A DNA stretch of 64,000 bases from Symbiotaphrina buchneri (taxonomy: Eukaryota > Ascomycota > Symbiotaphrinales > Symbiotaphrinaceae), in the NCBI GenBank assembly GCA_001599915.1, contig BCIG01000019.1, positions 1 to 64,000 on the forward strand, in the 5' to 3' direction. Numbering within the stretch: position 1 is the stretch's first letter; the number at the start of each line of letters is the position of its first letter. The notes below the pieces were generated by a model. That model ran no database searches. It was given only the letters and a program-made list of their open reading frames with translations, and was not told where the DNA came from. A program made the position numbers and the translations under genes. Below, one piece after another: positions 1 through 64,000 of this stretch.

Positions 1-3000
1 GCCACCGCCTTCGCGTCCGGCCCGCCCATTGGCTCCCCGCCGGCGAGGCCGTCGATTCTGCCGCCAAACCCGGACCCCGTCATGCTCCTTCTAAGGACCA
101 GCAGGCGGATATGTGGGATTCGCTCGGACCAGCTATGCGGATGCTGACGGCGTGGGCGTTATTGGCTTTGATATGGTAACTACCGTCGACCCGGACTGTG
201 GTGTTTGCCACGGGCTAATGCGGAACACAGGGAGGGACCAGTACGGATGTCAGCAGATATGCGGGTACCTTAGAACATGTGTTTGAATCCACCACCGCGG
301 GCGTTACGCTACAAACTCCGCAATTGGACATAAACACGGTTGCTGCCGGAGGTGGCTCGATCCTCTCCTGGCGAAATGGCCTATTCTGCGTTGGGCCGGA
401 GAGTGCTGGCGCACATCCTGGTCCCGCTTGCTATCGGTACGTGCTGTGAACAAGTTCAGGAAGCACACCGCTGATGACAAGGCAGCAAAGGAGGGCCCCT
501 TACCATTACTGACGCAAATCTGCTGCTTGGGCGCATCATGCCAGAATACTTCCCCAGCATCTTTGGACCCAATGAAGATCAACCACTGGACTTAACTACC
601 ACCAGAAAGCTTTTTGCGGAGCTTGCAGAAACAATTAGCAAGGATATGGGAAGCAGCATATCCGCTGACGAAGTAGCTCTTGGGTATAACTATGTTTGGC
701 GTCTTGACGTCCGAATGCTAAGAGGTGTTCAGGTTCATCAATGTTGCCAACGAGACAATGGCTCGTCCGGTACGCTCACTAACTGAAGCCCGTGGCTACG
801 AGACGTCTCACCACCGACTTGCGTCCTTCGGCGGAGCGGGTGGACAGCACGCATGCGACATGGCTTCCGTGCTCGGCATAAAGACCGTCATAATCCATCG
901 GTACTCCTCGATCCTTTCCGCTTACGGCATGCACCTGGCCACTGTCACGAACGAAGCACAAGCACCGTGTTCCGAAGTGCTCGGAGAAGCGACGTACATG
1001 CTCCTGATGAGTCGAGTGGAAGAGTTGAAGAGGAAGGTAGTGAGCGAGCTGGTCGCTCAGGGGGTCCACGAGAGTCTGATCGAGCTTGAAGTATTCCTCA
1101 ACATGCGCTTTGAAGGTACAGATACAAAATTGATGGTTGCGGAACCTAAAGATGGTGATTTTGTGACCCAGTTCAAACACCAGTATAAGCGTGAGTTTAC
1201 GTTCTTGCCGCCGGAGAGAGACATATATGTGGATGACGTCCGCGTGCGAGGGTCAAGTAAGCGGCAAACAGGAGTTGATGAAACTCCATTCGACGCGCTG
1301 CAGGCCATTGCGAGTGGGCAGATTGAAGTCAAGCCGTCAATACCAACAAAATCGACCAGAGTGTGTTTCAAAGATGTTGGCTGGGTGCCCACTCTAGTGT
1401 ATCTCCTTGATCAGATCAAGGACACTTGTTTAGTGAAGGTTCGTTACCACGTGTGGAGTCCTTGTCATGATTTGACTGTGTTAGGGACCCGCCATGATAA
1501 TAGATCAGACGCAAACAATCGTGATCCTCCCAAGCTGTACAGCTACGATACTGAGCAAACATATCGTTATTGACGTGAAAGAGAGCCAGAAGACCGCATT
1601 GAAACCAACGGCCATCGAACACGCGGACCCGATACTGTTATCAGTGTTCGGACACCGCTTCATGAGCATTGCTGAGCAGGTGGGCTTGACTACACTTTTT
1701 GGTATGCAAGTGTTGTCGATACTGAACAAGTGCTAGATGGGCCATACTTTGCAGAAGACAAGCGTCTCCGTGGCCATCAAAGAACGCCTAGATTTCAGTT
1801 GCGCAATCTTCGGGCCGGACGGCGGACTCTGCGCGAATGCCCCGCATGTACCGTAAGTCTTGATGTACTGATCCGCAACATGAAGTATTAGTTTTCATGC
1901 CTTAATTCTAGGGTGCATCTCGGAAGTATGCAAAGCAGCATCCAGTTTCAGCACCGCCTTCACTCCAAAGACCTGCGACCAGGAGATGTGCTGTTGACGA
2001 ACCATCCGTCCGCTGGAGGCGTAAGTTGCCAGCCTCCCGCCTTGCAGAGTGCACTAGGGCTAACCACTTGCAGACCCACCTCCCCGATATAACCGTCATT
2101 AGCCCTACCTTTGATGCAGAAGGCAAAGAAATCCTTTTCTATGTCGCCTCCCGTGGGCACCATCTCGACATCGGGGGACTGGCAGGCAACTCGATGCACC
2201 CAGATGCCAAGGAGCTTTGGGAAGAAGGGGCGGCCGTCAAATCCTTCAAACTCGTATCGCAGGGCCATTTCGATGAGGAGGGGATCCGTAAGATCCTCGT
2301 GGACGACCCCGCGCAGTATCCCGGTTGTGTGGGCAGCAGGCACCTCAACGATAATCTGTCCGACCTCAAGGCGCAGATCGCCGCAAATGCGCGTGGCGTG
2401 GCGCTGATCGAAGCGCTTATCCAGCAATATGGCAAGGAGACGGTCGTGTTTTATATGCACGCTGTGCGCGCGAATGCAGAGAGCTCCGTTAGACAGTATC
2501 TGAAGAAACGCATCGCAGAGAATGAAGGGAGGCCTCTCAAGGGTATTGACTACTTTGATGATGGGAGTCAGGTGTGTCTTACGGTGGACATAGATCCCGC
2601 CGACGGCAGTGCTCGGTTCGATTTCACTGGGTCCGGCCCCGAAGTTAATGGTATGTTCTCATTCCGCTGCTATGGCTGTGAGTCTGACAAGCCACTACAG
2701 GCAACTCCAATGCGCCCACCTCGATCACCATGTCCGCCATCATATACACGCTCCGCTGCCTCATCGGCGTCGACATCCCGATGAACCAAGGTGTGCTTAC
2801 GCCCATCAACACAATCCTGCCCTCCTCCAGCATCATCAACCCGTCGGCCGACGCCGCCGTCAGCACCGGGAACGCGCTCACCTCACAACGACTCGTGGAC
2901 CTCATCATCAAGACCTTCGGGGCCTGCGCCGGGTCGCAGGGGTGCATGAACTGCCTGGGCATGCTGGGCGGGCCGCGGCCCGACGGAGGTTACGCGTACG

Positions 3001-3542
3001 CGTACGGCGAGACTATCTGCGGCGGCAACGGCGCGGGGCCCACCTGGGATGGCTCGGCGGTGCCGACGCAGACGCACATGACCAACACGCGGGCAACGGA
3101 TATCGAGGTGCTGGAGAAACGCTACCCGCTGATCATGCGGGAGTTCTCCACCCGCCGTGGCTCGGGCGGCAAGGGACTGCATGTTGGAGGCAATGGCGCG
3201 ATCAGAGTGTTTGAGGCGCGCGAGCCGCTCCTGTTCTCGTTCATGAGCGAGAGGAGGGTGCAGAGCCCGTTTGGCATGGCCGGTGGCGGGGACGGCGAGC
3301 GTGGGCTCAACTTGTGGATGAAGAGGAACCGCAATGGTGGCTTCAGGGTGGTGAACCTCGGACCCAGGAGCATGGTTACCATCAGGCCTGGCGAACGCTT
3401 GATTATCAATACACCGGGGGGAGGAGGTTGGGGGAAGGTCGGTGAAACGAATGGATATGCCGCACGGAAGGAGCCGCCGATGGTGTTTTCGAGAGCAAGC
3501 GGCACAGTCTCTGCCAGGCAGGAGTTGCAGGAAAGCCAGTAG
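1..3542 (+). CDS. Hydantoinase/5-oxoprolinase (HyuA-HyuB fusion), 5' end outside window
   Basis: ATP-dependent opening of a 5-oxoproline or hydantoin-type ring; cytosolic family. Nine exons are readable: about 95-175, 231-436, 486-683, 733-1438, 1485-1679, 1737-1852, 1912-2020, 2074-2650 and 2701-3542, together 1010 in-frame codons. The HyuA part shows [14 protein letters not shown] (Gly-rich nucleotide-binding motif split by the first intron), [24 protein letters not shown] and [10 protein letters not shown]. The HyuB part starts near [18 protein letters not shown] and ends with the usual NTPGGGGWG tail. The family is about 1250-1300 residues, so some 250-300 N-terminal residues lie outside. 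Bases 1-94 could not be placed in an exon with confidence. Whether the substrate is 5-oxoproline or a hydantoin cannot be told from sequence; the carbamoylase nearby favours a hydantoin. Confidence 0.9.
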
Positions 3543-4069
3543 AGTCTAGCTCGTGCGTCTCAATATGTGAACTTCCTGAAAATCCAAGTAGCGAAACAAG
3601 GAGTCGACCCTCTGATTACGTGTCTCGTGTGTCTGTAGTAATAGTTGTGCAAGACGAACTCTTGCTCAAAGTGTTGAATGTACGGGTATGTTGGTTTCTT
3701 ATTTGACGATCAGATGTAATGATGGAGTCAGCCCGCCCGACCCCACTCCGCCCTTATCTAGATGTTATACGGGTGATAAGGTATGATACATCTGGGGTTT
3801 GCTGTCATTGAGTCATTCCCAATAAGCAATTAAGGGATGCGTTGCTGTGGCAGATTAAGAGGGGTTGAACGAGTTTAAAGATCTTTCATTAGTTTCAGTG
3901 AGCCTTAAACTGGCATACACATCTTTCTTACACGAACAGAGACAGATGGTATACTGACTAACTCAAAAGCACTCCCATATTCACAGTGTACGGACTGTAA
4001 GTTACACACGAGACTTCAGGATGGCCTTCTGCACCGTTCCACTCGTGCCCATAGACCCAAAGCATACAT
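3543..4069. other. Intergenic, convergent gene ends
   Basis: The 527 bases lie between the 3' ends of the oxoprolinase and dioxygenase genes. I see no coding signal; they should contain both 3' UTRs. Confidence 0.6.
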
Positions 4070-5481
4070 CTACTGGTAAACAGGGACCCCATCCCGCATC
4101 ACATACTCCTTCGGCAACTCCACCACCATATCCTTTGCATTGGGATGCTTATGCCTGGCAATCTTCAACCGACGCATGGAATGCTGCAACACGAATTGCA
4201 TCAGCTTCCATCCCAAGTGCCTAAGCAGCATGGTCTAATTACTCACCTCATACGTCGTCATCGCATCATACTTCTTCGGGCTCTCCTCAGAGAAACAGCT
4301 AGGCAGCACATCGATCAACTCGTTACCATTAGCGCCAAAGAAGAACGGGAGCGAGTAGCGATCCATATCGCCCTTGTTGACCACACGGTGCACGGTGGAG
4401 AGAAACTTGTCGTTGGTCATACGCATGAACATGTCGCCGAGGTTGACGACGAAGCAGCCCGGCTTGGGCGTGACCTTGATGAATTCGCCCGATGCATTCA
4501 GGACCTCCAGCGCCGGCTCGGTCGTCACGGTCTGGGCGATCATCGTGAAGACTATGGCGAGGGATTCAGCCCGTTAGCATGCGCTGCACCATATCCTAGG
4601 TGTACATCCCACGAGGAAGGTCCGGGACTGGTTTGGCAGAGCACTTACACTCGATATCGGTATGCGCTCCCAACCCCGTCTCCTCGTCATCCGGCGCCGT
4701 CATGGGCGGGTAATGCAAGCTTCTGACACCCGCCATGGGCGTCGTGACCTTCTTGTCAAAGTAATTCTCGGGGAGGTCCAAAGCCAGCGCGAAGATGCGG
4801 ATAAAGCGCCTGGCGAACTTCAGGAGCGCCTGCTGGTAGGCGATCATGCGGGGTTTGAAATCTTGGATCAAGTCCTCGGCGGGCCAATGCGAATCCTTGA
4901 AGATGTATCTTGGCATTTCTCGCGCGCCGTCAGGGTCCAGTGCGGGGTCGTAGGCCCAGGAGAAGGCTTCTTTGCAGTCTATTAAGGCACAAGAAAGGGT
5001 CATCGGTTAGCAGGTTTCACCCTTTTCTTTGGTCATACTTGACGGCGCGGCTGCGCCAGGTTCATAGTCTCAAAGACTCACCTCCTCTCTTTCTCTGGCC
5101 CACATTTGTGTAATACAAAGGCTCATATCCCAAGAACCATTGATTCTTCCCCTGGAACACCGTCATCTTCTGCTCCTCGGGCAGAGCAAAGAAGGCCTTG
5201 GCCGCGTCCAGCGCGCTGTCCACAATCGCCCAATCGATGCCATGGCCCGCGATCTGCATGAAGCCGATCTGGGTGCAGGCGTCACGCACTGCTGACGCGA
5301 CTTTCTGCCGCTCACTAAGATCCGTCGAGTACATGCCCGACACATCGAGCACGGGGATCTCTTTGAAGCTGCTGAGACCCGGGTGTGATTGTGCGAGGGA
5401 GCGCGTTATGCCTTGTTGAAGGCGGAGCACGCCGCCCTGCTCGGTGGAGGAGGTGGTGGAGACATGGGATGTCGACGCCAT
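4070..5481 (-). CDS. 2-oxoglutarate/Fe(II)-dependent dioxygenase, isopenicillin N synthase-like
   Basis: Predicted 382-residue soluble oxygenase of the DIOX_N plus 2OG-FeII_Oxy architecture, which oxidises a small molecule using 2-oxoglutarate and O2. Four exons on the minus strand: 5481-5082, 4978-4649, 4551-4247 and 4183-4070. The N-terminal part has IPVLDVSGMY and GFMQIAGHGI, typical of the family. The iron triad is visible as H-x-D in GLGAHTDIE and a distal His in STVHRVVNKGD, followed by the 2OG-binding RYS of DRYSLPFFFGANG. The start at MASTSHVS was chosen over an upstream in-frame Met because homologues begin close to that point. Length is normal. It shares a 1.2 kb divergent promoter region with the UNC93-like transporter. 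The substrate is unknown; members include thymine and flavonoid oxygenases. Confidence 0.9.
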
Positions 5482-6698
5482 TGTGAGTGTGAGTGTGCTG
5501 CGGTGGGACTGGATATGGTACAATGAAGAGGATAACACTATGTGGCCAGGCTTTCGTATGCAGTTCGGCAAGAGACTGGGACTGTTATGGCGCTGTTTAT
5601 ACCGATGACACTTTCTGGACGTTGCTAATCAGCCTCTGTAGAATAAAGACCATCCTCTATCAGGCCCCGCATATTTATCTAAGACGTAAGCCGCCTCGCC
5701 CCTCAAGCATCGCCCTACCGGCACTGTGCCAAACGGCCGGGTGAGCCAGTCTGCGAGCTTCCTCGCCGAAAGCGACTATGTGCCGGCGCACCGCCCCCGT
5801 GTTGCTCTCCCGTCACGGGCCCCGACACAGCTCGACCCATCCCTGCGCTGACTAGGCACCACTTTCAAGCTGCGCTCAAGATAAGACAACGCCGTGGGGC
5901 GCCGATACGGGCGGAGGTCTTAGGCGCCTTGCCCTATCATATTAGAGTTGCCCTAGGTTGCCCGACGCGCGGACGAGGCGGGTAAGCTAGCGCCTCCTGT
6001 TGGGGAAGCTGCGATAGCCGACGTCGTCGGAAAAACAGGCAGGCAGCCATCGGGCAAGATGCGAGTGGGGAAGACGTCTGGATTGCAGAATGATTGAAAT
6101 CAAGGGACGCTGACTGGTGGACGGGGGTGGACGGGGATGGAGAGGTAGCACAGCGTGGTTGCCGATGCCCGCATCCAATATTCTTTCGCAGCGGCCCGGG
6201 ACCGCGGTGCGATGGTTATCGCCCGCTTTTGCCAGTGGTTCTCCACAGCCAAGACAAATCAGTTGCCCGATGCATCGACTAGAGTCGGCACCGCTAGTTT
6301 CATTCGCTGGCTGTGCGATTGTGCAGGCTTGGGGCCTCTTATCAACTCCCTTGACAGGGGGTGATATTAGCCCCGCTTTGGTGGGCGCGCAAGGGCGATG
6401 TTCAGATAAAGACAGCCGGGATCGCGAAGGGAAAGCGGGAGGAGATCGCCGCACACCCATCGGGCAACGTGGGTGTGTACTCGAGGGGCTATTTAATTGA
6501 AGACGGGCCCGCAAGAAGGCAGAGATAAAATCATTGTCTTTAATCGACTTTGAGGCAACTGAAAGCTCTGGCTGTCCCTGCCATAAAAGCACAGAGAGGG
6601 ATTTACTTGATAAAAGATACTTGAATTATCCTTTTCCTGTCTTCGTCGTTCTTTGCACCGTTTGGGCATTGCTTCTCCTCGAAAATAAGACGCACATT
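5482..6698. promoter_or_regulatory. Divergent promoter region (dioxygenase / UNC93-like transporter)
   Basis: This 1.2 kb intergenic region lies between two divergently transcribed genes and probably holds both promoters. It contains several GATA cores (for example GATAAGAC near 5880, AGATAAAG near 6405 and AGATAAAA near 6523), which would fit nitrogen control by an AreA-type factor. That is inference from motif matches only. No convincing ORF is present. Confidence 0.4.
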
Positions 6699-8379
6699 AT
6701 GTCTGACGACAAGACCGCCGTTGCCGGTGCGGACCCGGCTACGTCGCCTTCGGTCTCGGTCTCTGCCGACCGCGGTGAGGGCCAGGTGCGAGAGGTTCAT
6801 CTTTCGTCGTGGCGTTGGCGGGCTCCGTACGTGCAGAGTGCTTACTGCTCTGCAATCTGCGGCGGGACTGCCGGGCTGTATGTAGCATTAACTGGTCTGG
6901 GTATGTATATCCTACCTCTCTTACGCGGCCTCTGCCTCCTTCCGCAACATACTGAGATCCCACTTATAGGCGCGGGAGGTGGGAAGCCGTCCTCTCAATC
7001 GGTTGCGTCCGAGACCAACGCCGTCAATGACGGAGTCTGGGCTATTGCTTCTCTGTTCGGTGGCTTCCTCCTGAACCGCTACGGGCCTGTCATCACGCTT
7101 GTTTTTGGCGCGGCGGGGTTTCCCCTCTACGTTGCTGGCTTCTGGATCTATGACCAGACCGGAAAGGCCTGGGTCCCTCCTTTCATGGGTGCCCTGAGCG
7201 GGATCACCGGCGGCGCGCTTTGGGCTGTCGAGAACTGGATCGCCACATTCTATCCTGAGGAGGGCAATAAGGGTCTCTACATCTGGACTAACTGGACTGT
7301 GAGTTCCTCTTTGACACGCTGGTCTGCACATAAGACCATGCAATATATGCATGTGTCATTCGCAACTGCTGACAGTAGACGTTCAGCTTATCAAAACCGG
7401 CGCTGTTATTGGCTCCATCATTGCCCTTGGTATCAACGTAAACCGCACCGAGGCCTCTGTGCCATGGTTCCTCTACCTCATCTTTCTCCTAATCATGTGC
7501 GGTGCTACCTTTGCCGCCTGCTTTGTAGCAAAGCCCTCCACGATCCGTCGGAACGATGGGACTGCGCTTGCTATTTTTTCCGTCCCCACCATCAAGGAAG
7601 AGCTAGCCGGATTTGCTGAATCCTTTAAGGAACCTAAGATCCTCCTGATGTTGTTGCCGCTCTTTGTTGCAGAATCATACCTCTCGCCCCACAGCAGCTT
7701 TAACAGCTACACGTTCACGTTACGGACTCGGACACTCAACAATCTGCTCTACTGGTTGATCCAGATCCCTATCGGGTGTATACACGCATGGATCGCAGAT
7801 AACAAGCGTTTCAGTCGGCGGACCCGCGCCTTCATCCTCACAACCTTTGTTGCCGTCTTTGTGATTGCAGGCTTTATCGGTGCCGAGGTTATCACGTCAC
7901 AACCTGCATACCAAGACCGCTCTAAGGCGGGCCCAGACATGGACTGGACCGATGCCGGATATGGCGGGCGTCTCGTTTTATATCTCGTCTGGGGCTGCAG
8001 CTACTGTCTCTTCTTCCAGCTTCGGCTGTGGTTCATGGGCTCGCTATCCAACTCGCCGGAGAAGCTTGCACGATACTGCGGCCTGATCCCAGCCTTCCAG
8101 GCGTCAGGGATCGCGATCGCGTTCGGCATCGACGCCACCAAGCCGGCGTACTGGAAGGAGTTCACGGTCTGGTTCACGCTGTTTGTGGCGGCGTTCGCGT
8201 GTCTGTATGTGCTGGCTTGGAAGTATGTCACGAATACGAATTACTTCAAGGAGGATAAGGTTATTGTGCCCGTGCATTGGGCAGAGGACCTGGGTGTGCA
8301 CGAGGCGGTGGATGCTGTTACCGGCATGGCGAGGGTGATTGATGAAGATCCGCATGTGAGAGAGAAGACGGCGGCTTAG
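6699..8379 (+). CDS. UNC93-like MFS membrane transporter
   Basis: Predicted 507-residue polytopic membrane protein, three exons: 6699-6900, 6970-7298 and 7387-8379. A hydrophilic N-terminus of about 45 residues is followed by roughly eleven to twelve hydrophobic segments. Examples are YCSAICGGTAGLYVALTGLG, WAIASLFGGFLLNRYGP and GAVIGSIIALGIN. The pattern matches fungal UNC93-like proteins (the C922.05c type), a divergent MFS branch with unknown substrates. The second acceptor was placed at 7386 because only that site keeps LIKTGAVIGS in frame after NWT. The gene sits between a dioxygenase and a Zn2Cys6 regulator, so uptake or export of the substrate or product of the adjoining pathway is plausible but unproven. 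Confidence 0.88.
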
Positions 8380-8894
8380 ACGACCATCGATGGCGTCTGC
8401 TGGGAATATTATTTGCCTGAAATTAGGATGACGGCTGAAATTCTTCTTTCTTGGGTTTGCTATTTCCGGTGCTGTCGAATGTTCGATATAATTCAGTTAA
8501 TAAAGTAGAGCTTCTCAGTCACTCCAGCTCACCGAACACTGACATCGAAAAGATGCCATGATGCTACAGTGGTATTCGACCTCTTTTTACTAAATTCCCA
8601 ACCCTGATTGGCCACTCCTGACACTACAGAAACTCTTTACTCCATATGTCCCAATCAGTGTTTTTCGGGCAACTCAAAAACTCCGGATAGGGCCCAGCCG
8701 GCGCTTCACATCCAGTCGCGGTCCGTAAGCGAAAGGCAATCTTCCACATTATTGACTGGGAGAAGCGCCCCCCACTTTTTCCCCTTCCCTTTGTCCATTA
8801 TTTCCGCTGCACCCTAGGCCGCTAGCTGCTCACCGGGCAAGCAGGCATTGCCCATCTGCTTCATGACAGATTGATTTTTCTGGCCATCCCCGTG
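8380..8894. other. Intergenic, presumed regulator promoter
   Basis: The 515 bases lie between the transporter stop and the regulator start. They are pyrimidine-rich near 8770-8810, as is usual for fungal promoters. I see no gene. Confidence 0.5.
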
Positions 8895-11454
8895 ATGGAG
8901 TCCACTGATGATCCCATTATCATCTCAGACTCTCCGGCGCCGGCGCCTCCTGCGGCTCCAACTTCGAGGCCGTACAAGAGCAGGAGACATCGGTGCGTCA
9001 ATGACCGTCTCTAACCACATACGATGTACTACGTATCATACTGACTTATGAACGCCAGCCCATGCGATCTGTGTAGAAGGCGCAAGTCGGCCTGCAAGCT
9101 CGAGGGTAATCCTCCCTGCGCGTTATGCGTGCATCTCGGCGAGGCATGTACGTTCGTGAATGGCCCTGCGCCGCGTCGACGGGATCCGTACACCACCACT
9201 CGGCAAAGCCTCGATCACAGCTCCATGGATTGGGATGAGGTACTAGCAGGGCAGGGCGAGAGCCGAAATAGACGGCCTGCGGACGAGGTCAATGGCGAGT
9301 CATATGCTGCACATTCATGGACGAGAGTTGCAGAGCCGAGTCCCGGCGAACAGCCCTTTCGAGACGCCATGCAAGCCATCTTGTTCGGAGACCCAGGACT
9401 GGATCCAGCTGGTTTCCATACTCCCAGAGGCCGGCTCCGGCTGCCATCCACACCTTCGCAAAGGCCAGGATCGGCGCTGGGCTATCCACCGCCGCCCAAT
9501 GGGATGTCCCATCGCTACTCCTTCTCCAGCGGCGAGGCACAACTGCAGCAGGACATGAGCATGTACGACTTCGCGCTGGATGCGCCCGTGAACAACGGGT
9601 CCGGCGCAGCGAGTCTCTCTACAGCTGTGTGGGATGACAAGAACACGCTCGCGGACCGCGAGGATTGGTCGTCGACGTATATGGGGCTTTCGAGCGACGG
9701 CGATCCGTATCTGTTCTCGCATCTCAATTACAACTCGAACGATGAATAACTGATCCGCCTGCTGGGGTATCATCGGCTGCAGGATACGGCGCCGGCGGAT
9801 TTTCCGGCGCAGATGATGATGATGCAGGAGACGATGGGCAGGCAGTTGATGAAGGCGACGTCGTTTGGCGAGCCCAGGACACATGCAGATCTCGCGGCTA
9901 CGATGGATGATGCCTTGGGTGGGAGACTCATCAAAATGTAGGACGTCCGCCTACCTACTCAATGGTTAGTAGATGCTGACCTTCACCTTACCAGATTCTT
10001 CCGCTTCGTCCAGCCCTACTTCCCAGTCCTCGACCAAGAACGCACCATGTCCCTGCTCAAGCGCGGTGCACTGCACGAGATCCCCCTCTGCCTTCTAACC
10101 GCCATCTACGGCTCCGCGCTGCCCTTCGCAAACTACGCCGACAAATGGGAGATGACCATCTACGACGTGCCCAAGCAGGAACAACTCCTCTGGCAGCTGT
10201 GCTGGGAAGAGATCCAGCGCGAGCTGCACCATCCGCGCCTGGCCGTGCTGCAAGCCTGCCTGCTGCTGCTCGAGCGGCGCTCCAGCTCTCCACTGCTGCC
10301 CGAATCAGCATTCAAGTGGTCGCTAGTGGGCACGACTGTTAGCCTGGCGCAGACGCTCGGGCTGAATATTGATCCTTCGGATTGGCGGATGGCGCCCTGG
10401 GAGATTAAGCTCAGGAAACGTCTTTGGTGGACGACGTTTGTGCAGGATAAGTGGATTGCGCTGACGATGGGCCGCCCGCCGCATATTAGACTGGATGACT
10501 TCAATGTGCCGCTGCCACAGGCCGGCGATGATGCCCTCGGGGACCATGCGGGGGAGGATATGGTGTTTTTCAGGCATCTGATTAGTCTAACTATGATCGT
10601 GGACGAAATCCTGAGGGTCTTCTAGTACGTCACCGACTACTCCTCCTCCGACTACTCCTTCGATCTCCCCTTCCAAAAGGGTCCTAACAAAGCTAACCCT
10701 CCTTCCCACTCAAACAGCTCCGTCTCCTCGATCGGCAAGCTCTCAACCGACTTCCACCTCTCGATCGAAAAAGCCCAACCACTGCGGACCGCACTCCTCG
10801 ACTGGCGGACCAAACTGCCCGATTCGCTCTCGCTCACCGCCGAGGACCAAGCGACGCAGGAAGTCAACGGCAACGGCGCGCTGCATCTGGCGTACTACAC
10901 TGCGGAAATCACCATTTTTCGAGCGCTGCTGCGGCCGCTGGGGACGGCGGACTGGAGCGGGGACGCGCTGGCGGACGCGGTGCGCGCGTGTAGAGCGGGC
11001 TCGAAGTCGTGTGGGTATGCGGTGTTGAACGTGGTCCAGATGCTCAGCTGGAGGCATTTTAGGGCTTTTTGGCATAGCTGTATGTTTTCTGCATCCTTGA
11101 CTGGTCCTTATTATCCTTCTTCCTTCGAACCCATCCCCTTCCTCACCTCAGTTCTTCTTCCTCTCCTGGAGCTATTAAACGGGCTGACACCCTCCAGGGT
11201 CCCGCGTAAACTTCTCCATCGCAAGCAACTACATGATCCTGCTGTTCATCACGTCGCACTCACTGTCAGAAGCGCGCGAGTGCAAGGGTCTCGTCGACAA
11301 ATGGCGAGCAGTGCTGCAGGCGGAAACGGCGAGCTTCGATCTTCTGAGTTTGGCCATGCTGCGGCTGAATACCGCGTACTGGGGCCCGTTTGATACCATG
11401 TTCAGGCTGGCGCCGCATGTGGAGATGGCGTTTAGGGAGAGTGTGGAGGAGTAG
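8895..11454 (+). CDS. Zn2Cys6 transcription factor with in-frame stop (probable pseudogene allele)
   Basis: Fungal binuclear-cluster regulator, 741 codons over five exons: 8895-8992, 9059-9937, 9995-10624, 10718-11079 and 11198-11454. The zinc cluster reads CDLCRRRKSAC, then CALC and a final Cys (CX2CX6CX7CX2CX6C) at about residues 35-62. A family-typical YMGLSSDGDPYLFSHL motif follows, then the fungal middle homology region (LCLLTAIYGSALPF; LRKRLWWTTFVQDKWIALTMGRPPHI). Codon 9747-9749 is TAA in the same frame, and the frame stays open through LIRLLGYHRLQDTAPADFPAQ to the next donor. The stop is therefore inside conserved coding sequence, compatible with a CAA-to-TAA change. As read, only a 240-odd residue DNA-binding fragment would be made. 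It probably once controlled the neighbouring catabolic genes. Confidence 0.85.
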
Positions 11455-11826
11455 TGAGGGAGGGAGGGGAAAGGGGGCCCGGGTGGTAGGTGCATAGGTG
11501 GGGAGGGATTGGTGGGAGGGGATTGAGTCCGTATTTCAGGGTTGCATGGGTTTGGGGCGTTATGCGAGTGGGCTTGTGGACTCGCGGGATATACAGCCCT
11601 CCTCAATGGGAGGATCATTGCCAGCCCCATCACAAACTTGACGGTCGTGTCCATCGGGCAGTAGATAACTGTGAAGGGTTCAGAATTTATCGCATATACC
11701 CTGCTCCTATGATCAAGTGAACTCTGTCGTTGGCTCTGTCCTCGGCCGCTACATTGCAATCGCTCGAGGTCAAGACATAACACATGCAGGAAGTGACCAC
11801 CAATCACCATCACGGTAGGCCGCTCC
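11455..11826. other. Intergenic, convergent gene ends
   Basis: Between the stops of the regulator and the carbamoylase. Purine-rich at 11450-11530. No gene seen. Confidence 0.5.
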
Positions 11827-12940
11827 TTAGTCCAGCAATTCCGGCTCCACGGCGCCCTTTCTCGAGGTGATAAGGGTGTACGTCTCGGGCCGCCTATGCC
11901 TTGCAAAGTCAAAGTTCTACCAGCAAGTTAGCCACGCCGCAGCCATCCACGCCCGGAACCATCCACGAAACACATACCGAGATCTTCCCTGCCATACACT
12001 CCTCAAGATCAATCTCCGCAAAAACAACCTCATCATCCACTGTCTTCGCCTCCGCAATCGTCCGTCCCTGCGGATCCGTCACCATACTATTCCCAATCAT
12101 CGGAAACTCATCATCATCCTTCCCCGCGCGCGCCGCCGAGACGCTGAAGCAGCTATTCGTATAGCTGCCATGCTGCATACAAATCCGATGCTGGTGGACA
12201 TTCAGCTCCGCAGCCTCGTCGGGGGACAGCGTCATATTGGCGCCCATGCCCCACAGATGCGGCGCCCAGCTGGTGGCGTTGAAGCCGCACAGCACCAGCT
12301 CGACGCCCTGCAGCCCGTACACGCGCCACGCCTCGGCCCAGCGCCGGTCGTTGCAGATCAGCATTCCGAGCACAGGGTCGCCTTTTCCGGGCGGGACGTC
12401 GTCGCCGGGCATGACGCTGGACTTCTTGAGCGCGTCAGGGATTAGCCCCGGGACGCGGAAGGCTTCGAAGGAATCCCCCGGCGTAAAATACCGCTTCTCC
12501 AGCTGGTTGATAGCGTCGCGCTCCGGGAACGGCTCGACGGTGCCGGGGACGTGCACTTTGCGGAACTTGCTCAGCGTGCGGCCCAGGCGGCCGCTGTAGT
12601 AGATGCTGGTGTTGTGGTATGAGCCGGTGCTGGTCTTCTCGGCGTAGCCGACGGAGATGTCGACCCCGAGTTCGCGCACGCGCTTGAAGAGTGGCGCGAC
12701 GGTGATGTTGGACGTGATGTCGTCGCCGTGCTCGAACCAGGAGTCGAGCTCGGCTCGGTCCGTGTACAGGAACCGCGGGAAGAATGTCGTGAACGCCGTT
12801 TCGGGGTACACGATGATTTGTGCGCCTTTGGAGGCGGCTTCTTCGAGGAGTTTGATCATCCGCCCGACTGTCTCCTCGCGAGGAGACCAGCGATGTACAG
12901 CGCCGATTTGGGCGGCTGCGACTTTGAGTTTGCGGGCCAT
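11827..12940 (-). CDS. N-carbamoyl-amino-acid hydrolase (nitrilase superfamily)
   Basis: Carbon-nitrogen hydrolase of 350 residues in two exons (12940-11978 and 11916-11827) that releases CO2 and ammonia from N-carbamoyl amino acids. The Glu-Lys-Cys triad is visible: E47 in VYPETAFTTFFPR, K128 in KFRKVHVPG and C196 in LICNDRRWAEAWR. The surrounding sequence (LQGVELVLCGFN, QHRICMQHGSYTN) is that of bacterial D-carbamoylases rather than true nitrilases. The 61-bp terminal intron is needed: without it the protein stops early, with it the tail becomes FDFARHRRPETYTLITSRKG, the expected family C-terminus. There is a short insertion before the catalytic Cys. With the hydantoinase upstream it would complete a hydantoin-to-amino-acid route. 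Confidence 0.9.
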
Positions 12941-14268
12941 GGTTGTTTTCTTTTGTATGTCGTTATATCGAACAATCCTGTTGTTGTTGCAATAGAAAAC
13001 AAGACCAGAATGGTGCGAAAAGACGGAGTCCAGTGTTTATCAGTCGCCGCTGCCAACCTGGAACTTAACGTCTCTTGTTTCACGGCCTACCCCACGCCTA
13101 AGAACTATATCAACGATTGCCGTGGTTCGGCCGGCGCCAGAGTTGCCCGACCCTGAGCGGTCCGCCCGTCCCATATCGCCCAATCTATGCCAAGCGTGTT
13201 CAAGGAGCATGCTGGCCAATCGATGTTGACTTCTCGAGCAGGCCAGCGCTCCACAGCCGCCCGCAGTTCTTGTGCCTTCAACAAGACCTGATTAAAAATT
13301 TACCCTGTATATTTCATCTTCCATCTTTCCAGCGCCGAACGCTGTTGGCAGTAATTGCGATGCTCATTCGCGGATAACGTGTTTGTATAGAACAGCACGG
13401 ACATTGCTAACATGGCAGCTGGATCTTGATCTTGAATGGCGTCGTATACGATGTATTGACGGCAGATTTCCACTCTGTCCATATACGAGTACGCTTGGGA
13501 TAGGTGTTGCGGTTGCTTGCTATGGCTCTCAGCTCCAGTATCTCCAGATTGGGCACTGTATGCGGGGACTGGTCTCCTCCCTTATCTCTTATCTCTTATC
13601 GGCGTTTTGACATTGCAGTTTTCGGCATCATGCTACCAAGTAACTAGGCAGAGTGCCAGCCACTGACCAAGTTGTTCCTCTACTTTCAGAGACCGGGAGT
13701 CTTTTATCTTCGCACATGTATATCCTAAGCAGCGGAGTTACTACTATCCTACACTGGACGACTAAACTCTTTCTTATCAGCGTTTATTCCCCGGCGATCG
13801 CTCTGCGGGGAACCAAATCTGGGTCCCTTGACGTTCATTTCCTTATCTGATGAAATCGCGGTCCCTTCAGCTCATGCAGTCAGCTAACAACATTCAGCTG
13901 CTCCAAGGGTCCAAGCACGTCATGTCAATCTTTCTAGGCAGCCGCAAACATAGAGAGCACATTCCTGATGCAGAATAGTAGTTCCAGGCAGCCTTATCGT
14001 AAAGGGCATCGCGCTATCGAAGCAGAAAAACACCTTCCCAATGCAGAATAGTGGCGCAAGGCACACTCTTATTTGCAGCATTTGTCTCCTGCACGATGTC
14101 GTCTTTGCTGATCACCACGAGCAAACAACTCAGTAGAACATCAGCCTTGCCTTTCTTCTTAATTAATTTCATCAAACGCCGTCGGATTCCTGGTGAGCGT
14201 GACACGACACTGATTGTGAGCGCTGCTGGATCAGCTTGGAATGCGAGCTGTGTCTTCCGGAATCGAAG
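12941..14268. promoter_or_regulatory. Divergent promoter region (carbamoylase / ABCC transporter)
   Basis: The region is 1.3 kb between two divergent starts. I found no gene. A short motif, ATGCAGAATAGT, occurs twice about 70 bases apart near 13969 and 14041. It may be part of the transporter promoter or 5' UTR. Confidence 0.4.
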
Positions 14269-17200
14269 ATGCCGTTCTCCACTGCGGAGGAGGGCTTGCT
14301 CCAGCTTAACCAGGAGAGCTTTGATTTCAACATACAATTCGAGCAGCTATTCTTCTCGATTATCCCGTCGGTGTTGTTTATCTTAACTTCACTATGGCGA
14401 ACGATCGCCCAGTCACGGAAACCGACCGTGGTTAATGCTCCGGTGTTCCAACTTATCAAATTGGTACGCTTCTACAACAGCTGTATCCATCATCGACATG
14501 CTGATAAAACTTTTCTAGGGTGCCATCACAACGTATGTAGGACTTGAGCTGTCACTACTCATCTTGGTTGCCGTCGGCTCCTTCCATGTCACCAATGTCT
14601 TCATATCCTCTGCAGTTCTCAAGCTTGTAGCGGGCTTGTTCATGATAACATTAAGCCTTGTCGACCACAGCAAGAGCCCACGACCATCCGTGCTACTTAA
14701 CAGTTACTTGTTTCTGTCCCTCCTCCTGGACGCGACCCAAGCAAGGACACTATTTCTGTCATCAGGCGACAAACCCGAGCTCACCTACAGCAGCATCTTC
14801 AGCGCTGCCATCGCTTTGAAGGTTGGGATACTGCTCCTAGAAGCCAGGCGGAAATCGAGATGGGTCAAGTGGGATGAGAAAGAGCACAGCCCGGAAGAGA
14901 CCAGCGGGATCTTTTCTCTCGGTGTCTTCTTCTGGCTCAACAAGATGTTCGTGGATGGATACAAGAAAGTGTTGACGCTGAAAGATCTCTATCCGCTCGA
15001 TAGCTCTCTGGACGTCAACTTGCTTCACGAGGAGTTCTCTCGGAATATAGACTACTCCAAGCTCCGGGCCGACAGATTGGGTCTTGTCAAGGTTCTTGTG
15101 CGCACGCTCAAAGTCCCTCTTCTACTTCCCGTACTTCCGCGCCTGGCGCTTCTCGGGTTCACGTTCTGCCAGCCTTTCTTCATCGAAAAGTTGTTGGATC
15201 ACTTATCCAATTCCAAAGTCGGCACTGACATCGGATACGGCTTGATCGGTGCTAGCATATTGATTTACTCGGGGATCGCCATCTCCTCAGCTCTCTGCTG
15301 GTACTTCCACCACCGAATGCGCACTATGACACGGTCCATCCTCGTCAGCGAGATCTATCTCAAAGCCACAAAAGCGCGGATCGGGACTGGGGATGACAGC
15401 GCCGCGTTAACGCTAATGAGCACGGATATGGAGCGCATCGACATGGGGTTCAGGTCTTTGCACGAAATCTGGGCGAGCATCATTCAGGTCACTCTGGCTG
15501 GGTGGATGCTGTACAACCAGCTTGGCATCGTCTTCCTGGCATCTATTGGACTGGCTATCATCTGCTTCGTAGCCTTGGGGATCCTGATGAAATACACCGG
15601 GGGCTCGCAACAGACATGGATGGCCAGAGTGCAGAAGCGCGTGGGCCTGACAGCCACTGTCATTGCCAACATGAAGAACCTCAAAATCTCGGGCCTCACT
15701 ATCGCGCTCAGCGACTTCGTACAGAAACTACGCGTAGAAGAGCTGGCGGCGGGATCCCACTTCGGCAAGATATACATCATTGCGGCAATGCTGGGGTATA
15801 TCCCGCAGCTGATGAGCCCGCCGATAACGTTTGCGTTCGCGCAACGGACATTGGACTCTACGAGGATGTTCACGAGTCTTTCGTACCTTTTGCTCTTGAC
15901 CACCCCGCTCACGCAGATCTTTCAGTTTATCCCTAACCTCATCTCCGGGCTCGCATGTCTGGGCCGCATCCAGTCTTTCCTAGAGCGCGAGACTCGCAAC
16001 GATTTTCGCGAGGTTCTTACTGATATGCGACGGAATTCAAAGACCACACAAGCAGACACCGTCCGGTCGTTACATCCGGAGCTCGACCTAGCTCCTCCCG
16101 TTCTCGTTAAGAATGGAATGTTCGGCTGGGAGGTGAACAAATTCGTCTTGCAGAACATAAATACACATATCCCCAAGTCCTCACTCACCATCGTCGTCGG
16201 ACCAGTTGCCTCCGGGAAATCCACTCTCTGCAAGGCACTACTCGGAGAGATTCCCCTCAGTGAAGGCAGCGTCATCCTGAGCACCCGGTTCCCGCACGTC
16301 GGGTTCTGCGAGCAAACCGCATTCCTATCCAACGGCTCAATCAGGGACAACATCATCGGCTTCTCCGCGTTCGACAACGAGCGGTACTGCGAAATTATCG
16401 AAGCCACGGCGCTCAGCTTCGACCTCGACACGCTCCCCCAGGGCGACAGAACCAATATCGGATCCGACGGGATTACCTTATCCGGAGGTCAGAAACAACG
16501 CGTCTCTCTCGCGCGTGCGCTGTACTTACAGTCCGATTTGCTGGTGCTCGACGATGTCTTTAGTGGGCTTGACGCGGATACCGAGGAGCAGGTCTTCCGG
16601 AAAGTCTTCGGGCGGGATGGCCTGCTCAGGCGCCGACGCGCTACGGTCGTGTTGTGCACGCACAGTATCAGACATCTGCCTGCAGCGGATTACATCGTTG
16701 CACTGGGAGGCGGGACTATTGTTGAGCAAGGGACTTTCGACGAGCTGATGTGCCGCCAGGGATATGTTCAGCGGCTGGGACTTTCTGCTAGAGACCCTTC
16801 GCCCGAGAACTCGACGTCGGAGAGGGAGGTGCAAGAACCGAAGCCGGTGCGGCTTCAACCGACGATAGCCACTGCGTCATTCGTTCCGTCGGACGCCGAT
16901 GTTGCGCGGCAGGATGGCGATAAGACGGTGTATAAGCACTATTTCAAGAGCATGGGATTGGTCCTGACGGCGTGTACTTTCCTCTTCGGTGCGCTGTGGG
17001 GGTTCTTTACGAATTTCCCAACTATTTGTGAGTTACTTTTGTCCTTTTGATGGCAAAACGTCTTGGACCGGCTTGACCAGGCATTTGCAAACGGAGCCTA
17101 TCATGGACTCCAAACACCTGCTATAAGTATGTCCAACTAACTCTCTGTAGGGCTCAGGTACTGGGCCGACGACGTCGAATCGGACCACCACGCCCACGGT

Positions 17201-19168
17201 TACGGTTACTACGCGGGGATCTACGCTCTTCTTCAGATCTGCGGCATGATCTCGCTTTCACTCTTAGGTATATCGATCTGGGTCGTCGCTGTGAAAAAAG
17301 CAGGAGCAAACATCCACCGGGATGCCTTGCGGACGCTGATTCGAGCACCGCTACGCTTCTTCACGACGACCGATACTGGTGTCGTCACCAATCTGTTTTC
17401 GCAGGATCTCAATCTGACAGATACGGAGCTGCCGAATGCGCTTTTGAATACTTTGTTTTCTGTAAGTCTATTCTTTGTAGTCCAGGGTTGGAGTGGCTTT
17501 TGTCCCTGTCCTGGAAAGCCCTCGTGGGAAAAGGTCCAGTCTGACGCAGAAGGCATAGGGATTTCAAGCGATTGGCGGAGCGGCTGTTCTGCTCACTTCG
17601 TCTCCGTACATGGCCATAAGTTATCCGTTCCTGGGTGCACTGCTATATATCGTTCAGAGGTTCTATCTGCGGACCTCCAGACAGCTGAGGCTGTTAGGCC
17701 TTGAGGCAAAAAGTCCCTTATAGTAAGTCTGCTGTCACCTGCTGTCACGTACTAGGTGATTGTTGTGCTTTATACTGATTTGACATGTCAAGTACCCATT
17801 TCCTCGACACCCTCAAGGGCATTACGACTCTGAGAGCTTTTGGTGAGTCAATTGCGAAATCATGACAACATTTGAGAGCTCTCCAGCACATTATGACCTC
17901 TAGACATCGCGGTGCTCGTTTGTGTGTCCAATGGCTGCTACTGCTGCTAACACTGGAGATATACAGGCTTCATCTCAGACGACATCCAAAAGAACTCCCG
18001 CCTAGTCAACACCAGCCAACGGCCCGCATATCTCCTGCTCATGATCCAACAATGGCTGAACCTGGTCCTAGACCTCGTCGTCATGGTGATGGCGACAGTT
18101 CTGACGGCTCTTGCAGTTAAACTTCACTCCAATTCTGGGTTCACCGGTGCTTCTTTAGTCACGCTCATGAGCTTCGGAGAGAACCTCTCGGAAATTGTCA
18201 TACAATATACCCGGCTCGAGACTTCCATTGGAGCAATAGCGCGATTGAGAACGTTCAATGAGAGTGTCAAGCCGGAGGATAAGGATGGTGAGGATGTGGT
18301 TCCTCTGGAACAGTGGCCGCAAAGGGGGGTGATAGAGTTGAGGGGTGTGTCTGCGAGTTATGAGTAAGGAGAATGCCTTCACCATTTGTCAGATCACATA
18401 CACAAATCTAACGCACCAAGCAGTGGGGAAGACTCATCAAATTTAGCCATCCGGGACATTAATCTCACAATCCCGTCGGGCAAGAAAGTCGCCATCTGCG
18501 GGCGTACCGGCAGCGGCAAGTCCAGCCTGATCGCAATGATCCTCAAGCTCCTCGACCCCCTCTTGGCGAGCACCGACAACACCCTGATCGACAACATCCC
18601 GCTCTCCCGGATAGACCGACGCTCGCTGCGCCAACGTCTCATCGCCGTGCCCCAAGAAGCCGTGTTCCTACCGGACGGATCCAGTTTCCGAGCGAACCTC
18701 GATCCCCTCAACATCTCGACCACCCAGGAATGCCAGGCCGTCCTCGAAGCCGTCAGTCTATGGCCCTTCGTGCAAGAGCGTGGCGGGGTCGACGCCGGTA
18801 TGAGCACGGGGACTCTCAGCGCGGGCCAGCGGCAGCTGATGTCGCTTGGGCGGGCGCTGCTGCGGCGGCGTATCCGGGCGCGGAACCTGGGACTGACGTG
18901 CGGCGGGGCAGAGGGTGGGATATTGTTGCTGGATGAGGTGAGCTCGAGCGTGGACCAGGAGACGGAGCGGATCATGCAGGAGATTATCAGGACCGAGTTT
19001 AGGCAGTATACTGTTGTAGCGGTTAGTCATCGCCTGGATATGATCATGGACTTTGATACAGTCGCGGTTATGGATACGGGGAGGATTGTGGAGGTTGGGA
19101 ATCCTGGGATGTTGGTTGGAGAGGAGGGCAGTCGTTTTGGAGATTTGGTAAGGGCTGGAGTTAAATAG
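14269..19168 (+). CDS. ABCC-type (MRP-like) full-length ABC transporter
   Basis: Predicted 1456-residue multidrug-resistance-associated transporter with TMD0-TMD1-NBD1-TMD2-NBD2 order. Seven exons: 14269-14463, 14519-17027, 17151-17461, 17559-17722, 17793-17842, 17967-18363 and 18424-19168. NBD1 has Walker A GPVASGKST, signature LSGGQKQRVSLARAL and Walker B LLVLDDVFSGLD, with Asp in place of the catalytic Glu, as usual in this subfamily. NBD2 has GRTGSGKSS, LSAGQRQLMSLGRALL and GILLLDEVSSSVD with the Glu kept. The start at MPFSTAEE was chosen because homologues begin just before the NFDF-like segment (here FDFNIQFEQLFFSIIPS). It should export conjugates or xenobiotics at the plasma membrane or vacuole. 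The coding region looks intact. A relic of a paralogue's last exon lies at 21696-21857. Confidence 0.93.
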
Positions 19169-20211
19169 AAAGAAATATTTTTCGGGTAGGCAATACTGGG
19201 GGAATCGACCATACAAGCTGTCTCGACTAATCTGTTCGGTTGAATTAAGGATGGATAGGAGGCTTTCAGCATTTTCTTGACTAGGTACATTGAAAAGATA
19301 TGGCGCTAGCAACTCAGGTCTCAGTGCTGGGCAACAAAATCGTGATCATCATCCTGGTCCTCCTTCTTGCAGCACGTACATACTCTGGCCCCCCGAGCCA
19401 GGTCCTTGGTCCAACTTGGCGTGGTGTACGACGTTATGGAAGATTTATGCCTGTCAGAGTCTGGCGAGTTGCAGCCGTATGTGTCATATGGGCTACTCAA
19501 GCGCAACGCCACCTTCATACTTTCGACATTGGAAAAACTTGAATGAAAAATGCAGAGTAGCTGGAAGTGAAGAGTCCATTATGGCGTTGTCGGCCTCGCC
19601 GGGTTCGAGGGTCGCATATTGTAATTAGAAACTTTGTGGGATTAGGCTAATATTCCCGGCCTACAGCTACCGACGCTATATTCGGCAAAACGGCACCTCC
19701 AGGATCGATCGGGATCCGTTTATGACACATGAATCCCTACATAGAGGCTGAAACGCTCCACAAATTGCAGTTTTCAGCGCGCTATATCATATAAGCTTGT
19801 ATTCCTAGTTTGAACTATCTCTCGATGATGACGCAGCAGATGGCAGTGCTCGTATGCAGTGGAAAAACTCCTTCCAAATTCCAAAAGAATATACGTCGGC
19901 CAAGCTTATACTAGACCTTGATAGTTTGGTTGTAGGACTAGGTGAGCCGCGGAATAGTTATGCATCGCCACAGCATGACGCTTCCTCTCCGCTCGTTGCG
20001 TTCTATTCCTGTCCACTGTCCTTGGGCAGAACTGGATAAGTAACCCAACAATTAAGAGGATATAAGAGTCCGGACATCTGGAAGGTTGAACGCTAACTCA
20101 TCAAGCACACCCGTTTTTTTGAACTGAAACCTTTCACACCTGTACAATCCACTCCTTCAGTCTCTGCAACTTCTCATCGCATTACATTAGCCTGCAGCAG
20201 CTCGATCTACA
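19169..20211. other. Intergenic region without recognisable gene
   Basis: About 1 kb between the ABCC stop and the Asn/Ser-repeat protein. Short ORFs here show no family resemblance. A TATA-like GAGGATATAAGAG lies near 20056-20068, upstream of the next gene. Confidence 0.4.
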
Positions 20212-20321
20212 ATGCGTTCCACCAGACTTCTCTATGCTTTTTTGCTGCTTGCTCTCTGCAACAAAGTCATCGCCCAAGATAACAACAACAATAACAACAA
20301 CAACAATGACGACGATAACAA

Positions 20322-20354
<33 letters not shown>

Positions 20355-21118
20355 TAGCAACAGCAATAGCAACAGCAATAGCAACAGCAATAGCAACAGC
20401 AATAGCAACAGCAATAGCAACAGCAATAGCAACAGCAANNNNNNNNNNNNNNNNNNNNNNNNNNNNNNNNNNNNNNNNNNNNNNNNNNNNNNNNNNNNNN
20501 NNNNNNNNNNNNNNNNNNNNNNNNNNNNNNNNNNNNNNCAATAGCAACAGCAATAGCAACAGCAATAGCAACAGCAATAGCAACAGCAATAGCAACAGCA
20601 ATAGCAACAGCAATAGCAACAGCAATAGCAACAACAACAACAATGACAATGACAACGATAATAGCTCGACGAGTCTTACCAGCGCAATTGCTGCTACTAC
20701 AACCTCAACTACTGGGACAACATCTGTGACTCCGACTACAACTAGCAATACGAACAATAACAACAACAACAACAACAACAACAATAACAATAACAACAAT
20801 AATAACGACGATGACAACATCTCCTCAAGCACATCCGTCTCTACTATGCCCACCACTACCTTTTCAACCACGGTAACAACTCTGACCGTTAGCCAAACCG
20901 CGGCTACTACGTCCAATAGCAGCAACAACGACGACAGCGATGACGATGAGGATAATGATAACGACCAAGGTACAACAACTGCCGGCAATACAGTTACAAC
21001 AACGGCAGCCAGCACGTCAACTGCAGGCACCAATGGTGCGGGCTCTTTTGGTCCGAGTGGGAAAGTAGAGACGATTGTTTTTGGTTTGGGGGTTCTGTTT
21101 ACAGCGTGGTTGATTTAA
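20212..21118 (+). CDS. Asn/Ser-repeat GPI-anchored cell-wall protein (interrupted by assembly gap)
   Basis: Secreted low-complexity protein. Residues 1-22 (MRSTRLLYAFLLLALCNKVIA) form a signal peptide cleaved before QDNNN. Poly-Asn/Asp and then a long (Ser-Asn)n tract follow, encoded by the 12-base unit AGCAATAGCAAC. After the gap come Asn/Asp runs, Ser/Thr-rich segments suited to O-mannosylation, an acidic stretch and a hydrophobic tail (VETIVFGLGVLFTAWLI). A small-residue ω-site region (GAGSFGPSG) precedes the tail, the pattern of a GPI-anchor signal. The 100-N gap at 20439-20538 falls inside the repeat, and the frames on the two sides differ, which only says the placeholder length is arbitrary. 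No catalytic domain is visible; a wall or adhesion role is inference. Confidence 0.8.
20317..20637 (+). repeat. 12-bp coding minisatellite (AGCAATAGCAAC)n with assembly gap
   Basis: Near-perfect tandem array of a 12-base unit encoding Ser-Asn-Ser-Asn on both sides of the 100-N run. The array probably could not be assembled through, so its true copy number is unknown. In the other frames it reads as poly-Leu on the minus strand and Ala/Thr/Ile on the plus strand; these are shadows. Confidence 0.9.
20439..20538. other. Assembly gap (100 N)
   Basis: Exactly 100 N between identical minisatellite units. This is a placeholder of unknown real length. Confidence 0.98.
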
Positions 21119-21408
21119 AATAGAAGGCCTGGATTGGGGAAGAGGAAGGTAGATAAGTAGGAAGCGGTGACTTCGTCTGAGCACAGCCAGGGGAACTAGG
21201 AATATATGCTTCCGAAGTCCTCGCTATTCCATAACATTGCCAATATTGATGTATACGTAATGGCAGCATGTCTGTCAACAAGGCTGGCTACAGATTCCTT
21301 TGCTTTCCGCTCTTCTCATAGTGCAATAGCGAGAAGCGCAGGGATTCTGCATCCATTTGAAAGCGTCACGCACTTCAGCGCCCGTGAGAGGTGTGTCTGG
21401 TGTTCAAG

Positions 21409-21695
21409 TAAGCATTCTTAGGCATTCCTCTCTCCGTCACATTGCTGACAGTGCGTAAGCCAATAGCGATACATCCACCAAGAGCAATGCTTACCTTTGT
21501 TGACTTGTTCAGCCCCATCTATATCGACTTACAATATAGACAACTTCTCGTTCTACATCCGTCCATCAAAAGCGAGTCGTGTACGATGACGCACGTGGCT
21601 ATACATAATGTCTTTGCAGTATGCAGATGTAGGTCCAGTGAGTTTCGGAGACGGCGAAGAAAATGTCAGTGCTATATGGGCAAGGAGGTCTATAT
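21409..21695 (+). repeat. Diverged inverted copy of the promoter at 22921-23249
   Basis: Read on the plus strand, this segment aligns along its length with the reverse complement of 22921-23249. Shared blocks include AAGTAAGCATTCT, CTCTCCGTCACA, GCTGACAGTGC, TAAGCCAA, GTTCAGCC and ATGACGCA.GTGGCT, ending at TCTATATA. The partner copy is the upstream region and TATA box of the secreted-protein gene at 22037-22832, so this looks like a duplicated, decaying promoter. At about 21695 the similarity switches abruptly to an ABC transporter tail. Confidence 0.75.
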
Positions 21696-21857
21696 AATAC
21701 GGTGGTGGCGGTCAGACATCGGCCGGATAAGATTATGGATCTTGATAGGGTTGTGGTTATGGATACAGGGAGGATTGTGGAGGTGGGAAATCCGATGATG
21801 TTGGTTCAAGAGGAGGGAAGTCGGTTTGCAGAGCTGGTCAGGAGTGGGGCTAAGTAG
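21696..21857 (+). pseudogene. ABCC transporter C-terminal relic
   Basis: The 53 codons from NTVVAVRHRPDKIMDLD to RFAELVRSGAK plus stop match the last 50-odd residues of the complete ABCC protein ending at 19168 (TVVAVSHRLDMIMDFD to RFGDLVRAGVK) with only scattered changes, including the H-loop region. Nothing of the other 1400 residues is found near it. The frame is open from an ATG at 21663, giving a 64-residue ORF that begins in the copied promoter DNA. Best read as the remnant of a tandem ABCC paralogue removed by deletion or recombination. Confidence 0.8.
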
Positions 21858-22036
21858 GAGGAAATAGGCGCTCGATGGCAAAATGGGTAATGGTAGCAAA
21901 TGACGGTCAATGGGCGACGTTGCAGGACAGGCACTGCCACGATAAGCCGACCAGATCTGGACCATGCTGGATTTCTAGAATTTTATAAGAGGCCTGCCCT
22001 AACTAGTAATCCATTTTCTCCGGCAAAGAGGCTCCC

Positions 22037-22832
22037 TCAAACAGTGGGAGTAGGGGTCGCTTCAACCTTCTGAACACCAAGAGCCTTCCTCTTGACCTTA
22101 CCTCCTTGCTCCGGAAGGCACGAAGGGGCTGTGAACCACCAATTGATATGGATCGTTCCACCTTCACTCGTCCCACCCAATGCTGAAAACGCTGCAGGGC
22201 TGTGTTCACACCGTGAGTCGGAACCTATCCAGACATAGCACAACAGAATATGGTTATCCTTACTTGAAATCAAGCGACTCGGTCCCATAGCCTCCCTCAT
22301 CGGTATCGCACGAGGCGTTCGTATCCGTGACGGTCACGAATTGGAAGCAGTCACACTCTTCTGAGTAGACCTGCACCTGCTGGTTACAAAGCCCTGCAGC
22401 AGCCTTAGCATCGTGAAGCTCAACCAGACCTCACCAGTGGTAAAAATGATAAAATGACTACCACGTACCGCTATCATTGATGTTGCCATTCAGGCCCGGC
22501 ATATCAGTGCAGATAGCACAGGTGTACGGCGCATCAGAATCGCAGTCAAGCGTACCGCCGCAGGCCATTGGTACGCCATTGCCGCAGAGGTTCGAGTAGT
22601 TGGTCCCGATTTTGCCGTCTTTGAGGGTGCATACGTCGTCGTGCTTGATCCTGCGCGTGGGGTTGGCCCTGAGGGAGCGTGGATTGAGAGGGGGGATGTC
22701 TCCTTACAGATATGAAGGCGGCGACGCAGGGCTGGTAGCGGTGGCTCCTGGCCTTCCCAGCACTGGAGAGATAAACGAGAGGAGCGCCACAGGGCCGGCG
22801 AGGAAGAACGCAGAAGAGCGAGTTGGCTTCAT
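22037..22832 (-). CDS. Small secreted cysteine-rich protein
   Basis: A four-exon gene that no single open frame reveals: 22832-22708, 22668-22469, 22393-22264 and 22199-22037, coding for 205 residues. The signal peptide is MKPTRSSAFFLAGPVALLS followed by FISPVLG. The mature part has about eleven Cys, in segments such as DDVCTLKDG, SNLCGNG, MACGGTLDCDSDAPYTCAIC and YSEECDCFQF. The first intron would be 39 bp; using the next acceptor, 18 bases on, gives a more usual 57 bp intron and 199 residues, in the same frame. A TATA box (22925-22931) lies about 95 bases upstream of the ATG. No domain is recognised. It could be an effector-like or wall-associated secreted protein; function unknown. Confidence 0.75.
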
Positions 22833-22920
22833 TTTGACGTCTGGCATGCAGGTGTAGAGAGAAGCCTAGTAATTCTGATCACTTCTGTCCGTCGCAGCTG
22901 TTTCTCAGTGCTCCATGGAG

Positions 22921-23249
22921 CCTCTTATATAGACGTTCCTACCCAGTGGTAGAACGTTGACGTTGTTTCGCTGTCGCTGAAAGTCCGCTGGACCTGCATT
23001 AGCAGCAGGCACATCGCAAGGGTACTGTGGAGAGCCACATGCGTCATCTCACCGGCGGCCCGCTTTCGATGGCAACTAACGTTACACGGAAAATTGCCTA
23101 TACTGGCAGTCGATATCAATGCGGCTGAACAGCCTGCGGAGGGTGAGTCTTCCTGTTGGTGGATGCGTTGGTGTTGGCTTATGCACTGTCAGCCTGTCAG
23201 ACTGTGACGGAGAGGGGAGCACCGGAGCGGCGTTTTAGAATGCTTACTT
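22921..23249 (-). promoter_or_regulatory. Promoter of the secreted cysteine-rich protein (inverted-repeat partner)
   Basis: Immediately upstream of the minus-strand gene at 22832, with TATATAAG at its proximal end. It matches 21409-21695 in inverted orientation, so it was duplicated together with, or instead of, a gene. Confidence 0.55.
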
Positions 23250-23793
23250 CGACCCGGGACGCATCATCTCAGGGGTTTACAGGGTGTGCCGCACTTGAGA
23301 GGGATTATGATCCGTTGCCTTCTCTCTGTTGCACTGTCAAACAAAGACGGAAGGATCTGCAGCTCACCTAGCATACAGACACGTTATCCTTACGTGTACG
23401 TATTCACTAGCAGATGCTTGCAATCGCTACTATAGTCACAGATATGGGTTCACGAGGGTCTATTAGTAGCCATGAACGGCGTCTCTCCGTAGAACCCTCC
23501 TGCCGGAAGAAAGACATGCAGGTCACGCGCATTTGCGATGCCTTTAATGTGCCTTAGGCCTTCCACGAATCTCTGAAGGCGTCGGGAAATCAGCAGCAAA
23601 TCTGCTAAGTCCTATTGCTCCCGGCGAGGCTTAGATAGCTCGAGGGGCGTCTGTGCCTTGCGGGATCGTCATGCCTGTTCTTGATAGCCTCTAGCAAAAT
23701 GATTGTAACGAAGAGGCTAATGAGAGCTGCCAGTTTTCGCAAACACTGGAAGTATGAGACTATCTCGGCATACTGCGGGACATGCTACCGCCC
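23250..23793. other. Intergenic region without recognisable gene
   Basis: Several short ORFs occur but none has a family signature or signal peptide. Nothing else was recognised. Confidence 0.35.
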
Positions 23794-23801
23794 GTTTTGG
23801 T

Positions 23802-24289
23802 CAGTGTCCGGAATAATAAGCGAAATATAATAAATAATAATAACAATACGGGATTTCGCAATAAATATGATATCAATATCAGCCAAAATTATTGCAATAT
23901 TATCGCAATATTTAGGGTACTTTTTGAAGCCCTGGGTTAGGGGTTTTAGGGAGCTGTTGAACGGTTCTGATCATTTATTGTTCTTTGGGGGGGTTGCAAA
24001 TTCAGAGGTTACGGAGTTGGAGATGACCACTATACTATTTGCAGTTAGCGCACCACCTAATTGGGTTAAAAGCCACATAACTCTACGCTAAAAAAGCTGT
24101 TCTTGCTTAAGCGGGATGACGTGTCGCAGATCACGTGCTTCGTCAAAAATCACGTGCTTGGCTGCACGTGACGCTGTTTGCAATAACAATATCGACCTTC
24201 ACAATAGAATAAATATCAATATCAGGTGTCGCAATAAATATGATAACAATATCGGCAATTTATTGCAATAATTATTATTCCGGACACTG
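23802..24289. mobile_element. Non-autonomous hAT-type MITE, 488 bp
   Basis: Perfect 18-bp terminal inverted repeats (CAGTGTCCGGAATAATAA) are flanked on both sides by the same 8 bp, GTTTTGGT (23794-23801 and 24290-24297). That target-site duplication is diagnostic of hAT transposition. The interior is AT-rich with repeated ATATGATA(T/A)CAATATC-like subterminal motifs in both orientations and no transposase ORF. The intact ends and duplication suggest a fairly recent insertion that depends on a transposase elsewhere. Confidence 0.9.
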
Positions 24290-24297
24290 GTTTTGGT

Positions 24298-25747
24298 GGG
24301 CTCGCTATGATCGCGGGATGAGCCAGATCAAGACTACCGTCAGCAACGCTATACGCGCCGAGCAAGGCATTCCGCGCCACTTCCGTTATTTGTCTTGCAA
24401 TGCTCCGGGCTGCGCACCTGAAGTTGCTGTGCCATGTGTTACAGAGAGCTTAGGTTGAGCCACTTACCCTCGGCAACGCGTTTCGCTTCCTATGCATCCG
24501 TAAGCTGACCGTCAGCACTACAGAAGCAACCTTCCTGGAGCCAGCGGCATCGTGTGAGGTCTTGTGTCATGATTTCTACCTAGTGACCTATTAAGTCTGT
24601 TGAATAGACGTTGTACAACATGACACGAACTTATAGTCGTGTTGCGAATTGATCGAATCCCCTCTTCATAGTCTGCCCGCTATGTCTCCAACTCCTCAAT
24701 CTCACCACGCATCAACATCCCCAGCTTCGGGACGCAGAGGTGGTTTGACTCGCACTTCGTCGGGCGTCGGGTCTGAACTCCGCCGGCACATCCCGGGACG
24801 GTTGAGAGTCTCTTGTCCGAATGTCCTTTGATGCTGTAAGGCGTCCCAGAACCCGATTGTTTGCTGTGCCTGTATATCCCTCAGCAATCTTCAAGAGCAA
24901 TCGAAACCCCGTGCCGTTTGCTTTAACGTCCCATTATTCGGAGAAAGGATCTTAAAGCGACCATATGCTAAGTTCAAGAGGAGTCTCCTATATCAGCTTC
25001 AGGAGAGATCTTCTTCTGACAAGTCTAAGCGGCCATCGGGTCACGCTGCTCTGACTCGGAAGCATTAGAGTGGCGTCGTTTTATTTGCAAAGCAGGAATC
25101 ACCAGTGCACCACTTACCAATTTCCGAGCAATATGAATCCCACACAGTTGCCAAGTTGTCCTAGTCCCCTTCCAACTATTCAGCCCAAAGTTTGCTCGAT
25201 TCAAAAACGCGGACCATACACTAATGGCTATAAATCTTGAGAATGCTTCATTTATGTTGGTCTTCTCTCTCCCCAAATCAATGAATGTCTTCTCGTTTCA
25301 GTCCAATCTGAAATGCTGACCCCATATAGTCCGATGTTTATGTCACTCCGCAGTACTTAACAGAGCACACTCAGATGCAGGTGCCTTTTGCCTACCAACC
25401 CAACTGAGATAAAGGTTTTCCGCCTGATGGTGCTTAACGGACAGGGGTACCCCTGAACCACCTAAAAGCAGCGCTAGGGCGCGGCGCTTGGGGTATGCAT
25501 CCCCGCACGAGACCTCAACCTGCCCCGTTGCATGCCCTACCGAGCCATCGCCCAATATTACTATGGGAACACGTCTTGCTTATTATTCAATATTGTTCCT
25601 TGGGCTATCTAGTAAGTAACATTCTCCTCATCGATAAACTACGCTACAGCAAGCTTATCTCGACTCAAACAAGCCATAGTATACTCGAGTACTCGGCGCG
25701 TAGTCCGGCCCGACCCAGTCGTCCGGCGCTTATGATAACCCGGCGCA
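24298..25747. other. Intergenic region without recognisable gene
   Basis: About 1.45 kb between the MITE and the small GPI-protein gene. No coding family, repeat or RNA gene was recognised. Confidence 0.35.
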
Positions 25748-26089
25748 ATGAAATCATACTACATCTCGATTCTCCTTCTTCATGCCCTCAGCGCATGTCT
25801 GTGTACGGAGACGACGACCTCGTCCTCAGTCTCCCACTCAGTAGACATGTGGGGCTTCGCCACAACAGGCACGAGCGGACGAGCAGGTCTCTTTGGGCCA
25901 TCTTCGACTACAACTTCCGCATCGCAGCTATCGTCAACCGCAAATGCTCCTTTGGTGACTTCCTCGACGACCTCGGTTACCTCTACGGCATCAGCTACGG
26001 CGACGGCGAATTGTGGAGCGGTGGTGGGATTGTCTGGAGAGGGAGTTGTTCGGGCTGTTGTGTTGGTCTTGGTGGGGGTCTTTGCTTGA
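25748..26089 (+). CDS. Small Ser/Thr-rich GPI-anchored protein
   Basis: A single-exon ORF of 113 residues. The N-terminal signal peptide (MKSYYISILLLHALSACLC) is followed by a Ser/Thr/Ala-rich body (STTTSASQLSSTANAP; TSSTTSVTSTASATATA) and a short hydrophobic C-terminus (VVRAVVLVLVGVFA) behind a small-residue stretch containing one Cys. This is the layout of a GPI-modified wall or membrane protein. No domain is recognised and a catalytic role is unlikely. A longer overlapping frame (25495-26142) has no such organisation and is a shadow. Confidence 0.7.
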   Translation: MKSYYISILLLHALSACLCTETTTSSSVSHSVDMWGFATTGTSGRAGLFGPSSTTTSASQLSSTANAPLVTSSTTSVTSTASATATANCGAVVGLSGEGVVRAVVLVLVGVFA

Positions 26090-26378
26090 GCGGTTATTAC
26101 TGTGGGCTGAGTTCGGGTGGGTGGGGATTGTGCAGCGTGTAAGTGGAACATGATGACGAGGTTTTCGAGAGAGGAGAGCATGAAGAATGGGTACGGCCAG
26201 TGGGCGGAGAGAGGTTTCCGATTTGATTCAGTATACCCAGTTGTTTCGATTATGAAGGTGGAAAGCCAGAGATATAATGTACACTTGCATTTATCTTTCA
26301 CGTAATGTTCGACCAATTCGTGGTCTGCCACGGAAGTTCTCTTCGTAAGCGCTCAATCCCAAACTCCTCAGCCAACAT

Positions 26379-26700
26379 CTAAATAAAAACAATCAACGAG
26401 TTCCGCCTCCTCATCATCGTCTCCACACTCCAAATACTCCAGTCTCCCTGCTCGGATGCCCAAATCGCCTCCAGCAGCTCTCTAGCCCTGCGCATATTCG
26501 AATACCCCAGTTTGTCATAGAACAGCTTAAGCAGGGAACTGATCTGCTCGCGATGCGCGGGTAACTGCGCGCTCGATCCCAGAACTACCAGCGGCCAGCA
26601 GAGTGTTGTCCAGCTCGGACAAGCGACTGGTAGCGACTCCAGTAACTCGATCGCCCTCCCGATGGCGTGCTGTACCGTTCCAAGGGCAGGAGCAGGTTGA
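26379..26700 (-). pseudogene. C-terminal relic of a fungal-specific transcription factor
   Basis: On the minus strand, VQHAIGRAIELLESLP continues through CPSWTTLCWPLVVLGSSAQ and REQISSLLKLFYDKLGYSNM to RRARELLEAIWAS, ending at TAG (26379-26381). This resembles the end of the Fungal_trans_2 (activating-region) domain of Zn2Cys6 regulators, including the W..C.WPL.VLG core. Upstream of about 26700 the frame is lost, and only about 0.9 kb remains before the next gene, too little for a full regulator. It is adjacent to, and divergent from, the galactonate dehydratase gene, so it may be the remains of that gene's regulator. Confidence 0.5.
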
Positions 26701-27224
26701 CGAGTCGCGCTTCTTGGATCGCTACGCGTGTGCGGCGCTGTGCGAATGGCTTAGTGAGCGGTTTCAGGACTCTGTTAGTGAGATTCTGTTGGAAGCCAGT
26801 CAGCGGCTTAAGGCTTGTCGGGATTTGATATTGGCGGGGAATTGAGAATGAGGGTTTAATCGCGCATGAAGTAAGGAATGACTTTGTCTATGGGACTGTG
26901 GGAGGCTTGGTTTTATTATTGTTCCTGGGATAGGCTTGGGTACACGGCGGTTTCACTCTCGTGTGGGCTTTTGGAGTTGATGCTGCTGCTAGAATCTATT
27001 GCTAGTAATCTTAGAGAGACTGACACTATCAATCTAAGAAGATGCGTCATTCGTCATTTCATGGCTACGTCCCACAGCATCACCTGTCCCACCGACCTAT
27101 ATGCCTATGACGAAACCATGAGCCAGCGTCGGGCAGTGATAACTCACGCTCTTCAATCCACGTCAATCATTATCTACCTAGATGTGACATGGACCGAGAG
27201 AGGGCGGTCTCAGCGACCTTCTCT

Positions 27225-27246
27225 CCGGTCGATAACATCCGACCGG
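27225..27246. promoter_or_regulatory. Perfect inverted repeat CCGGTCG-N8-CGACCGG
   Basis: Seven-base perfect arms around an 8-base spacer, about 390 bases upstream of the galactonate dehydratase start. CGG/CCG half-sites in inverted repeats are the usual targets of dimeric Zn2Cys6 regulators. A further CCGG-rich palindrome (ACCGGCCGGT) lies at 27383-27392. Confidence 0.4.
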
Positions 27247-27470
27247 CGCCGATGACCGGATGATCCAGAAACAGCAGCCCTTCGACGTCTCCTTCGGACG
27301 TTCCCCTCAATGAGCAGACTAGACCACATTCCAAGAGAACGGCGGTCCTGTAAGTCGCACAATTCGACTAGCACCCGCGTCGACCGGCCGGTTCCCCCGT
27401 AGACAGTGGGGGTCAAGAGCGGGGTTGATGCCGAAACTTGCACCCCCAATGCTGCCCCCGCCCCCATAAC

Positions 27471-27494
27471 CTTTTCCGATTATAACCGGAAAAG
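27471..27494. promoter_or_regulatory. Candidate Zn2Cys6 operator CTTTTCCG-N8-CGGAAAAG
   Basis: Perfect 8-base inverted arms with CCG/CGG ends facing an 8-base AT-rich spacer, 137 bases upstream of the dehydratase ATG. A CreA-like GTGGGG follows at once (27496-27501), as expected for a catabolite-repressed sugar-acid gene. This is motif inference. Confidence 0.5.
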
Positions 27495-27631
27495 CGTGGG
27501 GTCATGCTGCTAGCGGAGTCGGCATTACCCCGACCTCATGAGCGCAAACATTTCTCGTGAAAGTGAGCTCACCAAGAAAACAAGTTAACTATCAGCAAGT
27601 TGCCATTAGCACTGCGCACCGCATCGCAAAC

Positions 27632-28940
27632 ATGGGCAAAATAACCACCGTCGAATACTTCCGCGTCAAGCCCCGCTGGCTATTCGTCAAGATCACCGAC
27701 GACGAGGGTCACTACGGCTGGGGCGAGGGCACGCTCGAAGGGCACGATCTCGCCGTCGAGGGCGCCTTGGACGAGCTCATAAAACGGATAACGGGCCTGG
27801 AGGCGGAGTAAGTCCCTCACCAAGTCTTCTCTACCGCCCACTGCCCCCGAGTCGAACGGAGCCAACTTCGCTTGGAAGGCTGGCTGACGCGCCGTGTAAA
27901 ACAGCAACATCGAGCACATCTGGCAATTGGCCTGGCGCCATGGCTTCTACCGCGGCGGGCCGGTCTTCATGTCGGCGCTGTCGGGGATCGATATTGCGCT
28001 CTGGGATTTGAAGGGGCGGGCGTTGGGAGTTCCTGTTTACAGGCTCCTCGGCGGCAAGGTGCGGAACAAGGTACAGGTCTATGCCTGGATTGGAGGTGAC
28101 CGCCCCAAGGATGTCGAAGTGGCCGCGTACGTTCGCAATGATTCCAACACTCTTAAACCATAACTAATAATCAACGATCTGTTCAGTAAAGCGCGCATAG
28201 CCCAGGGCCTGAAATGCATCAAGATGAACGCCACGGAAGACACCAACTGGGTGGACTCCCCCGCCGTCCTCGACGCCACCGTCGAGCGTCTCAAGACCGT
28301 CAAAGCGCTCGGTCTCGACGCCGGGCTGGACTTCCACGGGCGGCTGCACAAATCCATGGCCAAGCAACTCGCGCGGGCCCTCGAACCACATCGTCCGCTC
28401 TTCATCGAAGAGCCGCTCCTTCCCGAGCACCCAGAAGCCTACAAGCAGCTCTCGGGCCTGACAACGATCCCCATCGCGCAGGGCGAGCGGCTGTACACGC
28501 GCTGGGACATCAAGCGGTTCCTGGAGGACGGCAGCCTGGATATCCTGCAGCCGGACATCGCGCACGCGGGCGGGATCAGCGAGACGCAGCGCATCGCGCA
28601 GATGGCGGAGGCGTACGACGTGGCGATTGCGCCGCACTGCCCGCTGGGCCCTGTTGCGTTCGCGGCGAGTCTGCAGATTGCGCTGACGACGCCGAATTTT
28701 GCGATTCTGGAGATGAGTCTGGGCATGCATTATAATGTTGAGGCGGGCGAGCAGGATCTGTTGACGTATTTGAAGGATCCGAAGGTTTTTGAGATAAGGG
28801 AGGGTTATGTCCTGGCGCCTGAGGGTGTGGGCATTGGGATTGAGGTCAATGAGGAGATGGTTAGGAAGATCAGTAAGGAGACGCAGCCGTGGCAGTGTAA
28901 GGAGTTCTTCGGCCCGGATGGTGCGATCAGAGAATGGTGA
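27632..28940 (+). CDS. D-galactonate dehydratase (mandelate racemase / enolase superfamily)
   Basis: Predicted 383-residue dehydratase that converts an aldonate such as D-galactonate to its 2-keto-3-deoxy acid. Three exons: 27632-27807, 27905-28126 and 28187-28940. The metal ligands and catalytic residues of the bacterial DgoD enzyme are all present, each two positions earlier: D181 and H183 in LDFHGRLH, E207 in FIEEPL, E233 in AQGERLYTR and H283 in IAPHCPLGP. The C-terminal EMSLGMHYN and AGEQDL segments are also family-typical. The full length is normal. It converges with a KduD-like dehydrogenase 92 bp away, suggesting a sugar-acid module. The promoter carries CGG inverted repeats and a CreA-like site. 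Confidence 0.92.
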
Positions 28941-29031
28941 GGCCACTTGAGGGGCGCTTTGTAGTATCCATCCATAGAATATCTACTCTAGCATGGCACA
29001 TATGTGCGAACATAGCAGTGGCACGTATCCC

Positions 29032-30000
29032 TTAGCGGCCCATCCACCCGCCATCAACAGTATGGATCTCCCCACTAACATACGCCGCCGCCCGACTTGC
29101 AAGATACACCACCGGGCCCTTGAAATCCTCCGGACTGCCCCACCTGCCCGCCGGAATCCTCGCCAAAATACTCGCCGCGCGCTCCTTGTCATTAATCAGC
29201 GCCGTGTTCATCTCCGTCGCAATATACCCCGGCGCGATAGCGTTCACGTTGACGCCCTTGGCCGCCCACTCGTTCGACAATGCTTTGGTCAGCTGCGCCA
29301 CCCCGCCCTTGGCAGATGCGTAGGCTGGCACGGTCAGCCCGCCTTGGAAGGATACCAGTGAGGCCACGTTGATGATGCTCCCCCGATGCCCCGCTGTGCC
29401 TGGGCGCGAGAGCATGTATGCGCCGAAGTCCCGGCAGAGGGTGAAGACTGTGGTTAGGTTGACTTGCAGGACCTAGAAAGCGGGGGGTTCTCAGCATCGA
29501 GCAGCGAGTAATCACATCGCGAGCTGTCTCAAGAAAGGGGAAAGGGGAAAGGCGGAAAAGTAGTGTACGGAAAAGGGCCATACCTCATTCCAATCACTAT
29601 CCGGAAACAAATGACTCGGATGCCTCCGCTGAATGCCCGCACAATTCAACAGAATACTGACGTCGTGCCCATCCGCGAGCACTCACCGCGCCAGCCCGCC
29701 CACGTCGCTCGCGCTGGCGAGGTCCGCCGTGTAGATATACGCCTTCCGGCCCAGCGATTCGACCTTCTGCTTCGTGGCTGTGTTGCTGGTGTCTCTCTGA
29801 CCCGGTCCCTGCAGTCAGCAGTCTGAAGCTGGGATTAGGGCACTGGTTTGCGGGGGGGAGGGAGGTACCTGGATCAGAATGATGTCCGCGCCTGCCTCGG
29901 CGAGGGCGATGGCCATGGCGGCGCCGATGCCGCGCGTGCCGCCTGTGATGACGGCGAGGCGGCCTTCGAGGGAGAAGATGTTTGGGTAGGATAACGCCAT
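29032..30000 (-). CDS. SDR dehydrogenase, KduD-like (2-deoxy-D-gluconate 3-dehydrogenase), with in-frame stop
   Basis: Classical short-chain dehydrogenase of 265 codons in three exons: 30000-29869, 29808-29584 and 29472-29032. It has the cofactor motif TGGTRGIG near residues 19-26, an N-C-A-G segment ([13 protein letters not shown]), the catalytic Ser in [16 protein letters not shown] (Tyr-x3-Lys) and the end [11 protein letters not shown] to HTVDGGWM. The [11 protein letters not shown] segment is typical of KduD enzymes. Codon 29683-29685 is TGA in frame between GGLAR and [16 protein letters not shown], where homologues have a continuous helix; it fits a CGA-to-TGA change. A 30-base splice could avoid it but is shorter than any credible fungal intron. 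Probably a nonsense allele. Confidence 0.82.
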
Positions 30001-30424
30001 TGTTGTGTCTGTTCTCACCAGTGGTCTGTTCTTTTGCTGCTGCAGCCTGCAGTTGCTGTTGTGGATTTGTTATGGCGTTTCACTTTGCGAATCGCAGTTC
30101 GGTACAATCTTCGGGGAATAGGGGTCCGGATTATGTGGAGCGCTGGTAGCGTGGGGTCCACTCGCTGCGGGGTTTTCATGTTTCTATAATCGGCGGATCA
30201 CTGTGATTGGACGGTAGGAGAAAGTAAAGACAGCAGGAACGTTCATAACATCATATTACAGTTCTGATGCACTAGTAATACATTGAGGAGACTGCCCCAT
30301 ATCCTCCTGATTTGGCTGAGCCCTATCAGTCAATTCACCCCCCCGTATACCAATTCCCCAGACACCTCCAGATCACCCTTCGATTCAGGGCGGAATCAAG
30401 CTGCCCCCACCAACCATCCTCTGT
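30001..30424. other. Intergenic
   Basis: Upstream region of the SDR gene and 3' side of the secreted-protein gene. No gene was recognised. Confidence 0.4.
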
Positions 30425-30955
30425 CTACGCCGTAAAGCGCTTCTTCCTAACCAACCCCTCATCAACCCTCAAGCTCCTCATTCCCTCCACGTCTCTCTTC
30501 TTCCCACAGCCATTATACTCACACCCACCCGCAACCTCATTAATAACCAAACACACCGGCGGGTCCGCACTAACATCCACACACGCCGTATCTTCACAGT
30601 CTCCATACTCCGACGACGCCTCGCTGAGCGAGCAGCCGCCCGCATACAGCGTGTAGCCATCCACCCAGCCCGAGTCGGTGTCTTTGAGGTCCTCGCATGA
30701 GTTTGTTGAAGACTTGTCGACCCCTGTGATTTGGTACGACCCGATCGGAGACGGGAAGTGGATCGTTTTGCCATAGTAGTCGTTCACGTCGTACGTGCCG
30801 AACAGCCAGCTGTCGGAGCAGATCCCGTCGCCTGAGCCGGCGTCCGGGATGAGGTAGACGGAGATTTGGCCGGTGACGGCGTAGGTGGAGGGGATGAGGG
30901 AGAGGGAGAGGAGGCCGGTGAGGGCGAAGAGGGAGGTGGGGTTGAGAGAGAACAT
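30425..30955 (-). CDS. Secreted cysteine-rich protein, 176 residues
   Basis: Single-exon ORF with a clear signal peptide (MFSLNPTSLFALTGLLSLSL, cleaved after STYA). The mature protein has about nine Cys in spaced positions: GICSDSW, NSCEDL, GGCSLSE, YGDCEDTACVD, PVCLV and GGCEYNGCG. A basic KKR site after the last Cys could be a Kex2-type processing point, leaving a short Arg/Lys-rich tail. No known domain was recognised. A plausible small secreted or effector-like protein; function unknown. Confidence 0.75.
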   Translation of the reverse strand: MFSLNPTSLFALTGLLSLSLIPSTYAVTGQISVYLIPDAGSGDGICSDSWLFGTYDVNDYYGKTIHFPSPIGSYQITGVDKSSTNSCEDLKDTDSGWVDGYTLYAGGCSLSEASSEYGDCEDTACVDVSADPPVCLVINEVAGGCEYNGCGKKRDVEGMRSLRVDEGLVRKKRFTA

Positions 30956-31597
30956 GGTGGTTCGAGAAGGGTCGTGTATGGCTGGAGTTGGCAGAGTTGT
31001 CTGCGTTTAGTGTTCGATGCTGGGGATGAGCTCTTGGAGGAATGGGATTCCGTGATGGAAGGACCTCAATTTATATTCGAGAACGTCTCAACCCGTAGAC
31101 TATGGACCAGTCGAACTCCATCAGGGTCTCCAAGGCATGCAATGATGCTGAGGTTGATCAAAACCCAAACGAGTCGAAATACGAATCGCGGTCAAGGGAC
31201 TTAAACCATGATTGGCATCTCTTAATTGCTGTGCCTGTCGTTCACATCATAACGTCGCATAGAACAATTCCCCTCTTTCTACTCCCTACGGACTAAGGAC
31301 ACACAAACGGGATGAAGTTGCAGTGACTTCATCGTGAACCATAGTCGCTTGCTGTGCCACAATTCCCCACCCGTACTCGTATCCAGCGAAGACCGGTGCC
31401 AATCAATCGTGATTGGACTGTACACCATCTATGGCGGGGTGTTATAGGTAATCGAGAGGTTTTCTGCAATCCATCATCAGAATAGTGATGGCTGATAAAA
31501 CTGATAAAGACGGCCTAGGATTAACCAATAAACCGCCCAACCTCATCTTATGCGACATTCAGCTCGCCTTTATCTCGCTCGCCGCTGGCCTGGCCCC
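30956..31597. other. Intergenic region without recognisable gene
   Basis: Promoter side of the secreted-protein gene (5' end at 30955) and the 3' side of the next minus-strand ORF. No coding signal beyond chance ORFs. Confidence 0.4.
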
Positions 31598-31867
31598 TCA
31601 CTTCCGCTGTAGCCCTTCCTTCCACGACGTCCTCCTCTCATCCCGACTCTCACTGCCCTTCTTTCCTTCCTCTGACTTCTCACCTCCTTCCTCAGTCCCA
31701 GTCATGCGTGCCTCCTTATCCGAGACTTCCTCGACCTGTGCACCTTCTTCTTCCTGCCTCTCGCGCTCCTCTCTCCGGCGCTGCACGAAACCCTGCAGCG
31801 TGCCTTCGCCGCGGAAGTATCCCGTGCCGCCGGGGTGCGTCGCGAAGGCTGATATGTCAAGCGGCAT
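31598..31867 (-). CDS. Small hypothetical protein, Glu/Arg/Lys-rich
   Basis: A single-exon ORF of 89 residues. The N-terminus (MPLDISAFATHPGGTGYFRG) is orderly and looks like a conserved small-protein start; the rest is a charged, probably disordered or helical stretch (QRRREERERQEEEG; EEGGEKSEEGKKG). No signal peptide or membrane segment. It could be a real small gene or a chance frame through purine-rich DNA; the ordered N-terminus favours a gene. Confidence 0.45.
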   Translation of the reverse strand: MPLDISAFATHPGGTGYFRGEGTLQGFVQRRREERERQEEEGAQVEEVSDKEARMTGTEEGGEKSEEGKKGSESRDERRTSWKEGLQRK

Positions 31868-32533
31868 CTTGCGTACGTAACGAATGTATAGCTTGTGTAT
31901 CTATTGTGGTCTGGGATTATTTGTTTGATGCCCGTTGGGCTATCTCAAAGGTGCCAGTGGAATAGTCAGAGAACGCGAAGGACGCCGTGTGAGGTTTGCT
32001 TTGATTGTCTTGCAGTGCCTTCTACGTTTCTGATGAATGCGTTGATGTACTCCCAAGGATGATTCAACCTGGGGCTATGTCGCAAGCCTCTTGTAGGCCC
32101 CATGCGCCCTGCACAGCCCCGCATCGGACGATTCTCGCATCGAGATGAAGGGTGTGGAGCCGCCAAGCAAGGCTGTGCGGAACGGCGTTGGAGTGTGGGA
32201 GCCAATCACGTCGCTTGAAAAGCTGAAAAGGCCGAGCCGTGTGCCGCAGTTCCGCTTTTCCGGACGGGAAAAGCCTTGTGGGAAGACTCAGCTACGTCAG
32301 GCCCGTACATGGAGCCATGGTGAATAATGAATCATGGAGCTATACTGGCGAGATGGCTGAGCATACACTGTTTCAATAGTCATCAGCGGCTGTAACGGAA
32401 AGACTTCCAAAGCCCTATGAACCCATCGTCTCCATCCAAGATGAAAGACTATCCATAACACTCACTCCCTCGACAAGACCGCTTGGAAAACCCTCGATTA
32501 TCTCACCTCCAATATCTCGGACAAGAACACATC
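31868..32533. other. Intergenic region without recognisable gene
   Basis: Divergent spacer between two hypothetical genes. Nothing recognised. Confidence 0.4.
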
Positions 32534-33160
32534 ATGGATATCCAAGACAACGACCAGAAACAGCACCCCTGCATCTCCCTCCCGCTCGCCTTCAAGATCT
32601 ACTGCGCCAAAGCGCGCTTCACATACTCCGTCTTCTACATCGGACATCACAAGACCGAGCGCCTCAATGCCATCTCTGTCGGGTACCTCAAACTGATCAA
32701 CGCCACCATAGCCCTGCATGAAGGCCCGGAGGTTGACTTCCCCGTGCTAGGGAGCTCCGTGCTCAGGGGCAAGACCGTCGACGTGACTCTCCCGTCCGGC
32801 AGTTTTCAGATGCAGGGGATATCTTCCACGGCGTCCATGTATTCTTTCTCTCTGCCAATTGGAGCCAACGCCACCCCGGAATATTTTGAGTGGCGGCGGT
32901 CGTATGGGCAGGAGGTCAAGAGTCTCGGAGGCAGGGGCGCGGGGTGGGAGCTTGTGCGGATAGGAGGGGAGAAAGAGGAAGTTGTGGCGGTCTACTCGGT
33001 GGATCTCTGCAGGCCGAAGCTTTCGGGACGGTTCAGGTTCCTGGGAAGTGGAGCTACGGAGGAGCTGGGTAGGGATTGGGCGGTGGCGACGGTTGTGACT
33101 GCGTTGAGCCTGGGGCAGAAGCAGCGGGATCAGCTGACTTTGGCTGTAGCTTTTTCGTAG
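32534..33160 (+). CDS. Hypothetical protein, 208 residues
   Basis: A single open frame from ATG at 32534 (MDIQDNDQKQ); the frame is open further upstream but without an earlier ATG. The sequence is of normal soluble-protein composition with alternating hydrophobic strands (FTYSVFYIGHHKTERLNAIS; TVDVTLPSGSFQMQG) and no signal peptide or transmembrane helix. I do not recognise a family. The codon usage and sustained frame support a real gene. Confidence 0.6.
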   Translation: MDIQDNDQKQHPCISLPLAFKIYCAKARFTYSVFYIGHHKTERLNAISVGYLKLINATIALHEGPEVDFPVLGSSVLRGKTVDVTLPSGSFQMQGISSTASMYSFSLPIGANATPEYFEWRRSYGQEVKSLGGRGAGWELVRIGGEKEEVVAVYSVDLCRPKLSGRFRFLGSGATEELGRDWAVATVVTALSLGQKQRDQLTLAVAFS

Positions 33161-33745
33161 AGCTTTAATTTTGGGGGATTGATGTAGTTGATGGCGGTAT
33201 TTTTGAAAGCAGAATATCTTGGGGTGTTTTGAGGAGTTTGCTGGAAACTTTATAGGGTCTGGTTACTGTCGGGATTTGACAGGCGTTGATTGATTCCTTT
33301 GGCAGCATCGTCGCGCAGGCAGACGCCTGTTCTGTGAGGATATCATAGAGGAGAATTCAATAATAGATGCGATACAATTTGGTATTGCTCAGACTCTGGA
33401 GTAACGCCTTAAGCCCAGATTATGCTATGTCTTCACTAAAGTCCTCGATGTCAAATTTGCGGCAGCAAACAAACAACAAGATCACCAGACGGCCGTATGC
33501 CGACGGCCAAGTTGGAAAGTTAAGGGCCGATCCGAGATCGGCCATTTATGAAACACCGCGACCACATCTACCCGTGCTCCTAAACAGGTAACACTCCCGC
33601 TTTCAAATACCACGGTTAGTACACTGGCCTGGCACTTTCCCGAAAGTATAATCGACTGTGTGCCAAAGCATCCTCTCCGCTTCCTTTCTCCCATCACAAA
33701 GCTTTGATAACAGCGCAACGTCGGCCGGCAGCCGCCGCCCACACT
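33161..33745. other. Intergenic, presumed amidase promoter
   Basis: About 585 bases between a hypothetical gene and the amidase, both on the plus strand. A short inverted repeat (GACGGCCGTATGCCGACGGCC region near 33487-33508) is rich in CGG/CCG half-sites. Confidence 0.35.
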
Positions 33746-35280
33746 ATGGAGTCTCTCGAGGAGCTCACCATCGCAGAGGTCCACACGGCATTCAAGAATG
33801 GAACCTTAACTGCCTTGGACCTCGTGCAAGGCTTCCTCGATCGAATCCAGAAGCTCGACCGGGCCGGGCCGAAACTCAATTCGATCCTGGCCGTCTTACC
33901 CTCAGCAACCACAGACGCCGAAGCGCTCGATGCACACTTCAGGCAAACGGCATCCTTCAAAGGCCCGCTGCACGGGATCCCGGTCATCGTCAAAGACCAG
34001 GTCGAGACGCAGGGCACTGTAACGACTTATGGCTCGGTGATAGCAAAGGGCAACATCCCTTCTGAGGACGCGACCATCATCAAGAAGTTGCGGGCCGCAG
34101 GGGCTATCATTCTCGCGAAGAGCACCATGCCAGGTAAGAGACAGACATTCGGCCCCAATTTCTCCAGAGACATACGCTTAATCACATGGGTAAAGACTGG
34201 GCCACATCATTCTACTCCTTCTCATCCGTCTCGGACCGCACACACAACCCCTACAGCCTCGGCCGCGACCCCGGCGGCTCCAGCAGCGGCACCGCAGCCG
34301 CCATCGCCGCCAACCTGGGCATCCTCGGCGTCGGAGAGGACACGGGCGGCTCCATCAGACTTCCCGCGTCGTTCTGCGGCCTGGTCGGTCTGCGCTGCAC
34401 GCCTGGACTGATTAGCCGCAGCGGCCTGTGTCCTCTTATTGTCCCCCAGGACACGCCGGGGCCGATGTGTCGGACGGTGACGGATGCGGCGCTGATGCTA
34501 GACGCTATGGTTGGATATGATCCGAACGATCCGTATACTGCTGCGGCGGTGGTGGGCGGGATCAATGGTAGCTATGCTGCGGGACTGGATGCCGAGACGG
34601 TGAAGAAGAGTCGCATTGGCGTACTGCGGTCTGTGTTTGGAGATGACAACGACCCCGAATGTCAGGCCGTGAACAACGTCATCAGCAGCGCGCTTTCTAC
34701 CCTTCAGAAAGCAGGCACGGTCCTCATTGACATCGAGATCCCGGATCTCGAGCATTACACCAGCTTCACGCCCCTCTACCTGACCCGCTCACGCTCCGAC
34801 ATCGACACCTTCCTCGCCAAACGGCCACATCTAGGGTACACCTGCTCGCAAATCTACGCGCAGAAGAAATACCACCCAAGCCTAGACCTCTTCGAAGGGC
34901 TCGCCAGCGGTCCAGCGACGCCGTACGAGGACCCGGAGTACCCCGCGCGGCTAGAAGGCTGGGAGGCGTTCCAGCGACTGATCGTCGGCATCATGGCCCG
35001 GCACGAGCTCGACGCCATCGCGTTCCCGGATGTGAAAGTCCCGGCACAGACGCATGAGAGTGGCCTTGAGCCGCGGTGGTCGGGGCTTGGGTTCCCGACG
35101 AATACGCTGATAGCGTCACAGGCGAGGGTGCCGGCGATTTCGGTCCCGGCGGGGTTTACGGACATGGGCCTGCCGGTGGGGTTGGAGTTGGTGGGGATTC
35201 CGTTTAGGGAGAAGAAGATTCTGGAGCTTGCGTATGGGGTCGAGCAATTGACGAAAGCTCGTAGACCGCCGAAGATCTGA
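33746..35280 (+). CDS. Amidase (amidase-signature family)
   Basis: Predicted 490-residue amide hydrolase, two exons: 33746-34133 and 34196-35280. The Ser-cisSer-Lys triad is visible: Lys in IPVIVKDQ (about residue 83), the Ser-rich loop DPGGSSSGTAAAIAANLG and the nucleophile Ser in EDTGGSIRLP. The acceptor at 34195 (GTAAAG) was chosen because it alone restores DWATSFYSFSS in frame, with a CTTAAT branch site 20 bases upstream. The C-terminal GLPVGLELVG is the usual family ending. Full length. Substrate unknown; fungal members cleave acetamide-like, aryl or carbamoyl amides, so a link to the nitrogen-catabolic genes upstream is possible only. Confidence 0.92.
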
Positions 35281-35492
35281 AGGGAACATTTAAGGGGTAA
35301 GTTGAAGGAGAGGCTATATCCCCTGGTGACAAGAGGATAGATAGTTGCAGCTTACGATAGGGGGAAGGGCCTGATGTATGTTCTTTCGTACATCTCTATT
35401 GATCATATACCATATCTATTTGTCGCAGAGGAGATCCTAGGACCGCGATTTGACAGAGTTCTCACAGCCAACGCGGTATCCAAGTATTGTCA

Positions 35493-36318
35493 TCACACCG
35501 CTCTTTCCCACCACAAATCTATATCCTTCCCCTCCAGCCACTTCCCCATCGCCTCATACATCCTCCCCAGGCCCTCATTCGCCAGCGTAGGCAAGCTCTT
35601 CAGAACCTTATGTCCCAACCTGGCCTGCGCCACCGCCAAATACCTATAGCCCTCAGGATACTTTTCCAACTCCTCTTCCTCAAACGTGGGCGGTTTCTGT
35701 CCGGGATCCAGCAAGAGCACTTTATCCTTCTCATAGATAGACTTATAGTACCTAACTTTCCAGCCGTCGGGAATCTTCTCGCAGAAATTGATGAACCGCG
35801 CATCGCAGTCGACATCGAACCGCGATCCGCCCTGCTCAAACCGCTGCGTGATCGTTACTTTCATCTTGCCCACGGCGCGATTTGTGGATGGGTTTAGGTC
35901 GACGAGTGTGCCGTTTTCCCGGTGCATGATGAAGTCCCCCGCTGCGCGCCCGCGCTGGGAGACGGCGATGAAGTCCTCGATTGAGAGCCCGCCGCTCCAG
36001 GCTGTGAGGCGCAGAATATAGGTTAGTTGTCTGCTTCTGGAAGATTGTGTGGGCTGGGGGATTTACTCGTCCAGACGTAGGCGCCTTTGGTGAAGAGGTC
36101 GCGATAGTTGGCCCATTCAGAGGCATCGCGATAGACGGGCCAGCCTGGGAGAAGCAGGTCAGATGGGGATGCACAAAGCGATTGGGATTTCAGAGCGATC
36201 ACCAACCTTTGCACAGTTCAGCGACAGCTTGACGATCCAGGATCTCGCTCGGGCTGCCGTTGATGTGGCTGTAGACGGTGGGTTGGACCTCCTTCTCGGT
36301 GACGTTGTATGGGGCCAT
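35493..36318 (-). CDS. SnoaL-like domain protein
   Basis: Predicted 232-residue protein, three exons: 36318-36207, 36144-36067 and 36001-35493. The N-terminal 150 residues have the SnoaL/NTF2-like fold signature of fungal members ([76 protein letters not shown]). Such proteins are often small-molecule cyclases, hydratases or binding proteins; no catalytic residue can be assigned. The first donor is GTTGGT, slightly off consensus. It converges with the amidase gene (212 bp between stops). Confidence 0.82.
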
Positions 36319-36978
36319 TTTTTTCTTTGTTCAGTATTTTGCTTCGATATGGATCTCGGTACAGATCGAAGAGGGAGTTGCACGTTAGAAAGAGGAAGTT
36401 GGACGTTCGAGAGCCATTCGTGGCATCCATCTATATCATATTGTAGGGCCGGTGTCCTATCCGGAAGACCCGCAGTGACTCCGCAATGACGCGTTATCAA
36501 GGTGGCCACTCCCTATCACGGTGCGTGGATGGATGGTGTGATCGCAACTGAGAAGGCGGGAGTGGGTCCACTGCTCCAAGGCATCTGAAGTCGGCAGTTC
36601 AAGGCAGTCCCAATAGAAGCGGATAACGAACAGGGCTGTCAAGCGCAGCTTTCTGCTCAGATTGGATGAAGCATCACCATAGAAAGTTCTGGAGACCTAG
36701 AACACAGTAACATGAACAGCTCTCGTTGTCTTCTTGAATATGCTCGTATCACAGGCATGCATGATCGTATGACGTTCCCGCGGCACGCTTCCGGTTATCT
36801 CGGCCCACTATCCCCTCGTCTGATTGATGTTGCCGATTAGCGCCGTTTGGATCTTGGCAAGCGGTGGTACTTGTAATCGATGACGTACTATCAGATCTCC
36901 CACCTATTTTGTATGAGGTTTCCTCCACACCATTTCTTCTCCTAGGTCACTCCGAAGCTCCACATTCCACCACCAAAA
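36319..36978. other. Intergenic, upstream of transposon remnant
   Basis: Contains the promoter of the SnoaL-like gene and probably the left end of the piggyBac-type element. I could not identify a terminal repeat or TTAA boundary with confidence. Confidence 0.35.
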
Positions 36979-38745
36979 ATGCCGCCTAAAAAAGCTTCCC
37001 TAAACAAACGCTCTTTTGAAGCCGTCTTCAATGATATCCCTGACCCTTCTACTATCGACTTTGAACCGTTGGATATCGCTCCTAAACGAGAAGCTTCTAC
37101 CTTGTTCCCCTAGGACGTCGATACAAGCAATCCGTACCAATTATTCTCCCTGTTCTGGCCTGAGCACATCTGGTCTACGTTAGCTACCAACACCAACTGG
37201 TATGCTTGAAAAGAGGAGAAGAACAGACCTTTGCAGCAATGGCAGCATCGTTGGTACGATACAACGCCTGCAGAGATTAAGCTCTTTGTAGGGACGTTAG
37301 TCTATATAAGGATCCATTCTGAACTGCAGATCCGTGATTATTGGAACAAGGAGTTGAAAAAGGGTCCTGTCCACCCTATGGGCCTCCAGATGTCCCAGAA
37401 CCGGTAGGAGCAGATCAAACGCTATTTCCATATGTTAGGACCGTTACAACAAGGAGAAACAGAAGAGGAAATTGCTATGAAAGAGAAGGAAGACAATAAT
37501 TAAGACGCCGGCTCGGTAGATAAGATAGACCTTTGGTGGTGGTTTCAGCTTAAGCTGTTAGCCTTACTTGTATGTGATCGCTGTTGGAAATACTATTCTC
37601 CTAGAACTGAATTAGCTATCAACAAGCTTATAGTCCGTTGTTTTGGTCATAGCAAGCATACGTACAAGATGCCCAACAAGCCTATCAAAGAAGGTTACAA
37701 GCTCTTCAACCTTGCAGAACACGGATATCTCTGGTGATAGTATTGGAGCTCTTGCAAAGAAGGCATGACAGAGATAAAAAAGGATCCCAACTTAACCTTC
37801 ACCGGCTCAATAGTGTTACAGCTGATCCAGTTGCTCCTGCCTAAGCCACCTATCCTGTATGCCATCTACATAGACAACTATTTTACCTTTATCACGCTCT
37901 TCAAACGTATGCAGGAGCTTGGATATAAAGCCTGCAGGACCACCTGTGCAGATACGGCCAGGCTAAACTTTCCTAGCTTGCTGAAAGAGCTCAAAGAACA
38001 TCACTGAAATCAACTCCTATAGAACACCCTAGCGGCTTTTGCTATAGACAGAGTGCTTTATCTAGGATAGCAGGATAACAACATTATCCTTGTTTTATCT
38101 ATAATTCATACGGTTAATCAAGCAACTGACTACATAGAGCAGGAATGACGCTATCCTGGCAACACCAGTATAAATGCTAGGATCGTACAGAAGGCTTTTG
38201 GAGAGCTACATCAGAAGAAGCTTATGATCCTCTGTATGATCAACAACTACAACTTTAAGATAAAAGCGATAGACCTGGTGAATCAGTTTTAGGAGATGTT
38301 TAAAACATACTGTATAACATGGCGCAATTGATAGCTGCTTTTCTTCTGGCTTCTAGATACCATGATCATCAATGCTCTACAACTGTCATACATCGATTGT
38401 ACAAACAAACAGCTAAAGCCTCTTACCTACCAGGAGTTTCATGATAAGCTGATAAAGGAGCTATTTAGACAGGGAGACAGAGAGACACAGAAACGTTCAT
38501 ATAATGGCAATTTGGACTTTATATAGCTAGATACAAAGCTAGAACACGTCTGGACCGAACAGAAGATAAGACAGGGATGCGCTTAGTGTAGATTACTAGG
38601 GAAACGTTCCTGGACTGTTCTAGAAGAGGTCTCTACGAATACTATAGCTGATAAAAAAGCTTCCTAAAACAAGTTTGATTGTAAAGCTTACGATGTAGCA
38701 CTTTGCAGGAGGAAAGACTGTTTTGAAAAGTTTTATTCACGGTAG
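36979..38745 (+). mobile_element. piggyBac-type DNA transposon, decayed transposase
   Basis: Reading one frame through stops gives a transposase of about 589 codons, starting MPPKKASLNKRSFEAVF. Family marks are FGHSKHTYKMPNKPIKEGYK, the DDE-domain segment YIDNYFTFITLFKRMQELGY and a C-terminal Cys-rich finger (FDCKAYDVALCRRKDCFEKFY). At least a dozen in-frame stops interrupt it, for example after TLFP (CCC TAG GAC), WYA (TGA), QNR (TAG), EDNN (TAA) and YLW (TGA TAG). Most are explained by C-to-T or G-to-A changes in Gln, Arg or Trp codons while the frame stays in register. That pattern suggests repeat-induced point mutation rather than random decay. Terminal repeats were not found. Confidence 0.85.
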
Positions 38746-39453
38746 ATTACTTGATTTCAATTGCAGATACTTGAATTTAGACAGAACTTTATTGTTTTAT
38801 AAGCAATTGCCATACAAATTCAATGGAGTCTGTCATTGCAGAAGTCAACTTTGGTGGTGTTGAGGTGCCAAGAACCCGATCGACGCTAAAACGCACTAAT
38901 CAGCAACATATGCAATCAGACGAGGGGATACGTTCGTACACAAGCTTTCGGATCAAGCTCTCGGATCAAACTCTCGGATCAAGCTCCCGAGTCGTTAACG
39001 GTCATTAGCGCACAGCCTGAGGACAACAATTCCAATGCAGGCCCACCATCAAAATATAGTCCTTTTGCAAGTCCAACCCCGGGGGATCCACCGGGTCTTC
39101 TCAGTGCTAGTAGTCATATAGTGCCGACAACCTAGCTTTGTGGGCGCACACGCGAATGAGGCAGGTGTGAGTGAGACCTGGTGACAAAGAGCCATTCTGA
39201 GAATGCAAATCATGCCAGGCTGGCTTCCGCTAGAGAGATGTGGGATCCGAATTGCATTTTTTCCTGAGGCTAAGCGTGGGCAGTGAGGAATAGGATGATG
39301 ATACGCCTTGCCGGGCGGTTGGAGAGAGAAGCATGTGGAGACCTCATGAACTATCTCGTTGGTACTGCTATCTAGCCTGCTTCTGCCAGCTATATAATGT
39401 CATCCCTAAAACTCAACGCTGGACCAAGCGTCTCTTCCAGACAAGTTGACACT
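38746..39453. other. Intergenic region with short tandem repeat
   Basis: Includes the probable right flank of the piggyBac-type element and a 13-bp unit (GATCAAGCTCTCG) repeated three times at 38951-38989 with one or two changes. No gene recognised. Confidence 0.4.
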
Positions 39454-42400
39454 TCACGCCTCATGCTCCGCGGTCACTCTACGTCTCTTGACGATACGGC
39501 CACCCTCGGCTTGCACACCGGGCAAGGAGGCTCGTGTTACCCGCTGACCGGAGATACTATGCATGATAGTCTTTGCAATCCCCTCGGCAATCGTAGGTGG
39601 GAACGCGCACACTGCATCGTCGTACTGTTGGGCTTCAGAATGGTAGACACGAAGTCGTCCTCCAATCCCTGTAGACGCGCAGTCTCTCTGACGGTAAGAA
39701 GATCACCTCTTGCTGTACCACCAGTCAGTGTCTTCACGAAGCTAGGAATAGGAATAGCGTGTACTTACACGGATGGATGAAAGAAGAGCCGAAAGAGGTG
39801 CAATCATAAGAAAGTAAAACCCTCGTGGCCTCCATGTCAATGGGCTGATGACTGTGACCAGGCTTTCGGCCCGTCTGGTGGTTGTAAACATATTTGGGTG
39901 ATCTGTTTGTGCCATTCCCGTCCATTAAGCTGTCCGGTTGGTGGCTGCATACAAAGCCAACCTTGGAGCCTTCAGCAGAGCGCGGATTCTGGTAGTCTAA
40001 GTCCTCGATTAGGGATCCTACTGTGGCAGGTATTAGAGGTTTGTGGAATCGTCCCCATTCAAGCTCAGAGCGCAGTGGAGATGCCACCAAGACGAGGATG
40101 TTCCTCTTTTACGGCAGTCCATAGCTGGAAACGTCGAGCAGTTTTAGATGGATGGAGCACCTCTTATCGAGCACATTCATTATCGTCTCCAATAGCTCTG
40201 AGAACGCGGACGAGTGGAGAACGGCAGCCGGAATACCAAGAACAATGAAATCGGACCTTACGTCGAAATAGTGAGAATCGACAAGGACCTCAATGGCATC
40301 GAGAGGCAGGAGAAAATCTTCAAGGGACAACGCATGTTCATTGGCATCCACCAGTTTGAAATAGGCGTTAGGTCCGACCTTCAAGAAGATTTTGGGGACC
40401 TCCGGCCCTGGTAACTTCGGGGGGTCCAGTCCACCAGACTGGAATGAAGCTATGATTTTACCTAGAGGGCCATCATACACCTGAGCAGATGGATATCGCA
40501 TCTTAAGACATCAGCTTCGTTCATAGAAAGGGTAGCGCTTGACTGACCTTCCAACTCATGTGAAGTTCTTCATGAAAGCTGAGTGCAGCGTGAATTTCAC
40601 AACCAGCCCTAGAGAATCCTTCTGAGGGTCCCAGAACGTGTGGGCTAAGATCGAGAACAACAGGTTTATGTTCAGCACTGTATCGCGGCCGTTTCCAGTT
40701 GTCGTTGCCTGGGACGATCCTGAAACCGAGGGGCGTGATGCATGCAGATGTCTCATCAGGACTGCACCATATGCCGAAGCGGCAAAAGAAGCCTGTTTCT
40801 TCCAGGTATTCAATGGATTCGTCTTCAGGGGAGCTGTCAACCGAGTGGTTGGGCCTCTCAACCGTATGTACCGGCTTATCCACACTCTGTGCCTCGGTAA
40901 TCTCCTCAAACTGTATGATCTCGGCGTCTTCGCGTAAGCCCATGTGCTGGAAGGATCCGAAATGCAACAGTAGCTCCTTTTCATCGATTTCCTGGCCGTG
41001 CTGCTCAATAGACGCTTGGTTCTCGAAAGGCGGACTGGACCGCAGGAAGGAGTATTTGGTGACGAACATCTGATAATGCTCGTCACCGTCGGAAACTATA
41101 TCCCATACGTGGATGACAAATTGACATCCTTTCATGCGGATAAGTGTATCTTCACCAGGGCGAAACGTGTAATCAAGACGTCGGCAGTATACATCCAATT
41201 CCCCGACCCTCTTTAAAGGATTAGCAAAACTTAATCAATACGTATGAGCGACGCAAACACATACCAGTGGCATTGTAACACGCTGTGGCACAAACCTGGC
41301 AAAGCAAGATGGCAGATCTTGTTCGTGCCAACGTTGCCAAGTTTCTCTATCTTGCTGCTCACTAGAAGGAGTTGCATGCAGAGGACCATTCTTCTTGGTC
41401 TTCTTTTGTCCTCCCGGACGAGGAGCGGGTGATCGAATGCTTGCCGCATAAGGAAGTGGCCTGGTACGGTACGGTGTATGCTGGCGGAGATTAGGGCTTG
41501 TGTCACTCCTTTCAGATACTGCCCCAGTCTGCCCTGCGTCTGAAGCGTCAGACATTGCATCCTGCCGCAGGTCTTCGTCCACTCCGGCCGACATGGACGA
41601 TGCAGGCGAACCACTATCACCCGTTCCAGCAAGCTGCATGACGACTGCTTCGCTTGGCTTTACAGGTGAAGGGGGTACACCGAATATTGTCTTATCTCCC
41701 ATCTGAGCAACAAGTGCAAATTATTTTGTTGAAGGGTCAAGACCCAAGAACAACGCCGTATTTTTGGACGTGACCTGCTGCAGACAACCGCAAGGCATGT
41801 GATCTCTATCCGACCGAGGGGCCCCAAGGTCTGATGAGACAGACGTATCAGCTATACGAGGTCAGTTACGTTCAAAAATATGATTCTGTTGTTCTCACAA
41901 TCTCTGTGCAGTAGCTCTTCTAGCTTGTGTTCACAAGTGCCGTTTCTGTGCAAGGCTACATGATACACGGTGCTTGAACCGTACAGGTCGGCAAAAAGTG
42001 CACTGTGACCGTCTTTCCAAGATACTACAAGCCTATCATCGTATGCCTGAGGTTTGTTGATCCTAATCCAGCGAGGTGTCTGTTGGAGTTTCTCTCGAAT
42101 CTGATGCCTCAACCGCCGTTCGTAAGTAGTCGACTCCAAAGGATCAACAACCAGAGTAGGTAGGATGTCATGAATGGCCATGTCGAAGAGCTCTTCAACT
42201 ACATGATCGCAATGAAAAGCCCCCAAGTTCAGGTTCCGGGTGTTGGGGAGTCGTGAAAGTGGGCAACTTGTGGTCTCGTGGATTCCCTCGAAGTCTGTCC
42301 ATTTTTCATGGATCTTGAGGAGCTTGGAGTCACCGTCGTAAAGAAGATCAAGCTCTGTATCACCGCCCTTGACGACTTGTATCGTGATATCCGCCAACCT

Positions 42401-43903
42401 ATCGCTGAGAGCCAAACACGACCTCATCATCCTTACTACGTGGTTGGAGAATACATCAGAGCTGGTAATGACGGCCGCTGCTCGAAACAAACGTTTGCAT
42501 TCCTCTTCAGGAGGGTGCACCAAGGAATGACAAGTCAGTATGCTCCAAAGGAGTTCCGATAGTGGCTCAGGCTTCTTCTTCAACGTCCTAGTTATTATGG
42601 TCCGTGACTGTAATGCACCTTGTCAGCTCGCCGATAACTGGTATAGAGGCGCTACCATACAGGCACGTACTTCGTCTGTTGCCTTCTCGCAGTAGAAGAA
42701 GGCCCCTGGCTGACTACTCCTGAGATGCTCCCAGATACGGCGCACCGTGGAACGGGTGATATACTTTTCCACCGAATGCACATCCCAACTTCTTACGTTG
42801 TTTTGAAGCAGGTTGCAATATGCTTCAACCAGTCCTATGTTCTGATTAATGGCGGCTGCCCATATATTCACACGTGCTCGAGCTTGTGTGGGAGATTGTG
42901 CTGTCTTGTTCCTGTCCCGATCTATGGCTCCATCGAAGTAGTTGTACCCAAAAAGATAACCGTAGTCAATCTTATGCTCGGTGACAAGGAGACCTTTGAG
43001 ATAAATTCTCCCTGCGTACTTATCTCCAAGCAACAGACATCCATGGTCCGTTTCAATAATATCCGATGGGGTTGGGAGACAAGGGTGGAGTACCACATCC
43101 AGCCATGAGTTGAACTCTTGGAGGGTTATTCTCTTTCCTTCCGGTCCTTTCCCTTTCGATATCTGGAACGTGACGTCTTTCCACATCTTGCCTGTTAGTT
43201 CCGGATTGCCCTCCCTCACGACTTTGTTCTTCTTCCGCTGGAGAACCTCCGGCTTTGGTTTGGTAACTTTGATGGCGAAAAGCTTGAGATCCTCGGCGCC
43301 GTTACCTCTGTTACGAAAACCGAAATTCACATAACTTGAGCTGGCAGAGATGTGGACGGTGTAATTGGTGCGGCACAACACCAATGCCGCAAGTTTGAAA
43401 CCCTCTCCATGTTGTCCGGCGGTATGTGGATCGAGTCTCTTGGTGCTCGACCCGAAGAGCAAGTGCTTGCCTTCTAGACGAGCATTGAAGTTGGTAAATT
43501 CTAGCTTTCCCTCTTTTATTCGGAAAGTAATGTTAGCCTAGAGGCTCGGAGAGACCACTGGATGCGATGTATCGATGCGCAGTGATATAGATCAGATTAC
43601 GCTCCTCGCCTCTGACAGTCTTGAAGGACCGTGGATCTAGCTGATTTGTTGTGATGATAGCATCCATCCTGTAGACATAAGGATTCAGCCAGGATGCGCC
43701 ATACAAGAAGCGCGCACTTACCAGTTCTGATATATCTCCCGAAATGCATCTCGGGGGGTCCAGTTCGAAACATATTCGGCAGTCAACATACTAGAGTACA
43801 CTCCTGACCGAAGCTCTGCAAGCTCTTCGGTATTACCATCAGGCACGCCTTGATCCCAACGGCTAGTGTCCCCATCCTCTTCACTAGAAGGCAACTCGCT
43901 CAT
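39454..43903 (-). pseudogene. GHKL-ATPase / cytosine-5 DNA methyltransferase fusion, decayed
   Basis: A large minus-strand host gene. N-terminal GHKL ATPase: DAFREIYQNWMDAIITT (N-box, across an intron), then HTAGQHGEGFKLAALVL (Gly-rich box). About 700 residues of helical and strand-rich sequence follow with no known domain. The C-terminal C5-methyltransferase shows motif I-like GFSRAGCEIHAALSFHEELH, motif VIII LLDVSSYGLP.KRNILVLVAS and motif IX LTVRETARLQGLEDDFV with the AEGIAKTI tail. Damage: a one-base frame shift near 43535 after GLSEPLG; no Pro-Cys pair in the motif IV position (KVGPNAYFKL); motif VI Glu-Asn-Val unreadable; TAA at 40109-40111 where QKRN is expected; and a one-base shift near 39650. 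It cannot encode an active methyltransferase as read. One gene rather than several is inferred from the continuous strand and order. Confidence 0.7.
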
Positions 43904-44530
43904 TTTGAGCACGTTAAGGCACTGGGAGATTGCTTTGAAGAGAGAAGCACGTTGAAGTTTCACAACAAGCGATAGAGCCAAGGTGAGTACACAAACGGGC
44001 GGCCTTCTAAGCAAATGCACCAAATGGAAGGAAGTGAGATAAGCGGGGTGGAGGAGACTGAGAAGATATGGAAGAAAGTGGAGTCCAGAGGAAAGAGGTT
44101 GAGAAGACTGGTAATTAGAATGTGAAAGTTAAGTGAATGAGATTGATGTTGTTGTTGCTCTAAGTCTAAGCGTGTTCGCTCAGTGAAGGCCATTCACAGT
44201 ACATACCAGGAAACATCGCTTAGAGACGGGTTTCGTTGCAGACCATCCACCAATTTTGCCCATTGGCCAATCGCCTGCAGCTATATAAATAGCAGCTGGT
44301 AGGGGGGTCCCTACTAGTGCAGGAGGCGCGACCAGTTGCAGGAGGTACGATTACCTAGTTGCAGGAGCTGAGGCCCTAGGTCCGCCTCATTTTCAACGCA
44401 AAAGCTGATTGACCAGTCCTACCCGATGTACCACAGATCTATGACGCTGGGAAATTAGGTTGGAGGGCCTATACCCACCCCTGCTTCTGTTATATTTGTT
44501 TACCTTAACCTGGACCGGTCCAACTATCGT
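43904..44530. other. Upstream region of the decayed fusion gene
   Basis: Contains a CCAAT-type element (CCATTGGCCAATCGCC, 44260-44275), a TATA-like TATATAAATA (44283-44292) and three copies of (A)GTTGCAGGAG or a one-base variant within 44315-44370. No gene recognised. Confidence 0.4.
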
Positions 44531-44539
44531 GAGATTTCA

Positions 44540-45060
44540 ACCTTGGTGTTTTGGATGTTTTATTTTTTTTTATCACAACAACAGATAGGAGTTAGAAGCT
44601 GTAACTTTATAAAGCTGTTCAGAAATGTCTGACCTTTCCACTATATTTTTTAAAGCCATTTAAACCAGATTCTAGGAAGTTATTAGCTAAGAACGTTTTA
44701 TTTGTTTTTCTTGTTAAGACCATATTGTAAAATATAGTAGATTAACCCTAATCAAATTATTAACTACTACAACTATAAAAGTAATCAGAATTATGATTTA
44801 AGTTACTTAAAATAATCTACTGGTTTTAACGATTTTAAAACTGTAATAATTATATAAATACAATGTTTTCTTAAATTTTTATAAATTTCAAAGTTGATAA
44901 GTTAGTATCAAAAAACTGTAACACCACAAAGAAAAGTCATGATCACCGGGTAAATCCCTATGTTACAGACTTAAAAAGGTTTATATTAACCTTGCAATCC
45001 TAAGCTGTAGTACTCTGGTACCTTGATTTAGGTAGTAGCTAGTAAGAAAGTTAGGTATCT
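44540..45060. repeat. AT-rich relic island
   Basis: A sharp drop in GC with many TA-rich runs and no open frame, next to a decayed transposon and gene. It is typical of old repeat sequence eroded by C-to-T mutation. No family could be named. Confidence 0.45.
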
Positions 45061-45730
45061 CTGAGCCTTACGACCTAAGGCGTAGATCAACATTGATTCT
45101 GCAATCCTCAAACCACTAGCTTCAGCCTCAACACCAAGCAGATTCCTGATCGGGGTAGGGAAGGAAGGTCAAAGCGCGTCGAAATAGCCGTTAACTAAAA
45201 GAAGCTTTGGGCTATTGGTCAATGGCGGATTAGTGGAAGGCAGGCAAGTATGACGGCCTAATTAGCCAATGGCGAGTTGGTGGGTGGTCTTGAACAAGTT
45301 TTAACTCATCAGTTTCACCCTCCCATCTCAGGATTAGTGAGTTAGATATAAAATGATGCACGTAGTGTTTGGTTCCTCATGAAACGGTAAGTGAACCTGG
45401 CTGAAGTAGAGTCTGCTACCGAGGAGATAGCACGAATGGTTGTGTCAGAATCTAAAATTGAGAGTGGAAGTGTAAAGCAGGCAGGTTCAAGATAACCTCT
45501 GGAGGCTAGAAGTTTCGATAAGCTCTTTTACAAAGTTGGACAAATCTGACGTTTTTACAAGACTCCAGCATCTTCGAAGGAGCTGGTCTAGATGTCTGTC
45601 ACGGAGTAGACGTTTACTGATATAGGAGGTCGTACTGGAAACCCTTACACTGCAACATGATCTGACAGTCAAATCGCTCCTAGGATTTATCCAGATCCGC
45701 CAGGCTATCAGCTGCCAACTCTTCCGGCAC
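45061..45730. other. Intergenic region with CCAAT-type repeats
   Basis: Two further CCAAT-box sequences (GCTATTGGTCAATGGCGG near 45211-45228; TTAGCCAATGGCGAG near 45262-45276) resemble the one at 44260. An overlapping minus ORF is a shadow of the next gene. Confidence 0.35.
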
Positions 45731-46789
45731 TCAGTTATCATAGAACACCAGTGTTCGCACTTCAATACTCTCCCTGGGAGGAGCATCGTCATGAGCAGGG
45801 TTCGAGAAAGCGGTATGTGGAATCCTCCTCGCGCGACCATAGTCAAGCGAATCGTAGCACTTGATAAACAGCGGCTCATCCGGCTTCTGAGCATATTTGA
45901 AATACCAGCGATGACTCGAATTCGGCTTGACAACATACGTCTCGCCAGCACGGTCAGGATAGATCAGTGCGGCGGGAAGGAGATCGCTATCGGGCACTGA
46001 ATGTGCGTCGGCAAGGGCAAGCGGATCTCTGAGGATGGTCTTGATGGGACGCCAGACCTGCACAAGCGGCGGTGAGTGATCATTCAGTTGAAAAGGAGTT
46101 GGGAGAGAAGGTGCTTTCTTACGTTGATGATCTGGAAACGCTTCTTGAGCAGCTCATCGGCCTCATCTGGGAGGTGATGCTTGACCCGACCCTCGGAGGC
46201 GATGTAGGACTGATCGATATGAACTCTCTTCCCTGGTCCACGCAGTTGTCTGGAGCCGTCGCGTATGTCGACTGGTGCGCGGCGGATTGTGTGGTCAAAG
46301 ATGAAAACGCGAGATGCTCCCGTGCTGCCGAGGGTTGTTAAAGGGGTGCCCTCCGTTCAAACAAGGGTACTACTCACACATCTTTTAGCAGTTGTTCCAC
46401 TTCTGCGTAGTATTCTGCTTTGATCTTCTCACTGTCGAGGAAGTCCTTCTCTTTGCTTTCATGCTTCACAAACTGGAAGCCATGGCTGTCCAGGGTATAT
46501 TTTCCCTCCTCACCGGAGATGTCGTGGATAATGACACTCTGGGGTGCATGTGGGCGCTCAGCAGAGTTTGGTTTACTGTGGGTCAAGATTCAGGACGAGG
46601 ATCCCTTAAAACAGCCGGAAAGACTCACCCGACGTAAAAGGGAGCCGGTAGTGATCCATCACCGGGATCATGATAATAGTTCAACTCTGTCGTAACATCA
46701 TGCTTCACAGGTTTCGTGTCTTGAGCAAGGGGCTCGACGACCTGGCCCAGCTTGTTGCCCGGAGCAGTCTGAACAGCAGCAGTAGCCAT
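45731..46789 (-). CDS. CmcJ/AsaB-like oxidoreductase (GA4 desaturase family)
   Basis: Predicted 295-residue member of the fungal family related to the 7α-cephem-methoxylase P8 chain and AsaB, often found in secondary-metabolite clusters. Four exons: 46789-46629, 46575-46378, 46324-46123 and 46057-45731. Family marks are TTELNYYHDPGDG near the start, VTGASRVFIFDHTIRR, KRVHIDQSYIASEGRV, then INVWRPIKTILRDPLALAD, SSHRWYFKYAQKPDEPLFIKC and HTAFSNPAHDDAPPRESIEVR at the end. Several His and Asp positions resemble a 2-oxoglutarate/iron site, but the mechanism is not settled for most members. All exon junctions keep frame. No synthase or other cluster gene is adjacent. Confidence 0.9.
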
Positions 46790-47734
46790 ACTAGTCTGTA
46801 TTGGATAGATGTGGATCCTCTAAAAGGAAAATGAAGAGTGCTTTGGAGCTTCAGTTATCATTATTATATGGTCGTTCGGCAAAGCGGGTACACCACAATG
46901 ACTAGATTTGTAATATCCCCTCATTGTCCAAGCACGCAATGCCTGCAGAAAGCATGTCATATCTACAAAAATAATACATCATTGATACGAACAGTCAGCG
47001 GATGCCGTTATCGCACGAAATCCTGTCGCTGCAACTCGTCAGGACCGGTCGGTAAGAGACCCTATTAATTATGAATTGACAGTGACATTGCTTACTTTCT
47101 GATATTGCTTCCGTATTATTCATCAGTTTCAGAGCAGCATATCTATTCCATGTCCTTCTTCTGGTGGTTCGTATCACCTCCTTTCTTCCGTTCGTCTCCT
47201 TTGAATGATATCTTTTGTACACCGCATCAGACACACTGGGGTAGGTAGTGTTGCTGCACAGTCCATATCTCCCAACAAGTCGTCATAATTTCTTATTGCC
47301 CATGGCCGCAGGCATGACAGGCTAAGTCACGGCGACCTTCTTTACCCGAAGCATAGTCAGCGATCATGGCATATCAATGCTTCAGAATGATGTCGCTGAG
47401 ACGTCGCTCAGGAAAGCAATCCTTTCGACCCAGAAGTGGAGGGCCCTATCCTGCCAGAGACTGCCATGTTAAGCTCGGTTGTGGGATGAAGCATCACATA
47501 CTTCCTTAACACGATTCAGCGCTCCTTTTCCTTTTCTGTATCTGTTTGTATTTTTATGGAGAAGCGGAGAGCCAATGGAAAGCTGGTGAATAAGCCAGAT
47601 CACGTGATTGGATGATTGCCGGGATCCTTGGCAATGATCGCTTGTCCCACAACCCCGCTTTTCTTCCCCTGCCCTCCTCCACCATCACCAATGCACCCCA
47701 GAGCCCCACGACAAACCCACCACGGCCACAAAGA
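46790..47734. promoter_or_regulatory. Divergent promoter region (CmcJ-like / C2H2 regulator)
   Basis: Between two divergent starts. It includes a pyrimidine-rich stretch at 47640-47700 just before the regulator ATG. No gene seen. Confidence 0.4.
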
Positions 47735-50700
47735 TGGTCCTAAAGCAATGCCCCCATTGCGATAGGACCTTCACACGGTAAGCTAGGCTCGCCCTCCCAC
47801 TTCCGTTGGCGGTCTTGGCGACCTCAGCGCGCGCAGAGCGAACCGCCCGGGCGACTCTTAACTCCGCCCTCGCTCTGATCCTTGCACCAAGCTAACATGG
47901 GTTGATTGCTCAAGTACCGAACATCACAAGAGGCATATGAGGTCGCGTGAGTATAATTCGAAGCATCTCGGACTATTACTGAGCCCTCCCAGATACCCAA
48001 CAGCGACCTTACAAGTGCCTAATCTGTGGGAAGTCCTACAGTCGTTCGTATGTGACTGCCCACGCTCCTACCACTGGCTACCCCGCTGATATATATGCCA
48101 GGGACGTACTCGGCCGCCACGTGAGAGGACATGCAAAACACGCAAGCGAGGACGGCGAAAAGAATGAATACGCTTCTGCTATAGTGGTGGAAAAGGCAGA
48201 CGAGGACATAAGTCAACGCAGGCCATCAGTGGTGGAGAGTGATGCATTCTCAGACGTACGGACCGAACAGGATCGGCAAAGCATAATGCAGCATTCGTCT
48301 CCGCACAGGCCGAGCCTCTCGCAGAGCGTGGATTATGGCAATGTGCATAATGTGTCATCAACACTGAACATGCTGGCGGACGTATCATCACAACAACAGC
48401 CACGACAAGGACTTGACAGGGATACGGTCATGGGGGATAATAATACTACGAAGTTCTCGCCAATGAGTAATTGGGACCAGAGCTTGCTCATGCCTAGTCC
48501 TGCTGCATACGGCAACAATGGCACACCGAACGATCGGCTTCCATCGAATACACCGAGCATGTCGAACTTGAACAGTATGCCTACAGTGCAGGAGAATCAA
48601 CCCTTCAGCTTCGCTCGTGGTCATATTAATCCAGACTACATGTCTACACCTTCAACCGCACAAGCTCCACCAGAGGTCATGGCGCGGCAGCAGGCAGTCA
48701 CACCTGCTGGCAGTCTTTCGGATATACTCCAGGTCTGGTTGATGAACCCTGATGGTGACGTGGCTTCTCAACATGGCGGCTCACTGGCTTCTATGAATGA
48801 TGACCTGGCGTTTCACTTCACTGGCGGGATGTGGGGTGAAGGCACATCAGCTGAACGACGACATGTTTCAGTTGGGGCTCGTTCGGAAGACATACCAAAC
48901 GAACGATTCGCTAGGGTGGAGAGATGCTGGATGACGCGACCCAACCGTATCGGCCGTCTAATACCTACCCTCTGGCAGTCGGTGGCATCAAGCGACGTAG
49001 AAAACATATTCGCCACTAAGAGCTTGCAAATGGGGGGTCTGTTTCCGGAAGGTGGCCAAGGCTCACGACGAGGGGTGGATGATGAATGTCGTAATCGATT
49101 ACAGAAAGGCTTTGATATTACCGCAGCTCACCCAACAGATACACGTTCACCAGAGCAGGAAACACCTGGTGCACAATCTTCAACTGGAAGATCGACGGTG
49201 ACAGTACAAGTGGCTACCTTTCCGCCAGCTGAAGTGCTTGATATGGCACTTGATCTTTACTTCCGACAATTCCATCCCCTAATACCTTTCATACACGTTC
49301 CGACATTTTCACCTCGAACAGCGGCAACCCCTTTGACTTTCGTTTTATGTCTGATTGGATTAGTGCTACTGGGAACCGAAGGTGCAAAGCATTTTGTATC
49401 CCAGGTATTTCCGGTACGTTCTCTCATCCGGCGCTCCGATCCACCAGTCTGAACTAACATCGCTTCAGGTTGTGTTGAAGAAAATCCTAATTCAAATGAA
49501 CTCGATCTCGACCGGATCATGTAGGACCAATGAAATGCTAACTACATTTGCCACTGCGTTTCTAATGCTCAACCTTGCTGCCATGACTGGGGTAAGCTGG
49601 CATATCCATGAAGTCTTTCCCTTGCTGATATGCCAATAGGAGAAGGATCACCTGGAGGATTGCCAAATATTGTACATAAATCTGATTTCGGTATGACTGA
49701 CCATCCATCCGCTTGAATAATCATTCTCTGACTGCATTCAGATCGCACAACGACAAGGACTTTTTACGGCCAATGATGGACAACCACTGGATGCCCGACT
49801 ATTTGAATCGATACAAGACCCCTATCAGAAGTGGACGGCATGGAGCCGAGTGGAGTCCACGAAAAGGTCAGTTCAACGTTCTCGAGATCCGGTCAAGTTA
49901 CTGACATGTAGCAGACTAATTGTTGGCCTTTTAATGATTGATTCTTGGTTCGCAAGCTTCCTCTTCACAAGCGGTATCATTCGGGCAGACGAAACACAGG
50001 TGATCCTACCATGCAACGACACACTCTTCAGCGCCGTCACCGCCTCTCGATGGCGGTGGCTTCTTCAAACCGGAAAACTCCTCGTCATGCCCTCCATAAT
50101 CTCCACATCTTCCGGTGTCTTGCTCCCTACCACGCATCAACCTCCTGACTTCTTTGCCATGAACGCCATCCTCTCCACAATTCAACTCCGCATCTCCGAA
50201 GCCCACCATCGACTCCGCATCTCCAACACCACCACTCTCGTTCCCTGGCAGACTTACGAGAACGACCACCGCGGCCGCTGCGCTGCACCTCTGGTCGTCG
50301 ACGTTATGGACAAGTTCGGGTCCGTTCTGAAAACCCTCAACCCGAACTGCATGGTGCAGTGGCACAACATGTGCATCATGCTCACCGCCGACGTATCCAC
50401 CTTCGAAGTCGCCGCCGGGCGCGCCGGGCCCGATCCCGCGCGCAAAGCGCTCAACGACATCGCCGAGTGGAGTCAGACAGCAGCAGCACGGCGGGCCTGC
50501 CTTCACGCAGCGCAGACATTCAGACTCATGTCCGACCGGCGCGCAAGCGACGGGACAATGTTCCACTCCGCCGCCGCTCTCTTCACCTCCGCGCTCGTCC
50601 TGGGTCTCTACGTATTCATGGTGCCACGCGACAGCACCTCCAACACGCCCGACGGCGAGGGCCTGGAGCTGCTCGACGAGGTCGACTGGCGGCGTGTCGG

Positions 50701-51019
50701 GCACGCAGGTCTACGATCGCGGGACGGTGACGATGCCGACATGGGCGCCTCGCTGGCTGCGCATGGGCCCGCGCAGGCCCTGGGACCACCGCTGCCGCCT
50801 AGCTACGACCCGGCGGTGAACTTCATCCGTAATGGCGGGACGGTGTATATGCATGGCGTGGCGCATTATGGAGGCTATCAGTCGGCGCGCCGGATTCTGC
50901 TGGATTATGCGGGACTGCTGAATGATATTGGAAAGTGGAGCCTGAGAAGGTTTAGTCGCGTGCTGCATATTATGAGTGATGTGCTTATGGATGTGGAGAC
51001 GGCGGAGGGGGATGCTTGA
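47735..51019 (+). CDS. C2H2 zinc-finger transcription factor with fungal-specific domain
   Basis: Predicted 948-residue nuclear regulator. Eight exons: 47735-47778, 47915-47946, 47993-48047, 48102-49413, 49469-49591, 49640-49690, 49742-49866 and 49915-51019. Two C2H2 fingers are assembled only after splicing the tiny first exons: CPHCDRTFTRTEHHKRHMRSH (C6, C9, H22, H26) and CLICGKSYSRSDVLGRHVRGH. A long Ser/Gln/Asn-rich linker follows, then the fungal transcription-factor region (DLYFRQFHPLIPFIHVPTF; IAQRQGLF; RLIVGLLMIDSWFASF). Exon sum is divisible by three. The MFS gene 1.7 kb downstream on the same strand is a possible target. The frame looks intact. Confidence 0.9.
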
Positions 51020-52758
51020 TTGTACTACCTCTACTTCTGTGTATATGGCTGTGGTGGGCTTCTGCATGTTGGATACGTGAGATGTGTAAACTATGAACGG
51101 CCAGATATGGAGAGCGTTGGATGAATACCCAAGCACGGACGGCACGGCCGATTCGATGTAAATTGGTTCTAACAATGGATGATTGAGCCCCAGGTCATGA
51201 CGCTGGTCTGAACACGATATTCTTGAATCGCAGCCTCCTTCAATCGCGTCCCGTACACCCTTACACACAGCACCTTGGACATCCGGTGAAAACGTTCTGT
51301 CGTTCCTGTACCCGCCATTTGCCTGGCTCGTTCGTCACGGGGACCCATGGAGGGGATACGCTTTTGCGGGCTGGCAGATATCCTCCGCCGTCATACGGAG
51401 CAAAATGTATCATATGTATGTCTAGAGCGTCGGCTTACCTACCCGAATAGCTCGCTGGTCCGATTAAACTTTCCAGACCTTGCTTCCACCAAGAGCACCC
51501 ACACTTACCTACCGTAACCTTATGTTCCATGTCTTGTCCGCAGGCACCCATCCCCGGCCGGGCATCATCAAGGAAACACAAACCGCATAGAGGAGCACAT
51601 CAATCAAAAAGGCCATATGGACTGCCCGCTTCTGCGCGGCATGGCTTTTTATGTGTCCCTGTTCGCGGAAGGTAGGCATCTCCTTGACGACTCTTAGCAT
51701 CGCAATCCAGTCTTCGGGGGCAAGCCCCGCGCCGAGACTCTCGTTGAACACATTCTTCTCTCAAAATGGCAAAGGCCGTGCAGCGGCCCTCCCGCCCAAT
51801 CATAAACTCAGGCAAATACCCACTTTTGACGAGCGAGCTTTTCCCTTTCCGATGCTGGCCAGAATGCCATTTGCCAGAATGTCGGCTAAATCGTCTGGAT
51901 TCATCCAATCCTACACGAGTAATTTGAGCACGCGCACGGCGAGTCTGCATGCTTTGTGTTCAGGCCTGCCATTTCGAGGGCTTTTGGTTGGCCGCTCTTA
52001 CTGTGGATCCCTGATGTTTAGTTGGGATGGGATGGGACGCATCCTCCGTGTTTGGCCAGGGCGCCCCGTGGGGCTGGGCTCGTTCAGGCGCCCCAGTTTA
52101 TCCAGCGAACGGACTGCAACAGAGCCGATTTCTCAGCACCGGATTCGCCGGTTAAAACCAGAGGGATCCACAACGGGGTGGTGGGTGGGGCCCTGCCGCG
52201 CCCAAGGGAGAGTCGAGAAAACCCTGCACCCATTTTTGAGGAAACAACAACTGCCGATTTATCCTTGCGCAGCACCCATCGGAGGCTTTCATATCCGGAA
52301 GCTCGCGGGGCTCCACGCTGGCAAGACAGACTCCACAGACACTCCACAGGTCCACAGGTTCCACAGTCCCGCACGATTCCCCAGGCCCCACGAACTCGAC
52401 CCCATCTCTTGCCCCGGGTCCGGTCTGTCAGACGTGGGTGAACGAGTCTAGCAGGCACATCCCTGCGCTTGCTTCTTGGTGTGCAGGCAAGTGTGCGCGA
52501 GTACGACCCGTGTGTGTGGCCAGTCTCTTAAGTATACAAGGGGCCGAGGCACACAACTCTCTTTCCTAGCTCCCCCTTCAAGCTTTCCGCCCTGGGTATT
52601 TTCCTGTTCCTGGGCCTGTTTGTCCACCCGCAGCTCAACGCACCGCGTACCACGTGCTCCGATCGAGATACGCGCTCGCATTCTCGCCCTGGAGGATCGT
52701 CGCTGCATACTATTGTATCCCTTTTCTCATTCGCTGAGTTCAGAAGACTCGTTCGAAT
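51020..52758. other. Long intergenic region, presumed transporter promoter
   Basis: Some 1.7 kb with only chance ORFs. A TATA-like TTAAGTATACAAGG lies at about 52527-52540, followed by a pyrimidine-rich leader, so it probably serves the MFS gene. Confidence 0.4.
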
Positions 52759-54666
52759 ATGGCGACCGCAACGACAGATAACGGTGCGATCGCACAGCCG
52801 GTACTCGAGAAGCAAGAGGTCACCGCCCATCCGCATACGATGGAACACGCGGGCCATCATGGCCATTTGCCTAAGCATCTGGTCCATAGTCACGCACACG
52901 AGGAGGATATACCCGGGACAGTCAACTTGCAAGCTGCAGGTACGTTGCATCGACTGTTCCTCGCTTGACTCAGTCACCCTTTGTGTCCACAGCATCAGTC
53001 CCCATGCTGTCCCAATCAGTCTCTCAGTCCAACTAACTCTACTTCACAGAGGGTGATGATACCTACCTCGGCCAAGCCCTATTCCCCGTCCCAGCCGAAG
53101 ACCCCAACGATCCGTTACAATGGACCAACTTCAAGAAGACGATGATCCTGATCATCTGCTCCTTCTACTCCTTCCTTGGCAACGCGGCTCTGACCGGCCC
53201 GTCCGTCTATATCAGCATCTACAGCGAAGAGTTCGGTATCTCGGCCGCGACCGCGTCGGGTCTGATCAGTTACCCGAACTTGGCTTATGGATTCGGCTCG
53301 CTCATTTTGGTCCCGTGTTACCTGAAGTTCGGACGGCGGCCGGTGTTGCTCGCTTCGCTTCTTATTGTATGTTCAATGCTGCCAGGGTATGCTCGATATA
53401 GTCGCTGATTCTTGCGCAGTTCATTGCTGGACTTGCTGGTGCGTCCCAGGCTAAGTCGTACTCGGGCCTCATGGTTGCTCGAGTCTTCCACGCGGTCGGA
53501 TCTGGCGTCTGTGAAGCGCTCCCTGTTCAGCTTGTGGTATGTATTATCGTCTAGGTTACATGTCTCCAGGATGGTGTCTGATCTTAGAATAGAATGACAT
53601 CTTCTTCCTCCATGAGCGTGGAACTCGAATCGGTTACTATACAGTCTGCCTCTGTCTCGGTGCCACCGGCCCTCTGTACGCAGGGTACATGCTTGCAGGC
53701 GGCTACTCATGGCGACTCTACTTCTACGTTCTCATCGCCTTCGCCGGCGCTCTATTCTTCATGGCCGTCATCTGGGGCGAGGAGACCATGTACCACCGGG
53801 TCCCTCCGACCGCACCTTCAGGATCCATGTACGAGCCGAAGGGCGTACCTCCCGAGCACATCGAGCTGCCACCAGACGTTCCCAAGCGCAAGACCTTCAT
53901 ACAGACCCTCAAGCCCTGGAGCGGGATCGACCGCGAAGCGCCGTTCTTCATGAGCATGCTACGACCTTTCACCTATTTCTTCGTCCCCGCCGTCTTCTGG
54001 GTCATCACCACCTACGGGATCTACATCGGCCTCGGCGCGCTCGCGTTCAACTACACCTTCCCCATCAAGATCACCGCGCCACCCTATAACTGGTCCGAGA
54101 CGAACTCGGGCCTGATCGCTGTCGCCACGATTGTGGGGTATATCTTCGCGGTGCCGTTCTCCTTCTCCTCGGACCGCATCGCCGCGTACTACACGAAGAA
54201 GAACAACGGGATCCGCGAGGCGGAGATGCGGCTGGGCGCTTTGTTGCCGAGCATGTTAATCTCGCCCGCGGGGCTGATCGTATACGGCTTCACTGCGCAG
54301 CGGAATCTGCACAGGTTCGGATACTTTGCGGGCGTGGCGATGAACCAGTTCACGTCGTATTTTTATTTCAGCTTCACGATCGCGTATGCGGTGGATAGCT
54401 ACTACGCGAACACGTCGGAGATGCTGATCGCGATGAATCTAGGCAAGCAGGCCATTAGTTTTGGCATGGGCAGTTACCTCCTCGATTGGATTCTGACGAA
54501 TGGATATGCGGTTATGATTGCCGGCGTGTTCTGTGCGCTGGTGTTGGCGAATAATCTGGCGGTTATTATTTTCATGATCTGGGGAAAGAGGATTCGTAAG
54601 TGGACCAGTCGCATGTGGTTGGGAAGGATGCACCAGAGGAGCATGACTACGGCAATGACGCACTGA
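52759..54666 (+). CDS. MFS transporter (DHA1-like)
   Basis: Predicted 562-residue major-facilitator permease. Four exons: 52759-52939, 53050-53366, 53420-53536 and 53593-54666. A His-rich cytosolic N-terminus (HTMEHAGHHGHLPKHLVHSH, residues about 27-46) precedes the first membrane span. The conserved DPNDPLQW motif, YLKFGRRPVLLASLL between TM2 and TM3, HAVGSGVCEALPVQLV and HERGTRIGYYTVCLCLGATG are typical of fungal DHA1/Hol1-like permeases. A central loop with many Pro and charged residues splits two six-helix halves. The His-rich N-terminus is unusual and might bind metal, though this is speculation. Substrate unknown. Confidence 0.9.
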
Positions 54667-56054
54667 AGCGTAAGATGAGAGGCGTTTCGTGGTCGTTTGT
54701 GCCATTGTGGGAGGAGTGGGTGGGTAAGGAGGTGTTCTTTTTCCGTCTTTCAACAGGAATTCTGGGGGGTTTTTCAACATTGGGATACGATACGCAGATA
54801 TGACTGACCATTTTCTGGATGTATATACCTAGACGCAGGCTACGTTCAACAACGAGCTCATGCGCGCAGGCGGTTGCTCAACGTTAACAACCGCTATGAT
54901 AAATTCAATTTGAGATTTAATCGATTCGTCTTCAATCGCCTTTATGGATTCTTCTGCAACTGTGCGACTCGATGCATTTTGTGTTGTCGTCTGGCCACCT
55001 TTCTTAGTCGCCCGGCTTCATTATTATTATTGGCAAACGGCGCTCGCAACTGGCCTTACTTACCAAAGAGTCTTAGCGGTGCCTTCCTCCCTGTAATGAA
55101 ATCCGCCAAGGTTCTCAACCCTGACGCACACTAACCACACCTCCCGTGCTCACTCATCGTCTTCCGAGACAAATAAGGTCAAGCGTGCATTTTCAAAACC
55201 TCGATGATGTTACGGAGTGCTTGTGATCACGCTTGCTTACCCAATGCGCAGGTTACAGTGGAGTGCAGCCTCTCATAGGTGAGTTAGGTAGGTGGTGTGG
55301 ACCGGCGTTTGCACAGCCATCAAGGTTACTGACAATGCTGTGAACTTTGCTGTGCAGCGCGGGCACAGCAGGAGTTGCTCCGTTTGCAGCTTCAGGTGAT
55401 TGATTTTGAGAGTGGAAGTGATTGAGATGCGATGCGATGGTCGAAATTTCACAGCACGCTGTGAGCTGCCTGCGCCGCAGCGAGCATGGGATGGTTTGCT
55501 CCGTTTGTTTGTTATTTTGAGTTGATAAGCGGTTGAAATGTCGATGGTACTTTCAACTCTGTGGGATGTTCAGACTTCCAATAAATCAGAACCCTGGAGT
55601 TGCAACACTACGTGATCATCATTTCCTCAACGTGTATCTCAGTACAAGGCTGTTCTTTCTTTATCGCAAGAATTTTCATTTCAATCGCAGACTATGTGCA
55701 TGCACAAGCTTTCTTCCGTCTGATTTCCATCGCCTCGTATGTCTAGATCTACATCGTTCCTTGCCCAGCAAGGTGGAAAATCGGCTGAATGTGCATGCTC
55801 GATCGGGTCGGGTTGAGTTGAATCGCTTTCCAACTAACAAGGTGTCCTGCTTGTGACACCCTTGAACCCATATCACACGCTTTCTGAAAATTTCTCTTCT
55901 ACCTACAGCCCACATCTCTCCCTCGAAAATTTCTTTCCTCCCTACCATCACACAACTCAGCAATCTGACAATGCCGTGATACCACCGTTATTCGACACAC
56001 TGTTGCAACTACGACACTCGACAATATCCATCGTGGTAGCAACACCCGCCCATC
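54667..56054. other. Intergenic region without recognisable gene
   Basis: About 1.4 kb between the permease and the giant repeat protein. Nothing recognised beyond a pyrimidine-rich stretch close to the next start. Confidence 0.4.
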
Positions 56055-59000
56055 ATGCGTCCCAATATTGCTCAGTGTCTACTTCTAGTCTGGCTGAATC
56101 CCTCTGTCCTCAGTGAAGTCGCAGCCATCCCCTTGGATGCCAAATGGAGTCGAGTCGGCGGAGATGGCACGCACAGCGCCAACTACGACTACCTCAAAGG
56201 ATGGGGTCGCTTTCGACTGGCCCATGAAGGGCCACAGACGGCTCCGCGAAGGAGCGGACGGAGCAGAGAAACATACAATGGTCAAGGTAAGGATACTGAC
56301 ACAGCCAAGGAACAGGAACAGGCAAGCAACGACCAGGAGCCAAGCCATGGATTGGCCCGTCGAGCAGATGTGCCGCCGGTTGACAACGCGCTGGCCCAAG
56401 CACAACTGGATCTCGCGATCCTCAAAGACGAGGTACCTCCCGACACGAAGCTCGAGGACTTCATGAAGATGAGAAACGAAGCCGCCGGGCAGTCTGGTCA
56501 CTTTCGAGGCCACAGCGACCCCGGGTTCGGCTCCGAAGGATCTCAAATGGATGGTCAACTGGACGGAGCCTCCGGTTCGCGGATGCGGAGACCTGGAAGG
56601 GGTCGAGGAGGGGATTACCGAAGCATCTATTCACCGAGTCCACCGCACACCCCAACCGAGGAGGAGCTTGAGAGGGTGATGGCGGTGTGGGACAAGATGC
56701 CTCAAGCCCAAAAAGACGCTGCGCAGTTTATGCGCGCGGCGGCAGACAAGCCGGCGCACGATGCCTTTGTAGCTGCCCTAGAACAAGAGATCAGGGAGGA
56801 GCGGGCCAGAGAGGCCGCTGAACAGCAGCTGGCCCACCCGGAGGCCGCTGAACCAGACTTATACTCTGCGTCAGTAGACCGGGACTCGGTTATCCATCAT
56901 CGTCCTAAACCGGACAATAATCCTGTTGAACCCCGTCCTGAGCAAGCAGGTCCAAATTTGGCCGAGAATGGAGAAGCGGCAGGGGACCCGTCTTTCGATC
57001 CCCGTCGTGGATCGGAAAATAATCCTGTTGAACCCCGTCCAGAGCAACCGGGTCCAGACGTGCCCAAGATTGAAGAAGCGGCCAGTCAACAGCCGGCCCA
57101 CCCAAAGGCTGTTCAACCAGACTTGTCCTCTGCAGCTCCAGGAGAAGGGGGGCCAGCGGTCGAACATCTCTCTGCATTGGAAGGCGGCTCTGTTTTACCT
57201 GATCCTGAGTATATGACATGGGCGAAGCCTGATGGATCTATTCCGAAATTTCCAGGAACAATGACAAGAACAAGATCTAGCAAAGGATACACTGCCGCCC
57301 AAATCGATAATTTGATGCGAAACGGGCGCAATGGTCCTTGGCCAGATGCAGCCACTGTAGTGGCTCTGAGACCAGATGAAGTGACTGAGGCCCAAGCTGA
57401 GGCTAGGTGGGCAAGGCTGTCAGCGGCTTGGGTTGCGGAGAGAGGAGCCAGAAATGCCTATACACAACACCTTGAACAACAGCTCGCTGAACAACGGCTC
57501 GCTCTACAACGGTTCGCTCAACAACAGCCCGCTGAACAACAGCTCGCTCAACAACAGCCCGCGGAACAACAGCCCGCGCAAGGAGAGCTAGCCCAGCCAA
57601 ACCTCGATGAACCCGAATTGTCCTCTGCAGCTTCAGTAGAAGCGAACCCGCCTACTGAACGCCCTGCTGGGCAAGCCGGTCCGAACGTGGCCGAGAATGG
57701 ACAAGCGGCCAGTCGACAGCCGGCCCACCCTGAGGTCGTTCAACCAGAATTGTCCTCTGCAGCTCCAGTGGAAGAGAACCCCTCTGTCGAACCCCAGCCT
57801 GGATCGGAGAACAATCCTGTTGAGCCCCTTCCTGAACAAGCAGGTCCGAACGTGGCCGAGGATGGACAAGCGGTCAGTCGACAGCCGGCCCACCCAGAGA
57901 CCGCTCAACCAGACTTATCCCCTGCGGCTCAAGCAGAAGCCAACCCGTCTGAAGGGAACCCGCCTGTTGGACCCAGTCCTGAGCAAGCGGGTTCAAACGT
58001 GGCCGAGCTTGAACAAGCAGCCAGTCGACAGCCGGCCCGGCCAGGGGCCAGTCAACCCGACGTGCCTTCCACGGCTCCAGTAGAGGGGAATCCGTCTGTC
58101 AAACCCCGTCCTGAACAAGGCGGTCCAAAAGTGGCCAAGAATGGTCCTGTACAAGAAGTACTAACGCCACCGTCTAACGCAGACGTCTACGGTGCCACAG
58201 TGGAACTACGACCCCCGCAGACAGGTGACCCGGTCGCAGATGCGGCTGATCAATGGCAATCGGCACTCAGAGAAGAGAAAGCGATCAGGCCTGGTATGGC
58301 ACCCACAGTGAAGGATTTCGCACACCCTCCAGGCCAAGAGCTATTTTCAGACCCATTTCCAAACCCTCTTCGATATGGTCGGAGTGGGAAGAAGTCGGTC
58401 CGCTTTGGAGCGCCCGGCGGGGCTACAATTGCTCCCGACTGATCTTTGATCCAGCCTGATGCCACGGAATTTGGACCCGACGGATCTCCACTTCACCCTG
58501 ATCTCCAAGGCAAAGGGCTGGGTAAACCTAAGGGCAGGGGGCTAGCTGGTCCTAGGGGCGGAGGACCTGCCAACCTGGACATGAGACTGCGCCCCAAGTT
58601 CAAGGTCTCGGAGGAGGCAATGGCTGAGCTTCAGTACAAGGAAGTCTTTAGCCAACTGGATGCAATGACCGACAAGCAGCTCGCGGAATTTGTTGCGAGC
58701 GCGAAACGGTTGACAGTCACACCGCTTCATCAAAACGCTCGAGACTTTCTCGAACGCAATCTTCGGCAAGATGCCCTACAACGGGTTATGGGTCCTCAGC
58801 CGCCGCTTACCCCGGAGCAGTGGAAATTTGAGAATCTGCTGCGCCGCACCATCACTGACCGTGATCTGGGTCGATATATCGAACAGCGGGAAGCGTTCCG
58901 TTTGAACCACCTGCGGGACAAAGCCGCAGACACCCTGCGTTCCATGTTTCCGCCTGACACCCCCATAAGTGATTTGGAGGACTGGAGGATAACGAGGCAG

Positions 59001-62000
59001 GTGAGCAAGATGACCACGGAGGAGCTCGAGAGCTTTGTCGAGCAGACGCAACCACCAGAGCACGCAAATATCGGACAGGCAGCTAGGAATCCCGCAGGCC
59101 CTGGATCTGAGCCTCAGGCCGATCCACCAGCTTCTGCGCCTCAAGAAGCCCAAGGACCCGCTGAAGCCCAAAAAGCCACTAACGCACAACCACCTTCTAG
59201 ACCTCAAGAAGCTCGACCGGCCGCACGACCAGCCGCTGAAGCACGACCAGCCGCTGAAGCACGACCAGCCACGGATGCACGACCACCTACAGGAGCCGAA
59301 CCGCCTTCTGGAGCCCAAGAAGGGTCTAGGATCCAACCGGGCATACCGGACTTGAACATAGAGGCTGATACGGATGTCATGGCTGCNNNNNNNNNNNNNN
59401 NNNNNNNNNNNNNNNNNNNNNNNNNNNNNNNNNNNNNNNNNNNNNNNNNNNNNNNNNNNNNNNNNNNNNNNNNNNNNNNNNNNNNNGGAGCCGAACCGCC
59501 TTCTGGAGCCCAAGAAGGGTCTAGGATCCAACCGGGCATACCGGACTTGAACATAGAGGCTGATACGGATGTCATGGCTGCTGATGCGCATCCCATGACT
59601 GATGAGGAATTGGCCAGGTACACTGAAGAGATGGGACGGCTACGGGATGCAAGACTTGGAGAGGGAACTTCAGCCGCACGACCACCTGCTGGAGTCGAAC
59701 CGCTTTCCGAAGCCCAACAAGCCTCTGGGATCCGACCTGGCATGTCGGGAGCGCAAATTGATCCTTATGCGGATGCAGTGGCTGGTTGGAACTTAGACAG
59801 GCTCTTTGAAGAGTCGCAACGGCCAGGGAGCACAGCCGTAGCACCTTCTGTACCTCAAGCTGCTTCTGGGGCGCGGCCGCCTTTTGAATCCCAACAAGCC
59901 CCTAGGCTCCGACCAGGCATGACGCAAAGGGAAGTAGAGGATGAATTTGGTATCATGACTGATGAGGAAACGGCCAGCTACATTGAACATATAAGACGGC
60001 TGCGGGATGCAAGACTTGGAGAGGGAGCTTCAGCCGCACGACCACCTGCTGGAGCCGAACCGCTTTCTGAAGCCCAACAAGCATTTAGGATGCGACCCGG
60101 AATGAGGGAATGGGAAAGGCAGATAGAGGCTGGTGCGGCTGCCATGACTGATGGGGAATTGGCCGGACACGTTAAACAGGTGGAACGGCTGCAGAGCATG
60201 AGTCAGAGGGCGAACCTTATCCTGCCTGCAGAATGGTTGGAAGAACTTGAAAGGTACGCTGCAGAGAAGAGACGGCTACGGGACGCAGCTCAGCCAGCAC
60301 CTGGGGCCGAAGCACCTGCTGGAGCCGAAGCAGCCGCTGGAGCCGAAACACCTGCTGGAGCCGAAGCACCTGCTGGGGCCGAAGCAGCCGCTGGGACCGA
60401 AGCACCTGCTGGGGCCGAAGCAGCCGCTGGGGCCGAAGCACCTGCTGGAGCCGAAGCACCTGCTGGAGCCCAACAGGCCCCTGAAATCCGACCTGGCATG
60501 GAGGAATGGGAAATAGACGCTCAGGCAGATGCCATGACTGAATCGCAACTCGCCAAGCACATTGCAGAGACAGAAAGAGAACCAGAATTTCGATCACTCC
60601 TAACCACTGGCGATTTTGGCGCTACTATGACCGACGAGGAACGAGACGAATTTGGTGAGTATGTGGAAAAGGTGCAAGAAAACTACCCTTGGGAGCCGGC
60701 AGACCCATTTGAAGGTATGACATATGAGGAGAAGGAGCTAGCCTGGGGTGTGGTAAGAAAAAAGTCGGCGAGGACAAAAATCAAGCCATTCAAAAAACCA
60801 TCCAAGTGGTGGCATCCGGCAAGAAGGCAGGCGCCCAAGAAGATATCGAGGAGACCCAAGCCGGCACCTAAAGGGTGGCGTGCTAATGCGAAGGCCTCGG
60901 CTGATCGATGGGAGAGGCTGAGGCAGAAAATGTACAAGAAGGGTTACAGAAGTTGGCTTGATCCTGTGAACGATGCGGAGCCGTCCGCGTCAACAATCAA
61001 AAAGCTTCCAGGAAGGTATAAACAAGCAGTAAAGATGCCCGAAGAAAGTTGGGTACCTCGCTGGTGGTATGATTTTTGGCATCCCGTCAAGGGTTGGTTC
61101 CGGGACAAGTCCAAACCGCAGAACTGGCGGACACCTGTGAAGGATACTGTCAGGCAGATGGATGAGGTGTCAACATGGAAAAAGCAAGTAACGAACAGAG
61201 TTGATAGGATCGCCTCTTTCACCGACGAAGGTATTAAACCTGATAGACATTACATCCCACACGCCGACATGAGGGGCCAATTGACGTCAAATGACTGGAT
61301 AGATGGATTTCAAAGGGAGAAAGCATTTGATTACGGCGAAGAAATTACGGGCTACCAATGGGCTCGGGAACGCCCTAAATGGTTCTCGGACAAACGTGGA
61401 TATGGCAACAAAGACGGACTGCGCGTGAATATTCCCATGACCGAAGAAGGACTTGCTTCTAAAACCCTTGGACAGCAACTTGAAAGCAAATCTCGGATTC
61501 CAAAATCGGCCTTACCAGCTGCCGACGGGGAATCAATGATAGCCGGGTTGTCAACAGTGACGGCAACAACAATGTCGAAGCTGGAAATGTGGTGGCTGGG
61601 TATCAGCTCGGTAGTTGGGTTGGCGATGATGGCGGCCAGTCTCGGATTTGAAATATATGCCCTGGAACGGATCAAGAAGGTCGGGATCTACGCAAAAAGA
61701 TCGGAGGGGATCATGAAGCAGTTGGGGACTCTACACAAGCGCTCTATGGATCCTAATCTCAACCTTGCGGCGGATCTATTCCCCGTCGAAAGCCGTGAGG
61801 ACAGGATCATGGAGTACATGGCCACGGTTGACCGCCTCACTTTCAGCAATGAGACGAGGAACTTCTACAAATCGCCAGGCCCGATGTCAGCCATGCTCGA
61901 GGTGTTCGAGGCCATGGACAATGCGCTTATGTCTGACCATGAATGGCGCTATCCCGCCGACTGGGTATACAACGAGTCAACTCCGTTGGAAGTTCCCTTC

Positions 62001-62774
62001 TTCCACGCCGTCAACGAGGACAAGTTCATGATGGCCTGGAACAACGTGGACGCTTCTCAATCAGATGAGCCAAAAATCACGAAACGCGGTCTTGCAAAAC
62101 GTGATGGCATAGGTGTTATTGCCCTGGCCCCTGAGATGATCAAGGCAACCCGTCTCATGCGCATGATAACCGCCATTTCGGACAATTTCTGCGTCCCGCC
62201 GGAACTGGCAATCTTGCGGCCGGACGAATTCAAGAATGGAGTCGACTTTGAGAGGAACGACACCAGCTCAAATAACGTGGTCTCGCAAGGAAGCCTCGTT
62301 GGCCCTACCGCTGTGAGCCATGGCCATAAATACAATACTACTGCACCCGGAATTTTCGTCTCTCAGAACAACAACGCCTCAGTCCACCGATCGGGCACCA
62401 ACTCTACAACTGGTCCTCTCAGAGAGTATGGGAAGTCGCAATCTAACCACGTTTTCGGCCCTGGACCTGCGCATCCTTCGCAGCTCCACAGCACAAAGGG
62501 TAACTGGACCATGTCATCTCGCATCGCCTATCATGCCAGCGAGGAGGAAAGCCTGGACGACTGGGAGCCTGCAACCTCTGTCAAGGAGCTTCTTGATGAA
62601 GTTGCTCTGTACCACCCAGGGTATACTTCTGAGAGCCACCACGTGAAGCGCCAACTAGTGGCGGTAATCGCGACGCACAGAGTTCGTAGGAGCATCAAGA
62701 ACTCGGAGAAGATATTGGATCGGATCAGGAGAGATGGAAAGAGGTGTTTGTCTTATGGTGAGGTGGATCATTGA
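56055..62774 (+). CDS. Giant repeat-rich secreted/membrane protein of unknown function
   Basis: One frame runs about 2240 codons, broken only by TGA at 58440-58442. The first half starts with a signal peptide (MRPNIAQCLLLVWLNPSVLS) and a Kex2-like LARR. It carries about five units around NNPVEPRPEQAGPNVAENGQ with RQPAHPE and QPELSSAAPVE, plus a QQPAEQQLAQ tract. The second half has no usable ATG until 58581, which supports continuity. It contains RRLRDARLGEG repeats with ARPPAGAEPLSEAQQA and RPGM, MTDEELA units, and an AGAEAPAGAEAAAGAE tract (60300-60470). After these come a Lys/Trp-rich basic segment, one transmembrane helix (WLGISSVVGLAMMAASLGF) and a globular C-terminus ending RRDGKRCLSYGEVDH. 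The TGA may be a nonsense change or lie in a 57-bp intron (58398-58454). A 100-N gap interrupts the repeats. No family recognised. Confidence 0.65.
59292..59581 (+). repeat. Identical 95-bp blocks flanking an assembly gap
   Basis: Bases 59292-59386 and 59487-59581 are identical and sit directly against the 100-N run. This is either a true tandem repeat collapsed by the assembler or the same sequence placed twice at a gap edge. Confidence 0.9.
59387..59486. other. Assembly gap (100 N)
   Basis: Exactly 100 N inside the repeat region of the giant protein; a placeholder of unknown real length. Confidence 0.98.
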
Positions 62775-63239
62775 TAGCTCCTTTTTGAAGTGCTACTTCT
62801 TCTTGCTTTCAGTTCCAGTAATTATGTATTTCTTGTTCATGATAAAAGAAAGGGGGCTAGTTGGTGTATCGCGGATACAGGATTTCCGCATTATCATGTT
62901 GACTGGATTTGAGCAAAAATTATATTTTACGTTGTTTAAACTTAAATAATAGCTAATACTTATGGAACGCCTTTTTCAAAGAATCTTCACTCAAATAATA
63001 ACTGTCCTAAACTAAAAAGTCACCAACTGCCTCCTGGCGATATTCTTTTCGCTGGGAAGCCACCTCTGCCGCAGGACATGATGTTGGCCGAAGGTTGTAC
63101 GGAAAAGCTATTTTTCCGCTTATCAACATTAGCCTAATTGAAGTTCCACCCTCCCTCTCGTCTTCTGGCCTTCACCCACGCACCGCCAGCCGTTCCGTTA
63201 TCACTGCATTTATATCCTTTGCATTGTCATTCTTTTACC
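62775..63239. other. Intergenic
   Basis: AT-rich 3' flank of the giant gene, followed by the promoter of the peptidase gene. No gene recognised. Confidence 0.4.
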
Positions 63240-64000
63240 ATGCTTCGCCTCGCTAGCTCTCCGGTAAATGCTCCGATGTATAAGTGGCTTCTGATCTACA
63301 TATGGCTTCTATTGCTGCCTCTCACATCTGCTGGACCGACATTTTCTGCCTTTCAACTACGCCATTCCGGGCAACCCAAACAGTGAGTCTAAGCACAGCC
63401 CAGTTGGATCACAGTCCTCAACAGTGTTAGTGACCTCAGAGAACTTGAATCCTTGCAAGCCAAGTACCCTCCTTACACCTTCGACCAACTCTCAACACAT
63501 TTCGCCGAATCGGCGCCAGATGGATTCAACCAGACTTTCCCGCAGCGGTATTGGATTGACACGTCCTTCTATAAGCCGGGTGGTCCGGTGATTGTGCTCG
63601 ATGGTGGTGAGACCAGTGGGGAAGATCGCTTGCCGTTCCTGGCCACCGGGATTGTGCGCTACTTGGCCGAAGCTACTAACGGCGTCGGCATCATCCTGGA
63701 GCACCGCTACTATGGAGAATCTCACTTGACTAAGGTAACGCCATGCCGGTTTCAGAGACAAAAGACGCTTCAAGTCTCACATATTGCAGTAGATGTGCTG
63801 ATACTCTATATTATGATCCCCAGGACACCACTCCACACTCCCTCTCCCTCCTCACCACGGCGGAATCATTGGCCGATAATGCGCACTTCGCGGAAAATTT
63901 CCCTTTCTCAGCCCATGAAGGCCTAAATGCGTCCATCCGCTCAAATTCTACGCCTTGGATCCATTACGGTGGCTCTTATGCAGGTGGTAAGTCGGCTTTT
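63240..64000 (+). CDS. Serine carboxypeptidase S28 family protein, 3' end outside window
   Basis: Secreted prolyl-type serine peptidase. Exons: 63240-63382, about 63440-63734 and 63824-63986, with the next intron running off the window. The N-terminus has a hydrophobic signal (MYKWLLIYIWLLLLPLTSAG, from a second in-frame Met at 63276; the first Met is at 63240). It continues with the family segments YPPYTFDQLSTHF, FPQRYWIDTSFYKPGGPVIV, GIILEHRYYGESHLTK and the nucleophile motif HYGGSYAG. The first acceptor may be at 63430 or 63439; both keep frame and differ by three residues. S28 enzymes cleave after proline in acidic extracellular conditions. Confidence 0.88.

Follow-up and report, generated by a model that had tools for sequence, protein, structure and literature searches.

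GHKL ATPases that carry an S5-type domain, such as topoisomerase II, MutL, Hsp90 and MORC, are ATP-gated dimeric clamps, and in plants and animals the MORC ATPases connect silencing with a compaction of DNA that is driven by ATP. DNMT3L is a C5-methyltransferase-type protein that is catalytically inactive. In the parts of the literature available to us, the methyltransferases described from fungi are DNMT1/Masc2, DIM-2, RID/Masc1, DNMT5/Rad8 and DNMT2, with a DNMTX also mentioned (PMC7862722, PMC5073141, PMC13297926), and the last of these sources calls DNMT3L catalytically inactive. As far as the accessible text goes, MORC is absent from fungi (Iyer et al. 2008, PMC2292703), and bacterial MORC-like GHKL genes are found beside C5 methyltransferases in restriction systems (PMC2292703, PMC8011034). 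The initial annotation of the DNA studied here proposed a fusion of a GHKL ATPase with a cytosine-5 methyltransferase and placed it outside the DIM-2, RID/Masc1, DNMT5 and Dnmt1-like classes. That placement agrees with the open-licence sources searched, which in the parts available yielded no description of a fungal GHKL-C5-methyltransferase protein; a 2025 survey of RIP (PMC12543289) mentions no ATPase-methyltransferase protein of this kind in the parts seen. As far as could be searched, the architecture is new, and the gene is real and unusual but present as a single damaged copy.

The window, meaning the whole 64,000-nucleotide stretch analysed (bases 1–64000), is the left part of a 665-kb contig in the 23.4-Mb Symbiotaphrina buchneri genome. 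On its minus strand we find what reads as one spliced fungal gene of eight or nine exons starting at ATG 43903, a position that the initial annotation gave as the end of the feature and that is preceded by CAAA, with A at −3. The coordinates and strand of that annotation are correct, and the order of the parts is directly observed, a GHKL ATPase being followed on one strand by a C5-methyltransferase homologue. Exon 1 (43722–43903) holds the first part of the N-box (REIYQNW) and exon 2 (43617–43668) the remainder (MDAI). Exon 3 (42671–43537, 289 aa) holds the glycine box GQHGEGFK, a predicted S5-type second domain and a DRDR motif, and exon 4 (41899–42607) encodes the middle region. These are followed on the same strand by exon 5, or the start of a longer exon 5/6 (41744–41851), by exon 6 (41265–41695), which is an open frame for a Ser/Pro-rich, basic linker, and by exons 7 (40548–41210), 8 (39769–40501) and 9 (39457–39712) of the methyltransferase half.

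After splicing, the first 646 codons are open. Introns 1, 3, 4, 6, 7 and 8 begin with GT, finish with AG and carry a G at +5 of the donor; among the seven introns examined, five show a CTRAY branch motif 9–15 bases from the 3′ end. The marks of intron 2 are weak, and the resulting junction aligns with the phage relatives described below. Intron 5 is poorly supported, all candidate donors and acceptors tried having low scores. Codon scores are best for the sense frame in exons 1–4, 7 and 8, in a test that is weak because antisense frames score nearly as well or better in exons 3, 4 and 7; exons 5 and 6 show no bias in their frames. Searches of the organism's own genome with the exon 3 and exon 7 frames found no second copy of the gene, and the phrog_6077 profile matched the genome at this locus only.

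The N-terminal half had been described as an HSP90/MORC-like ATPase from its N-box and glycine box. Both motifs are present, the N-box being split by intron 1 (EIYQNW|MDAI), and they are more than chance given that the spliced N-terminal 367 aa match phrog_6077 with an E of 5.2e-31 (109 bits). The exon 3 frame alone reaches 81 bits, so that the gain obtained by joining the N-box exons to it supports the intron model, while exon 1 alone matches profile positions 3–29 (E 0.024), a match also contained in the joined one. An HMM built from 66 distinct phage and bacterial relatives gave 143 bits over fungal residues 37–393. By sequence we assign the ATPase half to the GHKL ATPases of this phage/bacterial family (PHROG 6077) rather than to Hsp90 or MORC. 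A Pfam scan of the N-terminal 783 aa returned 0 families at E up to 10 (its filters drop most weak matches), none of the MORC-type domains (HATPase_c_3, MORC S5, CW finger) being matched, and MORC or Hsp90 identity by sequence was rejected on this ground. PDB sequence searches gave no match with the N-terminal 367 aa, and a 7-row profile retrieved only ribosomal protein S3 (E 0.59). Elsewhere in the genome, further HATPase_c_3 genes lie on contigs C16, C4 and C20.

The E/N/D residues of the N-box and the GxxGEGxKLA pattern are kept in the fungal row and in six aligned phage rows, with S replacing the first G of GEG in one of the six. GHKL motif II (DxGxG) is absent from the fungal protein, which has FTNFNARL at that place. 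The retained N-box and glycine box speak for ATP binding by the fungal half, and less so for ATP hydrolysis. When exon 3 was modelled by AlphaFold2 with 38 relatives in the alignment (pLDDT 81, pTM 0.74), the predicted fold was GHKL with an S5-type second domain. Against the PDB this model matches MORC2, Hsp90/TRAP1 and topoisomerase II with low TM-scores, the best Foldseek matches being MORC2 ATPase chains. The predicted fold is therefore like that of the GHKL-S5 chromatin ATPases MORC and SMCHD1, whose sequence families find no Pfam match here. Taken together, the GHKL assignment and the likeness in fold hold, whereas a MORC or Hsp90 identity by sequence does not.

Relatives of the ATPase were found by tblastn in 100 of 50,697 phage records, a count that includes duplicate entries of one phage, and in 5 of 72,556 plasmid records (E up to 0.1 in both), and a family scan collected 70 loci (66 viral, 4 prokaryote). 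PHROG lists phrog_6077 as a phage family of unknown function, a label also given to all seven relatives scanned; among the annotated phage matches one is a "RIIA lysis inhibitor" and one an "HATPase". In the part of the source available, rIIA figures as a GHKL ATPase whose C-terminal domain varies (PMC7824862). Four of nine relatives searched with Pfam match HATPase_c or HATPase_c_3, two of them above cut-offs, which shows that the family is GHKL. The N-box pattern occurs in 62 of the 66 distinct relatives and the strict motif II pattern is missing in 60, motif II being degenerate in most members. The fungal protein belongs to this sequence family over the whole ATPase module and has the N-box, glycine box and DRDR motif in common with it. 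Unlike the fungal ATPase, which in our gene model is coupled to a methyltransferase-type part, the phage and bacterial relatives in the loci read are free-standing, with lengths of 260–548 aa that include some proteins truncated where the contig stops, and a C5 methyltransferase, sought with one motif pattern, was present in or beside the ATPase gene in 0 of the 70 loci. Searches of viral contigs with exons 3 and 7 and with the frame of exon 4, and of genome contigs with exon 3, gave no relatives. In a tree of 68 rows, from which sequences <330 aa and duplicates had been dropped, the fungal row sits on a long branch (2.73) outside the supported clades.

Within the phage/bacterial family, 16 of the 66 distinct relatives have a C-terminal HExxH site, an ATPase-metalloprotease architecture (L020, L021, L025, L030, L056, L058, L060, L063, L074–L077, L080, L081, L083 and L087); one of these, L025, has SprT-like and WLM matches below cut-off. 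The Alkaliphilus plasmid pB6464 (L013) encodes at 2921–6232 a protein that also has a C-terminal HExxH site, and in which we discern by eye three tandem GHKL modules of the PHROG 6077 family, Pfam listing two stretches.

In the fungal protein, relatedness to the phage family stops within exon 4, near residue 393. Beyond residue ∼393 the middle region has no known domain match, and its single-sequence structure model, at a pLDDT of 36, is uninformative. A degenerate zincin, which had been suggested by eye from the phage C-termini, was rejected since its profile did no better than shuffles. Ahead of motif I, exon 7 encodes an unassigned domain. A BAH or DIM-2-like domain was considered there, and one alignment with the DIM-2 N-terminal region gave a z of 6.3, but a stretch of that protein with no relation to it already gave 4.7.

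The C-terminal part does match the C5-methyltransferase profile, a check that the initial annotation had proposed. Once exons 7–9 are merged into one sequence, X standing for the stop codon, they match PF00145 over profile positions 120–297 at 23.9 bits (E 3.3e-5, cut-off 22 bits). The match is significant only in this joined form, as the exon 9 frame alone has an E of 0.011, and an exon-by-exon Pfam search of the genome did not list the locus. TIGR00675 (E 0.0019, far below its cut-off) and phrog_116 (E 0.0029) match weakly. A five-sequence methyltransferase HMM gave 38.9 bits as compared with at most 3.1 for 1000 shuffles, although this HMM leans towards the query because three of its five sequences are the query's own plasmid hits; no further methyltransferases to enlarge the profile were found. 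The plasmid matches come from five records (E 0.01–0.6), three annotated as DNA cytosine methyltransferases and two without annotation, one of the latter holding an ORF with PCQ and ENV. A PDB sequence search returned an unrelated protein first (E 0.15), followed by the weaker M.HhaI (E 0.29).

The initial annotation listed motifs I, VIII and IX. Motif VIII (SYGLP-KRN, with a stop inside, in exon 8 before the variable region) and motif IX (LLTVRETARLQ; LLTVRETARLQGLEDDF in exon 9) are clearly kept. Motif I (FxGxGG) survives only as a degenerate trace at the end of exon 7 (VLDLSPHVLGPSEGF, ∼residue 967), the alignment showing LSPHVLG at that place, and a remnant of motif X (AVCAFPPTIAEGIAKTI) lies in another frame of exon 9. 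At the sites of motifs IV and VI in exon 8 the catalytic Cys (PCQ) and the Glu (ENV) are absent, with GP--NAYF and LGI in their places. The C-terminal half thus reads as a C5-methyltransferase homologue, a pseudo-methyltransferase, and with motif I degenerate and both the Cys of motif IV and the Glu of motif VI absent, methyl transfer by it is very unlikely. As these changes are missense changes in open frames, we infer that catalysis was lost before the frame broke. The proposal that one protein would combine ATP-driven clamping with DNA methylation is consequently unlikely for this fungal protein.

The surroundings of the gene are as follows. A broken piggyBac-type transposase adjoins it at 37210–38004 on the plus strand, where DDE_Tnp_1_7 is matched by three ORFs in succession (E 1e-4 to 1e-5). 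The ∼670 bases at 36807–37474 have a 91% identical copy at 664515–665182, which leaves ∼0.3 kb to the far end of the contig, and no TTAGGG array occurs in the window. An ORF at 47983–49449 (plus strand) matches the fungal transcription factor domain PF04082 just under cut-off. The upstream flank at 44501–45500 is RIP-like (composite index +0.53 and +0.29; GC 0.28 in 44501–45000).

The gene had been called decayed. Damage to the C-terminal half is real, but most of the apparent frame changes are introns; two lesions look real and a third is doubtful. The first clear lesion is the in-frame stop at 40111–40109 within motif VIII, beyond which the coding signal goes on in the same frame, and the second is a frame change in exon 9, between ∼39648 and ∼39624, leading into the motif X remnant. 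The doubtful one is an in-frame TAA between the halves at 41723–41721, either a lesion or part of the poorly marked intron 5. Read as a genuine stop, it limits the product to the ATPase and middle region, 646 aa, and if it is spliced out the product is ∼1134 aa, reaching up to motif VIII; with the stop(s) and the frame change, this copy yields at most a truncated product. RIP was rejected as the cause of the damage as the composite index over the gene (39001–44000) is ordinary (−0.18 to −0.79), in spite of the RIP-like flank.

Our best explanation, to which we give about an even chance, is a damaged fungal gene for a GHKL-S5 ATPase joined to a non-catalytic C5-methyltransferase-type domain, acting as clamp and reader. 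The product would be a two-part, nuclear-type protein whose N-terminal half binds ATP and dimerises through its ATPase domains, and the dimer may, in the manner of GHKL clamps, shut around DNA or a complex of protein and DNA. Its C-terminal half, with catalysis already lost, would recognise DNA or chromatin without methylating it, and is now decaying in this copy by in-frame stop(s) and the frame change.

The same lesions could mean that a once active ATPase-methyltransferase has left nothing here but a dead pseudogene over the entire locus, with the missing motifs a result of decay, which we regard as rather unlikely. The two or three lesions all lie in the C-terminal half, a broken piggyBac-type transposon adjoins and the flank at 44501–45500 is RIP-like in composition, all of which fit such a history. 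However, the ATPase half remains open over its 646 spliced codons, as do exons 7 and 8 as far as the stop, and RIP indices over the gene itself are ordinary. Furthermore, neutral decay would not single out the catalytic motifs, and here I, IV and VI are gone with VIII and IX kept.

The joint between the halves bears on whether the clamp-and-reader protein is one protein at all. With an in-frame TAA at 41723–41721, weak splice signals at intron 5, an ATG 18 bases downstream of the TAA and free-standing phage and bacterial relatives, the locus could be a GHKL ATPase gene ending at the TAA plus a separate, decayed methyltransferase gene downstream. We consider this improbable since the 18-base gap is too short for a terminator and a promoter, position −3 of the downstream ATG is a C where that of ATG 43903 is an A, and the frame is identical on both sides of the TAA. 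Our main doubt nevertheless lies here, as the least secure element of our reading is that this copy still yields one fused protein, and the single transcript is our inference. There is likewise a small chance that the lesions are assembly or read errors in an intact gene, a case compatible with the anatomy that we propose; the lesions are very few in ∼1300 codons, but two or three separate ones fall in the same half that lost its catalytic motifs. A fungal MORC protein fused to a methyltransferase is highly improbable, for despite the MORC2 chains that head the Foldseek matches, the 783-aa part has no Pfam family, its sequence relatives found are phage and bacterial, and MORC is reported absent from fungi in the source cited above.

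Compared with described fungal systems, the present gene resembles DNMT5/Rad8 in that both would unite a C5-methyltransferase domain with a module driven by ATP in a single protein of a fungus. They differ in that the DNMT5/Rad8 ATPase is of the SNF2 class and follows the methyltransferase, while here a GHKL ATPase precedes it, and no RING finger or SNF2 helicase was matched by Pfam in the two long parts scanned. RID/Masc1 and DIM-2 share C5-methyltransferase homology and motifs VIII and IX with the fusion, which differs from them by lacking motifs I, IV and VI, and pairwise similarity is marginal. The genome has its own DIM-2-type gene on contig C6, RID-type gene on C24 and DNMT5/Rad8-like gene on C27, classes that we take from motifs and architecture; the DIM-2- and RID-type genes carry PCQ motifs, and with all three present the methylation/RIP toolkit looks complete and suggests a fungus of filamentous-ascomycete type. 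DNMT3L is inactive like the proposed fungal domain, with different partners.

Tentatively, and with somewhat less confidence than in the best explanation above, we suggest that fungi own a chromatin clamp that pairs a GHKL-S5 ATPase from the phage/bacterial rIIA-like pool with a dead, DNA-reading C5-methyltransferase, an unnamed class beside DIM-2, RID and DNMT5 of which the copy in the window is decaying. The neighbourhood of GHKL and C5-methyltransferase genes in bacterial restriction systems would be a natural source for such a pairing, although the 70 loci of the PHROG 6077 family gave none by the one motif pattern. If true, the combination of a non-MORC GHKL clamp with a domain of methyltransferase type would mean that the task of MORC had been solved independently, and would add a further class beside DIM-2, RID/Masc1, DNMT1 and DNMT5. 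If intact relatives also lack the catalytic Cys, the protein would correspond in fungi to DNMT3L and other inactive regulators. It would also make an ATPase family of phage type part of a chromatin-type protein in a eukaryote.
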